The notes beneath the pieces are model-generated. The model was not told the origin of the DNA, did not search any database, and saw only the letters and a program-made list of their open reading frames with translations. This document shows positions 1-64,000 of a stretch of DNA of 64,000 nt, in pieces. A program made the translations under genes and the position numbers. This stretch comes from Halopenitus persicus. GTDB taxonomy: Archaea; Halobacteriota; Halobacteria; Halobacteriales; Haloferacaceae. Location: contig NZ_AP017558.1 in assembly GCF_002355635.1 (NCBI RefSeq), positions 1,922,001-1,986,000 of the forward strand, in the 5' to 3' direction. Numbering within the stretch: the first letter of the stretch is position 1; each line of letters opens with the position of its first letter.

Positions 1-297
1 GTCCTCGCGGATCCGGGCCGGCTTCGCGGGCACGTCGACGCCGTACGTGTCCGACAACGAGTGTGCTGGATCGGTCGAGACGACGAGCGTGTCGACCCCG
101 CCGGCGGCCGAGGAGAGGCCCGTGGCGGCCGCCATCGTCGTCTTTCCGACTCCACCTTTGCCCCCGTAGAGCACGTACTCCGGTGCGTCGATCCCGGCCG
201 GAAGGTCGGCGTCGACGTCGGTCCGCGACTCCGGTTCGACGTCGGTCCGCGACTCCGGCTCGACGCTCTCGACCGGCTCGACGGCGATATCGTCCAT
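1..297 (-). CDS. ArsA/Get3-type P-loop ATPase, N-terminal part (runs off the window)
   Basis: The first 99 residues of a MinD/ArsA-class ATPase are present; the rest lies beyond base 1. A disordered acidic N-terminus of about 35 residues, with a duplicated ESRTDV segment, precedes the deviant Walker A motif GKGGVGKTT. The later [11 protein letters not shown] stretch is the switch I signature of ArsA/Get3 rather than MinD. Eukaryotic Get3 delivers tail-anchored membrane proteins and ArsA drives arsenite efflux; archaeal members are usually assigned a Get3-like role. The start is the ATG at 297, divergent from the L37Ae gene. Family assignment is firm; substrate is unknown. Confidence 0.85.
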
Positions 298-348
298 ACC
301 GGCGACTCGCGCGCCGGCTTTGTCAGCCCGTCGGTGTCGACTCGTAGC

Positions 349-358
349 CTTTTTAATC
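349..358 (+). promoter_or_regulatory. TATA box of the L37Ae-RpoP-Pcc1 unit
   Basis: TTTTTAAT at 350-357 lies about 28 bases before the ATG at 383. This is the spacing expected for a leaderless haloarchaeal transcript. Confidence 0.6.
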
Positions 359-382
359 GTGCTGGCAGTACCGAACGGTACT

Positions 383-649
383 ATGGCTGAGCAGAAGGCA
401 CGATCGACCGGCAGTTCGGGTCGTTTCGGCGCACGCTACGGACGCGTCGCCCGGAAGCGCGTCAAGGAGATCGAGGGAGACATGCGCTCCGCGACCGTCG
501 ACGGGGACTCCGTCAAGCGTATCGGGACCGGCATCTGGGTCAACGAGGAGACGGGCGAGACGTTCACGGGCGGTGCCTACCGTCCCGAGACGCCCGGCGG
601 CCGCACCGTCCGACGGTCGATTCGCGCGGCGCTGTCGGACGAGGAGTGA
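383..649 (+). CDS. rpl37ae: 50S ribosomal protein L37Ae (eL43)
   Basis: An 88-residue large-subunit ribosomal protein. The basic N-terminus contains [15 protein letters not shown], and the C-terminus has the family hallmark GTGIW followed by [16 protein letters not shown]. In typical archaeal and eukaryotic L37Ae, two CxxC pairs flank GTGIW and bind zinc. Here no cysteine is present in the whole protein, so the zinc ribbon is lost. The ATG at 383 was chosen over an earlier in-frame ATG at 320 because the TATA box sits just before it and homologues start with [11 protein letters not shown]. It is followed four bases later by rpoP, suggesting one operon. Confidence 0.93.
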
Positions 650-653
650 CCCG

Positions 654-788
654 ATGAGCTACCGGTGTTCCCGCTGCAAGCGAGACGTCACGCTCGACGA
701 GTACGGCGGCGTCCGCTGTCCCTACTGCGGCCACCGCGTACTCCTGAAGGAACGCGGCGGCGACGTCAAGGAAGTCTCCGTCGAATAG
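654..788 (+). CDS. rpoP: DNA-directed RNA polymerase subunit P (Rpb12 homologue)
   Basis: A 44-residue zinc-ribbon protein with CSRC near the N-terminus and CPYC about 18 residues later, followed by a basic [10 protein letters not shown] tail. This size and pattern are those of archaeal RpoP, the Rpb12/RPABC4 equivalent that supports polymerase assembly and open-complex formation. The ATG at 654 comes immediately after the L37Ae stop. The pairing of L37Ae and RpoP is common in archaea and supports the call. Confidence 0.93.
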
Positions 789-819
789 CGCCGCGATCCC
801 GAGTCCCTTCTCCGAACCG

Positions 820-1152
820 ATGGCCGACCGATCCACGCCCACGCCGGACGACTCCACGTCCCGATCGGACTCGCCGTTGGTTCACTCGGTCACGCTCCGC
901 TTTCGATATCCCTCGCGAGACCGATCGCGAGCGGTCGCGAACGCGCTCGCGCCCGAGATCGACGGGGTTGACGACCCCCGATCGCGGGCGTCCCTCGACC
1001 GTGACGGGGACACGGTGACCGTTCGCGTTCGCGCCCGGGATCCGGTCGCGCTCCGCGCCGGCACCAACAGCTGGATGCGGCTCGTCGACGTGGCGGAGTC
1101 CGTCGCAGAGACGGCCGCAACGGACCGCTCGGCGACTCGACCGGGCGAGTAG
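820..1152 (+). CDS. pcc1: KEOPS complex subunit Pcc1
   Basis: A 110-residue protein. Residues 1-20 are a low-complexity lead-in; the rest reads as the alpha/beta Pcc1 fold, with LRFRYPSRDRSRAVANAL and a C-terminal segment LRAGTNSWMRLVDVAESV typical of archaeal Pcc1. KEOPS makes the t6A37 modification in ANN-decoding tRNAs, and Pcc1 is the dimerising subunit. It starts 31 bases after rpoP, so it is probably the third gene of the same transcript. Haloarchaea often call this gene a KEOPS Pcc1-like subunit. Confidence 0.85.
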   Translation: MADRSTPTPDDSTSRSDSPLVHSVTLRFRYPSRDRSRAVANALAPEIDGVDDPRSRASLDRDGDTVTVRVRARDPVALRAGTNSWMRLVDVAESVAETAATDRSATRPGE

Positions 1153-1206
1153 TTCGGTGAAGGACAAAGACGGGGGTTTTTCAGTCCGGACCGTCTCCTT
1201 CCGTCC

Positions 1207-1602
1207 ATGCAGGGTAATATGCCGCCGGAGGCACAGGAGAAGATCGAGGAGCTGCAGGACCTACAGGAGACCGCCCAGCAGGTCGCCCAACAGAAGGAGC
1301 AGTCCCAGTCAGCGCTCAACGACTCCAAGACCGCCCTCGAGGCGCTCGAGGACGTCGAGGAGGACGCCACGATGTACCGTGAGGTCGGCGAGATCCTCGT
1401 CGAGACGGACTACGAGAGCGCCCACGACGACCTCGAGGAGAAGGTCGACTCCCTCGAGGTTCGCGTCGAGCAGCTCAAAAAGCAGGAACAGCGCGTCCAA
1501 CAGCAGTTCGAGAGCCTCCAGGAGGAGCTCCAGCAGCTCCTGCAGGGCGGCGCCGGCGGCGGCCCGATGGGTCCCGGCGGACCGGGTGCGGGCGGCGCGT
1601 AG
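1207..1602 (+). CDS. pfdB: Prefoldin subunit beta
   Basis: A 131-residue coiled-coil protein. Two long glutamine/glutamate-rich helices (about residues 8-50 and 75-115) flank a central beta-hairpin segment with [17 protein letters not shown], the beta-prefoldin signature. Prefoldin holds unfolded proteins and hands them to the thermosome. The tail is a Gly/Pro run ([17 protein letters not shown]). A TATA-like GGTTTTTCAG at about 1175 lies 27-32 bases before the ATG, so it probably has its own promoter. The stop directly abuts the ATG of the next gene. Confidence 0.93.
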
Positions 1603-1872
1603 ATGGTCGACCGGGACGACGTGGACCGGTCGTCGGACCCGTCCGACGACGAGGTCGTCCGCACCGCCGCCGAGGCGGCCGAGGGCGTCGTCTTCTCCCA
1701 CTATCGCCAGTCGACGGTCGATGACCTCGACGTCACCGTGACCTTCGAGGACGGCGTGCTCGACGTCGACGTTTATCTGAACGCGCCCGACGACGAGGTC
1801 GATCCCGAGGCGGTCGTCGAGGAGGCCGTCGCGGCCGCCGGCGATGCCGTCGACGACCTCTTCGACGCGTAA
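1603..1872 (+). CDS. DUF3194-type conserved archaeal protein
   Basis: An 89-residue acidic protein beginning at the base after the prefoldin beta stop, so the two are co-transcribed and probably translationally linked. The central part (EGVVFSHYRQSTVDDLDVTV) and its position next to prefoldin beta match the archaeal DUF3194 family. The function is unknown. The conserved linkage suggests a role near prefoldin or translation, but the sequence shows no catalytic motif. Confidence 0.75.
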   Translation: MVDRDDVDRSSDPSDDEVVRTAAEAAEGVVFSHYRQSTVDDLDVTVTFEDGVLDVDVYLNAPDDEVDPEAVVEEAVAAAGDAVDDLFDA

Positions 1873-1997
1873 CCACGGTCGTCGGCTCGTTTACGCCAGC
1901 CGACCGAGAATCGTCGGGTTCTCCGTTTCGTCGATCCGAGTACGGACCTCCACGGCCGCCGATACGTATTTGTCCCTTGAGTGCCAATTGGTAACGT

Positions 1998-2195
1998 ATG
2001 TCAAAAACGGCACGCGGGACGACGGCGCTCGATCGGCTGCGTGACCGTCTCGATCGGGATGACCACGTCTGTTCGTCGTGCGGGTACGTCCACCCGGACC
2101 CGTCCTGGGAGGCAGTCACGTCCGGGGACCGGATCCAGTACCGTCGGCGATGTGATAGCTGCGGCGCGCTCGCCCGACGGACCTACCGACTGTAG
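1998..2195 (+). CDS. Small haloarchaeal zinc-finger protein
   Basis: A 65-residue basic protein with one four-cysteine zinc-binding module: CSSC (about residues 25-28) followed by GYVHPDPSWEA, then CDSC near residue 53. The C-terminus ARRTYRL is basic. A TATA-like GTATTTGTCC at about 1965-1974 sits 25-32 bases before the ATG, consistent with leaderless expression. Many such single-domain zinc fingers exist in haloarchaea and most have no assigned function. Confidence 0.8.
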   Translation: MSKTARGTTALDRLRDRLDRDDHVCSSCGYVHPDPSWEAVTSGDRIQYRRRCDSCGALARRTYRL

Positions 2196-2283
2196 GATCC
2201 TCGGTCGGCGACGTGCGGCGTCGCGGCCGGGCGATCGTTGGGTGCGTGGGACGACCGGCCTCGCGGTACGCAGCCGGAAGCCG

Positions 2284-2838
2284 TCAGGCCGATTCGCAGA
2301 CCGCGATGAAGTTCTCGAAGACCTCCTCGCCGCGTTCGGTGTGGGCGACCTCCGGATGCCACTGCACGCCGTACCGGTCGGTCTTCGCGTTCGATATCGC
2401 CTCGATCGAACAGACGTCGGAACTGGCGGTCCGCGTGAAGCCGTCGGGGAGGGCCGTCACCTCGTCGGCGTGTGAGGCCCACACGCGCGTTTTCGGCGCG
2501 AGCGATCCCACGAGCGGGTCCTCCGAGTCGGTGATATCGACGTCGACGTCGGCGTAGCCGCCGTACTCGCCGTCGCCCACGGCGCCGCCGAGCTCGTCGG
2601 CGATGATCTGCATCCCCAGGCAGATCCCGAAGACGGGGACGTCCAGATCGAGGTAGTCGGGACAGCGGCCGATGCGGTCGATGTCGGGGCCGCCCGAGAG
2701 CACGATGCCGTCGGCGTCGATCTCCGCGGGCGGGGTGTCGTTGTCGATCAACTCGGTGTCCACGCCGAGGTCCCGGAGCGCGCGCCGCTCCAGGTGCGTG
2801 AACTGTCCGTGGTTGTCGATCACGACGATGCGCGTCAT
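2284..2838 (-). CDS. guaAA: GMP synthase, glutamine amidotransferase subunit
   Basis: A 184-residue class I glutamine amidotransferase supplying ammonia for converting XMP to GMP. Archaea encode this domain separately from the ATP-pyrophosphatase subunit. The start IVVIDNHGQFTH and the oxyanion segment LSGGPDIDRIG are typical. The nucleophilic elbow is FGICLGMQI (Cys near residue 93), and the catalytic His/Glu lie in YGVQWHPEVAHTE. The length fits the stand-alone subunit. A TATA-like CCGTTTTTGAG lies about 25-30 bases upstream of the ATG. Confidence 0.95.
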   Translation of the reverse strand: MTRIVVIDNHGQFTHLERRALRDLGVDTELIDNDTPPAEIDADGIVLSGGPDIDRIGRCPDYLDLDVPVFGICLGMQIIADELGGAVGDGEYGGYADVDVDITDSEDPLVGSLAPKTRVWASHADEVTALPDGFTRTASSDVCSIEAISNAKTDRYGVQWHPEVAHTERGEEVFENFIAVCESA

Positions 2839-2923
2839 ACGCCGATTTGGAGCGACCGACTCAAAAACGGATCGGAACGGAACCCCAGGAACGTGGTATT
2901 TTTGACTGTCTCATCGATGCCTT

Positions 2924-2941
2924 GATCCACTATCGTGGATC
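2924..2941. promoter_or_regulatory. Perfect-arm palindrome upstream of guaAA
   Basis: GATCCACTATCGTGGATC has 7-base arms around a TATC centre. It lies about 85 bases upstream of the guaAA start and 14 bases beyond the stop of the amidohydrolase. The core CCACTATCGTGG recurs at 36093-36104 in the livK promoter. No T-run follows on the minus strand, so an operator fits better than an intrinsic terminator. Confidence 0.45.
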
Positions 2942-2954
2942 ATTCTCGTGTCCG

Positions 2955-3785
2955 CTACAGGTTCGCGCCGGCCGCCAGCTCGGGGATCACCCGCGAGGGA
3001 TTCTTCGTGAACACGCGACGCATGAAGTCCTCCGAGACGTCGAGGGTGAGGATCTCCATCACTGCGACGTTCGGATGAACGTCGGGCACGCCGCTTCCGA
3101 ACAGGATTCGGTCGGGGTGTTCGAGCAGGCCCGTCTCGAGAACGTCCCGGAACCGAACGGCGTTCGTGTCGAGGTACAGCTGGTCGTACTCCCCGAGCAG
3201 CTCGAAGGCCTCGCGCATCAGCGGCTCCTCGAGCGGGTAGCCCCCGAAGCTGCCAAGCACCACCGGGAACCCGTACGGGAGCAGCGTCTCCTCGAGCCGT
3301 TCGGGCGGGAAGGAGACGCCACCGTCGACGAGCACCGGCTGGCCGGCGTCCGCGAGTCGTTCGAGGACGTCATCTTCCGGGATCCCGTCCGCGGCGGGCG
3401 CCAGCGTGAAGCCGTGAAACCGGTCGTCGTAGGCGTACTGCTCGATGTCGTCGGGACGAGTATGGTGGTCTCGGCGTTCAGTCCGCAGATTTCGAAGGCG
3501 TCCGACCGGCGTCGCCCCCGGATCGCGGGGTCCATTGAGCCGGGCGAACGCGAGAAACGGCCGGTCCACGCTCAGCCGGGCGACGGCGTTGTTCACGCGG
3601 AGGTAGCTCTCCCCGGCCGGACGCTTGCCGGAGGAGACGATCGCGCGAACCACGCCGGCCTGGTGCATCTCCCGTTCGAGCCGCTCGGGCGTGATGTCGC
3701 GGCCGTGGGTCGCCACGGACTCCTCGTCCGGATCGAGCGTCGCGTGCACGTCGACGATCCGGAATCCGTGTTCCAACCCGAGCAT
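2955..3785 (-). CDS. Amidohydrolase-family TIM-barrel hydrolase
   Basis: A 276-residue protein with the layout of amidohydrolase 2/TatD-like metal hydrolases. It has an N-terminal RIVDVHATLDPDEE, where the usual HxH metal pair is reduced to one His. A middle barrel strand is GQPVLVDGGVSFPPERLEE, and the C-terminal DRILFGSGVPDVHP corresponds to the DRILFGSD(Y/F) signature but with Gly in place of the usual Asp. These changes make metal-dependent catalysis uncertain. Substrate is unknown. A TATA-like CCTTTTTATATC (plus-strand 3868-3880) about 90 bases upstream suggests a leader of roughly 60 bases. Confidence 0.7.
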   Translation of the reverse strand: MLGLEHGFRIVDVHATLDPDEESVATHGRDITPERLEREMHQAGVVRAIVSSGKRPAGESYLRVNNAVARLSVDRPFLAFARLNGPRDPGATPVGRLRNLRTERRDHHTRPDDIEQYAYDDRFHGFTLAPAADGIPEDDVLERLADAGQPVLVDGGVSFPPERLEETLLPYGFPVVLGSFGGYPLEEPLMREAFELLGEYDQLYLDTNAVRFRDVLETGLLEHPDRILFGSGVPDVHPNVAVMEILTLDVSEDFMRRVFTKNPSRVIPELAAGANL

Positions 3786-3945
3786 CGTCCGTACCTCCGT
3801 CCCCGTCCACCTGTGTCTGTCGATCGTTCACGTGACTCGGATCCGTTCGCGCTGCTCGTGGGGTGATGATATAAAAAGGCGGGGCGGGCGGCACGTCGAT
3901 CGTGTGCCCCGGTTCGTCGTCGCGGTCGTGGAATCGCCGCCCGGG

Positions 3946-5142
3946 TTACCGAATGACGTCCAGGCCGTTCTGTTTCTCGGTCGGCTCCACGCCGCCGTCC
4001 GACTCCCAGCTGGCGGCGTCGGCGCCGCCGTTCGCGTTCGCGTTCGCGCCGCCGGGCACGTCGCTCACGTCCGCCCCGTCGAGGCTGGCGCGGGACCGGT
4101 CGGCCTGCTTCTGGGTCGAGGGCCCCAGGACCTGGGCGCTCTGTACGCCGGTCATGATGGCCATCACGCGGACCTTCCCCTTGTACTCCTCCTGGATGCG
4201 CGCGCCCCAGATGACGTTGGCGCTGGCCTCCAGGCGTTCGGTGATGTTGTTCGCGATCCCCTCGGCCTCCTTGAGCGTCAGGTCCGGGCCGCCGGTGATG
4301 TGGACCAGTCCGCCCGAGGCGCCGCGGTAGTCGACGTCCAACAGGGGATGGTTCATCGCGTCGTTGACGACCTCCTGGGTCTTGTTTTTGTCCTGGGTCT
4401 CGCCGACCAGCATCACCGCGACGCCGCCCTGGTTCATGATCGTGGACATGTCCGCGTAGTCCAGATTGATGAGCGACGGCTGGGTGATCGTCTCGGAGAT
4501 CCCCTTGACGGTCTCGGCGATGATCTGGTCCATCACCGAGAACGCCTTCCCGATCGGCAGGTTCGGGACGTAATCGAGGAGGCGGTTGTTGTCGAGCACG
4601 ATGATCGAGTCGGCCTCGTTGCGGAGGGATTCGAGCCCCTCCTCCGCCTTGACGGTCCGGGCACGCTCGACGTTGAACGGCGTCGAGACCATCCCAACGA
4701 CGATCGCGCCCTGCTCCTTGGCGATCTTCGAGACGACGGGTGCGGCGCCGGTGCCGGTCCCGCCGCCCATCCCGGCGGTGACGAACACGAGGTCCGCGTC
4801 GCCGAGGACGTCCTTGATCGTCCCCTGGGCCATCTCGGTGGCGCGCTCGCCCATCTTGGGGTCGCCGCCGGCGCCGAGCCCCTGCGTGAGGGACTTGCCG
4901 ACGAGGATCTTCGTGTCGGCCTCGATCATCTTCAGATGCTGCTTGTCCGTGTTGATGGCGACGGTGTCGGCGCCGTCGACGCCGATGTTGTACAGCCGGT
5001 TGATCGTGTTGTTCCCGGCACCGCCGGCGCCGACGATGACGATCCGCGGGTCGCCGAACTCGTCGTCCTCGTCCGCGTCGACGTCCATCTCGCGCTGTTC
5101 GGCTTCCGCGTTGGCGAGGGCGTCCTGAACGATGTCCTGCAT
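3946..5142 (-). CDS. ftsZ2: Cell division GTPase FtsZ2
   Basis: A 398-residue tubulin-superfamily GTPase. Visible elements are [19 protein letters not shown] (nucleotide binding), the tubulin signature [23 protein letters not shown], and a C-terminal disordered tail rich in Gly/Ala/Asn. The N-terminus [18 protein letters not shown] matches the haloarchaeal FtsZ2 branch, which works with FtsZ1 at midcell and is needed for constriction. It begins two bases after the cdrS stop. In Halobacterium and Haloferax this cdrS-ftsZ2 pair is co-transcribed. Confidence 0.95.
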
Positions 5143-5144
5143 CG

Positions 5145-5333
5145 TTACACCTTCGCCCAGCTGCGCTCGGTGCGCCGACGGCCGTTGTATTCGCCGTCCT
5201 GTTCGTTCAACATCTCACGGACCGCCGACCGGATCGCCTCGCTCCGGTTCGGGAACTCGCCCGTTTCGACCATCTGTTCGACCTCCTCGATCTGCTGTTT
5301 CGGGATTCGTAGTGTCACACGCTCCATTGTCAT
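5145..5333 (-). CDS. cdrS: Cell division regulator CdrS (ribbon-helix-helix)
   Basis: A 62-residue ribbon-helix-helix DNA-binding protein. The beta-strand is [12 protein letters not shown]; helix A is EVEQMVETG, then the conserved turn [16 protein letters not shown]. In Halobacterium salinarum CdrS is co-transcribed with ftsZ2 and controls division genes. The stop is two bases before the ftsZ2 ATG. An alternative start is the second Met (5327), which would give the more usual MERVTLRIP. It is preceded by a long leader packed with GTAAGACG elements, implying tight control. Confidence 0.93.
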
Positions 5334-5340
5334 TCCCCCG

Positions 5341-5495
5341 GTAAGACGGTGACACGGCGTGCCATCCCGTCTTACACACGAAAACCGCCGGACGGCGTCT
5401 GCATTCCCGCCCTGGCGACCGTCTGTAAGACGACCGTCTTACGCAGATGAACTCACAGATGCGAGGTACTTAAAAGTACCGGCCATTGTAAGACG
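5341..5495 (-). promoter_or_regulatory. cdrS-ftsZ2 promoter with five GTAAGACG operator copies
   Basis: The octamer GTAAGACG (or its complement CGTCTTAC) occurs exactly five times: 5341-5348, 5368-5375, 5425-5432, 5435-5442 and 5488-5495. The middle two form the inverted pair GTAAGACGACCGTCTTAC. The minus-strand TATA element TACTTTTAAGTACC (plus strand 5465-5480) lies between copies, putting the transcription start near 5445. One copy sits upstream of TATA, two at the start site and two in the roughly 110-base leader. In the characterised systems CdrL acts on the cdrS promoter, so these are the likely binding sites. Confidence 0.8.
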
Positions 5496-5544
5496 TATCC
5501 CGAAAACCCGCGTATACTCGTCTGAAACGTCCGTTTACGCGGTG

Positions 5545-6204
5545 TTATGGGTTGTCAAGGACGTCCGCTGCCGGGGTCCGGCGGCCGCAGCCGGGACAGA
5601 ACGACCAGTCCGACCGGATCTCGTCGCCGCACTCGCAGAACACCCGGTGGGACCGCTTCTCCCCACAGTTCGGGCAGTAAACGTGCTCTCCGGGCATTTC
5701 CTCGCCGCAGCTCGTGCACGTTTTACGGTCCGTTTGCGCCCCGTCAGGGACGGGATCCTCGCGTGTCTTACGATCCTCGGCGTCAGTCGACGCTGCGGTT
5801 TCGTCGTCAGTCTCGACGACCGGCTCGTCGGCGCGAACCCCGTCCAGGGTGACGTTTACGTTGATTTCACGCCCGGATTCGGGCGTATACGCACCGCGCC
5901 GAGCCCGTCCCTTCCCGTCGAGGCGGTCGTCGAGCGCCGCCTCCAGCCGCGCGTCGATCAGCTCGTCGATCAGCTCGTCGACGCGGTCGGCGATCGCGGC
6001 GTCGATCCCGGCCGCCGGATCCGCCGATCCGTCCGTTCCAGCGTCGGACCCCGTCGTCACGTTCCGGCCGGCTCTCCCGTCTTCGGGGGCAACCGATTCG
6101 AGGTAGGTGCGCAGCGCCTCGCGCATCACCTCGCTTTTGGAGGCGTCGTACTCCTCCAGCCGCTCGACGAGGTCGTCGTCGGCGCGGAACGTGATCTTGC
6201 TCAT
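5545..6204 (-). CDS. cdrL: Cell division regulator CdrL (RHH plus double zinc ribbon)
   Basis: A 219-residue regulator. Residues 1-40 are a ribbon-helix-helix domain (ITFRADDDLVERLEEYDASKSEVMREALRTYL). The middle is an acidic variable linker, and the C-terminus is a double zinc ribbon with CTSCG, CPNCG, CECG and CPGCG. This RHH plus zinc-ribbon layout and the position upstream of cdrS-ftsZ2 match CdrL, reported to control cdrS. The ATG at 6204 was chosen because a TATA element ACTTATAGG lies about 27 bases upstream; the longer open frame to 6321 lacks RHH homology. It is separated from cdrS by 211 bases and transcribed on its own. Confidence 0.9.
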   Translation of the reverse strand: MSKITFRADDDLVERLEEYDASKSEVMREALRTYLESVAPEDGRAGRNVTTGSDAGTDGSADPAAGIDAAIADRVDELIDELIDARLEAALDDRLDGKGRARRGAYTPESGREINVNVTLDGVRADEPVVETDDETAASTDAEDRKTREDPVPDGAQTDRKTCTSCGEEMPGEHVYCPNCGEKRSHRVFCECGDEIRSDWSFCPGCGRRTPAADVLDNP

Positions 6205-6294
6205 CGCTCGATTACGGATATCTCCGGGTCCTATAAGTATCTTCCTCCGTGTCTGACGATCGTCAGTCGGTCGCCGCACGATCGTCCGACACGC

Positions 6295-6336
6295 AACCGT
6301 CCAGCACGAACCGTCCAGCACGAACCGTCCGACACG
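6295..6336. repeat. 14-base tandem repeat between cdrL and the aIF2-beta/TRAM gene
   Basis: Three head-to-tail copies of AACCGTCCAGCACG, the last changed to AACCGTCCGACACG, lie in the divergent gap about 90 bases upstream of the cdrL TATA box. The surrounding bases also contain GACGATCGTC and CACGATCGTC. Function is unknown. Confidence 0.7.
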
Positions 6337-6400
6337 CGATCGTGAGACGACGGATCGCCGAACCCGGAAGCGCTTTCCGTCGCGCCCGTCTCCCGGCCGT

Positions 6401-7006
6401 ATGGACTACCAGGCCAGTCTCGACCGCGCGATCGACGAGTTGCCGGATCTCGGCGGCTCGGACGAGCGCCTTCAGGTCCCGGACCCGACCGCACAGAAGG
6501 ACGGGGCGTTCACCCGACTGACGAACCTCTCGGCCATCGCCGACGCGCTCTCGCGTGACCCCGAGCACGTGCACTCCAACATCCAGCGCGAGCTGGGGAC
6601 CGCGGGTCAGTACGAGAACGGCGTCGCCCGATACAACGGCAACTTCCGAGCCGACGACTTTCAGGCCGCCATCGACGCCTACGTCGCCTCCTACGTGACC
6701 TGCTCGGAGTGTGGCCTCCCGGACACGCGGCTCGTCACCGAGGACCGCACGCCGATGCTTCGCTGTGAGGCCTGCGGCGCCTTCCGTCCCGTCGCCAAGC
6801 AGACGTCCACGACCCAGCGCCGCACCGAGACCGTCGAGGAGGGAACCACCTACGAGGTCGAGATCGTCGGCACCGGCCGGAAGGGCGACGGCGTCGCGGA
6901 GCGCGGCGAGTACACCATCTTCGTTCCCGGTGCACAGGAGGGCGACACCGTTCGAGCCTACATCGAGAACGTTTCCGGCAACCTCGCGTTCGCCCGCCAG
7001 GTCTAG
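6401..7006 (+). CDS. aIF2-beta-like translation factor with C-terminal TRAM domain
   Basis: A 201-residue protein. Residues 1-95 resemble the aIF2-beta/eIF5 N-terminal alpha-beta domain (RLTNLSAIADALSRDPEHV). Residues about 98-130 are its zinc ribbon, CSECG...CEACG. Residues about 140-200 are a TRAM RNA-binding domain (YEVEIVGTGRKGDGVAERG, then FVPGAQEGDTV). Canonical aIF2-beta ends after the zinc ribbon, so this is the haloarchaeal fusion form, often annotated as translation initiation factor 2 beta. It may instead be an RNA-binding paralogue; a separate canonical copy elsewhere would decide. No clear TATA box is seen. Confidence 0.85.
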   Translation: MDYQASLDRAIDELPDLGGSDERLQVPDPTAQKDGAFTRLTNLSAIADALSRDPEHVHSNIQRELGTAGQYENGVARYNGNFRADDFQAAIDAYVASYVTCSECGLPDTRLVTEDRTPMLRCEACGAFRPVAKQTSTTQRRTETVEEGTTYEVEIVGTGRKGDGVAERGEYTIFVPGAQEGDTVRAYIENVSGNLAFARQV

Positions 7007-7041
7007 ACGACCGTCGATCGAATAGACGACCGTCGATCGAA
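7004..7041. repeat. 19-base tandem duplication spanning a stop codon
   Basis: TAGACGACCGTCGATCGAA occurs twice in a row. The first copy begins with the TAG stop of the aIF2-beta/TRAM gene. Confidence 0.9.
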
Positions 7042-7111
7042 TCCCGATCCCCGGTCCGTCGATCGAAGCGACCGACAGGTTCAATCCGGTCCTCGTCGTA
7101 CGGCCGCCAAC

Positions 7112-7732
7112 GTGGCGCTCACTTTCGATCTCTTCGGCACGCTCGTCGACATCGACTATCCGATCGACCCGGCCGAGGCCGTCGCCCGCGAACTTGAGTC
7201 GCGAGACGTCCCGGTGCCGGACGATTGGCACGTTGCCTACGGCGAGGTGCACGTCGACGCGCCCGAGGGAGCCGAGGTCCCCCTGCCCGCCCACGTCGCC
7301 GCCGCGTTGGCCTCCCGCGACGTCGAGGCGTCGGACAACGTCGCCCGCCACGCGGTCGTCGCGGCCTTCGATCCGGACGTGACCCTCCGCCCGGGCGCTC
7401 GCGAGGCGGTTCGGGCCGCCGGCGACCGTGGCCCCGTCGGCGTTCTCTCGAACTGCTCGGTCCCGGAGCTCGTTCCGCGGACCCTCATCCGGAGCGGCCT
7501 CCGCGGGGAGTTCGACGCCGTCACGACGAGCATCGGCTGTGGCTGGCGAAAGCCCGATCGCCGCGCCTTCGAGGCGGCCGCCGAGGCGCTCGATGCGTCC
7601 CTCGAGGACCTCACGCACGTCGGCGACGACCCGGCCGCCGACGGCGCGATCGAGGCCCTCGGCGGCCGGTTCATCGACGTCACCGAAACGTCCCTCACGG
7701 ACCTTCCGACCCGGCTGGAGGCCAGGCGGTGA
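7112..7732 (+). CDS. HAD-superfamily hydrolase heading the cobamide operon
   Basis: A 206-residue HAD phosphatase. Motif I appears as LTFDLFGTLVD (the DxxGT nucleophile loop), motif II as VGVLSNCSVPE, the motif III lysine as CGWRKPDRRAF, and motif IV as LTHVGDDPAAD. It starts with GTG at 7112 and its TGA overlaps the GTG of cbiB, so it is translationally coupled to cobamide genes. The pathway needs a phosphatase for adenosylcobamide 5'-phosphate or alpha-ribazole phosphate, and no cobC/cobZ homologue is seen here. That role is an inference from context. Confidence 0.85.
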   Translation: MALTFDLFGTLVDIDYPIDPAEAVARELESRDVPVPDDWHVAYGEVHVDAPEGAEVPLPAHVAAALASRDVEASDNVARHAVVAAFDPDVTLRPGAREAVRAAGDRGPVGVLSNCSVPELVPRTLIRSGLRGEFDAVTTSIGCGWRKPDRRAFEAAAEALDASLEDLTHVGDDPAADGAIEALGGRFIDVTETSLTDLPTRLEARR

Positions 7733-8709
7733 TCGGGGCGGCCGCCCTCGCCGTGTCGGTGGCGGCCGCTCTCGACTCGACGTTCGCCGAACCGCCCGGG
7801 CGCGTCCATCCGATCGCCGTTCTCGGATCCCTCGTCGACGGACTCGACCGGGCGCTCCCGGATTCCCGATCGATCGGCGTCGTGATCGCCGTCGTCGTTC
7901 CTCTCGGATTCGCGGCCTCCGCGGCGGTCCTCGTCGCGCTCGCCGGACGCGCGGATCCGCTGCTGGCGGCCGTTCTCGCGGGGCTCGTTCTGTACACATG
8001 TCTCAGCCGACGGCTGCTCGTCGAGACCGCGGAGCGCGTCCGTTCGCTCGTCGACTCCGATCTCCCGGCGGCCCGCAAGGAACTCCGTGCACTCGCCGGC
8101 CGGGACGCCGACGCGCTCTCGTCCGGCCAAGTTCGGTCCGCAGCGGTCGAGAGCACGGCCGAGAACCTCGCCGACGGACTGATCGCCCCTCTCGCCGCCT
8201 TCACGGTCGGCGCTGCGGTCGTGCTCGGTCCCGCGGCGCCGCGTATACCGGCGTTTCCCCTCGCAGTCGCGATCGGCGCCGCGGCGTGGATCAAGGGCGT
8301 CAACACCCTCGACTCGATGCTCGGCTACCGAACGCGCCGGGTCGGGTGGGCGCCGGCGCGTCTCGACGACGTCGTGATGTGGATTCCCGCCCGCCTCTCG
8401 GCGCTGCTGATCGCGGTCGCCGCCGGTCGACCGGCGGCGGTCTTCGCGGCTCGTCGGTGGGCTCGCGTTCCCGACTCGCCCAACTCCGGCTGGCCGATGG
8501 CGACGCTCGCCGCGGTCCTCGACGTTCGTCTCGAGAAGCCCGGGACCTACACCCTTCGGTCCGCCGCCGACCTTCCGTCCACGTCCGCGGCGCGCCGTGG
8601 CGTCCGCGTCGTGAATCGTGCGGCCTGGCTCGGGATCGCCCTGTCAGTCGGGTGCTGTCTGGCCGTCGAGGCGATCGCGACGGGGACGGGGGTGTGGATC
8701 GCCGGATGA
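7729..8709 (+). CDS. cbiB: Adenosylcobinamide-phosphate synthase CbiB/CobD-type
   Basis: A 326-residue integral membrane enzyme joining adenosylcobyric acid to aminopropanol phosphate. Family marks are DSTFAEPPGRVHPIAVLG near the N-terminus, the SGQVRSAAVESTAENLADG segment (about residue 135), and WIKGVNTLDSMLGYR. Five or so hydrophobic segments are visible. The start is GTG at 7729, overlapping the upstream stop as GTGA, and its own stop overlaps the cobS ATG as ATGA. Confidence 0.93.
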   Translation: MIGAAALAVSVAAALDSTFAEPPGRVHPIAVLGSLVDGLDRALPDSRSIGVVIAVVVPLGFAASAAVLVALAGRADPLLAAVLAGLVLYTCLSRRLLVETAERVRSLVDSDLPAARKELRALAGRDADALSSGQVRSAAVESTAENLADGLIAPLAAFTVGAAVVLGPAAPRIPAFPLAVAIGAAAWIKGVNTLDSMLGYRTRRVGWAPARLDDVVMWIPARLSALLIAVAAGRPAAVFAARRWARVPDSPNSGWPMATLAAVLDVRLEKPGTYTLRSAADLPSTSAARRGVRVVNRAAWLGIALSVGCCLAVEAIATGTGVWIAG

Positions 8710-9527
8710 CCGATTCGAGCGGTCCGTCTCCGGAGCCTGCGACCGAACCGCTCCGCGGACGGATCGGCGCGCTCCGCGGCGCGGTGACGTTTTTGACCCG
8801 GATCCCGGTGCCCGGCGGCCGCCGGAGCGACTGGCACGATTTCCGGGCCGCTCCGTGGACGATTCCCGCCGTTGGATGGGTCCTCGGGCTCCCGCTCGCC
8901 GCGCTCGTCCTGGTGGCCGGCCGTGGGTCAGTCCCCTGGCCGACGGTCGTCGCCGGCTACCTCTGCCTCCTGTACGTCCTCTCGGGGGTCACGCACGCGG
9001 ACGGGTTGGCGGACCTCGGCGACGCGGTCGCGGCTCACGATCCCGATCGCCGACGGGCGGTGTTGGCCGACGCCGACCTGGGCGTCGGCGGCGTCCTCGC
9101 CCTCGGAGTGACGTTGCTCGCGTTGACGCTCGGGATCGCTGCGGTCGCGCTCCCGACGATGCCCCCCGCCGTGGCTGCCCGGATCGTCCTCGCGGCCGAG
9201 GTCGGCGCGAAGCTCGGGATGGCGCTATCGGCCTGCTTCGGCACGGCGGCCCACGAGGGACTGGGATCCGGCCTGACCGACCCGGCGACGCCCGCCGACG
9301 CGCTCCCGGCGGTCACGGTCGCGCTTCCGGTCCTGATCGGCGTTCCGGAAGGCGCTCTGCCCGTCGTCCTCGCTGCGCTGTGTGCCGGCCCCGCCGTCGC
9401 GATCTGGGTCGTCATTCGGACCCGCACGTGGCTCGGCGGCGTCAGCGGCGACGTCTTCGGGGCGGTCAACGAGCTCGGTCGCGCGCTGGCGCTTCACGCG
9501 GGGGTGATCGCGTGGACGATCGCGTAG
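8706..9527 (+). CDS. cobS: Adenosylcobinamide-GDP ribazoletransferase
   Basis: A 273-residue polytopic membrane protein. It has the CobS signature FLTRIPVP near residue 30 and the conserved VTHADGLADLGDAVAAHDPDRR block that binds the nucleotide. The GGVSGDVFGAVNELGRALAL motif is near the C-terminus. It performs the last joining step, condensing alpha-ribazole (phosphate) with adenosylcobinamide-GDP. The ATG overlaps the cbiB stop by four bases. Confidence 0.95.
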   Translation: MTDSSGPSPEPATEPLRGRIGALRGAVTFLTRIPVPGGRRSDWHDFRAAPWTIPAVGWVLGLPLAALVLVAGRGSVPWPTVVAGYLCLLYVLSGVTHADGLADLGDAVAAHDPDRRRAVLADADLGVGGVLALGVTLLALTLGIAAVALPTMPPAVAARIVLAAEVGAKLGMALSACFGTAAHEGLGSGLTDPATPADALPAVTVALPVLIGVPEGALPVVLAALCAGPAVAIWVVIRTRTWLGGVSGDVFGAVNELGRALALHAGVIAWTIA

Positions 9528-10243
9528 CCCCGGCCGATCGCGTCTCCGCTCCCCTCCCCGCGATCCTCCTGTGTGGCGGCCGAGGGACCCGACTCGCCGA
9601 CGCTCCGTCGCCTGCCTCGGTCGACGCGTCGGCTGATCCGACCACCCCAACCGGCGATCCGGCCGACGCGACCACGGTGACCGCGGAAAAACCCCTGGTT
9701 CGGGTTGACGACGAACCGATGGTCGACCGAGTGATTCGGGCGCTTCGGCGGTCGGATACCGTTGGAACGATTCACGCGGTTGCGTCGCCCCACACATCGG
9801 AGACGCTCGAGCACCTCCGATCGGTCGCCGATCGCGGCGTGGGCGGAGCCGATCGGACGACCCTGACTGCGCTTGAGGGGTCCGGTGACGGCTACGTCGC
9901 CGACCTCCAAGCGGCCCTCGCGGACGTCGGCCGGCCGGCGGTCACCGTCGTGGCCGATCTCCCGTTGCTCCGTGCGGAGCACGTCTCCGCGGCGGTCGAC
10001 CACGCGCGTCGGAACCCCGAGCGCGAATCGCTCACCGTCTGCGTGCCGGCCGCGACGAAACGCGACCTCGGCGTCAGCCTCGACACGACGATGACGGTCG
10101 ACGGCACGCGGGTGGCGCCGACCGGGCTGAACGTCGTCGGGTGCACGGATGCGGGCGAGGACGTCCGGATCGTCGACGATCCCGCCCTCGCGGTCAACGT
10201 CAACCGTCCTGGCGACTTGGCGGTCGCCCGGCGGCGGTCGTGA
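9512..10243 (+). CDS. cobY: GTP:adenosylcobinamide-phosphate guanylyltransferase
   Basis: A 243-residue nucleotidyltransferase, the archaeal replacement for bacterial CobU. The nucleotide loop LLCGGRGTRLAD is followed by an unusually long low-complexity insert of about 30 residues before EKPLVRVDDEPMVDRVI. VVADLPLLRAEHV matches the metal-binding strand, and GLNVVG is family-typical. The GTG at 9512 is the best start, giving a 16-base overlap with cobS; no ATG is available before the nucleotide loop. Confidence 0.9.
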   Translation: MDDRVAPADRVSAPLPAILLCGGRGTRLADAPSPASVDASADPTTPTGDPADATTVTAEKPLVRVDDEPMVDRVIRALRRSDTVGTIHAVASPHTSETLEHLRSVADRGVGGADRTTLTALEGSGDGYVADLQAALADVGRPAVTVVADLPLLRAEHVSAAVDHARRNPERESLTVCVPAATKRDLGVSLDTTMTVDGTRVAPTGLNVVGCTDAGEDVRIVDDPALAVNVNRPGDLAVARRRS

Positions 10244-10360
10244 CGGGCGGGAGCTGGGCGGTTTTCGTCCGCCCGTCGCCGCCCGTTGCCTACCGCTGTC
10301 GCCCGTCGCCGCCATCCCCGCGAACGGAACCTTTGTGTCCACGGCGTCGGTTCCGGGCGT

Positions 10361-11398
10361 ATGGACCGCGACGCCCTCGCGCGGACCGATCGCGTCCCCC
10401 ACGGCGGGACGACCGACCGGTCGGTCGTCGACTTCAGCGCGAACACGAACCCGGAATCACCCGCCGGCGTCGCCCCGGTGTACGACGCCGCTCGCGCCGC
10501 CGCACGCCGATATCCCTCCGACGGCTACGCTGAGTTCCGGACGGCGGCCGGCGAGTACCTCGGCTGTGACCCGCGACAGGTGATCCCGACCGCCGGCGCG
10601 CTCGCCGGCATCCGACTCGTCTGCTCGATCGCGGTCGATCCCGGCGACCGCGTTCTCCTCCCGGAGCCCTCCTTCGGCGAGTACGCTCGGGAGGTCCGAC
10701 TGCAGGGCGGGACGCCCGAGTTCGTCCCGCACGACGCCGTTCTCGAGGCCGACCCGGCCGGCTACGCGCTCGCGATCATCTGCACCCCGAACAATCCGAC
10801 CGGCGAACTCCCCGCCCGCTGCGACCGCGAGGCGTTCGCCGCGCGCTGTCGCGCCGCCGACACGCCGCTGCTGGTCGACGAGGCGTTTCTCGACTTCACC
10901 GACGCGTCGAGCCTTGCCCCCCAGCCGGGCGTGGTCGTCGCCCGGTCGCTGACGAAGGTCTTCGGACTCCCCGGGCTGCGCGCGGGGTTTCTCGTCGCGA
11001 CCGGCGAGTGGCGGGATGCCCTGGAGACCGCGCGGCCGGCGTGGGGGCTCTCGACGCCCGCCGCAGCGGTCGGGGCACACTGTCTCGGCAAAACGGCGTT
11101 TCTCGAGCGAACGCGCGAGCGCGTCGCGACCGAGCGCGACCGGATGGCCGACCGGCTCGCGTCGCGGTTCGCGGTCCTTCCGTCCGACTCGCCATTCCTC
11201 CTCGTCGACGTCTCGGCCGCCGGCGGGGCGGAGATGGCTGTCGACTCCGTCACCGTGGACACGCTGCTCGCGGACGCTCGAGCGGCCGGGTACGCGCTTC
11301 GTGACGCCCGCACGTTCCGCACGCTCGAGAGCCACGTTCGGATCGCCGTTCGGCGCCCGGCGGAAAACGACGGCGTCCTCGAGGCGCTCGATGTCTGA
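10361..11398 (+). CDS. cobD: Threonine-phosphate decarboxylase CobD-type PLP enzyme
   Basis: A 345-residue fold-type I PLP enzyme. It shows VDFSANTNPESP, YPSDGYAEFR, CTPNNPTGELP, DEAFLDF and the PLP-lysine region SLTKVFGLPGLRAGF. The close relative is histidinol-phosphate aminotransferase; the cobamide operon context and the SANTNP start favour the decarboxylase that makes aminopropanol phosphate. A TATA-like CCTTTGTG at about 10330 lies about 30 bases before the ATG at 10361, so an internal promoter is likely. An earlier in-frame ATG at 10286 lacks support. Confidence 0.88.
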   Translation: MDRDALARTDRVPHGGTTDRSVVDFSANTNPESPAGVAPVYDAARAAARRYPSDGYAEFRTAAGEYLGCDPRQVIPTAGALAGIRLVCSIAVDPGDRVLLPEPSFGEYAREVRLQGGTPEFVPHDAVLEADPAGYALAIICTPNNPTGELPARCDREAFAARCRAADTPLLVDEAFLDFTDASSLAPQPGVVVARSLTKVFGLPGLRAGFLVATGEWRDALETARPAWGLSTPAAAVGAHCLGKTAFLERTRERVATERDRMADRLASRFAVLPSDSPFLLVDVSAAGGAEMAVDSVTVDTLLADARAAGYALRDARTFRTLESHVRIAVRRPAENDGVLEALDV

Positions 11399-12314
11399 CC
11401 GACGCTCCGATTCACACCGTCCGGCTGTGGGGTCGGATGCCGATTTAGTCTTCGAGACGGCCGTCTCCGACGGCGTCTGTCGGCTGGCACGGCCGGGGAC
11501 GCGGTTCCTGTCAACCGGCTTCGACGGCGGCCGGCGCGTTGCCGACGCCGCCTACAACGTCACCGTGCCCGAGGGGTTCGACGCCCGCGACCTGCGCACG
11601 TACGTCGCGGACCGGCTCGACCGCGCGGGCTTCGAGGGGCCGGTCGGCCCGGATGCCGCTCCGGCCCTCCTCACCGGCGTCGACCAGACTCACGCCCGGA
11701 TCGCGCGGCGCGGATCGGTCGCAGTCCTCGCGACCGCCGGGCTCTCGAACCCGGCCGCCCTGCCGATCGACGCGGACGTCGTCGGAACCGAAGACGCCGC
11801 CGGAACCGGAGACGCCGCCGGAACCGGAGACGCCGCCGGAACCGGAGACGCCGCCGGAACCGGAGACGCCGACGAAACCGCCGTTGGCGAAGCCGCCGTC
11901 GACGATCGCGGCCACGCCGGCACGGTCAACCTCGTCGCCGTGACGACGCGGTCGCTCGCGGACGGCGCGCTCGCGAACCTGCTCACGGTCGTCGCCGAGG
12001 CGAAGGCGGCGACGCTGCTCGCGTTGACCGGCTTCCCGGGAACGACCTCCGACGCGGTCGTCGTCGCCGACGATCCCGACGGGCAGCCGGCGACCTTTTC
12101 GGGAAGCGCCACGCCGGTCGGGCGGGCGACGCGCGTCTGCGTGCGCGACGCACTCGCGGCCTCGCTTCGATCGCGGTATTCCGGCGGATCCGGGGATTCG
12201 GAAGGCTTCACTGACGGGATTCCGACCGCCGTCGCGGACGCCGAGCACGGGGTCGTGACCGACGGCTGCGCGGCGGTGAGGTCGATCCCGGAGGCCGACC
12301 GTGATCCATATTAA
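11391..12314 (+). CDS. cbiZ: Adenosylcobinamide amidohydrolase
   Basis: A 307-residue CbiZ protein, which cleaves the aminopropanol linker of salvaged cobinamide so that archaea can re-enter the pathway at cobyric acid. Family features are LSTGFDGGRRVADAAYNVTVP near residue 40, AVLATAGLSNP near 110, and GTVNLVAVTTRSLADGAL with GTTSDAVVV later. An 18-base repeat inserts about 30 residues of GTGDAA units in the middle. It overlaps the end of cobD by eight bases. Confidence 0.92.
   Translation: MSDRRSDSHRPAVGSDADLVFETAVSDGVCRLARPGTRFLSTGFDGGRRVADAAYNVTVPEGFDARDLRTYVADRLDRAGFEGPVGPDAAPALLTGVDQTHARIARRGSVAVLATAGLSNPAALPIDADVVGTEDAAGTGDAAGTGDAAGTGDAAGTGDADETAVGEAAVDDRGHAGTVNLVAVTTRSLADGALANLLTVVAEAKAATLLALTGFPGTTSDAVVVADDPDGQPATFSGSATPVGRATRVCVRDALAASLRSRYSGGSGDSEGFTDGIPTAVADAEHGVVTDGCAAVRSIPEADRDPY
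11784..11873. repeat. Five tandem 18-base units inside cbiZ
   Basis: GGAACCGGAGACGCCGCC is repeated five times head to tail; the first unit has one change and the last has one. The unit length is a multiple of three and encodes GTGDAA, so the copy number can vary without a frameshift. It falls in a loop between the conserved blocks. Confidence 0.95.
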
Positions 12315-12317
12315 TAT
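12308..12317 (+). promoter_or_regulatory. TATA box for the membrane protein gene at 12343
   Basis: ATATTAATAT lies in the last codons of cbiZ, about 31 bases upstream of the ATG at 12343. It favours that start over the upstream in-frame ATGs at 12301-12316. Confidence 0.6.
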
Positions 12318-12342
12318 GCACCGACGTGTACGCCGATCCGGA

Positions 12343-12849
12343 ATGTCACGTCAGTTCCTCGCTGCCGCGCCCCTCCAGGCCTGCAAGCTCGCCGCCGTTC
12401 TCGTGACCGTCCTCGCCGCGATCGCGGCACTGACCGGTCTCAGTCCCGTCGGACCGCTTCGGGTCCTCCTGATCGTCGCCTTCATCGGACCGCTCCTCGG
12501 CCTCGTGGTGCTCGTGGAGACGCTCGTCGCCGGCTATCGGGCGCTGCTGACGGACGAGGAACCGCTTGGTCGATTTGGCGATCGCCCGGTTTATCTGGTC
12601 CTCCGCGTGCTCGAGGTGGTTCTCACCGTGACCGCCGGCGGCGCCTTCGTCGTATTGATCTGGACCCTGCCGGAGAACCTGCCCGGTCCGGGCGCGATCG
12701 GCGTCCTGTTCGTCGGCGTCGCGCTCGGACTGCTCGTCCTCGTGGCCGTCCTCGCCCGGACCGTCCTCGAGTACGTCCTCCACCGTCGGACTCCCGATCC
12801 CGACGCGGATCCCCAGCCTGCGTCCCGATCCGTCGACACCCGGGAGTGA
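12343..12849 (+). CDS. Four-helix membrane protein of unknown function
   Basis: A 168-residue protein. Hydrophobic segments lie at about residues 12-35, 40-65, 85-110 and 118-145. The cytosolic-type loop LLTDEEPLGRFGDRP falls between the second and third, and the tail is a polar Pro/Asp segment. I recognise no family. The start at 12343 is set by the TATA box. It follows the cobamide operon but has its own promoter, so a shared function is not implied. Confidence 0.7.
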   Translation: MSRQFLAAAPLQACKLAAVLVTVLAAIAALTGLSPVGPLRVLLIVAFIGPLLGLVVLVETLVAGYRALLTDEEPLGRFGDRPVYLVLRVLEVVLTVTAGGAFVVLIWTLPENLPGPGAIGVLFVGVALGLLVLVAVLARTVLEYVLHRRTPDPDADPQPASRSVDTRE

Positions 12850-12945
12850 TGCCGAACGGTCCTGATCGCTTGCTCCGTCTCACGCTCGATGGCTGCCGCT
12901 CGATCGTTGCACACTTCCTCTCCGGGTCCGACCGCTGCACGCTCA

Positions 12946-13836
12946 TCACCGGATCCGGTCCCGCCACTCCTCACCGATCCGGCCCTCCGCGAGGAGCTTC
13001 TCGAGGTGGGCCCGAACGGTCGCGCGGGCGAGGTCGGCCACGCCCGTGAGGTCCTTCTCGTACGCGGCGTCGACCACGGCGTCCAGGTCGCTCGCGCCCG
13101 CCTCGACCGCCTCGAGAACTGACGCCTCCCGGTCGAGCCGGTGGTCGATCAGCCGATCGAGGGTCGCCGTGACCGACTCCGTCCCCTCGATGGCGGGGCC
13201 GTGTCCGGGATGGATGGCGGCCGGCGCTCGGTCACGGAGCCGGCGGAGGCTCTCGAGGTATGCGCTCAGTCCGCCGCCGCCCGGGCCGACCACGACGCTG
13301 CCCTCGGCGACGGCGAGGTCCCCGCAGAGGATCGCCTCGCCCGCTTCAGCGCCTCGGTGGTCCCGGACCGCGAACGCGACGTGGTCGACCGCGTGGCCGG
13401 GCGTTTCCAGCGCGATCGGTCCGTCATCCCCGATCGGGTCGCCGTCGGTGAACGTCGCGTCGGGGGCCACTCCGGTCACGTCGGCGAACCGATCGGCGAA
13501 CGCCTCGGGCGTCCAGACCGTCGCGTCCGAACGATCGGCGTAGTCGGCGACCGCGCCGATGTGGTCGGCGTGCGTGTGCGTGACCGCGACGTGGTCGATC
13601 CGCCCCGATTCGGCGAGCCGATCGAGTTCCGGATCCCGGGCGGCGGGGTCGACGAGGAGGTCGTCGACGACGTACGCGTTGGTCGCGCCGCTCGGCGCGC
13701 GCGTCGGGACCTCGATGGGGATCCGGTGGACCCGATCCGGCGTGTCGGTCGTGCCGGCCGGTTGATCGTTAGTTGCGCCGGCCGGTTGATCGTTAGTTGC
13801 GCCGGACGGCCGCCCGTCGGCCCCGTCTCCAGCCAT
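12946..13836 (-). CDS. Metallo-beta-lactamase-fold hydrolase
   Basis: A 296-residue MBL-fold enzyme. The zinc-binding motif THTHADHIGAV is near residue 85, with later ligands in ETPGHAVDHVAF and ILCGDLAVAEG, and IHPGHGPAI as the final His. The C-terminal 70 residues look like the winged-helix/LACTB2-type extension (DRLIDHRLDREASVLEAVEAG). The N-terminus holds a GATNDQPA repeat from a 24-base duplication. It starts two bases after the radical SAM stop, so the two are probably co-translated. The substrate is unknown; LACTB2 relatives act on RNA or thioesters. Confidence 0.88.
   Translation of the reverse strand: MAGDGADGRPSGATNDQPAGATNDQPAGTTDTPDRVHRIPIEVPTRAPSGATNAYVVDDLLVDPAARDPELDRLAESGRIDHVAVTHTHADHIGAVADYADRSDATVWTPEAFADRFADVTGVAPDATFTDGDPIGDDGPIALETPGHAVDHVAFAVRDHRGAEAGEAILCGDLAVAEGSVVVGPGGGGLSAYLESLRRLRDRAPAAIHPGHGPAIEGTESVTATLDRLIDHRLDREASVLEAVEAGASDLDAVVDAAYEKDLTGVADLARATVRAHLEKLLAEGRIGEEWRDRIR
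13753..13800. repeat. 24-base tandem duplication in the MBL gene
   Basis: Two perfect head-to-tail 24-base copies encode an in-frame repeat of eight residues near the N-terminus, outside the catalytic fold. Confidence 0.9.
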
Positions 13837-13838
13837 CG

Positions 13839-15668
13839 TCAGTCGCTCCTGCCGGCGGCCGGACTTCCGGAGCCCTCACGTCCGGGGATCGTCGCCGGCT
13901 CGGACTCGTTGGCGACGCAGTACGCCGAGAGGTCGATCGTGTCGACGGGAACCTCCTCGAGGCTCGCGTGAGGACGCCCCACGACCACGTCGCCCGCAGT
14001 GGACTTCGCGATCCCGGGGATCGTCGTCAGCTCGTCCATCGAGGCCTCGTTCACGTCCAGCGGATAGGGCACGCCGGTGACCGACCGGTAGCCGTGGTCG
14101 ACGACCGCGACGTCGAGCGTCCGGCCGAGCTCGCGCTCGCCGGGGATCCCGACCAGCAGCGCGTAGGTCCCGATCTGTCTGCCGAAGGTCATCCCGTCCT
14201 GGTGGTACTCCAGGTGGACGTCGGGCAGGACCGTCCCGCGCGGGGCGACGCGCTCGAGCATCGGGTTGTCGATCGTCTCCCGAACCTCCCGTTTGTATCG
14301 CTTGAACTGCCGTTTGTGGTCCTCGGCGATCTCGGCGCCCGTCTCCGACATCTCGGTGCCGGCGAACGCCATCACCTGCCGGATGTTGATCCGGCGGAGC
14401 AGCAGCCCCTCGTCGTACACGCGCTGGAGGAATCGTCGGTTGTGCTCGAAGGTCTCCTCGCGCTCCCCCTGCAGCCCGTGCACGAGGTTGATCCCGGGCA
14501 GCAGCTTCGGAAGCCGCGGCGAGGCGTTCGGTCCGGCCGAGGGGCCGCGGACGCGGTCGTCGCCCCCGGGCGTCGTCTCGGGCTCGTCGCCCGGCCGCCA
14601 GCCGCCCTCCTCGTTGACGACCCGGACGGCCTCCAGACACTCCTCCGCGGAGACGAGCAGGTCGTTCTCCTCCCGGACGACCGGATCGGCGGACTCCAGA
14701 CCGAACGCCGCCGTGTCCCCGGGCGTGTTGTGCTCGGCGATGATCCGGATCGCCTCCCGGGAGCGCTCCGGATAGTCGACGATCGTCACCGGATTCATGT
14801 TGTCGAGGTGCAGCGTCTCCAGGCCCGGCGCGGCCTCGCGAATGCCGCCGTAGAGCCGGCGGAGCGCGTCCGGATTCGGCGCCTCCCCGTCGCCGCCGAA
14901 CGCGAGGATGTCCGCCTGTCGTCCCAGCCGGAAGTGGTCGACGCCGCGGTTCGAGAGGGCGTCCACTTCCGCGACCACCCCGTCCGCCTCGCGGAACGAC
15001 GGGTTGCCGTACAGGGGCTCGGTGCAGAACGAGCAGCGGTAGGCACAGCCCCGGGACGTCTCCAGCTCGCAGATGAGGTAGTCGGGGTGGTTCGGATGCT
15101 GTTCGACCACGAACGCCCCGCGGCGGGCCCAGCGATCACCCTCCTGCGTCTCGCGCATCCGGTTGCCGAATCCCTCGAGCCCGTTGGCCACGAGGTCGTG
15201 GGCGGCCGCCTCGACGTCCCCCTTCGCGACGAAGTCGTAATCGAGGTCGTCGCGCTCGGTCTCCTGGGCGCCGGCGTTCTCCTCGCCGACGCCGAACCGG
15301 ACCGGACCGCCCAGCAGGGTGACCCCGTCGGCGGTCCAGCCGAGCTCGCGAACCTCGTCCGGCTCCGCCGGCGTGCCGCCGACGTACTTGCCGGGGACGG
15401 TCATTCCGCCGACGTAGACGAACAGGTCCGCGTTCGCGACGTCGGCCCGCTTGCGTCGGTCCTCGCGAAGCTCGTCGATCGTGTGGTAGGTGATCGACGA
15501 TTCCGGCACGCCGGCGTCGACGAGTGCGCCGGCCGTGTAGCGGGGATACGTGGAGAGGTACGGCGGCACGCCGAAGTGCGCCGGCTCGTCCACGTACCCG
15601 TCGACGATCGTGACGGCGAGGTCGGCGGGGTCGGCCGGACCCCCGCCGCGCGTGGACGGATCGGTCAT
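13839..15668 (-). CDS. Radical SAM protein with C-terminal helix-hairpin-helix
   Basis: A 609-residue radical SAM enzyme. Residues 15-130 look like a cobalamin-binding-type Rossmann region without a clear DxHxxG motif. The 4Fe-4S cluster motif CAYRCSFC lies near residue 211, preceded by ELETSRG. Further marks are TAAFGLESADP and LVHGLQGEREETFEHN. Residues about 545-570 (VNEASMDELTTIPGIAKSTA) form a helix-hairpin-helix typical of nucleic-acid binding. It pairs with the MBL gene two bases downstream. This archaeal type is usually listed as an uncharacterised radical SAM protein. A TATA-like CGTTTTACC is about 25 bases upstream. Confidence 0.88.
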   Translation of the reverse strand: MTDPSTRGGGPADPADLAVTIVDGYVDEPAHFGVPPYLSTYPRYTAGALVDAGVPESSITYHTIDELREDRRKRADVANADLFVYVGGMTVPGKYVGGTPAEPDEVRELGWTADGVTLLGGPVRFGVGEENAGAQETERDDLDYDFVAKGDVEAAAHDLVANGLEGFGNRMRETQEGDRWARRGAFVVEQHPNHPDYLICELETSRGCAYRCSFCTEPLYGNPSFREADGVVAEVDALSNRGVDHFRLGRQADILAFGGDGEAPNPDALRRLYGGIREAAPGLETLHLDNMNPVTIVDYPERSREAIRIIAEHNTPGDTAAFGLESADPVVREENDLLVSAEECLEAVRVVNEEGGWRPGDEPETTPGGDDRVRGPSAGPNASPRLPKLLPGINLVHGLQGEREETFEHNRRFLQRVYDEGLLLRRINIRQVMAFAGTEMSETGAEIAEDHKRQFKRYKREVRETIDNPMLERVAPRGTVLPDVHLEYHQDGMTFGRQIGTYALLVGIPGERELGRTLDVAVVDHGYRSVTGVPYPLDVNEASMDELTTIPGIAKSTAGDVVVGRPHASLEEVPVDTIDLSAYCVANESEPATIPGREGSGSPAAGRSD

Positions 15669-15749
15669 GGGTCGTGGTACTCGCCCGAGACGGTAAAACG
15701 GCGCGGATGCGTGGTTCGCGTTTGGACGGTCCCCGAATGCCCCCGGGCG

Positions 15750-16361
15750 CTACTCGGCGCCCGATGACGTCGATTCCGACGCACCTTCGGTCGTCGACGT
15801 CGCGGTTCGCGAGCGGTTCGTCCACTTCTTCTCGACGTCGCGGTTCGCGAGGACGACGAGCTCTCCCTCGTCGTCACGGATCCGGGTCTTTCGGAGGCCG
15901 ATCTCCGTGACCGTCCCCGACACCGAGGCCGTCTCGACGCGGTCGCCCGGGGTAAAATCCGGGTCCTTCAACAGGTAGACGCCGGCGACCGTGTCCGCGA
16001 TCATCTCCTTCAGCGCGAAGGCGACGCCGAGCCCGATGAACCCGCCGGCCGTCCCGAGGCTGGCCGCCACCTCCCCCAGCCCGACGATCGTCAACAGCGC
16101 GAGCGCGGCCCCGAACCAGAGAAACAGCCCGACGACCGCCACCGAAAGGTCCACGATGAGCCGCTCCTCGTCCGGGTAGATCCGGCCGAGTACGGTCCGG
16201 GTGATCGTCAGGACGACCCTGATGACGAGGTATGCGAACAGCAGGAAGACAGCCCCCGAGACGATCCGCGGGATCGCGGCGATCAGTCCGTCGACGAACT
16301 CGGCGAGGACCCGTCCGCTGATCGATCCGTCGGCCTGGATGAGGGCGTCGAGTGGTGACAT
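15750..16361 (-). CDS. Small-conductance mechanosensitive channel, MscS family
   Basis: A 203-residue membrane protein. Three hydrophobic segments lie at about residues 22-50, 68-95 and 97-120. The third carries the pore-helix pattern SLGTAGGFIGLGVAFALKEM, and a beta domain follows (FTPGDRVETASVSGTVTEIGLRKTRIRDDEGELVVLANRDVE). MscS channels open under membrane tension to release osmolytes. It is shorter than E. coli MscS, and the C-terminal alpha/beta cage is replaced by a short Ser/Thr tail. The ATG at 16361 was chosen over 16427. Confidence 0.88.
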   Translation of the reverse strand: MSPLDALIQADGSISGRVLAEFVDGLIAAIPRIVSGAVFLLFAYLVIRVVLTITRTVLGRIYPDEERLIVDLSVAVVGLFLWFGAALALLTIVGLGEVAASLGTAGGFIGLGVAFALKEMIADTVAGVYLLKDPDFTPGDRVETASVSGTVTEIGLRKTRIRDDEGELVVLANRDVEKKWTNRSRTATSTTEGASESTSSGAE

Positions 16362-16491
16362 ATCGCTCCGTTTTCGTCGGGGACCGAAAGTCGTTCGGGA
16401 GGACCTCCGGACCGTCGAGGGCGTCATCCGACGCGCCGGGCTGCCGGTTCGCGGACAGTAGCGTTTAGTGACGACCGGGAATAGGTTGGGT

Positions 16492-16599
16492 ATGAACCAC
16501 GAACCGCCGCCGCAATCGGTATCGCCGTCACCGACGGTTTCGCGGAATGATCGCGATCAGCATCCCGAACGCGAAGGTCCGACGGAGGAGCAATGGTAG
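16492..16599 (+). CDS. 35-residue upstream ORF overlapping the CNNM/CBS gene start
   Basis: A short frame begins MNHEPPPQSVSPSP and ends EEQW, Pro/Glu-rich and without similarity I know. A TATA-like GTTTAGTG at 16462-16469 is about 25-30 bases before its ATG, so it would be the leaderless first cistron. Its TAG lies inside the next start as ATGGTAG, and GGAGGAG just before that ATG can act as a Shine-Dalgarno for the downstream gene. It may be a coupled leader peptide rather than a functional protein. Confidence 0.45.
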   Translation: MNHEPPPQSVSPSPTVSRNDRDQHPEREGPTEEQW

Positions 16600-18074
16600 A
16601 CGTCGCGCTCTCGGTCGGCCGCGTCCTCCTCGCGCTGGTGCTCGTGGGATTGAACGGCTTCTTCGTCGCCGCGGAGTTCGCGTACGTTCGCGTCCGTGCG
16701 ACCGCGGTCGACTCGATGGTCGACCAGGGGAAAACCGGTGCGACGCTGCTGCAGGACGCGATGGAGAGCCTCGACGACTACCTCGCGGTCACCCAGCTCG
16801 GCATCACGATCGCCTCGCTGGGGCTGGGGTGGATCGGCGAGCCAGCGGTGGCGGCGCTCATCGAACCGGTTCTCGGCGGCTTTCTGCCGGCCGAGATCGT
16901 TCACCTGGTCGCGTTCGCGATCGGGTTCGGCGTGATCACGTTCCTCCACGTGGTCTTCGGCGAACTGGCGCCGAAGACGATCGCGATCGCGCAGGCCGAG
17001 CGGATCGCGCTGCTCGTGGCCGCGCCGATGCAGTTCTTCTACTACGTCTTCCTGCCCGGCATCGTCGTCTTCAACGGCACGGCAAACGCCTTCACCAGTC
17101 TGATCGGCGTGCCCCCGGCCTCCGAGACCGACGAGACGCTCACCGAACGCGAACTCCGGATGGCGCTGTCCCACGCCGGTGCGGAGGGCCACGTCGCCGC
17201 CGAGGAGGTCGAGATGATCGACCGCGTCTTCGAGCTCGACGACGTCACCGTTCGTGAGGTGATGGTCCCTCGTCCCGACGTCCGGACCGTGACGGACGAC
17301 CTCACGATCCCGGCCCTGCGGTCGGTGATCGTGGACGCCGGACACACCCGATACCCGGTCGTGGACGCCGACGACCCCGACCAGGTCGTCGGCCTCGTGG
17401 ACGCCAAGGACGTCCTCCGCGCGACCGAGACCACGGGAGCGACCGACGCGGGGCCGACCGCGGGCGACATCTCCCGCGACATCCACGCCGTCCCGGAGAC
17501 CACCGACGTCGCCACGCTCCTGTCGGACCTGCAGGGCCGCAACGTCCAGATGGCGGCCGTGATCGACGAGTGGGGCGTCCTCGCGGGTATCGTCACCATC
17601 GAGGACATCGTGGAGGTCGTCGTCGGCGACATCCGCGACGAGTTCGACGTCGCCGGCGACGAGTCCGAACCCGGACTCGAGCGCCGCGAGGACGGCTCGA
17701 TCGCGGTCGACGGCGGGGTCACGATCGCCGCGGTCAACGCGGAACTCGGGACCGACCTCGACCACGACGCGGTCGAAACGATCGGCGGGATCGTGTTATC
17801 GCAGCTCGACCGCCAACCCGCGGTCGGCGACCGCGTCACGCTCGCCGGCTACGACTTCGAGGTGACCGACGTCGAGGGAATGCGCGTCTCGACGGTCGTC
17901 GTCCGGCCCGAGGGAGACGAGTCGGGTCCGGAGTCGGACGACGGCTCGGATTCGGGAGCGAACGACGGCGCGGGAGAGGACTCGGATTCGGGAGCGAACG
18001 ACTCGACGCGGGCGGACGACCCACGCGGGGATTCGCCGGACGACTCGCCGGACGATTCGGAAGTCGGAACCTGA
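16593..18074 (+). CDS. CNNM (DUF21) / CBS-pair / CorC_HlyC membrane protein
   Basis: A 493-residue protein of the hemolysin C-like/CNNM family, linked to Mg2+ or Na+ transport. Residues 1-180 are the DUF21 membrane domain (LVGLNGFFVAAEFAYVRVR; ITFLHVVFGELAPKTIAI). Residues about 215-330 are a CBS pair (VMVPRPDV ... VGLVDAKDVL ... MAAVIDEWGVLAGIVTIEDI). Residues about 355-435 are the CorC_HlyC domain. The last 55 residues are a repetitive Ser/Asp/Gly tail (DSGANDG-like units). Translation is probably coupled to the short upstream frame. Confidence 0.92.
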   Translation: MVDVALSVGRVLLALVLVGLNGFFVAAEFAYVRVRATAVDSMVDQGKTGATLLQDAMESLDDYLAVTQLGITIASLGLGWIGEPAVAALIEPVLGGFLPAEIVHLVAFAIGFGVITFLHVVFGELAPKTIAIAQAERIALLVAAPMQFFYYVFLPGIVVFNGTANAFTSLIGVPPASETDETLTERELRMALSHAGAEGHVAAEEVEMIDRVFELDDVTVREVMVPRPDVRTVTDDLTIPALRSVIVDAGHTRYPVVDADDPDQVVGLVDAKDVLRATETTGATDAGPTAGDISRDIHAVPETTDVATLLSDLQGRNVQMAAVIDEWGVLAGIVTIEDIVEVVVGDIRDEFDVAGDESEPGLERREDGSIAVDGGVTIAAVNAELGTDLDHDAVETIGGIVLSQLDRQPAVGDRVTLAGYDFEVTDVEGMRVSTVVVRPEGDESGPESDDGSDSGANDGAGEDSDSGANDSTRADDPRGDSPDDSPDDSEVGT

Positions 18075-18080
18075 AACGGG

Positions 18081-18521
18081 TTACTCCGCGTCGTCGGGTT
18101 CCACGGTCGACTCCTCCTCGGTCACGCGGACCGATCCCTCGGCGGTGTCCTTCGGGATCCTGACCTCGAGCGTTCCCGACCGTGTGAGGGTCGCGTCCGC
18201 CCCGGTCGGCGTCACCTCGGCGTCGGCCGGCAGCGTGGCCGACCCCGCGAGCTCCCGACCGCGGCCGGGGAAGACCCACTCCAGTTCGTCTCGCTCCTCG
18301 CGGTCACGCTCCAACCGCACCTCGACGGTCCGGTCGACGAACCGGACGTCGACGTCCGCACCGCGAACGCCGGGCGCGTCGAAGACGACGATGTAGGCGT
18401 CGGGGCCCTCGAGCAGGTCGTGATCGAGGGGTCGACGCTCCTGGATCGATCCCCAGCCGCGACCGACTCGTTCGAGCGCGCTCCGGAGGGCCGTGCGGCC
18501 GACGCCGAGCACCCCCGTCAT
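18081..18521 (-). CDS. Hsp20/alpha-crystallin family small heat-shock protein
   Basis: A 146-residue protein. The middle (residues about 38-125) carries the alpha-crystallin strand pattern: DAYIVVFDAPGVRGADVDVRF, then a late LTRSGTLEVRIPKDT where the usual motif is GVLxxxxP. The N-terminal arm is short and the C-terminus acidic. It is likely a holdase oligomer. Its ATG lies one base after the stop of the small zinc-ribbon gene, so the two share a transcript. Confidence 0.85.
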   Translation of the reverse strand: MTGVLGVGRTALRSALERVGRGWGSIQERRPLDHDLLEGPDAYIVVFDAPGVRGADVDVRFVDRTVEVRLERDREERDELEWVFPGRGRELAGSATLPADAEVTPTGADATLTRSGTLEVRIPKDTAEGSVRVTEEESTVEPDDAE

Positions 18522-18522
18522 C

Positions 18523-18678
18523 TCACACCTCGATGAGCGAGAGGTCCCGGCCGCCGCAGTAGGGACAGCGGAGGTCCTCGACGGTGTGGTCCTCCGGGAC
18601 GTCGTAGGTGTAGTGGTTCTCGAACATGTCGAGCTCGCAGTCCGGGTCGTCGCAGGTGATCTCCTTGGTCGCGGGCAT
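18523..18678 (-). CDS. Small zinc-ribbon protein
   Basis: A 51-residue protein (MPATKEITCDDPDCELDMFE at the start) with Cys pairs CDDPDC and CPYC set about 30 residues apart, giving one zinc ribbon. The ATG at 18678 was chosen because a TATA-like CTTAAG lies about 27 bases upstream. The open frame continues to 18852, but that part has no conserved look. It heads a two-gene unit with the Hsp20 gene. Confidence 0.8.
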   Translation of the reverse strand: MPATKEITCDDPDCELDMFENHYTYDVPEDHTVEDLRCPYCGGRDLSLIEV

Positions 18679-18912
18679 ATCCGTCGATTGGGTCGCCGCC
18701 GGCTTAAGGACGGTGGAGCCGGCGTCATTCAACTCCTGCACGCGCTCGCGGACCGTCACCGACGTCGCCGACGATCGGACCACCGTGCGGGGAGCGCCGC
18801 CGGGGACGTTCGTTCCGTGGTACCACTCGTCTCCCGATAACCGGCGTCTCACCCGGTGACGCGTCCGTCACCTCCAGGAACCGTTATCCGGATCGCGTCC
18901 CTATGAGCGCGT

Positions 18913-19944
18913 ATGAACCAACTCGTGAACGGCGAGTGGCGGACCGACGCCTACGAGACGACCGACGAGTCGGGCGCCTTCGAACGGCAGACCACCACGT
19001 TCCGGAACTGGATGGTCGGGTCGGAGATCCCCGCCCACGTCGACGCCGAGCCCGACGAGCGCTTCGAGCCGGAGCCGGGGCGGTATCACCTCTACGTTTC
19101 CTACGCGTGTCCGTGGGCCCACCGGGCCCTTCTCGCGCGGTCGATCCTCGGGCTCGAGGACGTCATCGACGTCTCGGTCGTCGACCCCTGGCGTGGCGAG
19201 GACGGCTGGCAGTTCACGCCCGAAAAGGAGGGGTGTACCCCCGACCGCGTCCACGGCAGCGACTACCTCCGGGAGCTGTACGTCCGCGCGGACCCCGACG
19301 CGACCTGCCGGGTGACCGTCCCGGTCCTCTACGACACCGTCGAGGACACCATCGTCAACAACGAGTCGCGCGAGATCCTCCGGATGCTCGATACGGCCTT
19401 CACCGACCTCGGGAACGGCCGCCGCCTCCTCCCCGAGGACGACGAAGCCATCGAGCGCGTCGACGAGATCATCACGGCCATCTACGAGCCGATCAACAAC
19501 GGCGTCTACCGCGCCGGCTTCGCCACCTCCCAGTCGGCCTACGACGAGGCCATCGACGAGCTCTTCGACGCGCTCGACCACTGGGACGAGGTGCTGGCCG
19601 ATAGTCGGTTCCTCGCCGGCGACGAGCTCACCGAGGCCGACCTCTGTATGTTCACCACCCTGATCAGATTCGACCACGTCTACCACACCCACTTCATGTG
19701 CAACGTTCGGGCGATCCACGAGTACGAGCACCTCTGGCCGTACCTGCGCGACCTCTATCAGCTGCCCGGCGTGGCCGAGACCGTCGACCTGGACCACATC
19801 ACGGAACACTACTACACGACCCATCCCGACGTCACTCCCTCCGGGATCATCGCCCGCGGCCCGGACCTCGACTTCGAGGCTCCCCACGATCGGGAGCAGC
19901 TCGCCGACGATCGGACGCCGGTCGAACCGGTCGAGGCCGAGTAA
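18913..19944 (+). CDS. Xi-class glutathione S-transferase / glutathionyl-hydroquinone reductase homologue
   Basis: A 343-residue protein. The thioredoxin-like domain carries the catalytic motif SYACPWAHR (Cys66). TVPVLYDTVEDTIVNNESREI is the hallmark of the YqjG/PcpF/ECM4 family, and the helical C-terminal domain (from about residue 170) includes FLAGDELTEADLCMFTTLIRFD. Family members reduce glutathionyl-hydroquinones using two glutathiones. Haloarchaea use gamma-glutamylcysteine instead of glutathione, so that thiol is the probable co-substrate. A TATA-like CGTTATCC is 28 bases upstream. Confidence 0.92.
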   Translation: MNQLVNGEWRTDAYETTDESGAFERQTTTFRNWMVGSEIPAHVDAEPDERFEPEPGRYHLYVSYACPWAHRALLARSILGLEDVIDVSVVDPWRGEDGWQFTPEKEGCTPDRVHGSDYLRELYVRADPDATCRVTVPVLYDTVEDTIVNNESREILRMLDTAFTDLGNGRRLLPEDDEAIERVDEIITAIYEPINNGVYRAGFATSQSAYDEAIDELFDALDHWDEVLADSRFLAGDELTEADLCMFTTLIRFDHVYHTHFMCNVRAIHEYEHLWPYLRDLYQLPGVAETVDLDHITEHYYTTHPDVTPSGIIARGPDLDFEAPHDREQLADDRTPVEPVEAE

Positions 19945-19973
19945 CGATCGAGCCGAGTAACGATCGAGCCGAG
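19937..19973. repeat. 16-base tandem duplication spanning a stop codon
   Basis: CCGAGTAACGATCGAG occurs twice, followed by a five-base partial third copy. The first copy contains the last Glu codon and TAA of the GST gene. Confidence 0.9.
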
Positions 19974-19997
19974 GACCGGTCGTTTTCGTCCGGGGCG

Positions 19998-20837
19998 CTA
20001 TCGGTCGTTTTCGTCCGGGTCCGTTTCGTCCGCTTTTCGCGCGTCCGTTTCGTCCGCCTCATCCGTGTCCGTTCTCACCTCATCCTCGTCCGCGAACGAT
20101 CCCCGTCGGATCGCCGCCTCGGCGGCGGCGAGCGCCTCCTCGCGGTCGAAGGAGTCGATGACGTACGCCAGCTCCTCCGGCGGCGCGTCGGCCAGCCGGC
20201 GGGCGTGGTGGGTGATGTTGGGCACCGCCCGGAGGACGTTGTCGATGATCGGCACCGTCGCGGCCCGCGCCGACCGGGAGCCGGGATTCAAGTCGATCAC
20301 GATCTCCGTCTTCCCGGTCTCCCCGAGCGCCTCGGCGCGGTCCCCGTCCTCCAGGGGGACGAGCACGACGTCGGCGGCGCCGATCCCGTCGGCGTCGACC
20401 GTCGCGCGCTCGTGGGACAGCCCCGGGATCCGGCCGTCGGCAGTCAATCCCTTGACCTCCTCAGCTCCGTGATCGCGGAGATGGGCGGCGATCCGCTCCA
20501 TCCGCTCGGTCGTGCGGTTGAACAGGTTGACCTCGATGTCGGCCCCGGTCGTCGCCGCCAGCTCGACGATCGCCTCGGGCACGAGGGCGGCGACGTTCCC
20601 GTTGACCGAGAGCACGGGATGGTCGGCGGCGAGCAGGTGGGCGGCCGCGGCGCGTTCGGCGTCGCCGGCCGACGGGATCGTCTCCTCGCCGAGCAGGTAG
20701 TCGAAGGCCTCGCCGCGCCCTTGCGCGATCAGGCCCTGTCTCGAGGTGATCCCCTCGTCGACGCCCGCCTCGATCCGGTGTCGCGTCAGCAACGACTCGT
20801 ATCGCGGGTGATCCTCGGGGATCTCGGCGTCGGTCAT
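19998..20837 (-). CDS. 4-phosphopantoate--beta-alanine ligase (phosphopantothenate synthetase)
   Basis: A 279-residue archaeal CoA-pathway enzyme (former DUF137). It joins 4-phosphopantoate to beta-alanine, replacing bacterial PanC. Recognisable blocks are SLLTRHRIEAGVDEGITSRQGLIAQGRGEAFDYLLG at the N-terminus, HPVLSVNGNVAAL, ADIEVNLFNRTTERM and IVIDLNPGSRSARAATVPIIDNVLRAVPN. The last 25 residues are an Asp/Glu/Thr tail encoded by short repeats. The ATG at 20837 follows a TATA-like ACTTTTAAAC about 27 bases upstream. Confidence 0.92.
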   Translation of the reverse strand: MTDAEIPEDHPRYESLLTRHRIEAGVDEGITSRQGLIAQGRGEAFDYLLGEETIPSAGDAERAAAAHLLAADHPVLSVNGNVAALVPEAIVELAATTGADIEVNLFNRTTERMERIAAHLRDHGAEEVKGLTADGRIPGLSHERATVDADGIGAADVVLVPLEDGDRAEALGETGKTEIVIDLNPGSRSARAATVPIIDNVLRAVPNITHHARRLADAPPEELAYVIDSFDREEALAAAEAAIRRGSFADEDEVRTDTDEADETDARKADETDPDENDR

Positions 20838-20903
20838 ACCCCGGCTTCGGGGACCGTCGTTTAAAAGTGTTCCATCGATCGTGGCGATCGTCACTCGCCC
20901 GCC

Positions 20904-20953
20904 CGGTCAGCGAAGCCCCTCGTCGTTCCGAGTTCGGTCAGCGAAGCCCCTCG
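20904..20953. repeat. Spaced 19-base direct repeat at the 3' end of the Ogt-like gene
   Basis: CGGTCAGCGAAGCCCCTCG lies at 20904-20922 and 20935-20953. The second copy covers the last codons and stop of the minus-strand Ogt-like gene; the first is an extra copy just beyond it. Confidence 0.85.
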
Positions 20954-21408
20954 ACGTCACGAAACGTCCCGCGGACGGACCCGGGCGTCGCGTACGGGCC
21001 GCCCTCGACGCGGTGATCGGGGATCACCAACGGCGCCGGATTCTCGTTCAGCGCCGCCCGCACGAACTCGAGGTCCTCCGGGTCGTTGTCGTCCCGACCG
21101 GCCAGCCGGGTGAGCCGGCTGAGCGACGCCGATTCGCCGTACGGCAGGTTCCGGGCCGCCTCGAGGACCTCGCGGCGGTCGGTCGGAAGGGTGAGGCCCA
21201 GATCGACGTCCGCGAACGACTCCTCTTCCCCGGCCAGGTACGCGTCGATCCGGTCGAGCAGCTCGTGATCCTCCTCGGCGTCCTCGGGGACGTCGGCCGG
21301 GAACGAGACGGAGATGACGTGGCCGCTCGCGAACCCCACCTCGACGGCCCGGTCGAGGGCCGAGTACGAGCGCGCGTAGACGCCCGTCGTCCCGCCGAAG
21401 CTCACCAT
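20938..21408 (-). CDS. Alkyltransferase-like protein (Ogt/MGMT fold, catalytic Cys replaced by Asp)
   Basis: A 156-residue protein with the DNA-alkyltransferase C-terminal fold. The winged-helix segment is NLPYGESASLSRLTRLAG, followed by ALNENPAPLVIPDHRVEGG. In active Ogt/MGMT the last motif is (I/V)PCHRV with the alkyl-accepting Cys. Here it is IPDHRV, so it cannot accept an alkyl group. Alkyltransferase-like (ATL) proteins of this kind bind alkylguanine and recruit nucleotide excision repair. The ATG at 21408 is the only in-frame ATG; the frame stays open to 21507. Confidence 0.82.
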   Translation of the reverse strand: MVSFGGTTGVYARSYSALDRAVEVGFASGHVISVSFPADVPEDAEEDHELLDRIDAYLAGEEESFADVDLGLTLPTDRREVLEAARNLPYGESASLSRLTRLAGRDDNDPEDLEFVRAALNENPAPLVIPDHRVEGGPYATPGSVRGTFRDVEGLR

Positions 21409-21530
21409 CTCGACCGCCTCCGGTCCGGCCGCCCTCGATTCGACCGCGGTCGCCGTCCGTCGTTCCGGTCGGACACCCTCCGCCGTTCGTCGCTTCGGTC
21501 GCGATTCTCACGACGGTCGATCGATCTCAT
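21402..21530 (-). CDS. Possible 42-residue Arg-rich leader ORF before the Ogt-like gene
   Basis: A short frame starting MRSIDRRENRDR and ending RRSRW begins just after a minus-strand TATA box (CTTATAAA, plus 21550-21557), at the expected leaderless start. Its TGA overlaps the next ATG as ATGGTGA. Arg-rich short frames arise easily in GC-rich DNA, so this may be only the 5' leader of the repair gene. Confidence 0.25.
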   Translation of the reverse strand: MRSIDRRENRDRSDERRRVSDRNDGRRPRSNRGRPDRRRSRW

Positions 21531-21549
21531 AGCCGTTCGTACGGCGTCC

Positions 21550-21583
21550 GTTTATAAGGGGTTTCGCTTTCATTTATATAAAA
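21550..21583. promoter_or_regulatory. Divergent TATA boxes upstream of trpC and the Ogt-like gene
   Basis: TTTATAAG at 21551-21558 reads as CTTATAAA for the minus-strand gene. TTTATATAAAA at 21573-21583 is a strong plus-strand TATA box 110 bases before the trpC ATG. A second weaker plus-strand box, CCTTATGAA (21659-21667), sits at leaderless spacing from trpC. Confidence 0.55.
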
Positions 21584-21609
21584 CCGAGCTCGACGGCCGG
21601 CTTCGCCGA

Positions 21610-21666
21610 ATGAAAAACGCCACCGCCGACCGTGTCCGCTCCTCGCCGGGTGCGCAAGCCTTATGA
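21610..21666 (+). CDS. Possible 18-residue leader peptide upstream of trpC
   Basis: MKNATADRVRSSPGAQAL starts about 30 bases after the strong TATA box, at the expected leaderless position, and stops 26 bases before trpC. It contains no Trp codon, so classic attenuation is not indicated. It may be incidental. Confidence 0.25.
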   Translation: MKNATADRVRSSPGAQAL

Positions 21667-21692
21667 ACAGATACGTACATTAGTGATCAGTA

Positions 21693-22574
21693 ATGGACGA
21701 TGGGATGAAGGACGATGGGATGAACGATCTCGCGCCGGCGGTCCGGTCGATCCTGGAGGCGTCCGCGTCTCGATCGGGCGGCGACGGACGCATCGACGTC
21801 GACCCCCGCGATCTCGAGGCGGCGTTCGCGGCGGCCGAACCCGACGGAACGCCGGTGATCGCGGAAGTCAAGCCGACCAGTCCAACCACCGATGGAACAC
21901 GCGAGGACGACCCGGTCGATCTCGCGACGCAAATGGTCGCGGGCGGGGCGGCCGCGCTCTCGGTGTTGACCGAACCCGAGCACTTCGGCGGGTCGACCGG
22001 GACGCTCGAGCGCGTTCGCGAGGCGGTCGACGTCCCCGTTCTTCGCAAGGACTTCCTCGTGCACGAGGGGCAGCTGGATGCCGTCGCCAGCGACGTCGTC
22101 CTGCTGATCGCCCGATTCCTCGGCGACGACCTCGAGCCGATGCTCGCGGCCGCTCGCGACCGCGGCTTCCAGGTTCTCGTCGAGGTCCACGACCGCGCGG
22201 AACTGGACCGGGCGATCGCCGCCGGGGCGCGTTTCGTCGGCGTCAACAACCGCGATCTGGCGAAGCTCGAGGTCGACCTCGGGACCTTCGAGGACGTCGC
22301 GCCCCAGGCTCCCGAGGACGTCACCCTGATCGCGGAAAGCGGCGTCACGACCGCCGCGGACGCGCGCCGGATGCGCGCGGCCGGCGCGGACGCGCTGTTG
22401 ATCGGGAGCGCCATAATGGACGGGGACGTTCGTTCGAACGTCCACCGATTCGTGACCGCCGACGCCAGCACCGACGCCAGCGCAAACGACGCCGATGCTT
22501 GCGAGACGACCGACGCCGATGCTGGCGGAACGATCGACGACAGCACCGCAACCCGCACCGTCGCCGACGAGTGA
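21693..22574 (+). CDS. trpC: Indole-3-glycerol-phosphate synthase
   Basis: A 293-residue TIM-barrel enzyme closing the indole ring in tryptophan synthesis. Visible blocks are [18 protein letters not shown] (catalytic Lys), [45 protein letters not shown] and [31 protein letters not shown] (phosphate loop). A disordered Asp/Ala/Thr tail of about 40 residues extends the usual length. The extreme N-terminus repeats DDGM from a GACGATGGGATGA duplication, so starts at 21705 or 21720 are possible. It heads the haloarchaeal order trpC-trpB-trpA. Confidence 0.95.
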
Positions 22575-22635
22575 TGTGCGGCGACGACGCCATTCGAACG
22601 CCAACCCTCACGATGATCGAACCCACAGCCACCCT

Positions 22636-24024
22636 ATGAGCGAGATGACACCGACCACCGACGACGAGGAGACGAAGCGATCGACCGCGATGAATCCGGC
22701 CGATCCGGCCGACCCGACCCCGGTCCCCGGCGAGACTGACGGGAAGTTCGGCCGCTACGGCGGCCAGTACGTTCCCGAGGCGCTGATGCCCGCGATCGAG
22801 GAGCTGACCGACGCCTACGAGCGGTACGTCCTCGAGAACCAGGACGGCTTCATGGACGAGTTCCGCCGCTGCCTCCGGGAGTTCGGCGGGCGCCCGACGC
22901 CGCTCCAGCACGCCGAGCGCCTCTCCGATCGGTACGACCGGGACGTCTATCTGAAGCGGGAGGACCTGCTCCACGGCGGCGCGCACAAGCTCAACAACGC
23001 GCTCGGGCAGGTACTGCTGGCGAAGTATATGGGCAAAGAACGGGTCATCGCGGAGACCGGCGCCGGCCAGCACGGGACCGCCACGGCGATGGCGGCCGCC
23101 CACCTCGACATGCCCTGTGAGGTGTACATGGGCGAACGCGACATCAACCGCCAGCGGCCCAACGTCTTCCGAATGACGCTCAACGGGGCGACGGTGACCC
23201 CGGTAACGGCCGGCCGCGGCACGCTCAAGGAGGCGATCTCCGAGACGATGCGCGACTGGGCGGGGTCCGTCGAGGACACCCACTACGTCATCGGCAGCGT
23301 CGTCGGACCGCATCCCTTCCCGGCGATGGTCCGTGACTTCCAGTCGGTCGTCTCGGAGGAGGCGCGCCGGCAGGCGCTGGAGACGATCGGCGAACTTCCG
23401 ACCGACGTGGTCGCGTGCGCCGGCGGCGGCTCGAACACGATGGGCTCGTTCGCCGCCTTCCTCGAGGACGAACGCGTCTCGTTACACGCCGTCGAGGCGG
23501 GCGGCGCGGATCTCTCGATCGACGAGGCGGCGGGCGTCGCGCCCAACTCGGCGTCGCTGTACGCCGGCGAGGAGGGCGTCCTCCACGGCGCGCGCACGAA
23601 GCTGCTCCAGGACGCACACGGCCAGATCGTCGAGAGCCACTCGGTCTCAGCCGGACTCGATTACGCCGGCGTCGGCCCCGAGCTCGCGCACCTCGTCGAT
23701 GAGGGACGCGTCACCCCGGCCGCCGTGGACGACGACCAAGCGCTGGAGGCGTTCCATCTCCTCTCGCGCACCGAGGGGATCATTCCGGCGCTCGAGTCCG
23801 CTCACGCGCTCGCGTACCTCGAGGACGTTGCGGGCCCCGACGCCGACGCAGACGCCGGGGGCGGGAACGGGACGGCCGATCAGGAGGCGGACGCGCTCGG
23901 CGAGACGGTGGTCGTCACCGTCTCCGGACGCGGCGACAAGGACCTCGAAACCGTGATTGAGGAGACCGCCGACCGCGACATCGACGGCGCGCCGGACATG
24001 TCCGCGTTCACGGGGGGGATCTAG
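22636..24024 (+). CDS. trpB: Tryptophan synthase beta subunit
   Basis: A 462-residue PLP enzyme condensing indole with serine. Key parts are [16 protein letters not shown], the PLP lysine K118 in [13 protein letters not shown], the catalytic-Glu loop [10 protein letters not shown], the phosphate loop [10 protein letters not shown], and a late [11 protein letters not shown]. The N-terminus carries about 33 variable residues. A 20-residue Asp/Gly insert ([11 protein letters not shown]) falls near the C-terminus. The start ATG at 22636 is 61 bases after trpC, and the stop touches the trpA ATG. Confidence 0.96.
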
Positions 24025-24969
24025 ATGACGGAGCCGACGGCCGACCGGGAGACCGATGTCGCCGCGGCGGACCGCGAGGCGGAGGCCGTGACGGCCGACC
24101 GGGAGACCGACGCCGCGACGGCGACCGGCAACAGCGAGGCGATCGCGCGGGCGTTCGCGGACGGCCCGGCGTACGTCCCGTACCTCGCGGTCGGCGACCC
24201 GGACTACGAGTCCTCCCTCGAGTACGTCGAGGCGCTCGAGCGCGGCGGCGCCGACCTCATCGAGCTCGGGCTGCCCTTCTCGGAGCCGATCGCTGAGGGG
24301 CCGACCATCCAGGGTGCCGTCGTCCGCGCGCTCGAGGGCGGTATGACCCCGGACCGCTTCTTCGAGTTCGTCGAGGACCTCGACGTCGACGTTCCGCTCG
24401 TCTGTATGACCTACTACAACCTCATCTACCAGTGGGGCGATGCGGAGGGACCGCGTCCGTTCGTCGAGCGCGCCGCCGACGCGGGGTTGGAGGGATTCGT
24501 CGTGCCCGACCTCCCGGCCGAGGAGGCCGATCCCCTGCGGGACGCCTGCGACGAGTTCGGCCTCGATCTGGTGTTCATCGTCGCCCCGACCACCGAGGGC
24601 GACCGACTCGACCGGATCATGAGCCGGGTCTCCGGATACGTCTACGTCCAGGCCCGGCTCGGAACGACCGGCGCACAGGACGACGTCTCGGACCACACGG
24701 CGGCCAGCCTCGACCGGCTTCGGGAGTACGACGTCCCGAAGGCGGTCGGGTTCGGGATCTCGTCGGGCGAACACGCCGAGCGGATCGTCGAGGCCGGCGC
24801 GGACGGGATCATCGTCGGGTCGGCGCTGGTCGACATCGTCGCAGCGGGCGTCGAGTCGGACCGCTCGACCGAGGCGGTCGCCGACCAGCTCGAGTCGCTC
24901 TCGCGGGAGCTCGTCGAGGGCGCCGACCGCGGTTATCAGGCGCGGTCGTCGGTCGCCGACTCGCGCTGA
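24025..24969 (+). CDS. trpA: Tryptophan synthase alpha subunit
   Basis: A 314-residue TIM-barrel lyase releasing indole from indole-3-glycerol phosphate. The first 35 residues are repetitive (TADRET units), and the fold begins at [14 protein letters not shown]. The catalytic region reads [20 protein letters not shown]. The Glu equivalent to E. coli E49 is present, but E. coli D60 (in LADGP) is Glu here. [14 protein letters not shown] and [14 protein letters not shown] complete the active site. The ATG immediately follows the trpB TAG. Confidence 0.94.
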
Positions 24970-25032
24970 CCGGTCTCGTGGTCGACAGCGGACTCGCGCT
25001 GACGGCCGACGTCACCGCGGACTCGCGCTGAC
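24958..25032. repeat. Three spaced copies of the trpA 3' end
   Basis: GACTCGCGCTGAC occurs at 24958-24970 (the Asp-Ser-Arg-stop end of trpA), 24991-25003 and 25020-25032. The gap to the next gene consists mostly of these units. Confidence 0.9.
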
Positions 25033-25124
25033 CGCAGCCGCGATCGACCATCGATCGTGCTGACGCGTCCGCAACCGACCGCGCTTTCGCAGTTTTCAAG
25101 CACCGAGAGCACGACCCTTCGGCA

Positions 25125-26312
25125 ATGACACGCACCGTCTGGGTCAAGGCCGACGACGCGGTCGGCGACTGGGAGCAGCGAAAGCGCCGGATCACCGCCG
25201 GAATCGAGGCCGGGGTCGACTGGGTGCTCGTCGACGAGAGCGACGTTCCGCGGGTACGGGAGCTCGGTGACGTGAACGTGGCGGCGTTCCGCGCCGACGC
25301 CGACGTCGTCGACGAGGCCGAGCCCGAGGACGACGCGGACGCGGCCCGCGCCGACGCCTACATCGTCGGCAAGGACGGCGAGGGCGACGGGACGATCTCG
25401 ATGCCGGAGGACCTCTCGGGGTCCGCCGACCTGTCGACGCTCCGCCGCCGTGACGACCGGGCGCAGGGCGTGTACACCAGGATCCTCGACGAGCGGTACG
25501 AAGCGTTCGCCGAGGCGGCCGCCGCGGACGCCGAGTACACGATCGTGGTCGGCGAGGACTGGACGATCATCCCGCTGGAGAACCTGATCGCCCGCGTCGG
25601 CGAGGAGACCCACCTCGTCGCGGGCGTCACGTCGGCCGCGGAGGCGCAGACCGCCTTCGAGACGCTGGAGTCCGGCTCCGACGGCGTGCTCGTCGACGCC
25701 GACTCGCCGGACGCGATCCGCGGCGCCGTCGAGGCTCGCGACGCGGCCGAGCGGGAGCGGCTCGAGCTCTCGTACGCGACCGTCACCGAGGTCGAACAGG
25801 CCGGGATGGCTGACCGCGTCTGCATCGACACCGGGAGCCTGATGGACCACGACGAGGGGATGCTCGTCGGCTCGATGTCGCGCGGGCTCTTCTTCGTCCA
25901 CGCCGAGACCGCCGAGAGTCCCTACGTCGCCTCGCGGCCGTTCCGGGTCAACGCGGGCGCGGTCCATGCCTACGTCCGAACCCCGGACGGCGGAACGAAG
26001 TACCTCGCCGGGCTGAAGTCGGGCGACGAGGTCCAGGTCGTCGACACGGAGGGGCGCACACGGGAGGCGATCGTCGGCCGCGTGAAGATCGAGAAGCGGC
26101 CGATGTTCCGCGTGGAGGCGGAGGTCGAGACCGACGACGGCGTCGACCGCGTCGAGACCCTGCTGCAGAACGCCGAGACGATCAAGGTCGCCACCAGCGA
26201 GGGTCGGACCGCGGTCACCGACCTCGAGGCGGGCGACGAGATCGCGCTCTACTACGAGGACGTCGCGCGCCACTTCGGCGAGTCGGTCGAGGAGAGCATC
26301 ATCGAGAAGTAA
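25125..26312 (+). CDS. 3-dehydroquinate synthase II (archaeal type)
   Basis: A 395-residue enzyme of the archaeal shikimate route, which makes 3-dehydroquinate from 2-amino-3,7-dideoxy-D-threo-hept-6-ulosonate. The N-terminus TRTVWVKADDAVGDWEQRK is diagnostic. The middle has TIIPLENLIARVG and RVCIDTGSLMDHDEGMLVGSMSRGLFFVHAET, followed by SRPFRVNAGAVHAYV; the C-terminus has KRPMFRVEAE and FGESVEESI. It lies 155 bases after trpA in the same direction, joining common aromatic synthesis with the Trp branch. Confidence 0.94.
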   Translation: MTRTVWVKADDAVGDWEQRKRRITAGIEAGVDWVLVDESDVPRVRELGDVNVAAFRADADVVDEAEPEDDADAARADAYIVGKDGEGDGTISMPEDLSGSADLSTLRRRDDRAQGVYTRILDERYEAFAEAAAADAEYTIVVGEDWTIIPLENLIARVGEETHLVAGVTSAAEAQTAFETLESGSDGVLVDADSPDAIRGAVEARDAAERERLELSYATVTEVEQAGMADRVCIDTGSLMDHDEGMLVGSMSRGLFFVHAETAESPYVASRPFRVNAGAVHAYVRTPDGGTKYLAGLKSGDEVQVVDTEGRTREAIVGRVKIEKRPMFRVEAEVETDDGVDRVETLLQNAETIKVATSEGRTAVTDLEAGDEIALYYEDVARHFGESVEESIIEK

Positions 26313-26357
26313 CGTCCGCCGCCGGACGACGTGTGGGCCGGTTCAGCTCACTTCAGT

Positions 26358-27524
26358 TCATTCGACCGGCCAGTATTCCCGGTGGCGGGCGACCGCCTCG
26401 TCGATCCACTCTTCGACCAGGTCGGTCGGCTCGTCGAGGAACGTGAAGGGATCGCCGGTCCCGTACCCTTCCAGTTCGACCGTCCGATCGAGAACGCCCT
26501 CGAAGACGCCCAGCGTGGCGAACGAGAGGTGCGAAGGCTGGTAGCCGCCCTCCTGGATCAGCGCCAGCGCGCCGTCGGCCGTCTCGTCGGCGAGCCGCCG
26601 GACGCGGGCGCCCATCTCGCGGAACCCCGCTCGAGTCACGATGTTTCGTCCGTTCATGTCCGAGGGTCCGGCGTCCTGTCCGGCGCTGACGAGCAGCAGG
26701 TCCGGGTCGAACTCCGCGACGACCGGTTCGACGATCCGGTCGAAGACGGCCTCGTAGCCGCGGTTCCCGGTGCCCGGCGGCAGCGGAACGTTGACGGTGT
26801 ATCCCTCGCCGTCGCCGGTGCCGACCTCGTCGAGCGATCCCTCCTGGGGGTGGTACTCGGGATGCCAGGAGCCGTGGTCGTTGTGTGCGCTCACGAACAG
26901 CACGTCCTCGCGGTCGACGAACGCTTCCTGGGTCCCGTTGCCGTGGTGGACGTCCCAGTCGACGATCGCGACCCGGTCGGCCGCGACGTCGGCGGGGCCG
27001 TCGTCGGCCAGCGCCGCCTCGGCCGCCAGCGCCGCGTTGTTGAGGAAACAGAACCCGTCCGCGCAGTCGGGTTGGGCGTGGTGACCGCTCGGGCGGCAGA
27101 GGGCGTACGGGAGGGGGGCCTCGGGTCCGGATACGGGGCTCGGTTCATCGAGCGCGTGCCCGGCGGCGGCGATGGCGGCGCCGGCCGACACCCGGGCGGC
27201 GTCGTAGGTGTGCTCGTTCATCCCGGTCGTCGTGTCCTCGATCCGGCCGCCGCCGTCGGCACAGAACGCCTCGAGCCAGTCGAGGTAGTCGGGGTCGTGA
27301 ACGCGTTCGAGCGCGGTCCGGCTCGCACGCGACGGCGAGACGGTCTCGGCGACGTCGTCGAAGGCGTGGTCGATCATCGCCCGGACGTTCTCGACGCGCT
27401 CCCGGCGGTCCGGGTGCACCTCGGGGGTCGCGACGATGGGCGTGTCGGGGAACTTGAAGGCGCCCCTCGGCGGTTCGTGGTCGAGCATGCGGTCGTCCCA
27501 GTAGACGGTGATGTCGGCTGTCAT
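26358..27524 (-). CDS. Class II histone deacetylase / acetylpolyamine amidohydrolase family deacetylase
   Basis: A 388-residue zinc deacetylase. Catalytic elements are CRPSGHHAQPDCADGFCFLNN (the tandem His pair), VDWDVHHGNGTQE (zinc Asp and His), LLVSAGQDAG (second zinc Asp) and EGGYQPSHLS (the catalytic-Tyr position). The class II pattern resembles HDAC-like amidohydrolases that act on acetylated polyamines or lysine. Haloarchaea also have the essential HdaI; this protein is longer and lies beside amide-catabolism genes, so small molecules are the likelier substrate. It converges with the dehydroquinate synthase gene. Confidence 0.88.
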   Translation of the reverse strand: MTADITVYWDDRMLDHEPPRGAFKFPDTPIVATPEVHPDRRERVENVRAMIDHAFDDVAETVSPSRASRTALERVHDPDYLDWLEAFCADGGGRIEDTTTGMNEHTYDAARVSAGAAIAAAGHALDEPSPVSGPEAPLPYALCRPSGHHAQPDCADGFCFLNNAALAAEAALADDGPADVAADRVAIVDWDVHHGNGTQEAFVDREDVLFVSAHNDHGSWHPEYHPQEGSLDEVGTGDGEGYTVNVPLPPGTGNRGYEAVFDRIVEPVVAEFDPDLLLVSAGQDAGPSDMNGRNIVTRAGFREMGARVRRLADETADGALALIQEGGYQPSHLSFATLGVFEGVLDRTVELEGYGTGDPFTFLDEPTDLVEEWIDEAVARHREYWPVE

Positions 27525-27713
27525 CGGTGGTATGGTGTCGTGTGTCGTAGTCGATATTCGTTCCGTCGATGTGGTGGCGTCGGTTCGGCCGCCGCGACGT
27601 GATCGAATCGGTCGTTGCGACGCGATCGAACCGGCCGCCGCGGCGGATTCGGGCCGTTGCCGTGATGCGGCCGGACCGACCATCGTACCGTGACCGGACC
27701 GACCGCCGTCGGA

Positions 27714-29003
27714 TTACTCCTCGATCCCGCAGTACTCGACGGCGATCGCGGCGATCGTCGCCGCGGCCTCGAGCAGCGAGGGGACCGTGGTGTGTTCGTC
27801 AGCACCGTGGAGGTTCGCTCCCTCGGGACCGACCGAGACGGCGTCCACGTCGTAATACAGCGGGTAGAACCGCTCGTCGAGGCCGGCGTTGCCGCCGACG
27901 AACGAGCCGGAGCGGCCGGTGACGTCCTCGCCCACACGCTTCGCGAGCGTCGCGATCTCGCCGCTCGGGTCGACCTCGTGGGGCTCGGCCTGCCAGCCGA
28001 ACCACTCGACCTCGGGCGGATGCTCGGCGAGCCACTCGTCGTTCGCCGCCGCCTCGGCGACGGCGTCCTCGATCTGTGCGCGGACCTCGGCGCGGGTCTC
28101 GCCCGGCGGCCAGCCGATCCGTCCCTGGAGGACCGCCCGCGAGGGGAGCGTCGAGGGCCAGTCCCCGGCCTCGATCGTCCCGACGTTGAGGTTCGTGACG
28201 TTCCCCTCGAGGGAGGGGTTCGCCCGGTAGGCCGGCTCGTAGTCGATCCGCGCCTTCCGCTCGGCATCGAGCTCCTCGAGAGCGCGGTAGACCGTGGCGG
28301 CGTTGCCGATGGCGTTGACGCCCTCGTGGCCCCACGCCGCGTGGACGCTCTTGCCCGGCACTATCACGCGGAAGTACATCACGCCGGCGCTGGCGACGCC
28401 GACGTTCGGCACGCCGAATGGCTCGGCGATGACCGCCGCGTCGGGAACGTAGCCCCGCTCGAGGACCGCCAGCGCCCCGCCGACGCCGCCGTCCTCCTCC
28501 TCGATGACCGACTGGAAGAGGAGGTCGCCGCCGAGGTCGACCCCGAGCTCGTCGAGCGTCTCCATCGCGATCAGGGTCGCCGCGAGTCCGCCCTTCATGT
28601 CCGCGACCCCGCGGCCGTAGAGGGTCTCACCCTCCTGCGTCAGCGACCACGGCTCGCGGTCCCACTCCGCCTCCGTCACGTCGACCACGTCGATGTGGCC
28701 GCCCAGCGTGAGCGTGGGTCCGTCGCCACCCTCGCGGCGGGCGACGACGTTCGGTCGTCCCTCGTAGCCGTACTCCTCGTAGGAGGAGGTCTCGAAGTAC
28801 GCCTCGTGGTCGGCCAGGTCGTCGGCCGACGGCTCGAAGACGTCGGGCTCGAGGCCCATTGCCTCGAGCCGGTCGATGATGACCTCCTGGGCGGGCGCCT
28901 CGTCGCCGGTGACGGTCGGCGCCTCCACGAGGTCGCCGACCAGGTCGATGAGGTCGGATTCGTTCGATTCGATCGCGTCGGTGAGCGTGTCCTGAGTCGT
29001 CAT
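27714..29003 (-). CDS. M20-family ArgE/DapE-type deacylase
   Basis: A 429-residue metallopeptidase-fold amidohydrolase. Zinc-ligand segments are LTLGGHIDVVD, YGRGVADMKGG and VIEEEDGG (catalytic Glu pair), with later ADEHTTVPSL. The dimerisation domain lies in the middle (GVMYFRVIVPGKSVHAAWGHEGVNAI). Such enzymes remove N-acyl groups from amino acids or related amines. The ATG at 29003 follows the transporter operon in the same direction, 275 bases downstream of livM. Confidence 0.9.
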   Translation of the reverse strand: MTTQDTLTDAIESNESDLIDLVGDLVEAPTVTGDEAPAQEVIIDRLEAMGLEPDVFEPSADDLADHEAYFETSSYEEYGYEGRPNVVARREGGDGPTLTLGGHIDVVDVTEAEWDREPWSLTQEGETLYGRGVADMKGGLAATLIAMETLDELGVDLGGDLLFQSVIEEEDGGVGGALAVLERGYVPDAAVIAEPFGVPNVGVASAGVMYFRVIVPGKSVHAAWGHEGVNAIGNAATVYRALEELDAERKARIDYEPAYRANPSLEGNVTNLNVGTIEAGDWPSTLPSRAVLQGRIGWPPGETRAEVRAQIEDAVAEAAANDEWLAEHPPEVEWFGWQAEPHEVDPSGEIATLAKRVGEDVTGRSGSFVGGNAGLDERFYPLYYDVDAVSVGPEGANLHGADEHTTVPSLLEAAATIAAIAVEYCGIEE

Positions 29004-29155
29004 TGCGTGTGTTCGGTGTCGGTGTGGGTCTCGAGTGATTCGGCGTGGGCTCGAGTGATGCCGTCCCGGCATCGTGGTCGGTCGTCGATACGTCTCGCGC
29101 TTCGGTCCGGAGTTTTCCTCAACCGGTTACGTTCGACCGGGAGATCCGTCGTCAC

Positions 29156-29276
29156 CCGGCCACTGCCGACCGGGTGCTTCATCCCGGCCACTGCCGACCG
29201 GGTGCTTCGTCTCCGGCCACTGCCGACCGGATGCTTCGTCTCCGGCCACTGCCGACCGGATGCTTCGTCTCCGGCC
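29156..29276. repeat. 28-29-base tandem repeat between livM and the M20 gene
   Basis: Four consecutive near-identical units beginning CCGGCCACTGCCGACCGG start at 29156, 29184, 29213 and 29242; a six-base partial follows at 29271. They contain no spacers. They lie immediately downstream of livM on the minus strand and could affect its 3' end. No other element is visible in this gap. Confidence 0.95.
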
Positions 29277-29278
29277 GA

Positions 29279-30277
29279 TCACTCCCGCTCGAACAGCTCG
29301 CGGAGCCGGTCCCGTGGGTCGAGCGAGCTGTCGGCGAGCCCGTTCGGGAAGTAGATCGTCACGACGATCAGCATCGCGCCCCAGATGACGAGCCGGAGCT
29401 CTCCGAGGTCACGGAGCCCCTCGTTGAGCCCGAAGACGATCACCGCACCGAAGATCCCGCCGCCGATCGTCCGGAGGCCGCCGATGATTCCCATCGCCAT
29501 GAACTCGATCATCCGGTTGACCTCGATCATCGGGGGCGAGATGATCAGGACGGTGTATATCTGCAGTCCGCCGGCGACGCCGGCGATGGCGGACCCGACG
29601 ACGAACCCGACGAGCTTGTATCGCGGGACGTTGTTCCCCAGCATCCGTGCCGCGTCGGGGGCCTCGCGGATCGCCCGCGCGACGAGGCCGAACCGGTTGA
29701 CCAACAGCCCGTACTGGACGACCAGCAGGACGACCACGAGCACGAACACGAAATAATACAGCGCGAGGCGGTTTCCGCCGAACAGCGACGGGAATCCCGT
29801 GTATCCGGTGGGCCCGCCGGTGAGCTCGCGGAAATGGATCGTCAACCGGTAGACGATCTCCGCGAACGCGAGCGTCGCCATCCCGACGTAGGCGCCGGAG
29901 AGGCGCAACACCGGAAGGGCGATCGGGATCGCGAAGATCCCTGCGACGACGCCGCCGAGCAGCACCGCCAGGACCGGATGCACGCCCGCCTGGCCGGCGA
30001 GCAGGGCGGTCGCGTACGCGCCGATCCCGTAGAGCGCGGCGTGCGCGAAGCTGAACATCCCGAAGTAGCCGGCGATGAAGATCCAGCTCGTGACCACGAG
30101 GATCGCGATGATGAGCTGCGTCAGCAGGTCGAGGGTGTAGCCCCCGACCAGTTGCGGCGCCAGCAGCGCCAGCAACGCCAGCACCGCGAAGACGACCCCG
30201 TTTCGCGATCGGGCGTCCTCGACGAGCCGGTCGCCGGTCCGGGCGATCCCGGACCGGAGCGTCTCGAGCACAGTCAT
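29279..30277 (-). CDS. livM: LivM-type ABC permease
   Basis: A 332-residue inner-membrane permease of the branched-chain amino acid/amide (HAAT) ABC family. About ten hydrophobic segments are visible. The LivM marks are IFIAGYFGMFSFAHAALYGIGAYATALL, the coupling loop GLVARAIREAPDAARMLGNN, and GGLRTIGGGIFGAVIV. Its ATG overlaps the livH stop as ATGA. The symbol marks the family role; the true substrate may be an amide or acylated amine. Confidence 0.9.
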   Translation of the reverse strand: MTVLETLRSGIARTGDRLVEDARSRNGVVFAVLALLALLAPQLVGGYTLDLLTQLIIAILVVTSWIFIAGYFGMFSFAHAALYGIGAYATALLAGQAGVHPVLAVLLGGVVAGIFAIPIALPVLRLSGAYVGMATLAFAEIVYRLTIHFRELTGGPTGYTGFPSLFGGNRLALYYFVFVLVVVLLVVQYGLLVNRFGLVARAIREAPDAARMLGNNVPRYKLVGFVVGSAIAGVAGGLQIYTVLIISPPMIEVNRMIEFMAMGIIGGLRTIGGGIFGAVIVFGLNEGLRDLGELRLVIWGAMLIVVTIYFPNGLADSSLDPRDRLRELFERE

Positions 30278-31146
30278 TCGAGATACCCCCCGATACCGTC
30301 GGGATACGCGACGAGCACGACTATCATGATCGTGAAGAGGATGACCATCGCCATCTGGCTTGACACCCAGATGATGCTGATGCTGCGAACGACCGCCAGT
30401 CCCATCGCCGCCAGCAGCGTTCCGCGAACGCTCCCGAGTCCGCCGACCATCACGACGACGAACGAGAGGAGGAACGGGTACCATCCCACGGAGGGATAGA
30501 CCGCGAACAGCGGGGCCAACAGGACGCCGGCAAGTCCCGCGAGCGCGGCGCTGATACCGAAGGTGATCGCGTACACGCGGTTCGGGCGGACGCCCATCAA
30601 CAGGGCCGTGTCGTGGTCCTGTGAGACGGCGCGGATGGCCAGTCCGAGTTCGGTTCGCGAGATGACGACGAAGAGCAGTCCGAGCGCGACGAGCGAGATG
30701 ATGAAGATCAGCACGCGCTGTGCGCTCAGCGTGATCCCGGCGACGTTCCAGATCACGTCGGTGAACCGCGGGAACGACTGGCGTTGTGAGCCGATCCAGA
30801 CGATGAACGCGTTCTCGAGGAAGAACGCGAGCCCGAGCGTGACGACCATCGACGGGATCCCGAACTCCTCGCGGTCACGGAGCGGTCGGATGAGCACCAC
30901 CTCGGTCACGTAGCCGAGCGCGAACACCACGAGCCCGGCGGCGACCACCGCCGCAACGAGACTTCCCGTCGCGCCGAGCGTGAAGAAGCCGACGAAGCCG
31001 CCGACCATGAACATCGCCCCGTGGCCGAAGTTCAACACGCGCGCGACGCCCCAGATGAGCGTGAGACCGACGGCGATCAGCGCGAGCTGGCCGCCGAACA
31101 ACAGTCCGTTGACGATCTGCTGCGCGAGCAGGGCGACGCTAACCAT
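30274..31146 (-). CDS. livH: LivH-type ABC permease
   Basis: A 290-residue permease paired with the preceding one. Family features are LLFGGQLALIAVGLTLIWGVARVLNFGHGAMFM at the N-terminus, the cytosolic coupling segment ELGLAIRAVSQDHDTALLMGV, and GGLGSVRGTLLAAMGL. Eight or so membrane segments are seen. It lies 66 bases after livF in the same operon. Confidence 0.9.
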   Translation of the reverse strand: MVSVALLAQQIVNGLLFGGQLALIAVGLTLIWGVARVLNFGHGAMFMVGGFVGFFTLGATGSLVAAVVAAGLVVFALGYVTEVVLIRPLRDREEFGIPSMVVTLGLAFFLENAFIVWIGSQRQSFPRFTDVIWNVAGITLSAQRVLIFIISLVALGLLFVVISRTELGLAIRAVSQDHDTALLMGVRPNRVYAITFGISAALAGLAGVLLAPLFAVYPSVGWYPFLLSFVVVMVGGLGSVRGTLLAAMGLAVVRSISIIWVSSQMAMVILFTIMIVVLVAYPDGIGGYLE

Positions 31147-31212
31147 CGGTTACCTCCCGCCCCGGCGTCCTCCGCCGGAACACGGTGCGGTTCGTGGGTG
31201 TCGGTGCCACCG

Positions 31213-31932
31213 TCATCCGTGTCGTTCTCCGATGTACATCTCCATTATGTCGTCCTCGTTCCGCAGGGACTCGGTATCGCCCTCGTACTCCAGCCGTCCC
31301 TGGTCGAGGACGTAGACGTACTCGGCGATCTCGAGCACCCGTCGGACGTTCTGTTCGATGATGAGCATGTCCCGACCGCGTTCCTTCAGGGCCGCTATCT
31401 GCTCGAAGACGTCGTCGACCAGGTGGGGCGCCAGTCCCGCGCTCGGCTCGTCCAACAGGAGGATGTCGGGATCGGGCATCATCGCCCGGCCGAACGCGAC
31501 CATCATCTGTTGTCCGCCGGAGAGGTCCCCGGCCTGCTGGGAGCGCTTCTCCTCGAGGACGGGGAACATGTCGTAGACCTCCTCGTACTGTCGGTCGAGC
31601 AGGTCATCGTCGTCGATCAGGTAGCCGCCCATCCGGAGGTTCTCCTTGACGGTCATGTCCGGGAAGACGCTGCCGCCCTGCGGGAGCATCACGACGCCGC
31701 GTTCGAGGACCTCCCGTGGATGGTCGTTCGTCACGTCCTCGCCCCGTATCGTGATCGTGCCGTCCCAGACGTCGACCATCCCGAGGATGGCCTTCATCAT
31801 CGTGGATTTGCCGGACCCGTTCGGGCCGATGACGCAGTTCACGCGGTCCTCAGCGATCGTCGCCGAGAGGTCGTGGAGGACCTGGTTCTCGCCGTACCCG
31901 GCGTCGACGCTGTCGAGTTCGATGAGGCTCAT
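31213..31932 (-). CDS. livF: LivF-type ABC ATPase
   Basis: A 239-residue ATP-binding subunit. Walker A is GPNGSGKST, the Q-loop LPQGGSVFPDMTV, the signature LSGGQQMMVAFGRAMM, Walker B ILLLDEPSAGL and the switch His region ends in IIEQN. The LivF type is shown by VLERGVVMLPQ. It begins one base after the livG stop. Confidence 0.92.
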   Translation of the reverse strand: MSLIELDSVDAGYGENQVLHDLSATIAEDRVNCVIGPNGSGKSTMMKAILGMVDVWDGTITIRGEDVTNDHPREVLERGVVMLPQGGSVFPDMTVKENLRMGGYLIDDDDLLDRQYEEVYDMFPVLEEKRSQQAGDLSGGQQMMVAFGRAMMPDPDILLLDEPSAGLAPHLVDDVFEQIAALKERGRDMLIIEQNVRRVLEIAEYVYVLDQGRLEYEGDTESLRNEDDIMEMYIGERHG

Positions 31933-31933
31933 C

Positions 31934-32644
31934 TCAGGTCCCCCCGAGGTAGGCCTCACGGACCTTCTCATCGTCGCGAATCTCCTCGAAGGTTCCCGAG
32001 GCGATGTTGCGACCGGCGTTCATCACGACGACGCGTTCACACAGTTCACTTATCACGGACATGTCGTGTTCGATGACGAGGATGGCGGTTCCCCCCTCGT
32101 TGATGCGGCGGATGTCCTCGATGATGTCGTCCATCAACGCCGGATTAACGCCCGCCGCGGGCTCATCCAGCAGGATGAGGTCCGGTTCGAGCATCAGCAC
32201 GCGGGCGAGCTCGAGCAGCTTCTTCTGGCCACCGCTGAGCTCGTCGGCGCGGTTCTCCCGCACTTCCTCGAGGTGAAGCTCCTTGAGCAGTCGCTCGATG
32301 CGCGCCTCCTGTTCGGTCGGTCCACACGAGACGTTCGGCACGAGCAGGTTCTCGTAGACCGAGAGGCGGCCGAACGGCTTCGATATCTGGAACGTTCGCC
32401 CGATCCCGCGCTTCGAGACCGCGTCGGGCGAGGCGCCCGTGACGTCCTCCCCGTTGAGGGAGACCGTCCCCTCGTCCGGGTCCAGGAATCCGGTGATGAG
32501 GTTGAGCGTGGTCGTTTTTCCGGCCCCGTTGGGCCCGATCAGGCCGACGAGCTCGCCCGCCTCGATCGCCAGGTCGAGCCCGTCGACCGCGACGATGCCG
32601 CCGAACCGTTTCGTCACGTCGTCGACTGAGAGTACTGTGGTCAT
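31934..32644 (-). CDS. livG: LivG-type ABC ATPase
   Basis: A 236-residue ATP-binding subunit. Walker A is GPNGAGKTT, then RTFQISKPFGRLSVYENLLV (LivG-type Q-loop region), signature LSGGQKKLLELARVL, Walker B LILLDEPAAGVNP and IEHDM. It overlaps the upstream amidase stop as ATGA, showing that the amidase belongs to the transport operon. Confidence 0.92.
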   Translation of the reverse strand: MTTVLSVDDVTKRFGGIVAVDGLDLAIEAGELVGLIGPNGAGKTTTLNLITGFLDPDEGTVSLNGEDVTGASPDAVSKRGIGRTFQISKPFGRLSVYENLLVPNVSCGPTEQEARIERLLKELHLEEVRENRADELSGGQKKLLELARVLMLEPDLILLDEPAAGVNPALMDDIIEDIRRINEGGTAILVIEHDMSVISELCERVVVMNAGRNIASGTFEEIRDDEKVREAYLGGT

Positions 32645-34152
32645 CGGTCACCTCCGATCGCCGTCGGGGGGTACGCATTCGCCCAGGGATTCGCGTCCTC
32701 GATCGCCGCTGCCGCCGTGACGACCTCGCGGTCAGCCAGCCGGTCGCCGACCACCTGCATCCCGATCGGGAGCCCGTCGTCGTCGAACCCGGCCGGGATC
32801 GAAGCGGCGGGGTGACCGCTGAGGTTCAACGGCCAGGTGAGCGTCCAGCCGTGCATCCGGTGTACGGACTCGCCGTCGACGGTCGGCTCCGTGACGTCGA
32901 GTTCGAACGCGGTTCGCCCGAGCGTCGGCGTCACGAGGACGTCGACGTCCGCAAGCGCCGTCGTGATCGCATCGTATACCGCCGTCCGTCGGCGGCGCGC
33001 CGTCGAAAGCGTCGTCGTATCGATCTCGAGCCCGGCCCGGATCCGCGACCGGACCTCGGGCGTTATCGGCTCGTCGGTCGCCAGCAGGTCGACGTCGGCG
33101 TCGCGCTTGAGGTTCTCGTACAGGCCGACGTATCGGGACTGGAGGATCCACTCGATCGCGTCGTGGCGCTCCTCCCAACTTCCCTCGAAGTGGATATCGA
33201 TCTCCTCGACGGTCGCGCCGGCCGCCGAAAGCTCATCGAGGGCGGATTCGACCGCGCTCGAGACGGCGTTCGAGACGACGAAATCGCCGAAGGTCGGCGA
33301 GTAGCCGATCCGGAGGTCGGAGAGGTCGATCCCGTGATCGGCCGCCTCGCGGTAGGACCACTCCGGCTCGGGAAGTCCGTACGGGTCGCTCGCGTCGGGA
33401 CCCGCCATCGCCTCGAGCATCAGCGCCGCGTCCGAGACGGTGCGGGCGATCGGTCCGAAGAACGTGTACGGGAGGATCTCCTGAAACGCGTCGGATCGAA
33501 CCGGGCCCGCGGGCACGCGCCCGAAGTCCGGAAGCAGCCCGACCACGCCGCAGGCGCTCGAGGGGATCCGGATCGACCCGGCCGCGTCCGAGCCGAGCGC
33601 GATCGGGGCCAACCCGGCGGCGACCGCCGCCGCGCTGCCGCCCGAGGACCCGCCGGTCGTCCGGCTCGGGTCCCACGGGTTCCCCGAGGCGCCGAAGACG
33701 GGGTTGTCCGTCATCGTCTTTCGGCCGAACTCGGGCGTGTTCGTCTTTCCGAGGATTATCGCTCCCGCCTCACGGAGCCGGGAGACGACCACGTCGTCCT
33801 CCTCGGGGACGTGGTCGGCGAAGGCTGGCGAGCCGAACGTGGTCCGCACGCCCGCGACGTGATTGAGATCCTTGATCGCGACCGGCACGCCGTGCAGCGG
33901 GCCGAGGTCATCGCCGCGCTCGACGGCGCGTTCGGCCGCCGCGGCGGCCTCCCGGGCAAACTCCTCGCAGACGGTCACGTACGCGTTGATCTCGGGGTTC
34001 ACCCGGTCGATGCGCTCCAGGAACGCGTCGACGACCGCGACCGGCGAGCGCTCCCCGCGTCGGATCTCCGCGGCGAGGGTCGTCGCCGACGTGTAACAGA
34101 CGTCCGTCGTGTCGGCGCGCGAGGCGTCCGCCGCGTCGTCACTCGAGGTCAT
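32641..34152 (-). CDS. Amidase-signature family hydrolase in the transporter operon
   Basis: A 503-residue amidase-signature enzyme. The Ser-cisSer-Lys triad is visible: K94 in GVPVAIKD, S169 in TTGGSSGGSAAAVAAG and S193 in GSDAAGSIRIPSS. The length is typical. It hydrolyses a C-N amide bond; the substrate is not predictable. The gene overlaps GNAT upstream by 14 bases and livG downstream by four, so it is co-translated with the uptake system. This suggests the imported compound carries the amide. Confidence 0.92.
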   Translation of the reverse strand: MTSSDDAADASRADTTDVCYTSATTLAAEIRRGERSPVAVVDAFLERIDRVNPEINAYVTVCEEFAREAAAAAERAVERGDDLGPLHGVPVAIKDLNHVAGVRTTFGSPAFADHVPEEDDVVVSRLREAGAIILGKTNTPEFGRKTMTDNPVFGASGNPWDPSRTTGGSSGGSAAAVAAGLAPIALGSDAAGSIRIPSSACGVVGLLPDFGRVPAGPVRSDAFQEILPYTFFGPIARTVSDAALMLEAMAGPDASDPYGLPEPEWSYREAADHGIDLSDLRIGYSPTFGDFVVSNAVSSAVESALDELSAAGATVEEIDIHFEGSWEERHDAIEWILQSRYVGLYENLKRDADVDLLATDEPITPEVRSRIRAGLEIDTTTLSTARRRRTAVYDAITTALADVDVLVTPTLGRTAFELDVTEPTVDGESVHRMHGWTLTWPLNLSGHPAASIPAGFDDDGLPIGMQVVGDRLADREVVTAAAAIEDANPWANAYPPTAIGGDR

Positions 34153-34561
34153 ACTTGAACGAGTAGCAGTACTTCTCGTACCCCAGGTCGAGGTAGAACC
34201 GATGGGCGTCCTCCCGCCACAAGCCGGACTCGAGCTCGACGGCCGCACAGTCCTCCTCGGCGGCCCAGTCGTGAACGTGCTCGAGCATCTCGGCGCCGTG
34301 GCCCTCGGACCGGTGGTCCTCGTCGACGACGAGGTCGTAGACGTACGCGTGCCGGCCGAGGTAGAGGTTCGTCGAGATCGTGACGCCGGCGACAGCCACC
34401 GGCTCCCCGTCGACGTAGCCGGCGAAGAGCCGGTAGCCCTCCTCCGCCATCGGCTCGTACAGCTCCGCGAACGCCTCGCGGTCGAGGTGGTCGCGGAGCT
34501 GTTGCAGGACGGGGAAGACCGCGTCACGCTCGTCCGCCGAGGTGACGCGCGCTATCCGCAT
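34139..34561 (-). CDS. GNAT-family N-acetyltransferase
   Basis: A 140-residue acetyltransferase. The core has the strand YVYDLVVDEDHRSEGHGAEMLEHV, holding the acetyl-CoA pyrophosphate loop (a variant of RxxGxG/A), and the C-terminal CAAVELESGLWREDAHRFYLDLGYEK, where the Tyr after the AxxFYxxxGF-type motif is retained. It lies 101 bases after livK and overlaps the amidase. It may acetylate the imported amine or an intermediate. Confidence 0.85.
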   Translation of the reverse strand: MRIARVTSADERDAVFPVLQQLRDHLDREAFAELYEPMAEEGYRLFAGYVDGEPVAVAGVTISTNLYLGRHAYVYDLVVDEDHRSEGHGAEMLEHVHDWAAEEDCAAVELESGLWREDAHRFYLDLGYEKYCYSFKYDLE

Positions 34562-34662
34562 CGCTCCCCGTTCGGCCGGCTCGGTTCCGACCCGGCGAGG
34601 GTGCCGGCTCCGAATCCGCTCGAGCCGCGGTCAGCTTCCGTGTCGTGTCCTGCCATCCGTGA

Positions 34663-36081
34663 TCAGTAGACCGAGGTGTCGATGTCGGCGGTGGCGATCT
34701 CGGAGGGCCACACGAGGTTGAGCTCCTGGTCGATGACCTGGTAGCCGGGGGCGGGCTGGGTGTCGACGCTGCCCCAGGCGGCCTGGTGGTTATCCTGGTA
34801 GCTGATGTAGCCGGTGCCGCCCGGGATCGGGTCGTGTTCGAGGACCGTCGACTCCCACTCCTCGACGCTTGCCGACCGGAAGGCCTCGAGGCTCTCGAAG
34901 GACGACACGTACTCCGAGATCACCTTGATGTTCTGGTAGGACAGCGCCGCGCTGCCGGTCATGTCCAGGTCGGTGCGCTCGTTCCACGCCGCCAGGGCGC
35001 CCTGTTCCTCCAGCAGCGAGTCGACGCGGCCCGCGTTCAACATCGTGAACGCTCCGTCGGCGGCGCTGCCGGCGGTCTCGAGCGCGTCCCCGATCGTGAG
35101 CCCGTAGTTGTGGAAGAAGTGCGTCTCCTCGAAGCCGGCCTCGGAGAACTGTCGCGTGAGGTTGCCGGCGCCCGAGGAGGACGTCTGGACCGCCCAGACG
35201 ACGTCGGGGTCGTTGGACTGGATCCGCGAAAGCAGCGAGGTGAAGTCGGTCGCATCGAGGCTGACCTCGTCCGTGGAGATGATCTCCCAGCCGATCTCCT
35301 CGAGCTCGGGCTCCATCAGGTCCATGATCGTCAGGCCGTAGGAGGTGTCCTCGCCGATGAGGGCGATCGTCTGGTCCTCGTAGGGGAAATAGCCCGTCCC
35401 CTCCTCCTGGAACTGGTTGATCAGCTTGCGCCACCCCACCGCGTAGGCCTCCGACGGCGGCGTCGTCTTGAAGACGTTCCACAGCTCCTGTTCGTTGATC
35501 TTGTCGACGATCGCGCTGGACACCGCCTCGTCGATGATCTGCGGGACGTCGTGTTGGGCGGTGACCTCGATGGTCGCGAGCGCGACGTCGCTGTGGAAGC
35601 CGCCGCCGATCACGTCGACGTTCTCCTGTTGGATCAGCCGGTTGACCTCGTTGCGCCCCGCGGAGGGCTGCGACTCCGAGTCGCCGAAGACGAGCTCGAT
35701 GTCCTGACCGTGGACGCCGCCCGCCTCGTTGATCATGTCCCGTGACATCTCGGCGCCGATCCGCTTCTGTTCGCCGATGTTGGAGGTAGGTCCCGAGAAC
35801 GGGTTGTAGAACCCGATCTTGAGCCCGTCGCCGCTGCCGCCGCCGTTTCCATTACCGCCGCCATTGCCGTTGCCGCCACCGTTTCCATTACCGCCGCCAT
35901 TGCCGTTGCCGCCACCGTTTCCATTGCCGCCGCCGTTGCCGAGGCACCCGGCCACGGAGGCGATCGCGATCCCGGCGCCGGTCGTTTTGAGGAAGGCCCG
36001 GCGACTGCCGTCGTTCCCGTCGCGTCCCGTCGTGGAGTCGGTCCCGCGTTCGCTCGATCCCGAATTGGTGTTTGATCCCAT
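34663..36081 (-). CDS. ABC transporter substrate-binding lipoprotein (LivK-like, Tat-exported)
   Basis: A 472-residue type I periplasmic-binding-fold protein. The N-terminus has a twin-arginine motif SRRAFLKTTG, a hydrophobic stretch and a lipobox ending AGC (Cys46), so it is a Tat lipoprotein anchored outside the cell. A Gly/Asn linker of about 50 residues follows, encoded by a 36-base repeat. The binding domain begins at LKIGFYNPFSGPTSNIGEQ. It is the first gene of the amide-transport operon. Substrate is unknown; the HAAT family includes amides, urea and branched-chain amino acids. Confidence 0.92.
   Translation of the reverse strand: MGSNTNSGSSERGTDSTTGRDGNDGSRRAFLKTTGAGIAIASVAGCLGNGGGNGNGGGNGNGGGNGNGGGNGNGGGNGNGGGSGDGLKIGFYNPFSGPTSNIGEQKRIGAEMSRDMINEAGGVHGQDIELVFGDSESQPSAGRNEVNRLIQQENVDVIGGGFHSDVALATIEVTAQHDVPQIIDEAVSSAIVDKINEQELWNVFKTTPPSEAYAVGWRKLINQFQEEGTGYFPYEDQTIALIGEDTSYGLTIMDLMEPELEEIGWEIISTDEVSLDATDFTSLLSRIQSNDPDVVWAVQTSSSGAGNLTRQFSEAGFEETHFFHNYGLTIGDALETAGSAADGAFTMLNAGRVDSLLEEQGALAAWNERTDLDMTGSAALSYQNIKVISEYVSSFESLEAFRSASVEEWESTVLEHDPIPGGTGYISYQDNHQAAWGSVDTQPAPGYQVIDQELNLVWPSEIATADIDTSVY
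35845..35940. repeat. 36-base tandem repeat in the lipoprotein linker
   Basis: Two perfect 36-base copies plus a partial third encode alternating GNGGG units between the lipobox and the binding domain. The length is a multiple of three, so copy number changes only alter spacer length. Confidence 0.93.
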
Positions 36082-36386
36082 ATGTCTGTCAACCACTATC
36101 GTGGATATGGTCGACATACTTATGCGTTCTGGAAGTGGTTAGCGGATGTCGCATTAATACTGTAAAAATGGAACTTCGTTTTATGCTCCTCTCAACAATT
36201 GGACCTCGTGTCATTCGTTCGAAGCCTCTCAATTACTCGCTTGGGGTCTCTCCCTCGTCTTCGTCCCGGAAGACCGAGTAGTTAGATATGGTTGGATATA
36301 TTTTAATATAATTGGATAGTATCCATATCATCCACTCGACGTCGGATTTGAGTAAGAATTATAGGATAGTGGTCAAATATTCGTGT
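36082..36386. promoter_or_regulatory. AT-rich divergent promoter region between livK and the aminotransferase
   Basis: This 305-base gap is much more AT-rich than its flanks. On the livK side, a minus-strand TATA (CATAAGTA, plus 36117-36124) is followed by the palindrome CCACTATCGTGG at 36093-36104, covering the probable transcription start. On the aminotransferase side, AATTATAGG at about 36357-36365 is the likely TATA box at leaderless spacing. GATAGTGGT at 36365-36373 repeats half of the palindrome. GGATAGTATCC at 36314-36324 is another related palindrome. This looks like shared regulation. Confidence 0.6.
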
Positions 36387-37748
36387 ATGGCCGGACCACC
36401 GATAGCGGAGTTACATTTCGACGACGCACCGTCAGTCGGGGACGTCCCCGGGCCGCGCTCACGCGAGCTGCTCGAGAAACAGCGCGAGATCGATTCCAGC
36501 GCGGTCGCGTATCCCGAGGACATTCCCGTCGCCTTCGAGGCGGGGAAGGGCGCCACCGTTCGCGACCCCGACGGCAACACCTACATCGATCTATTCGGCG
36601 GCATCGGCGTGTTGAACGTCGGCCATTCGAATCCCTACGTGCTCGAGGCCGTCCACGAGCAGGCCGACAAGCTCGTTCACACCATCGACTTCCCGACCGA
36701 GGCTCGCCTCGATCTGATCGAGCGGCTCAACGAGATCGCGCCGCCCGGACTCAAGGACCAGAACCGCTTCGTCTTCGGCGGTCCGACCGGTTCCGACGCC
36801 ATCGAAGCCGCGATCAAGCTGGCGAAGTACAACTCGGGCGGTGACGGGCTGATCTCGTTCCGGGGGGCCTACCACGGCACGTCCTCGGGGGCGATGAGCG
36901 TCACGGGCAATAAAAAGCTCAAGGATCATTACACGCCGCTGTTGGCGGACGTGGTGCACGCGCCGTATCCGAATCCGTTGCACCAGGAGAAGCCGCCCCA
37001 GGAGGCGGTCGAGCACTCCCTCGAGGAGGTCAAAGCGATCCTCGAGGACCCCTATGGTGGCCTGGCGAATCCGGCGGGGATCATCGTCGAGCCGATCCAG
37101 GGCGAGGGCGGGATCGTCGCGCCGCCGGAGGGCTTTTTACAAGGGCTGCGGGATCTGGCGACGGACAACGACGTGCCGCTGGTGTTCGACGAGATCCAGT
37201 CCGGCTTCGGCCGGACGGGCGAGTGGTGGGCGAGCGAGTGGTACGACGTGACGCCGGACGCGATGACGACCGCGAAGGCGCTGGGCGGGGTGGGCTTCCC
37301 GCTGTCGGGGCTGATGTATCACGAGGACCTGGACACGTGGGGGTCGGGCGACCACGCGGGCACGTACCGCGGCCACGTGGTGGCGATGCGGGCGGGCGTC
37401 CGCGCGATCGAGTACATTCAGGACCATAACCTGTTGTCCCACGCCCGCGATCTGGGCGCGGAGATCCGCGGCCGCTTTGCCGAGATCGCCGACTCGAACG
37501 ACGCGATCGCGGAGATCCGCGGGAAGGGCCTGTTCATCGGCGTGGAATTCACCGGCGAGAACGGCCAGCCGGACGACGAGACGGTCGACGCGATCCAGAC
37601 GGACTGTTTCGAACACGGCGTCCTCGTCTGGAAGGCCGGCCCCCACGGGAACGTGTTGCGGCTCGTGCCGCCGCTGGTACTCACCGAGGAACTGGCCGAC
37701 ACGGCGATGACGATCATCGCCGACGCCATCGACCGACAGACGGCCTAA
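36387..37748 (+). CDS. Class III (omega-amino acid type) aminotransferase
   Basis: A 453-residue PLP aminotransferase. It shows [17 protein letters not shown], the cofactor loop [22 protein letters not shown], the substrate loop VEPIQGEGG, the PLP Asp in [13 protein letters not shown] (Asp268) and PLP Lys297 in [16 protein letters not shown]. Relatives act on 4-aminobutyrate, diaminobutyrate, ornithine or similar terminal amines. Divergent from the amide-transport operon and sharing its gap, it probably handles the amine released there. The ATG at 36387 is set by the TATA box. Confidence 0.9.
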
Positions 37749-38069
37749 TCTCTGCGACGCAGGCGCTTTCGTCCCTGGGGTGCAGACGGCCGAATTTCGG
37801 CAGCGCAGACGGTCGAATTCCTGCGACGCGGACGCCCGTCCATTTATACCACAAACCGAGAGCCCATCGGGCGATCCACCGTGTGAGAACCTCACACCGC
37901 CGACTGCCGACCGACGTTTTTAAGCGAATCCGTCCGGAAGGAACGACAACTCGCTGGGACGGACCTCCAGCGGGCACCCGCCGCCCGGCCGACGCCGGCC
38001 GGGGACGGGACGAAATGTGGTCCCGCGGCGTCGTCGCGGGGCTGAATCGCAAGCGTCCGTGGACAACCC
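37749..38069 (+). promoter_or_regulatory. rpl15e upstream region: hairpin/palindrome, TATA box and long leader
   Basis: No gene is seen in these 321 bases. The first 90 bases hold degenerate repeats of GCAGACGG-(T/C)-CGAATT. TTTATA lies at 37843-37848. A perfect palindrome GTGTGAG-AAC-CTCACAC at 37881-37897 lies about 20 bases before the TATA box TTTTTAAG at 37917-37924. Transcription from that box would start near 37948, giving a structured GC-rich leader of about 120 bases, unusual for a haloarchaeal gene. Confidence 0.5.
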
Positions 38070-38660
38070 ATGGCACGAAGCTTCTACTCGCACATCAAGG
38101 ACGCCTGGCAGTCCCCCAAGGAGGGGAAACTCGCCGAGCTCCAGTGGCAGCGCAAGCAGGAATGGCGCGAACAGGGCGCGATCGAGCGGATCGAGCGCCC
38201 CACCCGCCTCGACAAGGCCCGCGAACTCGGCTACAAGGCCAAGCAGGGCGTCGTCGTCGCCCGCGTGAGCGTCCGCAAGGGCGGCTCGCGCAAGCAGCGC
38301 TTCACGGCCGGCCGCCGGTCGAAGCGCCAGGGCGTCAACCGGCTCTCCCGCCGGAAGTCGATCCAGCGGATCGCCGAGGAGCGCGCCTCGCGGAAGTTCC
38401 GCAACCTGCGCGTGCTCAACTCCTACTGGGTCGGCGAGGACGGCTCCCAGAAGTGGCACGAGGTGATCCTGGTGGACCCGAACCACCCCGCGATCGAGAA
38501 CGACGACGACCTGAACTGGATCTGCGAGGACCAGCACCGGGGTCGGGCGTTCCGCGGACTCACCTCCGCCGGCACCAAGGGCCGCGGCCAGCGCACGCGC
38601 GGCAAGGGTACCGAGCACACGCGACCGTCGATCGGCGGCGACCGACGTCGCGGCAAGTAA
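38070..38660 (+). CDS. rpl15e: 50S ribosomal protein L15e
   Basis: A 196-residue basic protein. It starts [15 protein letters not shown] and contains [27 protein letters not shown] and [25 protein letters not shown], followed by [25 protein letters not shown] at the C-terminus. All are hallmark L15e segments. It is transcribed alone. The start is unambiguous. Confidence 0.97.
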
Positions 38661-38803
38661 GCGCCGACACGTCGGCGCCCGATCGACCGTTTTTCGACCG
38701 ACTCGTCCCGTCCGGCAGCCACCGCGCCGGCATCCCGCTCGGTCGCGTTGACGGGCCGTGTCCGGCCCCGTAGCCTTATGCCCGTCACCGGCCAACGTCG
38801 GGT

Positions 38804-39616
38804 ATGAGCCTCTCGCTGGACGCGACACAGCTGGACCGCTACTCCAGACACATCATTCTGGACGAGGTCGGCCCCGAGGGTCAGAGCCGGCTGCTCGAGG
38901 GCGACGCGCTCGTGGTCGGCGCGGGCGGACTCGGCGCGCCGGTCATCCAGTATCTCGCCGCCGCGGGCGTGGGGACGATCGGGATCGTCGACGACGACGT
39001 GGTCGAGCGGTCGAACCTCCAGCGGCAGGTCATCCACGCCGACGCCGACGTCGGCGAGCCGAAGGTCGAGTCGGCCCGCCGGTACGTCGAGGCGCTCAAC
39101 CCCGACGTCGACGTCGAGACCCACGAGATCCGTCTCGACGCGGCCAACGCGCGCGAACTGGTGGCGGGTCGCGACGTGATCGTCGACTGCTCGGACAACT
39201 TCCGAACCCGATACCTCGTCAACGACGCCGCCCGGCTGGAGTCGGTCCCGGTCGCCCACGGCGCGATCTACAAGTTCGAGGGCCAGGCCACGACGCTGCT
39301 GCCCGAGGGTCCGTGTTATCGGTGTCTGTTCCCGGAGGCACCGGAGCCGGGAACCGTCCCCGACTGCGCCTCCACGGGCGTTCTCGGCGTCCTTCCCGGA
39401 ACGGTCGGCTGCATCCAGGCGACCGAGGCGGTCAAGGTCCTGCTCGACTCGGGCGAGCCGCTGGCGGGACGAATGCTGTTCTACGACGCGATGGAGATGA
39501 CCTTCGAGACGGTCGAGTACGCGCGAAATCCCGGCTGCCCGGTCTGTGGGGATGAGGCGATCGAGACGATGGAGGGCATCGACTACTCGGGCGGCTGCGC
39601 GATCGAGGCGGACTAG
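38804..39616 (+). CDS. ubaA: SAMP-activating E1 enzyme UbaA (ThiF/MoeB family)
   Basis: A 270-residue E1-like adenylyltransferase. The ATP loop is VVGAGGLGAPVIQYLAAAGVG, with an Arg finger in RSNLQRQ, SDNFRTRYLVNDA, and the catalytic Cys188 in PDCASTGVLGVLPGTVG. The zinc site is formed by CYRC (171/174) and CPVC near the C-terminus. Haloferax UbaA uses the same Cys188 to activate SAMP modifiers for protein conjugation and for molybdopterin and tRNA sulfuration. NcsA, a sulfuration partner, is at the window end. A TATA-like CCTTATG is 28 bases upstream. Confidence 0.95.
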   Translation: MSLSLDATQLDRYSRHIILDEVGPEGQSRLLEGDALVVGAGGLGAPVIQYLAAAGVGTIGIVDDDVVERSNLQRQVIHADADVGEPKVESARRYVEALNPDVDVETHEIRLDAANARELVAGRDVIVDCSDNFRTRYLVNDAARLESVPVAHGAIYKFEGQATTLLPEGPCYRCLFPEAPEPGTVPDCASTGVLGVLPGTVGCIQATEAVKVLLDSGEPLAGRMLFYDAMEMTFETVEYARNPGCPVCGDEAIETMEGIDYSGGCAIEAD

Positions 39617-39725
39617 CGGCGCCGGCCCCCGCCAGCTGTTTCCGCTCCCGACCGCGGAGCCCCGTCGCGGATCGAGCCCGTCCCGGATCGAACCGGTTTA
39701 GGCGGGGCCGGTCGTGGCTACGGTA

Positions 39726-40682
39726 ATGCTCACGCTCGGAACGGCGAGCGCGGCCCCGGGTGAGGCGGCGACGGGGCGGCTCGAGGTCGGCGAGGCGCGC
39801 GACGGCTCGCCCGTCCGACTGCCGGTGGCGGTCATCAACGGTGCCGACGACGGGAAGACGCTCTACCTGCAGGCCGTCAGCGACGGGGACGAGCTCAACG
39901 GGCTCGGCGTCGTCAACCGCGTCGTCCCCCGGATCGACCCCACGGCCCTGTCCGGGGCCGTTCTCGTCGTGGGGATCGTCAACTACTACGGCTTCCAGGC
40001 CGCCGAACACCGGAACCCGATCGACGACACGAAGACGAACCGGGCGTACCCCGGCAGCGCGAACGGGACGACCTCCGAACGGATCGCCCACGCCACCTTC
40101 GACGCGGCGACGCGCGCCGACCTGATCCTCGACCTTCATCAGGGGTCGACGAGCCGAATGATCGACGAGGTCCGCGTCCGGTGTGGCCCCAGACATCGCC
40201 TGCACGGCGACTGCCTCCGGCTCGCGAAGGTCTTCGGCTGCGGCTACGTCCTCGACCAGAAGGGCCCGGACGGACAGCTCGCCCGGATCGCCCCCAACAA
40301 GGGAATCCCGACGGTCGATCCCGAGCTCGGCGGCTGCGTCGGCTGGGACGAGGAGTCGATCCGGAAGGGCGTCGAGGGCGTCTTCAACGTCCTCGGCTAC
40401 TACGGCTTCCTCGACCGGGAGGTGTCCGTCGTCAAGCAGACGCGCGCTCGCGGCTTCGAGCAGTACCGCTCGCCGTCCGGGGGGCTTGTTCACTTCGAGC
40501 GCGAGCTCGGCGAGCGCGTCTCGGTCGGGGACGTCCTCTTCGAGGTGACCGGGGTCTTCGGCGACCAGCGCGCCCGCGTGACCGCCGACAGCGACGGGAT
40601 CTTCTGGCGGTCGCGCCGGCTCCCGCAGGTCGCGGCCGGCGAGTACGTCTGCTCGGTCGGAACGAACCTCGCGACGTACTGA
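39726..40682 (+). CDS. Succinylglutamate desuccinylase/aspartoacylase-family protein
   Basis: A 318-residue M14-like deacylase. Relatives place two zinc ligands in a GxHGDE-type segment; here it reads LYLQAVSDGDELNG, retaining the Glu but without the His. The third ligand is retained in LILDLHQGS. VGIVNYYGFQAAEHRNPID and TKTNRAYPG are family segments, and the C-terminal beta domain has GGLVHFERELGERVSVGDVLFEV. The ATG at 39726 was chosen because GTTTAGG lies 27-30 bases upstream. Activity and substrate are uncertain. Confidence 0.82.
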   Translation: MLTLGTASAAPGEAATGRLEVGEARDGSPVRLPVAVINGADDGKTLYLQAVSDGDELNGLGVVNRVVPRIDPTALSGAVLVVGIVNYYGFQAAEHRNPIDDTKTNRAYPGSANGTTSERIAHATFDAATRADLILDLHQGSTSRMIDEVRVRCGPRHRLHGDCLRLAKVFGCGYVLDQKGPDGQLARIAPNKGIPTVDPELGGCVGWDEESIRKGVEGVFNVLGYYGFLDREVSVVKQTRARGFEQYRSPSGGLVHFERELGERVSVGDVLFEVTGVFGDQRARVTADSDGIFWRSRRLPQVAAGEYVCSVGTNLATY

Positions 40683-40736
40683 TCGTCCCCGCCGGATTCG
40701 CTCCGTCCGACGCGTTCCGTTTCGGGTGGATCGGAC

Positions 40737-42167
40737 TCATCGCTCGGGATGGACCGGTGCGTCGAACTCGCCACGGACCAACGGCTTGGCCACGTGGCGA
40801 CGGGCACACGGCGGCACCTCGTACCAGCCCGGCTCGAGGTCCCGGTCGATCCGCCGCGTCTCCTTTCCGGGCGCATCGGTTCCACAGTCCCGACACCGGT
40901 AGCCCTGCCCGCGGCCCGCCGAGGACATCGAGCGGCCGCAATCGGGACACGTCGGCGTGACGCGTTCGGTCCGGACGAGCGCTCGAACCGCGAACTTCTC
41001 GAGCTTGATCGTCCGATCGGGCGCGTTCGCGTCCCCCTCCCGGCCGGCCGCGACCTCCCCACAGACGGTGATCCGGTCGCCGGGTCGGAGGGCGCGAACG
41101 CGGTCCCGGAACCGCTCGGTCGGGGCGAAGGCGGCCGCCAGCAGGCGGTCGCGGTCGTCGTCCGCTTCCGCTCCCGCTTTCGTTTCTGCTCCCGCTTCCG
41201 GCGCGGCGAGCTCGAGGAACACGTGGCCGCCGCGTCGCGTCTCGGGCACGGTCGCGACCGCGCAGTCCACGCGGTAGCCGGCACCGGCACGGAGCGACCC
41301 GATCTCGCCCGTTCGGAGATGCGCGTCGGTTCCCTGGTTCGTCAGGAACGTCGTCGCCCGATCGACCGGTTCCGAGTCGATCCGCTCCGCGACCGCGCGA
41401 CACGCGTCGGGGTCGTCGCCGCGGATCCCGTAGAGGATCGGGCCGGGCGCGTTCGGGACGCAGACGGCCGCGTCGGTGCCGCGGTCGACGGTGTCCCAGA
41501 CCGTCGGATAGCCGGCGTCGGCGGCGGTGAACACCGAGTCGTGGTCGACCGACCGCGGGGTGCCACAGCGGTCGAACTCGCGATAGGCGATGTGTTCGTG
41601 GGTCCACTCCTCGAAGGCGGCGGCCGCCCCGACGGCCGCCAGCGCGCCGATCCGCCCCCGTCCCTCGACCGGACACCCCTCGGCGGCGAAGCCGGCGTGG
41701 CGGAGGCCGTGCTCCTCGATCAGCGAGATCGCGTCCGCCAGGTCGTAGCGTCGCCGCAACGCGCCGCGGGCGAACTCGGCGATCGGGTTCGGGATGGCGG
41801 CCGCTGCAGGGAGCGGATTCGGGACGGCGTTCGCTTCGTCGGTCGGATCCGGGGCATCCGCCTCGACCTCCGGCGAGACGTCGGCGACGACGACGCCGGG
41901 GGAGGTCCGCGGGTCCTCGCCGATCGACCACTCGCGGATCGCGGCGGTAGCGATCTCGAGCGCCCGATCCGGCTCGAGGTCGGTATGGAGCGCGAGCGCG
42001 GCGTTGCCGCGAGTCTTGTGTTTCACGGCGGGATTGAGCCGGACCAGCAGCCGCCGATGTACCGTCGCGCCCGTCGCCTCGATCCGCTCGGCGACGCGGG
42101 TCGCGAGATAGGTCGTACACATCCCGTGGGACCGGGAGTCGGTGTCGTCGAGGCCGACGATGGTCAC
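40737..42167 (-). CDS. tiaS: tRNA(Ile2) 2-agmatinylcytidine synthetase
   Basis: A 476-residue enzyme that attaches agmatine to C34 of tRNA-Ile(CAU) so it reads AUA. The N-terminal IVGLDDTDSRSHGMCTTYLA is the TiaS kinase-like start. RTSPGVVVADV and GALAAVGAAAAFEEWTHEHIAYREF belong to its catalytic module. DRITVCGEVAAG is the OB-fold part, and CPDCG...CRDCG is the zinc ribbon. A disordered Pro/Ala insert (PTDEANAVPNPLPAA) sits near residue 115. CTTATTC about 25 bases upstream is a likely TATA box. Confidence 0.93.
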   Translation of the reverse strand: MTIVGLDDTDSRSHGMCTTYLATRVAERIEATGATVHRRLLVRLNPAVKHKTRGNAALALHTDLEPDRALEIATAAIREWSIGEDPRTSPGVVVADVSPEVEADAPDPTDEANAVPNPLPAAAAIPNPIAEFARGALRRRYDLADAISLIEEHGLRHAGFAAEGCPVEGRGRIGALAAVGAAAAFEEWTHEHIAYREFDRCGTPRSVDHDSVFTAADAGYPTVWDTVDRGTDAAVCVPNAPGPILYGIRGDDPDACRAVAERIDSEPVDRATTFLTNQGTDAHLRTGEIGSLRAGAGYRVDCAVATVPETRRGGHVFLELAAPEAGAETKAGAEADDDRDRLLAAAFAPTERFRDRVRALRPGDRITVCGEVAAGREGDANAPDRTIKLEKFAVRALVRTERVTPTCPDCGRSMSSAGRGQGYRCRDCGTDAPGKETRRIDRDLEPGWYEVPPCARRHVAKPLVRGEFDAPVHPER

Positions 42168-42213
42168 GGGCGCAGTTCGCCCCGAACGAATAAGCCGGTT
42201 TCGCGGTCGGAGT

Positions 42214-42305
42214 GATATTTAAAAGGCTTCGCCGGGTCACCAGAAAACCACCCGATGGCGGCGTCCCTGTGGTCGTCCCGCCGGCACAACGTATTTACGT
42301 GGTGA
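42214..42305 (+). other. Orphan promoter-like box with a 16-residue frame
   Basis: ATATTTAAAAGG at about 42213-42224 is a good plus-strand TATA box, but the next real start is 100 bases away and has its own box (CGTATTTACG at 42288-42297). A frame [16 protein letters not shown] begins at 42255. It could mark a small RNA, a leader peptide or an alternative promoter. Confidence 0.25.
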
Positions 42306-42321
42306 GAGGGTATTCACGAAT

Positions 42322-43296
42322 ATGTCACGGGCAGCCTTGATCGGCAACCTCACGGCGATGCTGGAGGACGCCTCGTTCCTCGTCAGCGATCGCTGTGCGG
42401 TCCGCCCGAAGAGCTTCGACCTCGCGGCCCGGCGCGGCGAGGACCTACTGCTCTTGAAGATCCTGGGGAACATCGACGCGCTCGACGCGGAGACGGGCGC
42501 GGAGATGCGCCGGCTCGGGGAGTACCTCGACGCCACCCCGATGGTGATCGGGATGCGGACGCGCGACGAGGACCTCAAGCCCGGCGTCGTCTACTTCCGC
42601 CACGGCGTTCCGGTGCTCAACCCCGACACGGCCTACGACCTCTTCGTCGAGGAGGTCCCTCCGCTCATCTACGCGGCCCCGGGCGGCCTCTACGTCAGCC
42701 TCGACGGCGACCTGCTGGCTGACGAGCGCGAGGAGCGCGGCTGGTCGCTCGGACGGCTCGCCACGGAGCTGGGCGTCTCCCGCCGGACCGTTTCGAAGTA
42801 CGAGGACGGGATGAACGCCTCCGTCGAGGTCGCGATCCAGCTCGAGGAGCTGTTCGACCAACCGTTCTCGAGTCCCGTCGAGGTGCTGGAGGGCGCCGAG
42901 GACGTTCGCGAGGCCGACCCGACGCCGTCCCCGCCGGACGCCGACCCCGACGACGAGCACGTCCTCCACGTGCTCACCGCGGCCGGGTTCACCGTTCATC
43001 CGACCTCGCGGGCGCCGTTCAAGGCGGTCTCGGAGTCCGAGGACGACCGCCCGGAGATGCGCGTGCTCACCGGCCACTCGCCGTTCACCGAGGCGGCCGA
43101 GAAGCGCGCCCGCATCATGTCCTCGATCGGGACGGTCGCACAAACGCGGTCCGTCTACTTCACCGAGAACCGCCGAAAGCGCGAGCGGGTCGACGGCACC
43201 GGGCTCGTCTCCTGTGAGGAGCTCGCGGAGATGAACGACCCCGACGCGATCCGCGAGCTGATCGAGGAGCGCGCCGAGAAGCCGGCCGAGGCCTGA
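42322..43296 (+). CDS. HTH-type transcriptional regulator with N-terminal nuclease-like domain
   Basis: A 324-residue archaeal regulator. Residues 1-110 form an alpha/beta domain of the kind found in this family ([30 protein letters not shown]). Residues about 130-195 are an XRE-type helix-turn-helix ([43 protein letters not shown]). The C-terminal 100 residues form a further alpha/beta part. UniProt-style annotation calls it a putative HTH-type regulatory protein; targets are unknown. The TATA box and TATTCACGAA element lie directly before the ATG. Confidence 0.88.
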
Positions 43297-43352
43297 AGCG
43301 CTCGCGTTGCGGTTTTCGTTCCCCGTTCGGCCGACCGGACCGATCGTCCGGT

Positions 43353-43607
43353 TCAGGCCGCCGCGCCGTACGTCTCTTCGAGATACTCGACGATGTCGTC
43401 GCTTTCCGGCATTCCCTCGACGTCGTGGTCCTCGTCGACGAGCACGGGCACGCCGGTCTGTCCGCTTACCGCCTCGACCTCCTCGCGCTCGGCGTGCGAC
43501 TGCGGCACCATCCGCGATTCGTACTTCAGATCGAGGTCGGCGAGCTTCTCCTTGACCTTCGCGCAGTACGGACACCCTTCGAGTTCGTAGAGGATGATGT
43601 TCGACAT
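43353..43607 (-). CDS. Glutaredoxin-like protein
   Basis: An 84-residue thioredoxin-fold protein. The active site CPYC is at residues 12-15 (LYELEGCPYCAKVKEKL), with the cis-proline loop TGVPVLVDED and a C-terminal helix MPESDDIVEYLEETY. It probably reduces disulfides or mixed disulfides with gamma-glutamylcysteine, the haloarchaeal thiol. A minus-strand TATA CTTAATTT (plus 43631-43638) lies at leaderless spacing. Confidence 0.93.
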   Translation of the reverse strand: MSNIILYELEGCPYCAKVKEKLADLDLKYESRMVPQSHAEREEVEAVSGQTGVPVLVDEDHDVEGMPESDDIVEYLEETYGAAA

Positions 43608-43735
43608 CGACGAAGGATACGTGCGCCAGCAAATTAAGGTCGTGGTGTGTGTGTTCCGCAGGCCCACGGGCGCGGGTCGGGATCGAGCGCGAGGATAGTG
43701 GCGGAGACTGCGCTGATCCGGTCGTTCGTCCGGGC

Positions 43736-45115
43736 CTAGAGGATCACGCCGCTCGTCTGGAGGACGTAGTAGGCGGCCACCAGGACGGCGAGGACGTACT
43801 GTCCGGGCGAGACGTCGCCGGGCTCGCCGACGGCGAGCTTGATGATCGGGTAGGCGACGATGCCGGCGGCCAGGCCGTCGGCGATCGAGTAGGCGAACGG
43901 CATCACGGTGACCGTGAGCCCCGCCGAGACGGTCCACGCGGGATCGCTCCAGTCGACCTCGGTGAGCCCCTGCAGCATCATCACGCCGACGACGACCAGC
44001 GCGATGAAGGAGGCGTATCCGGGAATCGCGGCGACGACGGGGATCACCACGAGGGACGCCAGAAAGCAGAGCGCGACGACGAGTGCGGTGAGTCCGGTTC
44101 GACCGCCCTCCTCGACGCCGGTTGAGGACTCGATGTAGGTGGTCACCGTCGAGGTGCCGACCATCGCGCCGACCGTTGTTCCGACCGCGTCGGCCATCAG
44201 CGGCTTGTCCATCTCGGGAAGGTCGCCGTCCTCGTCGAGGAAGTCGCCGTACTGCGAAACGCCGATCAGCGTGCCGGCGGTGTCGAAGAAGTCGACGAAG
44301 AAGAAGGTGAACACGACCAACACGAAGGTGAGCGGTTCGATCTCGGCGAATCCGTCCACGAACGCGCCCGCAAGCGGCGTGATGTCGTACTGCGCTGCGG
44401 GCAACGTCTCGGGCGTGATGGCGCCGCGTTCGAAGGCACCGGCGAACGTCAGGCCCCAGCCGACCAGCGACGTCGCGAGGATCCCGAGGACGATCGATCC
44501 GGTGATACCGCGGGCCCACAGGGCGAAGGTAAGAACGAGTCCGAAGACGCCGAGGATCGCCCACGGATTGCCGAAGACGCCGCCGAGGGTGACGAGCGTC
44601 GCCTCGTCGGGGACGACGATCTGCAGCTCCTGGAGCCCGATGAACAGCAGGAACAGCCCGATCCCGGCGCCGACCGCACGCTTGACCGGCTCCGGGAAGA
44701 GCTGGATCACGTACTTGCGCGCTCCGACGAGCGTGAGCAGCATGAAGACCACGCCCTCGACGAACACCGCCGCGAGCGCCGTCTGCCACGGGATGCCGAG
44801 CCCGAGGACGACCGAGAACGCGAAGAAGGCGTTGAGCCCCATGCCGGGCGCGAGGCCGAACGGCCGGTTGGCGTACAGCGCCATCACCAGCGTCGCGGCC
44901 GCGGAGGCGAGGACCGTCGCGATCGCGATCATCTGGACGACCTCGAAGAACTCGTACCCGGGTATCTGGATCGCCTCCGCCAGAATGAACGGGTTGACGA
45001 CGATGATGTACGACATCGCGAGGAACGTGGTGATCCCCGCGATCAGTTCCGTCTTGACGTCGGAGCCCCGTGCCGCGACGTCGAACCGGTCGGCGAGCGT
45101 TTCCGTGAGTCCCAT
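43736..45115 (-). CDS. NCS2-type nucleobase permease (AzgA-like)
   Basis: A 459-residue membrane transporter. It starts with ELIAGITTFLAMSYIIVVNPFIL and has PFGLAPGMGLNAFFAFSV, FVDFFDTAGTLIGVSQYG and GTSTVTTYIESSTGVEEGGRTGL, all typical of the AzgA/PbuG/GhxP branch importing adenine, guanine or hypoxanthine. A minus-strand TATA CCTTATAATCC lies about 32 bases upstream. It follows, 120 bases away, a PRTase-like regulator gene in the same direction. Confidence 0.92.
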   Translation of the reverse strand: MGLTETLADRFDVAARGSDVKTELIAGITTFLAMSYIIVVNPFILAEAIQIPGYEFFEVVQMIAIATVLASAAATLVMALYANRPFGLAPGMGLNAFFAFSVVLGLGIPWQTALAAVFVEGVVFMLLTLVGARKYVIQLFPEPVKRAVGAGIGLFLLFIGLQELQIVVPDEATLVTLGGVFGNPWAILGVFGLVLTFALWARGITGSIVLGILATSLVGWGLTFAGAFERGAITPETLPAAQYDITPLAGAFVDGFAEIEPLTFVLVVFTFFFVDFFDTAGTLIGVSQYGDFLDEDGDLPEMDKPLMADAVGTTVGAMVGTSTVTTYIESSTGVEEGGRTGLTALVVALCFLASLVVIPVVAAIPGYASFIALVVVGVMMLQGLTEVDWSDPAWTVSAGLTVTVMPFAYSIADGLAAGIVAYPIIKLAVGEPGDVSPGQYVLAVLVAAYYVLQTSGVIL

Positions 45116-45235
45116 TGGATGATTGTGCGTCTCTCACGGTTGGATTATAAGGGTTACTGATAGTGTTGATCACGGACGTGGATACAACGACGGTGAAACC
45201 ACTGCGAGACGCTCGAAGCAGGTGAGTGACTCGGA

Positions 45236-45949
45236 CTACTCGACCGTCTCGAGCGCCCCCACCGGCGCGTCGGTGATCCCGCGGGCGCGGTCGAGTCCCT
45301 CCTCGCCGACCGCGATGAGCGCGAAGACGCCGGTGACCTCGGCGTCGGCCTGGAGCGCGATGTCCAACAGCAGCTCCTGGGTCTCGCCCGACCGGATGAG
45401 GTCGTCGACGATGAGGACGGTCTCCCCGGCGTCGATCGCGCTGGCCGGCAGGTAGTAGGTCAGCTCGATGCCGGACGCGAGCCGCTGTCGGGATTCGATG
45501 AACTCCTCGACGGCGGTTTCCTTCGACTTCTTCGCGTACGCGAGCCGGGCGTCGAAGAAGGACGCCATCGCCGCGCCGAGGGTGATTCCGTCCGTCGCGG
45601 CCGTCAGGACCACGTCCGGCGTCTCGAAGGCGAACGATTCGGCGGCCACCGGCGCGACCAGATCCAGAAACGACTGATCGAAGACGACGGCCGAGTTGTC
45701 GACGTAGCCCTCCTCGTCGAAGGCGATCCGCGACTGCAGCTCGTCCGCGAGGGCGTCGTGGCCGACGCCGTTGACGATCTCGCGGGCGCGGTCGGGACCC
45801 GGGAGGACGTGTCCGTTGACGTAGCGGTTCAGGTCCCCCGCCGGCAGGCCCGTCGTCTCGGCCAGCTCGTCGTAGGTCCGGGGGCGTTTCAACATCCGGA
45901 GCACGGCGACCGCCTGCAGCTGGAGGGCTGCCTTCTCTGCACGGTTCAT
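45236..45949 (-). CDS. HTH plus phosphoribosyltransferase-fold regulator
   Basis: A 237-residue protein. Residues 1-60 are a winged/helix-turn-helix segment (MLKRPRTYDELAETTGLPAGDLNRYVNGHVLPG). Residues about 75-237 form an orotate-PRTase-like domain with the PRPP loop TVLIVDDLIRSGET. Such fusions act as purine- or PRPP-sensing regulators (PurR, GfcR in haloarchaea). Its place just upstream of a purine-type permease suggests control of nucleobase uptake or salvage; an enzymatic PRTase role remains possible. TTTTTAATATCG upstream is the likely TATA box. Confidence 0.87.
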   Translation of the reverse strand: MNRAEKAALQLQAVAVLRMLKRPRTYDELAETTGLPAGDLNRYVNGHVLPGPDRAREIVNGVGHDALADELQSRIAFDEEGYVDNSAVVFDQSFLDLVAPVAAESFAFETPDVVLTAATDGITLGAAMASFFDARLAYAKKSKETAVEEFIESRQRLASGIELTYYLPASAIDAGETVLIVDDLIRSGETQELLLDIALQADAEVTGVFALIAVGEEGLDRARGITDAPVGALETVE

Positions 45950-46056
45950 AGAGTCGATCGTAAATGCGTATGTATGAATATATCGATATTAAAAACCAAG
46001 TAGATATTCACGAACGTGGTACACTCGCGGCCGCTCGGTCGACGCCGGCGGCTCGT

Positions 46057-46899
46057 CTATCGCTCGCGGACGACCACGAACTCGGCGAGGTCGCGGAGGT
46101 ACTGCATCGCCTCGGTGTCGGGGAGATCGGTCGCATCGAGCGCCTCGAGGGCGGCGTCGGACTGCGCACGCGCCTCCTGGGTCGCCTCCGCGGGACTGAG
46201 TCGGGTGACCTGCACCACCGACGGGCGGTCCATCTCGGCGTCCTGGCCGGTCGGCTTGCCCAGCGAGTCGGGGTCGGCCGTCGTGTCGAGAACGTCGTCG
46301 CGCATCTGGAAGGCGACGCCGACGCGCTCGGCGTACTCGCCGAACGACTCGACGACGAAGGGGTCTGCCTCGGCGGCGACGGCGCCGAGCTCGGCCGCCG
46401 CGCGGAACAGCGCGCCGGTCTTGCGACGCGCGAGCGTCTTGTATTCCGCCTCGTCGGTCGGGCGATCGACGAGCTCCGTGGCCTCGCCCTCGCCGAGCTC
46501 GACCATCGCCTCCGCGACGATCCCCATCGCCCGTTCGTTCGACGAGAACAGCGCGAACGCCTCGCCGAGCAGGCCGTCGGAGGCGACGATCGCCGGGCCG
46601 TAGCCGTATTCGGCCCACGCTGAGGGCGTCCCGCGCCTGACGTCCGAGCGGTCGATGATGTCGTCGATGACCAGCGAGGCGTTGTGCACGAGCTCGATCC
46701 CGGCGGCGAAATCGACCGCTGCGTCCGGGTCGCCGCCGACGGCCTCGCAGGCGAGGATCGTCACCGCCGGCCGCACCCGCTTGCCGCCCGCGAGAACGAC
46801 GTGTTCGAGTTCGTCGGCGAGCTCCGGGGGATCGACCGCCGCGAGGACCTCCTCGATCCGCTCGTCGACGAGCGTGACCCGCCGTTCCAGGTACTCCAT
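46057..46899 (-). CDS. Polyprenyl (geranylgeranyl/farnesyl) diphosphate synthase
   Basis: A 280-residue trans-isoprenyl diphosphate synthase. GGKRVRPAV binds the diphosphate. The first Asp-rich motif is DDIID (in ASLVIDDIIDRSDVRRG) and the second is FQMRDDVLD. The product supplies archaeol lipid chains or quinones. It is somewhat shorter than usual (about 320-350), ending soon after the second motif region. Haloarchaea have several paralogues; which one this is cannot be decided from sequence alone. Confidence 0.9.
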   Translation of the reverse strand: MEYLERRVTLVDERIEEVLAAVDPPELADELEHVVLAGGKRVRPAVTILACEAVGGDPDAAVDFAAGIELVHNASLVIDDIIDRSDVRRGTPSAWAEYGYGPAIVASDGLLGEAFALFSSNERAMGIVAEAMVELGEGEATELVDRPTDEAEYKTLARRKTGALFRAAAELGAVAAEADPFVVESFGEYAERVGVAFQMRDDVLDTTADPDSLGKPTGQDAEMDRPSVVQVTRLSPAEATQEARAQSDAALEALDATDLPDTEAMQYLRDLAEFVVVRER

Positions 46900-46956
46900 C
46901 GGCCATATAACTGTTCCCCCTGCGCAAAGGTGTGACGGTCCGGGCCGTGTCCCGGA

Positions 46957-47436
46957 TTAGGGTTCGAACTCGTAGAGATCGTCCCCGACGTGGTGGACCG
47001 ACTCGACGACCTTTCCCTCCTCGCCGACCATCTCCGGGCCGTCGACGAGCGCGCGGCCGATCGCGAGCACCTTCCCGTGGGTCTCCTCGGCGATCGCGAC
47101 CAGGTCGCCGGCCTCGACGTCGGGATCGGCCTCGACGATCCCCGGTCGCATCACGTCCGCCCCGTTCGAGACGAACGAGATCGCGCCCGCGTCGACCGTG
47201 ACGACCCCGGAGTCGGGGTTGGTCTCGTTGGCGCCGCGAACCGTCACGAACGGTTCCTCGTCGGTGTAGAACACCAGCGGCTCCCCGTCGACGAGCACGA
47301 GGTCGAACGCGGAGTCGGTCAGCTCGACGAGCTCGAAGGCGTCCCCGTCGATCTCGACGCCGAGCCCGTCGGCCAGCGCCGCCCGGATCTCGTCGATGGC
47401 GTCGCTTCGGAGGTGGTGGCGGGATTTCACCTGCAT
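46957..47436 (-). CDS. PUA-domain RNA-binding protein
   Basis: A 159-residue protein. The N-terminal half is a pre-PUA alpha/beta domain (MQVKSRHHLRSDAIDEIRAAL; PLVFYTDEEPFVTV). The C-terminal 80 residues are a PUA domain (VVTVDAGAISFVSNGADVMRPGIVEADPDVEAGDLVAI). The architecture matches the MCT-1-like/archaeal PUA proteins linked to translation initiation or tRNA binding. The ATG at 47436 was chosen over 47463 since CGATTTATG lies about 27 bases upstream. Confidence 0.88.
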   Translation of the reverse strand: MQVKSRHHLRSDAIDEIRAALADGLGVEIDGDAFELVELTDSAFDLVLVDGEPLVFYTDEEPFVTVRGANETNPDSGVVTVDAGAISFVSNGADVMRPGIVEADPDVEAGDLVAIAEETHGKVLAIGRALVDGPEMVGEEGKVVESVHHVGDDLYEFEP

Positions 47437-47574
47437 ACCATCGGGTGCGGCGGGCACGCGCATAAATCGTCCCCATTCGAAACCGGCGTTCGGTCCGTCC
47501 GGGATCGGCGACCCGACCCACCCCGCGCCACCGACCCCGACACGCCTTTCTACCCGACACGCGTTGTGTCGCGT

Positions 47575-48870
47575 ATGTCACCGGACGCGCAGTCGGAGTC
47601 GGACGACGAGGAGGGGCCCGTTCGGGTCACGGAGGAGTTGGCCCGGCACATGGCGAACAAACGCGAGGAGCTCTTCGAGGAGTTCGGGATCCGCGACGAG
47701 TTCCCCGCCGAGGTCCTCTCGGAGGCAAAAGCCCGCACGGAGGACGTCGGATCGGAGATCCAGGCGGAGATCGACGAGCGCGAGGACCTCCGGGATCTGA
47801 CGACCTGGACGACCGACCCGGTCGATGCGCAGGACTTCGACGACGCCATCTCGATCCGACGCGAGGAGGACGCCTACCGGCTGTGGGTCCACATCGCCGA
47901 CGTCACCCACTACGTGACCCCCGAGACGTCGATGTGGGAGGAAGCCGTCAAGCGGTGTAACACGGTCTACCTCCCCGGTTATACGGTTCATATGCTGCCG
48001 CCGATCCTCGCGGAGACGGTCTGTTCGCTCGTCCCCCAGGAGGACCGGCTCGCCCACACCGTCGAGATGGAGATCGACGACGAGACGCTCTCCTTCGAGG
48101 ACGTCGACATCTACAAGTCCGTCATCAACTCCGACGAGCGGCTCACCTACTCGGAGTGTGAGAACCGCCTCGAGGACGAGGACGCGCCGTTGCACGACGA
48201 GAACGTGCTCGCGTTCGAGCTGGCCGACCGGATGCACGAACAGCGCAAGGCGGACGGCTCGCTCGTGTTGAACCCCCGCCGCGACCGGGCGCACACGATC
48301 ATCGAGGAGTCGATGCTCAAGGCGAACAAGGCCGTCACGCACACGCTGATGTGGGACCGCGGCGTCGAGGCGATGTACCGCGTCCACCCGCAGCCGACCC
48401 CTGACCAGTGGAACGACGCGCTGCGGGAGATCCAGGAGCTCGACTCCGTGTCGATCCCGGGATCCTCCTGGGACGATCCGCGAAAGGCCGTCAACGCCGC
48501 CCTCGAGCAGTCGCCCGACCGCCAGCTCAACAAGATCCAGCGGGCCGTCCTCAAGGTGATGCCGCGCGCCAAGTACATGAACGACCCCTTCGGCGGCCAC
48601 CACGCGCTCAACTTCGACATCTACGGCCACTTCACCTCGCCGATCCGGCGGCTCTCCGACCTGATCAACCACTGGATCGTCCACACGAACGACGTCCCCG
48701 AGACGCTGATCAAGCTCTGTGACCGCGCCTCGGATAACCAGAAGGACGGCGAGACCGCCGAGCGGCTCTACAAGCAGTTCCTCCAGGAGGTCGGCGTCGA
48801 CCCCTACGCGGTCAACAACCGCGGCGTGGAGGTCGTCGAGGATCCCGACGAGGCCGAGTACGGCGTGTGA
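47575..48870 (+). CDS. RNase R/RNB-domain ribonuclease (catalytic core only)
   Basis: A 431-residue 3'-5' exoribonuclease. The RNB catalytic signature is DPVDAQDFDDAIS, followed by WVHIADVTHYV, RCNTVYLPGYTVHMLP, the active-site segment FGGHHALNFDIYGHFTSPIRR (with the conserved Arg) and LINHWIV. Bacterial RNase R has cold-shock and S1 domains, both absent here. This solitary RNB form is the known haloarchaeal RNase R, important because these organisms lack an exosome. The start is ATG 47575. Confidence 0.93.
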   Translation: MSPDAQSESDDEEGPVRVTEELARHMANKREELFEEFGIRDEFPAEVLSEAKARTEDVGSEIQAEIDEREDLRDLTTWTTDPVDAQDFDDAISIRREEDAYRLWVHIADVTHYVTPETSMWEEAVKRCNTVYLPGYTVHMLPPILAETVCSLVPQEDRLAHTVEMEIDDETLSFEDVDIYKSVINSDERLTYSECENRLEDEDAPLHDENVLAFELADRMHEQRKADGSLVLNPRRDRAHTIIEESMLKANKAVTHTLMWDRGVEAMYRVHPQPTPDQWNDALREIQELDSVSIPGSSWDDPRKAVNAALEQSPDRQLNKIQRAVLKVMPRAKYMNDPFGGHHALNFDIYGHFTSPIRRLSDLINHWIVHTNDVPETLIKLCDRASDNQKDGETAERLYKQFLQEVGVDPYAVNNRGVEVVEDPDEAEYGV

Positions 48871-48982
48871 CGGAGCGGATCGAGGAAGCGGTTCGCACCG
48901 AACGAGCCGACTGCTGCGGCCGGTTCCGCCATCCCCGCGCCGGTGCGACCCTTTCACCCTCTCGGCCGAAGGTATATGTCGG

Positions 48983-49174
48983 ATGCGCCGCCTCGTTCGG
49001 ACGAGACCGATGATCGCGGATACTCGGGCCAGTTCGAAGAAGCTCATCGCCGTCCTGCTTGCCGGCGTGGTGTTGGTTACCCTCCTGGTCGTCGTGGCCG
49101 TCGTCCTCGGCGCCGCCGAGCGGTCCATCGACGGAGTCATCGGCGTTTCGGTGGCACTCACGGCGACGGCCTGA
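48983..49174 (+). CDS. Small single-pass membrane protein
   Basis: A 63-residue protein with one strongly hydrophobic segment (LIAVLLAGVVLVTLLVVVAVVLGAA), a basic N-terminus and a short C-terminal tail. A TATA-like GGTATATG at 48971-48978 favours a start further down, perhaps the ATG at 49010. No family is recognised. Confidence 0.5.
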   Translation: MRRLVRTRPMIADTRASSKKLIAVLLAGVVLVTLLVVVAVVLGAAERSIDGVIGVSVALTATA

Positions 49175-49192
49175 CATCCCACGTGTTCCCGT

Positions 49193-49236
49193 CCGCCGTC
49201 CGCGCCGAAGCATTCCGCCGTCCGCGCCGAAGCATT
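49193..49236. repeat. 22-base perfect tandem duplication
   Basis: Two identical 22-base units beginning CCGCCGTCCGCGCCG lie between the small membrane protein and the DUF2062 gene, ending 27 bases before the latter's start. Confidence 0.93.
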
Positions 49237-49262
49237 GATACGGACACCCACGGTACGGGACG

Positions 49263-49751
49263 GTGATGATTCGGGGACGGGTCGCCGACGCCCGCGATCG
49301 GGTACGGTCGCGGCTGGAGGCCGCCTTCATCGAGGACCACTCGCCGCGGGAGGTCGCGTTCAGCTTCAGCCTCGGCGTCTTCATCACCGCCCTGCCGACG
49401 CTGGGGTTCGGCGTCGCCGTCTTCCTCGCGCTGGCGTACCTCTTCAAGCAGCTGAGCAAGATCGCCCTGTTCGCGTCGGTCATCGTCCTCAACCCGGCCG
49501 TGAAGTGGGGCGTCTACGGGACGAGCTACTGGCTGGGTCGGCGCCTGCTCGGTCCGATCCCCACGGACGCCGTGGGTACGTTCACCCCGATCGCGGGGTC
49601 ACACCACCTGCTCCGGCTCTGGGTGGGGAACCTGGTCCTCGCCGTCGTCTTCGCCGTGATCGCCTACGCGATCGCGCTCCGGCTGGTGCACGCGTTCCGC
49701 CGCCGCGAAGCCGACCGCGAGTCGCTCCCGATCGACGTCGAGCCGAAGTGA
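49263..49751 (+). CDS. DUF2062-type membrane protein
   Basis: A 162-residue protein with the DUF2062 pattern: HSPREVAFSFSLGVFITALPTLGFGVAVFLALAYLF, then SKIALFASVIVLNPAVKWGVYGTSYWLG and a last membrane segment LVLAVVFAVIAYAIAL. Three to four membrane segments are present. The function is unknown. The two adjacent ATGs (49263, 49266) cannot be separated. Confidence 0.85.
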   Translation: MMIRGRVADARDRVRSRLEAAFIEDHSPREVAFSFSLGVFITALPTLGFGVAVFLALAYLFKQLSKIALFASVIVLNPAVKWGVYGTSYWLGRRLLGPIPTDAVGTFTPIAGSHHLLRLWVGNLVLAVVFAVIAYAIALRLVHAFRRREADRESLPIDVEPK

Positions 49752-49876
49752 CGACCGGTTTCGTCACGACGGCCGACCCGGTCCGGACGAAAAGATTCCA
49801 CGCTATCCGGCGATCACGACCTCGTCTCGAACGGGTTCGGGTCATCATTGAAGTATGCCAGGCCCGTTGCTCCGGT

Positions 49877-50188
49877 ATGATCGACACGAAACGGCTGCTT
49901 GAGCGGCTCTCGAGCGAGCGGGGTGCGGACTTCGAGTTCGAACCGACCCCGTCGGCGGCGGCGATCCGCGAGGCCGTTCGGTCGCTACAGGCGGAGGGTC
50001 TCTGTGGTCGTCGCGTCGTGGAACAGCGGCTCGGCCCCTACTTCCTCGCCAGCGATCAGCACGGACAGCGCGAGCTCGACCTCCTCGAGGAGATCGTCGA
50101 GGAGGAGTACGCCGACCGAAACGTCTGCGTCCGGACCCGCAGCGCCGAGTGTAGCCGGCTCCGTGGCGGATGTCGCGGCGCACGGTGA
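49877..50188 (+). CDS. Hypothetical protein at the island border
   Basis: A 103-residue frame starting MIDTKRLLERLSSERGADFE. It contains a helical stretch AAIREAVRSLQAEG and an acidic LDLLEEIVEEEYAD. The last 15 residues, with three Cys and several Arg (ending GGCRGAR), look out of character and lie where base composition begins to change, so the natural C-terminus may have been replaced. I recognise no family. Confidence 0.5.
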   Translation: MIDTKRLLERLSSERGADFEFEPTPSAAAIREAVRSLQAEGLCGRRVVEQRLGPYFLASDQHGQRELDLLEEIVEEEYADRNVCVRTRSAECSRLRGGCRGAR

Positions 50189-50419
50189 GCAACCATCGGC
50201 GCCAATCACCATCTTCGACCCATCTGCGGACCATCGTTTGCTCCGCTCACTCGACTCAGGGATGGAGGAGGGAGGTGCCGCGGCCACCTGATCGAGTGAC
50301 GACACGTTGGTCACCGAGGGTCGAGGGAATCAACCCCGGACGGATCGAACCGGAAGTAGTGTCACTAGAATAACAACAACCTTTATTCACCCAACACCGG
50401 TAGCCAGTCGTATCGAGTT
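50189..50419 (+). promoter_or_regulatory. Non-coding start of the low-GC segment and capC promoter
   Basis: No convincing gene lies in these 231 bases. TAGTGTCACTA at 50357-50367 is a near-palindrome. CTTTATTC at 50381-50388 is a plausible TATA box about 33 bases before the capC GTG. Composition changes from very GC-rich to clearly lower GC across this stretch. Confidence 0.4.
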
Positions 50420-51592
50420 GTGATCGTTGCCAGCACCTTATCGGTACTCGGGTTTTTCCTGACCGCTGCTGTCACACAGACCAAGGGCCTCCGGCTCGGC
50501 GGTTCGATACTCATCCCGACGCTGGTCGTATACGCTCTCAAAGACTTCACGACGCTTCCGGTGTTCGTCGTCAGTACCGTCGTCGCCTACCTCATCCTCT
50601 GGCAAGCTAAAGAGCGTACGCTCGTGTACGGCCGGGACGAATTTCTCGTCGCGCTCGCAGCCGGGTCGCTGGTTCCGATCGCCGGCTACTTCCTCCTCTT
50701 GACGATCTACCCCGCGTTCCTCGAAGTCAATCCGCTCGTGTTCGTCGGCAGCATTCTCCCCGGACTCGCGGCCTACAACGTCGCACAGACGAAGCCCGAG
50801 TACCGACGGCAGGATCTACGATACACTGCCGGGCTCATAGTCGGTCTCATCCTTCTCGGGGCGGTTCTGATCAACCCGTGGACTGCGCGCCTCCTCGGTG
50901 ATGCGACGCCGCTGGTCCTGTTCGCACGGACGTCGGATATCGCCGTCCTCACCGGGTCAGTCGTCGAGGGCTTCCTGGCTCCGAACATTGCGATTCGAAC
51001 GGACATCGTGCTGTTCTTCGTGGTCGGAATGGCGCTCTCGGAACTCGTCCGTCGGGAGTTCGGCATCCGGATCGGTATCATCTCGATGGCTCTGATAGCA
51101 CTCTTCTCGCTCGTCAGCCGCTGGCTGCTGGTCCTGTTTCTCCTCTCGTTCGTCGTCTCGCTCGTTGCAGTCTGGATCGTCCACCGTACGACGCTGCTCT
51201 ACGGTCGCGTCCTCATCAGTATCGGGTGTGGGATCGGGACGCTGGCCGCGCTTGGATTCGCCACGCAACTGCCGATCATCCGAGGGTTCTCGGCATTGTT
51301 CGTCGGCGTCATCGCTGGCGTCGATGCCTACGCCGTCCACGTGACACCACCGCTGGAACGCCGCCAGCAACCGTTCCTGGCCGTTGCGGTGTTTCTCGGA
51401 ATGCTGCTGCTTCTCCGGGTCTTTATCGATCCCTTCCGTCGCGGCGTCCTCCAGGAATTCACCACGGTCCATCTGCTCATCGGAAGCGCCGTCATTCTGG
51501 TCTGTCTCGGCATTGCGTACCGATTGCGGATCCCGAAACCTGATGACGAGGACATCCTTTCGGCATCGGTTCTCTCCGGAGGTGACGGATAA
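50420..51592 (+). CDS. capC: Poly-gamma-glutamate synthesis membrane protein CapC/PgsC, double-length
   Basis: A 390-residue polytopic protein with at least ten hydrophobic segments. Bacterial PgsC/CapC has about 150 residues. Here a PgsC-like unit appears twice: about residues 1-150 (KGLRLGGSILIPTLVVYALKDFTTLP) and again about 190-350 (NIAIRTDIVLFFVVGMALSELVRREFGIRIG). CapC partners CapB in polymer synthesis or export. The start is GTG 50420. Its TAA overlaps the capB ATG by one base. Codon choice uses more A/T-ending codons than neighbours. Confidence 0.85.
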   Translation: MIVASTLSVLGFFLTAAVTQTKGLRLGGSILIPTLVVYALKDFTTLPVFVVSTVVAYLILWQAKERTLVYGRDEFLVALAAGSLVPIAGYFLLLTIYPAFLEVNPLVFVGSILPGLAAYNVAQTKPEYRRQDLRYTAGLIVGLILLGAVLINPWTARLLGDATPLVLFARTSDIAVLTGSVVEGFLAPNIAIRTDIVLFFVVGMALSELVRREFGIRIGIISMALIALFSLVSRWLLVLFLLSFVVSLVAVWIVHRTTLLYGRVLISIGCGIGTLAALGFATQLPIIRGFSALFVGVIAGVDAYAVHVTPPLERRQQPFLAVAVFLGMLLLLRVFIDPFRRGVLQEFTTVHLLIGSAVILVCLGIAYRLRIPKPDDEDILSASVLSGGDG

Positions 51593-52794
51593 TGGGATGG
51601 TTTGAACGTAGTCGGTTGTCCTACGGCGGGAAACTGCTTCCGAGTGCCGGTGTGATGGACGGTGTCCGCTCGTTTTTCACCAGGGGGAAGAAACACCGAC
51701 AACTCCTTGCAGATGCGGACGTACGGATCGGCGTTTCGGGCATTCGAGGAAAATCATCGACCGCCAAGCGGTTCGGCGAGATTCTACACGAGCGGGGCTA
51801 CGATACGTATACGAAGATCACCGGTGACCGGCCGACCTCCTACACCAACGGCCGAATGACCGCGATCCAGCGGCGCGGACCACGCGTGACGCTGTACGAG
51901 AACATCAATCTCGTTCAGGAGTTCGTGCCCCAGCTTGCGAGTACGATGCCTGATGATGCCATCATTATGGAGAACCAGGCGATCACCGAATACACGATGC
52001 GGATGGTCAACGAACAGTTTCTCAGACCCGATATCCTGGTTTTCTGTAACGTTCGTCAGGACCACAACGACACGCTCGGCAAGCGACGGCAAACGATCGC
52101 TCGCTCGTTCGCCAGATCGGTACCGGAGGGGTGTCACGTCATCAACGGCGAGCAACACGGCGTCATTCACGAGTACCTCACGGAGGAAATCGAAGCACGA
52201 GGGGCCACGATCGAACAGGTGGACGTCCCCGACCGTCATCGTGACCTCATCGGCGCCGAGACGGTCCACGCACTGAATCACATTCTGGACTATCTTGACG
52301 AACCACCCTTGCCGGATGCTGAACTCCAGACGATGCTCGATGACATCCAGCCGGAATGGACCGAGCTACCGGGAGGTCGCGTGTTTAACGGAGCCAAAGT
52401 CAACGAAATCGAGAGTACCGAACTGTTCCGCCGGCAGTTGGTCGGCACGGGTGACGACGCTGAGCTGGTCTGTCCGTTCGTGTTCCTTCGTCACGACCGC
52501 CGTGGTCGGACTGCATCGTTCGTCGAGTACATCAACATCCTCGCCGACCGCGACCTCATCGACAGCGTTCACGTCGGTGGGTCGTATACCGGCGTCTTCG
52601 CGCAACGCGTGTCCGTTCCAGCGACGGAGCACGATACCGATGCAACGAGCGCAAGCGAGGTCCTCGATCGACTGCTTGCGACGAACCAGCCGGTGATATT
52701 TATGGCGAACACCGTCCATCCGTTTATGCGAGACCTCGCCGACGAGGTGGAGTTCCGGGAGCGCGGTGGGCCAGCGCCGCTTCCGAATTATTGA
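51592..52794 (+). CDS. capB: Poly-gamma-glutamate synthase CapB/PgsB
   Basis: A 400-residue Mur-ligase-like amide ligase that polymerises glutamate via gamma bonds. The ATP loop is VRIGVSGIRGKSSTAKRF, followed by TKITGDRPTSY, ENQAITEYTMRMVNEQFLRPDILVFCNVRQDHNDTLG (the Mur-type metal region) and FVFLRHDRRGRT. Its length agrees with Bacillus PgsB. No capA (PgsA) gene follows; the next sequences are tRNA-derived repeats, so a partner must be elsewhere or lost. Lower GC than flanking genes suggests transfer. Confidence 0.9.
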   Translation: MGWFERSRLSYGGKLLPSAGVMDGVRSFFTRGKKHRQLLADADVRIGVSGIRGKSSTAKRFGEILHERGYDTYTKITGDRPTSYTNGRMTAIQRRGPRVTLYENINLVQEFVPQLASTMPDDAIIMENQAITEYTMRMVNEQFLRPDILVFCNVRQDHNDTLGKRRQTIARSFARSVPEGCHVINGEQHGVIHEYLTEEIEARGATIEQVDVPDRHRDLIGAETVHALNHILDYLDEPPLPDAELQTMLDDIQPEWTELPGGRVFNGAKVNEIESTELFRRQLVGTGDDAELVCPFVFLRHDRRGRTASFVEYINILADRDLIDSVHVGGSYTGVFAQRVSVPATEHDTDATSASEVLDRLLATNQPVIFMANTVHPFMRDLADEVEFRERGGPAPLPNY

Positions 52795-53219
52795 TGCTAT
52801 CGGCTCTCGCTTCCGAAGGATGCTCGACACCCGGTGGTTCGAACCGAACCCAGACGATATGCTTCGATCGTTGTCCGTGACGGCCAGTATTCACATCCGC
52901 GTTCGCTATCGCGAACGCTCTGCTTGACGTTTCCTCACCGCGTTGAAAAACGGACTCGCGGGGGTCCCGCGAGCGACCGTCGGGAGCGAGGGGGACCACG
53001 CGAGGGAACGAGGCGAGCGAAGCGAGCCGAATGGACTCGCGGTGATTTGAACCGAAACCGGACGTGCTCGCTGTGTGCGACCGGTCGGGTTCAAATCTCC
53101 ACCCGGCATTCTCGTTCCCTCGAAAACTCGGTCGCTCCGATGGACTCGCGGGGTCCCCGTGAGCGAAGCGAACGGGGGCACGCGAGGGAACGACTGAACG
53201 AACGAAGTGAGTGAAGGAG
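52795..53219. repeat. tRNA-Ala-derived direct repeats (probable attachment-site array)
   Basis: No gene lies here. A 22-base near-copy of the tRNA-Ala 3' end (TGGACTCGCGGTGATTTGAA) occurs at 53032-53053. Shorter copies occur at 52952 (GGACTCGCGGGGG) and 53141-53153 (TGGACTCGCGGGG). Two related units of about 100 bases share CGCGAGGGAACGA and GCGAGCGAAGCG-type stretches. An opposite-strand fragment GGGTTCAAATCTCC near 53087 faces the first copy. GCGTTCGCTATCGCGAACGC at 52899-52918 is a palindrome with a TATC centre. No integrase is present. Confidence 0.7.
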
Positions 53220-53291
53220 TGGACTCGCGGGGATTTGAACCCCGGGCCTCTTCCTTGCGAAGGAAGCGATCTGCCACTGATCTACGAGCCC
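53220..53291 (-). tRNA. tRNA-Ala (anticodon CGC)
   Basis: A 72-base cloverleaf folds on the minus strand: acceptor GGGCTCG/CGAGTCC, D arm GATC/GATC, anticodon stem CTTCC/GGAAG with loop TTCGCAA, and T arm CGGGG-TTCAAAT-CCCCG. The acceptor contains the G3-U70 pair that marks alanine tRNAs, and the discriminator base is A. The CCA end is not encoded. No intron is present. Its 3' end is the apparent attachment sequence of the neighbouring island. Confidence 0.97.
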
Positions 53292-53458
53292 GCCGACATC
53301 AATACTCAGCCGACCGCCGTACTTGTACCTTACTTTTCGCGGGCTCCGTGGTACGGGCCACCGATCGGACGAGCAACGTGACCGCCGTCACGCCGGTCGC
53401 GCCGCTGGTCGACGCGAAAAACGAAAGAAACTGCGGCGCGCGAGAATGCGCCCTAGCG

Positions 53459-53767
53459 CTAGTCCTCGAGTACGATCTCGATGCTGACGTCGTTCGGCAC
53501 CTGGATGCGCATCAGCTGGCGAAGCGCCCGCTCGTCCGCGTCGATGTCGATCAGACGCTTGTGAACGCGCATTTCCCAGTGTTCCCACGTCGCCGTGCCT
53601 TCTCCGTCCGGCGACTTTCGGGACGGGATCTCCAGCGTCTTCGTCGGCAGCGGGATCGGACCCGACAGGGAGACTCCCGTCGAGTCCGCGATCTCGCGGA
53701 CGTCGTCGCAGATGTCGTCGAGGTCCTCGGGGCGGGTGCCGGCGAGGCGGACGCGTGCCTGCTGCAT
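53459..53767 (-). CDS. rps10: 30S ribosomal protein S10
   Basis: A 102-residue protein with the S10 pattern: [40 protein letters not shown] and [14 protein letters not shown], ending [13 protein letters not shown]. It is three bases downstream of the aEF-1alpha stop, the conserved archaeal arrangement. Between it and the tRNA, 53292-53458 holds no gene that I can see. Confidence 0.97.
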
Positions 53768-53770
53768 CGA

Positions 53771-55036
53771 TTATCGCTCGTTGACGTCCAGCACCTTGCC
53801 GGCCGCGATGGTCTGACCCATGTCACGGATGGCGAAGCTGCCGAGCTCCGGAATCTCGCCGGACGGCTCGATGCTGAGGGGCTTTTGCGGACGTACGGTG
53901 ACGACTGCGGCGTCGCCGGACTTGATGAAGTCCGGGTTCTCCTCGGCGACTTCGCCCGAGGACGGGTCGATCTTCTGGTCGATCGACTCGATCGTACACG
54001 CGACCTGCGCCGTGTGGGCGTGGAAGACCGGCGTGTACCCGGCGGTGATGACGCTCGGGTGCTGCATCACGACGACCTGGGCCTGGAAGGTCTCGGCGAC
54101 CGTCGGCGGGTCGTCCGCGGGGCCACAGACGTCGCCGCGGCGGATGTCGTCCTTGCCGATGCCGCGGACGTTGAACCCGACGTTGTCGCCGGGCTCGGCC
54201 TTCGGCACTTCCTCGTGGTGCATCTCGACCGTCTTCACCTCGCCGCCGACGTCCGACGGCTGGAAGGAGACGTTGTCGCCCGTGTTGAGGACGCCGGTCT
54301 CGATCCGTCCGACCGGGACGGTCCCGATGCCGGAGATCGTGTAGACGTCCTGGATCGGAAGCCGCAGCGGCGCGTCCGTCGGCGGCTCGGACTCCGGCAG
54401 GTTGTTGAGGGCCTCAAGGAGGATCTCGCCGTCGTACCAGTCCGTGTTCTCGGACTCGTCGGCGATGTTGTCGCCCTCGAACGCCGAGATCGGGATGTAC
54501 TTGGCGTCGTCCGCGTTGAAGCGAACCTGGTTGAGCAGGTCCTGAACCTCGGACTTGACCTCCTTGTACGTGGACTCCTCGTAGTCGACGAGGTCCATCT
54601 TGTTCACGCCGATGATGAGCTCGTTGATGCCCAGCGTGCGGGCCAGGAAGACGTGCTCGCGTGTCTGGGGCGCGACGCCGTCGTCAGCCGCGACGACGAG
54701 GACGGCGTTGTCGGCCTGGGAGGCGCCCGTGATCATGTTCTTCACGAAGTCACGGTGACCCGGACAGTCGACGATGGTGAAGTAGTACTGGTCCGTGTCG
54801 AACTCCTGGTGGGCGATGTCGATCGTGACGCCACGCTCGCGCTCCTCGGCGAGGTTGTCCATCACGTAGGCGAACTCGAACCCGCCCTTGCCCTTCTCTT
54901 CGGCTTCCTCGCGGTGCTGCTCGATGACGTGCTCGGGGACGCTCCCCGTCTCGTAGAGGAGTCGGCCCACGAGCGTACTCTTGCCGTGGTCGACGTGGCC
55001 GATAATGGCCAGATTCTGGTGCGGTTTGTCACTCAT
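53771..55036 (-). CDS. tuf: Translation elongation factor aEF-1 alpha
   Basis: A 421-residue GTPase delivering aminoacyl-tRNA. G motifs are [14 protein letters not shown] and NKMD. The effector region contains the conserved [15 protein letters not shown], and domains II and III follow ([31 protein letters not shown]). A minus-strand TATA CGTTTTAGTGG (plus 55088-55098) lies about 55 bases upstream, giving a leader of roughly 30 bases that contains GCGCCTTAGCGC, a near-palindrome. Confidence 0.97.
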
Positions 55037-55221
55037 GGGGTAATCACGCGCTAAGGCGCTCTGTGAGGATGTTTTCGTGTGATTCCACTAAAACGGTTTC
55101 GATACGGACTACGGCCGATCTGGCGCCGTCTGGCGGTTTGTGCCGAGTTGGCATATGGGTTGATCGTGGCGTCTCGCGATCGAAGGCCGCGAGAACGCGT
55201 CAGCGTCCGCGGCGGAGACGG

Positions 55222-56103
55222 CTAGGCGGATCGGAACGGCTCGAGGGCGTCGGCTTCGAACGCGACGCGCTCCCCCGAGCGGTCGAAGCAGCCGTACTCC
55301 GTGACGCCCTCGATGCTCGGCGTGCCGTCGCTGAGCAGGGTGTGTTCGATGCGGACCGCACGGTCGTCGACCGCGCGGACGTCCGACTCGACCTGCAGGG
55401 TGGACTCGAAGGGTACCGGTGACGTGAACTCCCAGCGCCAGTCCGCGAGCCGGAACGGCTGTCGGTCCCCGCTCAACGCGGCGCGGCTCGTTCCCGCGTC
55501 CTCCAGGAACGCCTCGAGCGCGGCGTCGGCGAAGCTCGGATACTCCTCGAAGTACGCCAGCTCCGACCCCTCGATGTGGGGGCTTCGAATCGGGAACGAC
55601 GCGCTGAAGCTCGGGAGCGCGTCCGCCGCCTCCGCCGCCGCACCGTCGCCGGCTCCGTCGGCTTTCATCCTCGGCGCGTCGGGACCGACGGCCGGGTCCC
55701 GGTCGACGAGCCGGTCCGCGAAGGCCTCCCGCGTCGCGTCCGGTAGCTCGAGCGCGCCGCCCTCGGGCGCGATCGTGACGTGCGTGATCCGCCCGGTCGC
55801 CACCGGCTCGCCGTCGCCGTCGGTCATCTCGTAGACGAGTTCGACGCTCGAGTTGCCGACGTCTACGGGAACGGTCTCGACCGAGACCGTGTCCTCGAAG
55901 GTCGGATAGCGGTGGACCGAGGTGCTGGCGACGACGGGTGCGTAGGGGATCCCGTCGGCCGCGACGATGTCCTGGAACCGGTGTCCGAGCGCCCCGGTGA
56001 TCTCCTGTGTCGAGATCAGCTCCCAATCGAAGAACAGGGACCCGTGGACGAGGGGCCCGGCCAGTTCGCCGAAGCGGATCGGATGTGAGTCGATCGTTTG
56101 CAC
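55222..56103 (-). CDS. Double-hotdog thioesterase-like protein
   Basis: A 293-residue protein of two hotdog-fold halves. The first (about residues 20-125) has FFDWELISTQEITGALGHRFQDIVAADGIPYAPV and FEDTVSVETVPVDVGNSSVELVYEM. The second (about 170-290) has SPHIEGSELAYFEEYPSFADAALEAFLEDAG and VPFESTLQVESDVRAVDDRAVRIEHTL. The 4-hydroxybenzoyl-CoA thioesterase type is suggested. Its conserved seat inside the translation block is probably positional only. Substrate is unknown. Confidence 0.75.
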   Translation of the reverse strand: MQTIDSHPIRFGELAGPLVHGSLFFDWELISTQEITGALGHRFQDIVAADGIPYAPVVASTSVHRYPTFEDTVSVETVPVDVGNSSVELVYEMTDGDGEPVATGRITHVTIAPEGGALELPDATREAFADRLVDRDPAVGPDAPRMKADGAGDGAAAEAADALPSFSASFPIRSPHIEGSELAYFEEYPSFADAALEAFLEDAGTSRAALSGDRQPFRLADWRWEFTSPVPFESTLQVESDVRAVDDRAVRIEHTLLSDGTPSIEGVTEYGCFDRSGERVAFEADALEPFRSA

Positions 56104-56162
56104 GGTCGGGTAAACGCGGTCGACACACTACAGCGTTTAGGTTCCGGCGCCCGCTTCGTTCC

Positions 56163-56244
56163 GGCAGCCGTTTCCTCACGGCAGCCGCTTCCTCACGGCA
56201 GCCGCTTCCTCACGGCAGCCGCTTCCTCACGGCAGCCGCTTCCA
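56163..56244. repeat. 17-base tandem repeat downstream of aEF-2
   Basis: GGCAGCCGCTTCCTCAC is repeated four times without gaps (the first unit has one change) and partly a fifth time. It lies between the hotdog gene start and the aEF-2 stop. The rest of 56104-56372 shows no gene. Confidence 0.95.
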
Positions 56245-56372
56245 CCCGCGCCGGCCTCGGTCGACGGTCCGCCGACTGATGGCTCTCGGCGGCGAACGCG
56301 ACGCCGACCCTCATCGAACCGAAAAAGGTCCGCGAACGGAGACCGCGGTGACCGGCGCGTGCCGGTGCGTCG

Positions 56373-58562
56373 TTAGATGTAGTCGATCGACTGCGGCAGC
56401 TCGAGCTTCATTCCCTTGCGCTCGCGAATCTCCATGATCTTCTCGCGCTGGAGGTTGTCGACGAGCACGCGGAAGCCGGCGTTCTCCGTGTTCCAGGAGG
56501 CGCGGCCCTCGGTGGCCGAGCGGATGTCGCTCGAGAAGCCGATCATCTCCTCGACCGGCGCGATGCCCTCGACGACCATCAGGTCGCCCTCCTGGTACAT
56601 GTCGTCGACGCGGCCGCGGCGGCCCTGGATCTCGCCGGAGGCGGCGCCCATGTGCTCGGAGGGGACGTCGATCCGGACGTCCTGGATCGGCTCGAGCAGG
56701 CGGACCTCGCCGTCGATGAGCGCACGGTGAACCGCGTCGCGCACCGCCGGGATGACCTGTGCCGGACCGCGGTGGATCGTGTCCTCGTGGAGCTTGGCGT
56801 CGTGGAGGCGGAACAGCGCGCCCTGGACCGGCTCGGCGGCGAGCGGGCCGTCGTCGAGGGCCTCCTGGAGCCCCTCGAGAACGAGCTCCATCGTCTCGTT
56901 GAGGTGTTGGATACCCTTCGTGTCGTCGATGAGGATGTTGGTCCGGTGGATGTCCTCCACGTTCTGGGAGGTGTCCTTGTCCATTCCGGCCTCCTGCAGC
57001 GCCTCACGGCGCTCCAGTTCGGGCATGTCCATCGAGACCTCGCCGAGCTGGATCGCGTCGACGATGTCCTGGTCCATCGGCTCGACCGTGATGTAGAACT
57101 TGTTGTGTCGGTTCGGCGACTGCCCCTCGACCTCGCGGGACTCCTCCTGGGGCTGTTCGCGGTAGACGACGATCGGTTCGCCCGTGATGACCGGGATGCC
57201 CTGGTTGTCGCGGATCCGCTGGGTGATGACCTCGAGGTGCAGCTCGCCCTGTCCGCTGATCAGGTGCTCGCCGGTGTCCTCGTTGATCTCGATCTGGATG
57301 GTCGGATCCTCCTTGGCGACCTGCTGGAGCGTCTCGATGAGCTTCGGCAGGTCGTCCATGTTCTTCGCCTCGACGGACTTCGTGATGACCGGCTCGGAGA
57401 TGTGTTCGATCGACTCGAACGGCGTCATCTCCACCGAGGAGACCGTGGAACCGGCGATCGCGTCGCGCAGGCCGGTGACCGAAGCGATGTTGCCGGCGGG
57501 AACGCGTTCCACTTCCTCGCGTTCCGACCCCATGAAGAGGCCGACGCTCTGGAGGCGGTTCTTGCCGGCCGTCCCGGAGACGTACAGCTCCTGCCCCTTC
57601 TCGAGGGTACCGGAGAAGACGCGGCCGGTCGCGATCTCGCCGGCGTGCGGGTCCATCGAGATGTCGGTGACCATGAAGACGACCTCGCCGTCCTCGTCGA
57701 CGAGCTGCATTGACTCCGCGAGGGCGGAGTCCGGGTCGCCGCGCCAGATGCGCGGGACACGGCGGGGCTGGGCGTCGACCGGGTTCGGGAAGTGCTCACA
57801 GACCATGTCGAGCACGACGTCCGAAAGCGGCGTCCGCTCGTGGAGCTCCTCGCGCTTGTCGGCCCGCTCCAGGTCGATGATGTCGCCGAAGTCCATCCCG
57901 GTCCGCTGCATCGAGGGCATCGAGACGCCCCACTTGTACAGCGCGGAGCCGAAGCCGACGGTCCCGTCCTCGACGGAAACCGTCCAGTCCTCCGGGATGT
58001 CGTCCATGTTCTCCGCCATCCCGCGGATGAGCTCGTTGACGTCGCTGATGACCGCGAGCAGGCGCTCCTGCATCTCCTGGGGGCCCTCCTGGAGCTCGGA
58101 GATGAGGCGGTCGACCTTGTTGATGAACAGGGTCGGCTTGACGCCCTCGCGTAGGGCCTGCCGAAGGACCGTCTCCGTCTGGGGCATCGCGCCCTCGACG
58201 GCGTCCACGACCACCAGCGCGCCGTCGACCGCGCGCATCGCACGGGTGACGTCGCCGCCGAAGTCGACGTGGCCCGGCGTGTCGATGAGGTTGATGAGGT
58301 GGTTGGTGTCGTCGTACTCGTGGGTCATCGAGACGTTCGCCGCGTCGATCGTGATCCCGCGTTCCTGTTCGTCCTCCTTCGTGTCCATCGCGAGCTGCTC
58401 GCCTGCCGTGTCCTCGGAGATCATCCCCGCCCCGGCGAGGAGGTTGTCCGAGAGCGTCGTCTTCCCGTGGTCGACGTGAGCGGCGATGGCGATGTTCCGG
58501 ATGTGCTCCGGATTGTCCATCAGCCGTTCACATTCCTGGACGATTTTCTTGCGTCGGCCCAT
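56373..58562 (-). CDS. fusA: Translation elongation factor aEF-2
   Basis: A 729-residue translocase GTPase. It has [30 protein letters not shown], the effector block [10 protein letters not shown], and the C-terminal [18 protein letters not shown] region carrying the His that is modified to diphthamide. The ATG at 58562 was chosen because CCCTTTTGACC lies about 30 bases upstream, and the N-terminus [15 protein letters not shown] is family-typical; the open frame extends 10 codons further. Confidence 0.97.
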
Positions 58563-58809
58563 TATGATGCGTTGTACCGCCAGCGGGGTCAAAAGGGTAG
58601 TGTTTCACGTCGGCCGGAGACGGACGTCTCGGCCCGTTTCGGTACGTTTCGTGTTGATCCGACCCACGGGAAGGATGCGGAACGAACCCTGCGGAAGCTC
58701 GACGGGGACGTCGCGGTCCGAGACCGAAACCGGCGGTTCACAACCGTCTTCTCGACGGCTCGGATACCACGAAAGCGCTTTAGGGCGGTAGGCCGTGATA
58801 CTGATACGC

Positions 58810-59541
58810 ATGGACCTCCGAGTACACGGCGACGTCGCTCCCGACCCGTTCCTGAGCGCGGCCGACCTCTTCGAGACGGAGTTCACGGTGGCGGACCCGG
58901 TTCGGGTTCGCGTCCGTGAGAACCCCGACGAGCGCACGTGGGCCGCCCACTATCCGGACCACCACGTGCTCAACATCTCGCGGCGGGCGGCGACGAGCGC
59001 GATGGCCCGCGAGTTGGCGATTCACGAGTTCGCCCACATGGTTCGTCACGAGGAGTCGCACCCGTCACACACCCAGTCCACCGAGGAGGCGCTCTATCTC
59101 GGACTCGCCGGCGAGTCGATCGAGCGTCGCAAACTCACTCACTGTTATCAGATCGCGAATCACATGAAGGACATCTACGCCGACGACATCACGCTCTCGG
59201 TCGCGCCGGCGGACAAGCTCCTCGGATTCCTGGAGTCGACCCTTGCGGGCGCGATTGCGGACCGACCGGTCCCGCCACGCCCGGGATCGACGCCGGTCAC
59301 GCCCGGGGCCGACCCTGAAATAACGGCGGTCAACGCCGCGTTCGCCCTCGCGCTGGTCGAGCGTCACGGCCTCGCCGACCGCGACCACCGGCTGTACGAC
59401 CTCGCACGGGCGGCCGGCAGCGATGCACCCGCGATCGACGTTCCGGACTTCAAGCGTCGATTCCTCGCGCTCGGACCGAACCCCTCCGAAAGCGACTATC
59501 GGAAGGCGTTGGTCGACGCGACGCGAGCGTACGCGGTCTAG
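58810..59541 (+). CDS. DUF5781-type protein with HExxH-like motif
   Basis: A 243-residue protein. IHEFAHMVRHEE near residue 75 contains HEFAH, the zinc-metalloprotease HExxH motif, followed about 18 residues later by STEEALYLGLAG, whose Glu could be the third ligand. The rest is helical. A haloarchaeal family, probably DUF5781, sits at this place between aEF-2 and S7. The ATG at 58810 has CTTTAGG about 27-30 bases upstream. A protease role is inferred only from the motif. Confidence 0.75.
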   Translation: MDLRVHGDVAPDPFLSAADLFETEFTVADPVRVRVRENPDERTWAAHYPDHHVLNISRRAATSAMARELAIHEFAHMVRHEESHPSHTQSTEEALYLGLAGESIERRKLTHCYQIANHMKDIYADDITLSVAPADKLLGFLESTLAGAIADRPVPPRPGSTPVTPGADPEITAVNAAFALALVERHGLADRDHRLYDLARAAGSDAPAIDVPDFKRRFLALGPNPSESDYRKALVDATRAYAV

Positions 59542-59666
59542 AGGCTTTCAAGTGTCTTGGAGAGGCAGCTCTCAAGCTCAAGTGCCGGTTGGTGACCTCG
59601 ACGTTCGGATCGCCGAGCGCCGCGCTGATCCGGGCGGAGAACGGGAGATAGAAGGTGCGGGCCGGT

Positions 59667-60305
59667 TTAGCGGGCCGCGGCCGCGACGCGTTCGCGCTCC
59701 TCCTTCTGGGAGATCGCGTACGTCTCGACGTCGTAGTCGGCCGCGCCGGTGAGCTGGCTGGCCAGCGCCTCGGCGGCCGTGGTGGTGGATTTGTACGTCG
59801 CCGACTCGACGCCGTCGGCGATGAACTTGAGGGCCTGGTCGACGCGGCGCTGGGGCGCGACGTCGACGGCTTTCGGGACCGAGATGCCGCCGTACTTCAG
59901 GCGGACGGTCTCCTCACGCGGGGCCGCGTTCTCGACGGCCGTCACGAGGACCTGCACCGGGTTCTCGTCGGTCCGCTCGTGGACGAGATCGAAGGCGTCA
60001 CGGACGATCCGCGTGGCCTGCTGTTTCTTGCCGGTGTTCTCCTCGTTCTGCATCAGCCGGTTGATGAGCCGCTCGACGAGCGATATCTCCGACTTCTGGA
60101 ACTGCTTGGAGGCGTGACGGCCCATCGTGTGGGCGATCGGCGTCACGTTGAGGTACCGCTTCGTGGAGGGGTCGCTGTAGGCGATCTCCGAGACGTCCCA
60201 GACGCCGAACAGCAGGGCGTTCTCGGTGGCAGCATCGCTGTCGGCGGGCGCGTCTGGCTCGGGCGTCTGTGCCTCGGCCGCCTCCGCGTCGTCGCTCTCG
60301 CTCAT
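59667..60305 (-). CDS. rps7: 30S ribosomal protein S7
   Basis: A 212-residue protein. The first 30 residues are an acidic haloarchaeal extension. The S7 core follows, with [92 protein letters not shown] and a basic end. Its ATG overlaps the S12 stop by four bases. Confidence 0.97.
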
Positions 60306-60730
60306 CGGACGGGCTTCTCCGCGTTGCCGCGAACCAGTTCGATCATCGAGACGCCGTTGACCTTCTCGACCTTGTAGTTGACGCCGGAGAGGTCGCCCAT
60401 CGCGCGACCCTTCGCGCCGCCGATCCCGGCGATCGTGACCTCGTCGTGCTCGTCGATGAAGGAGATCGCGCCGTCGCCCGGACAGAACGCCGTGACCTGC
60501 TTGCCGTTCTTGATGAGCTGGACCCGGACGCACTTCCGGATCGCGGAGTTGGGCTGTTTGGCTTCGATACCGACCTTCTCCAGGACGATGCCGCGGCCCT
60601 GCGGCGCGCCCTCGAGCGGGTCTGACTTCTTTTTGAGCCCGCGCTCTCGTCGAGCGTACTCGGAGTCGGACCAGCGCCGCTTCTGCCGGTCCTGTTTGAG
60701 CTTGCGGGCCGCGTACTTACCGTTCGCCAT
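60302..60730 (-). CDS. rps12: 30S ribosomal protein S12
   Basis: A 142-residue protein. It begins [20 protein letters not shown] and has the decoding-loop segments [19 protein letters not shown] and [29 protein letters not shown]-like CGCTTAAGTAG lies about 27 bases upstream of 60730. In many haloarchaea RNA polymerase genes and nusA precede S12; here the upstream gene is a DUF5611-type protein instead. Confidence 0.97.
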
Positions 60731-60951
60731 CGTACCCACCCTTCCGAACGGAGCTACTTAAGCGCCCGCTTTCCGGAGCGGTGAAACCGACTCAGATCCG
60801 GCGAGGGATAGCTATCGTGGATTCTGAGCCGGTTTCTGATCACGGCGGTACCGGAAACGGCGGACGCTCAGAAACGATGAGAGGATAACGAGCACGCAGC
60901 GGTCGTTTCGGATCGCTCCGTGGCGATCCGCGATCGGCAGGTCGGCTCCCG
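60731..60951. other. Intergenic region upstream of rps12
   Basis: Besides the rps12 TATA box (plus 60751-60762) it holds CTATCGTGGAT at 60812-60822, the same 11 bases found at the palindromes at 2924 and 36093. It is preceded here by a small palindrome GATAGCTATC. No gene is seen. Confidence 0.35.
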
Positions 60952-61335
60952 TCAGTAGTCGGGCGACTCGTCCTCGACGGCCCGTTTCATCGAGTCACGG
61001 CGGGACTTGGCGTCGCGGCCGGTCGCCTCGAGGAGAAAGTCGTTCTTCGCGTCGACCGCATCGGCGGCTGCCTCCGCGTCCCCGTCGGCGATGACCTCCT
61101 CGGCGGGCCGCTCTTCGAAGTGGACTGCGAGTTTGTCCTTCTTGCCGTCGTAGCTCGCCGCGCCGGCGACTATCCGTTCGAAGACCGGATTCTCCGGTTC
61201 CTCAACGACGTATAGCTCGTGGCCGTTGACCTCTTCCGTGCCCGAGACCGTGCCGAAGTACTCCTCGATCGATCCCTTCAGATCCGGCATTCGCTCCTCG
61301 AGGTACTCGCCGCGGCGCATTTTGTACTCCTTCAT
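60952..61335 (-). CDS. DUF5611-type conserved protein
   Basis: A 127-residue protein starting MKEYKMRRGEYLEERMPDLK. Its body GSIEEYFGTVSGTEEVNGHELYVVEEPENPVFERIVAG and LAVHFEERPAEE recall a haloarchaeal family listed, as I recall, as DUF5611. No catalytic motif is apparent. The ATG at 61335 was chosen because GGTTTACC lies about 27 bases upstream; the longer frame to 61512 has no conserved look. Confidence 0.75.
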   Translation of the reverse strand: MKEYKMRRGEYLEERMPDLKGSIEEYFGTVSGTEEVNGHELYVVEEPENPVFERIVAGAASYDGKKDKLAVHFEERPAEEVIADGDAEAAADAVDAKNDFLLEATGRDAKSRRDSMKRAVEDESPDY

Positions 61336-61471
61336 TGCCGCGACGTTCGAAAGCGGGCGGTAAACCAGTTTCGTCACGAGCGACGCGCGTGAGCGGCTCC
61401 CGAACGTGGTGCACGGCGAACGTGATGCACGGCGAACCGGGACCCTCGGAACGTCGGAACACACCGCGAGG

Positions 61472-62878
61472 TTAGGCCGACTTCGAGGTTGGCCGTTCCG
61501 CGATGTAGCCACGCTTGCACTCGGGACAGATGTCGCCAGCCCGCATCGAACTCCGGCCCGCCGGCTGGACGAGGTCGCACTCCGGACAGAAGTATTCGGT
61601 CGCCGATTCCTCCGGCTCGGCCGCGACGTCGGCCTCGCGCACCGCGGTGATACCCGGGTCCTCGACGTCGATGCTTCCTCCGCCCTCGTCCGGGGGCCCC
61701 GACACGACGGCGGCGTCTGCCCCCGCAGAGCGATCGAGCACGTCAGTCGCCTCCTCGTAGTCGGCCGGGTCGTCTGCCTCCGGTGTCAACCCGCCCTCGA
61801 AGGAGACCGCGGACTCGACGGGGTCGCCGGCGTCCGGGTCGGGGTTCGCATTGAATCCCTCGTCCTCGCCGCGCTGCTCCGGCCACTCGCCGTGGCCGGT
61901 GTGCAGGTCGGCTGCGGTTCCGTTCGCGTCCTCGCCGGACGCGTCGCCGGAGGCTCCGGATCGGGTCTCGCCAGCTGCGTCGGGCGTCTCGGACGTTTCG
62001 GCCCCATTGGTCCCCTCGATCGACGATTCATCCGCGCTCGTCCGCGCGGAATCCTCCGCGGGCCACTCCCCGTGCTTCCGTGTCGGAGCCTCGCCCGTGT
62101 CGCCGGCGTCGGCGTCGAGGATGACGCCGTCGTCGGTCACGCCGTCGGCGGCGTCCGGATCGTCCGTTGACGCGTCCGATCGCGTCGCCGTCGCTCCTGG
62201 CGTCTCGTCGGCGGCGCTCGTCCCGCCATCCGGGTCGTCGTCGGGCTCGTCGGCGCCGATCAGTTCGGCACCGTCGTCCGGGCCCGCGTCGCCCGGATCC
62301 TCGTCCGACGAGGTGGTTTCGATCGGGTCCGCGATCGGTGGTTCCCCGCCGCCAGCATCGGGATCGACGTCGACCTCCGCGGAGCCGTCCCCTTCGACCG
62401 TGATCCCGTGGTCGTCCGTCGGCGAGTTCTCGCTCGGTTCGATCGCGTCGGCGTTCGCCACGTCGGTCTCCGTCCCGGCGGCGGTGTCGCGGGTGGTCGT
62501 GCCGATGATCTCCGCGTCGTCCGCCGTCGATCCGGTTCCGACGCCCGTGCTCGATTCGGTCGGCGATCCGGCCGTTTCCTCCTCGTCGACGGTCACCGCG
62601 GCGTCCGGCTCGTCGTTTCGACCGGACCGGGGCGTCTCGACCGCATCGCCGGCTCCCGCGTCGGCGGGCGTCTCCTCCCGATCGACGCGATCCGCCTCCT
62701 CGGTGAGCCGGTCAAGGGAGGTCACCTCGGTGTTCTCGCTGACGATCTGCGACTCGCCGCAGCGGTCACACCGCTTCACCTCGCGGACGGTCACGACGAC
62801 CTGTTCCCCCTCCTCCTCGCGCTCACGCTCGAGTTCCGGCTCCCCGAAGTCGTGTCCGAGCAGACACCTGAGTCCCAT
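61472..62878 (-). CDS. Zinc-ribbon protein with a long acidic disordered linker
   Basis: A 468-residue protein. The N-terminus MGLRCLLGHDFGEPE contains one Cys/His pair, and CDRCG follows near residue 37. About 370 residues of Asp/Glu/Gly/Thr-rich, probably disordered sequence come next. The C-terminus is a zinc ribbon, CPECD...CPECK. Within the linker the pentapeptide HGEWP occurs twice (KHGEWPAED and GHGEWPEQR), which may be a binding motif. The function is unknown; relatives are annotated as haloarchaeal DUF proteins. Confidence 0.8.
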   Translation of the reverse strand: MGLRCLLGHDFGEPELEREREEEGEQVVVTVREVKRCDRCGESQIVSENTEVTSLDRLTEEADRVDREETPADAGAGDAVETPRSGRNDEPDAAVTVDEEETAGSPTESSTGVGTGSTADDAEIIGTTTRDTAAGTETDVANADAIEPSENSPTDDHGITVEGDGSAEVDVDPDAGGGEPPIADPIETTSSDEDPGDAGPDDGAELIGADEPDDDPDGGTSAADETPGATATRSDASTDDPDAADGVTDDGVILDADAGDTGEAPTRKHGEWPAEDSARTSADESSIEGTNGAETSETPDAAGETRSGASGDASGEDANGTAADLHTGHGEWPEQRGEDEGFNANPDPDAGDPVESAVSFEGGLTPEADDPADYEEATDVLDRSAGADAAVVSGPPDEGGGSIDVEDPGITAVREADVAAEPEESATEYFCPECDLVQPAGRSSMRAGDICPECKRGYIAERPTSKSA

Positions 62879-63065
62879 TTACCGTGCCCTGTGCGGTCCG
62901 AACGTAAAAAACGTCGCCGTCGGCGTCCGACGGGCGGCGGACGAACCGAGCGCAAAACCGTCCCGAAACCGGAACTGCTCGGCCCGTCCGGTGTGCGGCG
63001 CGGTCCGAGTCCGGTGTGCGTTCAGCCCGAAACCCGTATCCCCTCCGGTCGACAACTCACGCGCG

Positions 63066-64000
63066 ATGGACTGTGACAAGTGCGGCGCCGACGCGGTGAC
63101 CCACGCGGCCTACTCCGGGGCCCATCTCTGTGGGGAGCACTTTCGCCGGTCGGTCGAGAAGCGCGTCCGACGACGCGTTCGCGAGGACGGCCTGCTCGCT
63201 CCGGACGCCACCCCGGACGACCCCGATCGATGGGTGATCGGCCTCTCCGGCGGCAAGGACAGCGTCGTTCTCGCGACGATCCTCGAGGAGACGTTCGGTC
63301 AGGACCCCCGCGTCGAGCTCCTCGGCCTGACGATCCACGAGGGGATCGAGGGCTACCGCGACGAGAGCCTCGCTGCCTGTCGCGAGCTGACCGACGACCT
63401 CGGGATGCACCACGAGGTGGTCTCCTACGCCGAGGAGTTCGGCGTCGAGATGGACGACGTCGTCGAGACCGACCCGGAAAACATGGCTGCCTGCGCCTAC
63501 TGCGGCGTGTTCCGGCGCGACCTCCTCGAGCGGTACGCCGAGGAGCTCGACGCCGACAAGCTCCTGACCGGCCACAACCTCGACGACGAGGCGCAGACGG
63601 CGCTGATGAACGTCCTCGAGGGGGACGTCCGCCAGATCGCCAAACACTTCGACGCCTCGCTCGGGCCCTTCGGCGATCGGGACTCGGGACCGGCCGACGA
63701 GCCGGAGCCGGACGCCCGTGCCGAATCGGACCACTTCGTTCCGCGCGCGAAGCCGCTCCGGGACGTCCCCGAGAAGGAGGTCGCACTCTACTGTCACCTT
63801 CGCGATCTCCCATCGCACATGGCCGAGTGTCCACACGCCGCGGAGGCCTATCGCGGCGAGATCAAGTCTATCCTCCACGAGCTCGAGGAGTCTCACCCGG
63901 GCACGCGTCACTCGATCATGGCCGGCTACGAGGAGATCGCGGGGATCGTCGCCGACCGCTATCGCGAGGACGGTGACGACGACGACGCCGACCTCGGCGA
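63066..64000 (+). CDS. ncsA: tRNA 2-thiouridine synthetase NcsA (C-terminus beyond the window)
   Basis: The first 311 residues of a PP-loop sulfurtransferase of the Ncs6/TtuA group. It has the N-terminal zinc site CDKCG...LCGEHF, the PP-loop IGLSGGKDSVVLA, CAYCGVFRRDLL (cluster-binding Cys) and LLTGHNLDDEAQTALMN. It thiolates the wobble uridine of tRNAs using sulfur carried by a SAMP, activated by UbaA, which is also encoded in this window. An Asp/Glu-rich insert follows the middle (DSGPADEPEPDARAE). The stop is not seen. Confidence 0.93.
   Translation, partial: MDCDKCGADAVTHAAYSGAHLCGEHFRRSVEKRVRRRVREDGLLAPDATPDDPDRWVIGLSGGKDSVVLATILEETFGQDPRVELLGLTIHEGIEGYRDESLAACRELTDDLGMHHEVVSYAEEFGVEMDDVVETDPENMAACAYCGVFRRDLLERYAEELDADKLLTGHNLDDEAQTALMNVLEGDVRQIAKHFDASLGPFGDRDSGPADEPEPDARAESDHFVPRAKPLRDVPEKEVALYCHLRDLPSHMAECPHAAEAYRGEIKSILHELEESHPGTRHSIMAGYEEIAGIVADRYREDGDDDDADLG

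Follow-up and report, generated by a model that had tools for sequence, protein, structure and literature searches.

The window (the whole stretch of 64,000 nucleotides analysed here) encodes on its minus strand, at positions 20938..21408, a protein of 156 amino acids that has the Ogt/MGMT fold according to the ORF call, Pfam and an AlphaFold model, and that carries an aspartate at the position of the alkyl-acceptor cysteine. We propose, with a probability of roughly 0.55, that this crown haloarchaeal protein is an Ogt-derived pseudoenzyme, whose remodelled pocket now serves another ligand or partner. The proposal concerns a standard gene of the crown haloarchaea, one that is easily annotated as a repair alkyltransferase, a function that known chemistry makes impossible.

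The open reading frame comprises 156 codons beginning with ATG, and its codons ATC CCC GAT CAC CGC GTC, which specify residues 129-134, bear out the claim of an earlier note on this DNA that the family's PCHRV motif here reads IPDHRV. The GAT codon of Asp131 (21016..21018, minus strand) aligns with the alkyl-acceptor position, human Cys145. Pfam DNA_binding_1 (PF01035) matches the protein with an E value of 1.1e-07 and 32 bits (cut-off 27), the NCBIfam ogt model TIGR00589 reaches 24.4 bits, under its cut-off of 46.4, and a sequence search also recovers solved Ogts. An AlphaFold2 model, built from 85 aligned sequences (the window protein, 80 other crown members and four relatives from families f5 and f11), has a mean pLDDT of 95.7 and shows a full Ogt fold with both the N-terminal and the helix-turn-helix C-terminal domain. 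By Foldseek and VIA-align the model matches Ogts along its entire length, residues 8-156 aligning to the two-domain Ogt, and the best VIA-align match is the Sulfolobus solfataricus OGT 4zyd (Z 18.6, rmsd 1.9, 140 residues). As judged from such comparisons, the relationship to the Ogt family is one of homology and not of chance. Among named relatives, Halopenitus persicus is nearest at 94%, followed by H. malekzadehii at 88%, and selection on the gene within Halopenitus is purifying by the estimates from three pairs (dN/dS of 0.16, 0.22 and 0.16). With the frame open and dN/dS at 0.16-0.22, a pseudogene can be set aside.

The gene is found throughout the class. A protein search (E<=1e-5) matched 390 of the 391 Halobacteria genomes; the sole exception, G339, is 88% complete and lacks a trpC match as well, so an assembly gap is likely there. 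When position 131 was read genome by genome in 119 crown genomes from 83 genera, Asp was present in 113, Ser in three, Thr in one and Ala in one, the gene being broken in the last, and Cys occurred in none of the 118 genomes read. Among 121 distinct crown sequences the corresponding numbers are 116 Asp, three Ser, one Thr, one Ala and no Cys, whereas the 30 best-scoring loci of the phylum outside the class, which served as the outgroup, all have Cys. The suggestion that an Asp variant would form a distinct class, with the IPDHRV-type motif conserved among haloarchaeal homologues, is therefore well founded, and a strain-specific mutation or sequencing error can be rejected, given that Asp is found class-wide. 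The Asp itself is not essential everywhere, since five of the 121 crown sequences carry Ser, Thr or Ala. The broken copy belongs to one haloarchaeal genome (G316, locus L174), where it adjoins trpC; it was excluded from the alignments, and the spirochaete Ogt L044 from the residue counts. No title among the literature matches listed, from a search with most subscription journals outside its scope, concerned an Asp-type haloarchaeal Ogt.

Replacement of the cysteine is accompanied by further changes around the old active site. In an alignment numbered by human MGMT, we compared the 121 crown sequences with 60 Cys or Ser forms, made up of the four of f5 and f11, 26 Cys Ogts from haloarchaea and 30 Ogts of the outgroup. 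All 60 of these forms have the flipping Tyr114, which none of the 121 crown sequences has; in the window protein its place is taken by Leu96, which lies in the helix before the recognition helix (residues 96-102, at 21103..21123 on the minus strand, by model and alignment). Residues 155-158 of the substrate loop are deleted in all 121 crown sequences, and Lys165 is found in none. All 121 retain Asn137, Pro138, His146 and Glu172, and 120 retain Arg147. Asn137 and Glu172 correspond by alignment to Asn123 (21040..21042) and Glu153 (20950..20952) on the minus strand of the window, so the Asn ahead of the motif has been retained, as the earlier note had it. By the same alignment, Arg150 (20959..20961, minus strand), at the position of human Leu169, is newly conserved, with Arg in 117 of the 121 sequences and Gln in four. 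Direct alkyl transfer, which the earlier note considered impossible, would indeed be ruled out by known chemistry without the Cys.

The DNA-binding surface is a different matter. A helix equivalent to the recognition helix is predicted at residues 110-121 (21046..21081, minus strand, by model and alignment), with Glu114 at the position of the arginine finger; the view that the DNA-binding helix was kept is thus true for secondary structure only, because the DNA-contact residues have not been retained. Loss of the finger is not specific to the Asp form, however, as Arg at position 128 occurs in 14 of 121 crown sequences, in none of the four from f5 and f11 and in one of 26 haloarchaeal Cys Ogts, compared with 30 of 30 in the outgroup. 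In addition, the C-terminal domain is acidic in the crown form and in the f5 and f11 proteins, with a mean net charge of -5.1 and -5.3 respectively; the corresponding means are -1.2 for haloarchaeal Cys Ogts and +6.2 for the outgroup. Neither the missing finger nor the acidic domain demonstrates that DNA binding was lost, because Cys-bearing haloarchaeal relatives also lack the finger and the f5 and f11 proteins are equally acidic.

Families f5 and f11 are informative about where the Asp form came from. In all four of their sampled genomes the best match is a gene with a canonical tail, whose acceptor position is Cys in two (G020 and G285) and Ser in two (G382 and G217). These proteins (L104/L123, L103/L143, L144 and L141) differ from the crown form in retaining the flipping tyrosine, the loop and Lys165, and yet they appear orthologous to it by the gene tree and, for f11, by the neighbouring LonB and NMNAT genes as well. 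In a maximum-likelihood gene tree of 89 rows, the four group with the crown clade (100/99), and the combined group stands apart from the 26 other haloarchaeal Cys Ogts and the 30 outgroup Ogts; this tree took in 29 of the 121 crown sequences, and its bootstrap values were still short of full convergence. The same order emerges from an rpoB tree of 30 genomes, where f5 plus f11 (100/98) form the sister group of the remaining 24 Halobacteria rows (97/95). As for the neighbours, all 3 of the f11 loci have both LonB and NMNAT downstream; among 36 crown loci of 10 kb, 25 have LonB and 23 have NMNAT on that side. The family identity of these neighbours was verified in one locus of each kind. The f5 locus shares a TATA-binding protein gene with f11 but is without the LonB and NMNAT of the crown. 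This TATA-binding protein gene is upstream in 4 of 4 f5 and f11 loci compared with 0 of 36 crown loci, and in L141, L143, L144 and L123 the Ogt orthologue sits directly downstream of it on the same strand.

Thus, the best reading is that a single gene underlies the crown protein and the f5 and f11 protein. Cys is probably the ancestral state, because the families that are sister to the crown in the rpoB tree carry Cys or Ser in what looks like the same gene, and its loss is best explained by two events, one on the crown stem and the other within f11. A lateral origin of the Cys forms of f5 and f11 is not favoured, since the gene and rpoB trees agree and f11 has neighbours in common with the crown. 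With Cys, Ser and Asp states of apparently one gene, these lineages lend themselves to a stepwise study of how an enzyme becomes a pseudoenzyme.

On the evidence of sequence we can point to the substitutions and how well they are conserved, to the tree and the neighbours in common, and to the predicted fold; the protein has probably had a different job since the cysteine and the base pocket were lost in the common ancestor of the crown haloarchaea. The course of events that we envisage would begin with vertical descent from an ordinary Cys-dependent Ogt, in which Cys would have given way to Asp on the stem leading to the crown Halobacteria. The base-flipping tyrosine would also have been lost and the loop holding the flipped base shortened by four residues, while a new Arg would have become common in the last helix; Asn, His and Glu, which surround the former active site, would have stayed invariant. 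A crown protein altered in this way would presumably no longer flip or hold O6-alkylguanine, and a pocket with Asp-His-Glu replacing Cys-His-Glu, perhaps together with the new Arg, may now serve as a non-catalytic site that binds another ligand or partner. Among known proteins the closest include the Ogt/MGMT alkyltransferases (SsOGT 4zyd, Mycobacterium tuberculosis OGT 4bhb and human MGMT): the crown form resembles them in its whole-length two-domain fold, its Asn-Pro, its His-Arg-Val and its C-terminal Glu, and differs in lacking the acceptor Cys, the flipping Tyr and Lys165, in the deleted substrate loop and in the acidic C-terminal domain.

The earlier note had suggested another role, that of flagging O6-alkylguanine for excision repair; the protein, like an alkyltransferase-like protein (ATL), would then bind the lesion and hand it to UvrABC. 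There is something to be said for this, in that the Ogt fold has been kept, Asn, His, Arg and Glu persist despite the replacement of Cys, and uvrA is found in the genome. ATLs such as Schizosaccharomyces pombe Atl1, Escherichia coli ATL and Vibrio parahaemolyticus ATL likewise have an MGMT-type C-terminal domain without Cys, and our model aligns with the ATL structures 3gva, 3gx4 and 2kif at Z 8.2-8.8 over 76-77 residues. In a review, however, ATLs and alkyltransferases are both described as conserving the arginine finger and the tyrosine, and ATLs as having mostly Trp for Cys and no N-terminal domain (PMC10779285). The crown form has Asp for Cys and possesses an N-terminal domain, lacks the tyrosine in every sequence and mostly lacks the finger, and its loop is deleted. 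It does not qualify as an ATL, which weakens the idea of lesion flagging; the sequences do not support such a role, and we regard it as unlikely.

A lesion sensor might nonetheless be useful where no other family member exists, and for this reason the distribution of separate Cys Ogts is relevant. The genome studied here does have one elsewhere (C1:344848-345075, 103.8 bits, with PCHRVV), as the earlier note had thought worth checking, and it belongs to a clade apart from the Asp form. When 80 other genomes were sampled, a further PF01035 match of at least 60 bits was present in 29 of 76 other crown genomes by a hand count from the table, including a short match of 62.4 bits in G053, whose locus shows Cys. 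Read by pattern, 29 such loci (that of this genome and 28 of the sample) gave Cys in 28 and a misfit to the pattern in one. The remaining 47 of the 76 have no further match at that threshold, G339 being without any match, so that the crown protein is the only clear family member in 46. Other means of handling O6-alkylguanine would be of use to these 47 genomes, which speaks for an ATL-like sensor; conversely, if the crown protein binds no lesion, they would be without an identified alkyltransferase of the family at 60 bits, and the question arises of how they deal with O6-alkylguanine. The haloarchaeal Cys Ogts as a whole (L001, L075-L102 and others) form a separate clade, the one in which the arginine finger is so seldom Arg.

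The gene's surroundings raise a further possibility, namely that the protein regulates transcription of the divergent trpCBA operon as a functional analogue of TrpY, the old pocket now sensing Trp or a related metabolite. In the window, the first gene of this operon, trpC, encodes indole-3-glycerol phosphate synthase at 21693..22574 on the plus strand (NF041303, 418.6 bits). The two genes stand head to head within 1.5 kb in at least 99 of 119 crown genomes and at least 66 of 83 genera, counts that short flanks make lower bounds, with a median gap of 140 bp between aligned ends; trpC itself is present in 389 of 391 genomes. No trpC was found in the fetched flank in 3 of 5 non-Asp genomes compared with 17 of 113 Asp genomes, numbers too few to link adjacency with residue 131. 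TrpY of Methanothermobacter is described as binding TRP boxes located where the trpY and trpE promoters overlap, and TrpY homologues are reported in haloarchaea (PMC6737238), where they would be competing candidates. We claim no homology between TrpY and the crown protein; the likeness is one of arrangement, a gene divergent from a trp operon with which it shares a promoter region.

Between the two genes of the window, intergenic comparison and a weight matrix identify a conserved 41-bp promoter/start element of trpCBA (21653..21693, plus strand) that covers a TATA-like box and the trpC start. Its pattern, CGCAAGCCTTATG...CATTAGTG..CA.TAA, is strongly conserved in crown haloarchaea, with 82 of 102 distinct intergenic sequences fitting the anchor, and it looks like a putative single-site trp operator. 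Part of the element is palindromic, perfectly so over 18 bp in 9 of 102 sequences, and the best match to the 18-mer is at least 13 in 72 of 102, compared with at most 12 in shuffled sequences, although the 18-mer was derived from the same sequences. Many relatives have TGTACA in the element, which presumably resembles the TrpY box. The full pattern has one occurrence in this genome, at trpC, and the core is found at that site and at one other with three mismatches, a reversed control giving two hits. A weight matrix whose lowest training value was 34.4 recovered the element at trpC in each of 16 further crown loci, with scores between 38.9 and 70.9, and in none of the four f5 and f11 loci (-45.6 or less).

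These observations make regulation of trp attractive, but the case is indirect and several of them cut the other way. In 14 of the 16 genomes the gene was seen apart from trpC, in three of them only 3-7 kb off, and yet the element stays at trpC, while none was found around genes without an adjacent trpC in 14 crown loci scanned over 4-10 kb. The helix region is acidic, and the other flank is also often conserved (LonB being an example), so plain synteny may explain the neighbourhood. On balance we think it rather unlikely that the protein is a regulator of trpCBA. Still more doubtful is the fuller scenario, in which a suicide protein of repair would have become, in the crown ancestor, a TrpY-analogue ligand sensor with an Asp-His-Glu-Arg metabolite pocket that acts at the trpC element.

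An enzyme with new chemistry on the Asp-His-Glu cluster would account for the conservation of Asp, His, Glu, Asn and Arg150 in the crown sequences, but the Asp is replaced in five of them and no enzyme of the Ogt fold is known to use Asp in that role, which makes this explanation very improbable.

As to the remaining surroundings of the gene, a scan for promoters and terminators of bacterial type, on which we place no weight, gave no promoter and one terminator-like site (0.3 in shuffles). The next gene downstream on the same strand (19998-20894, minus) encodes 4-phosphopantoate--beta-alanine ligase. Alongside LonB and NMNAT, an Rce1-like protease is encoded downstream in 24 of the 36 crown 10-kb loci.
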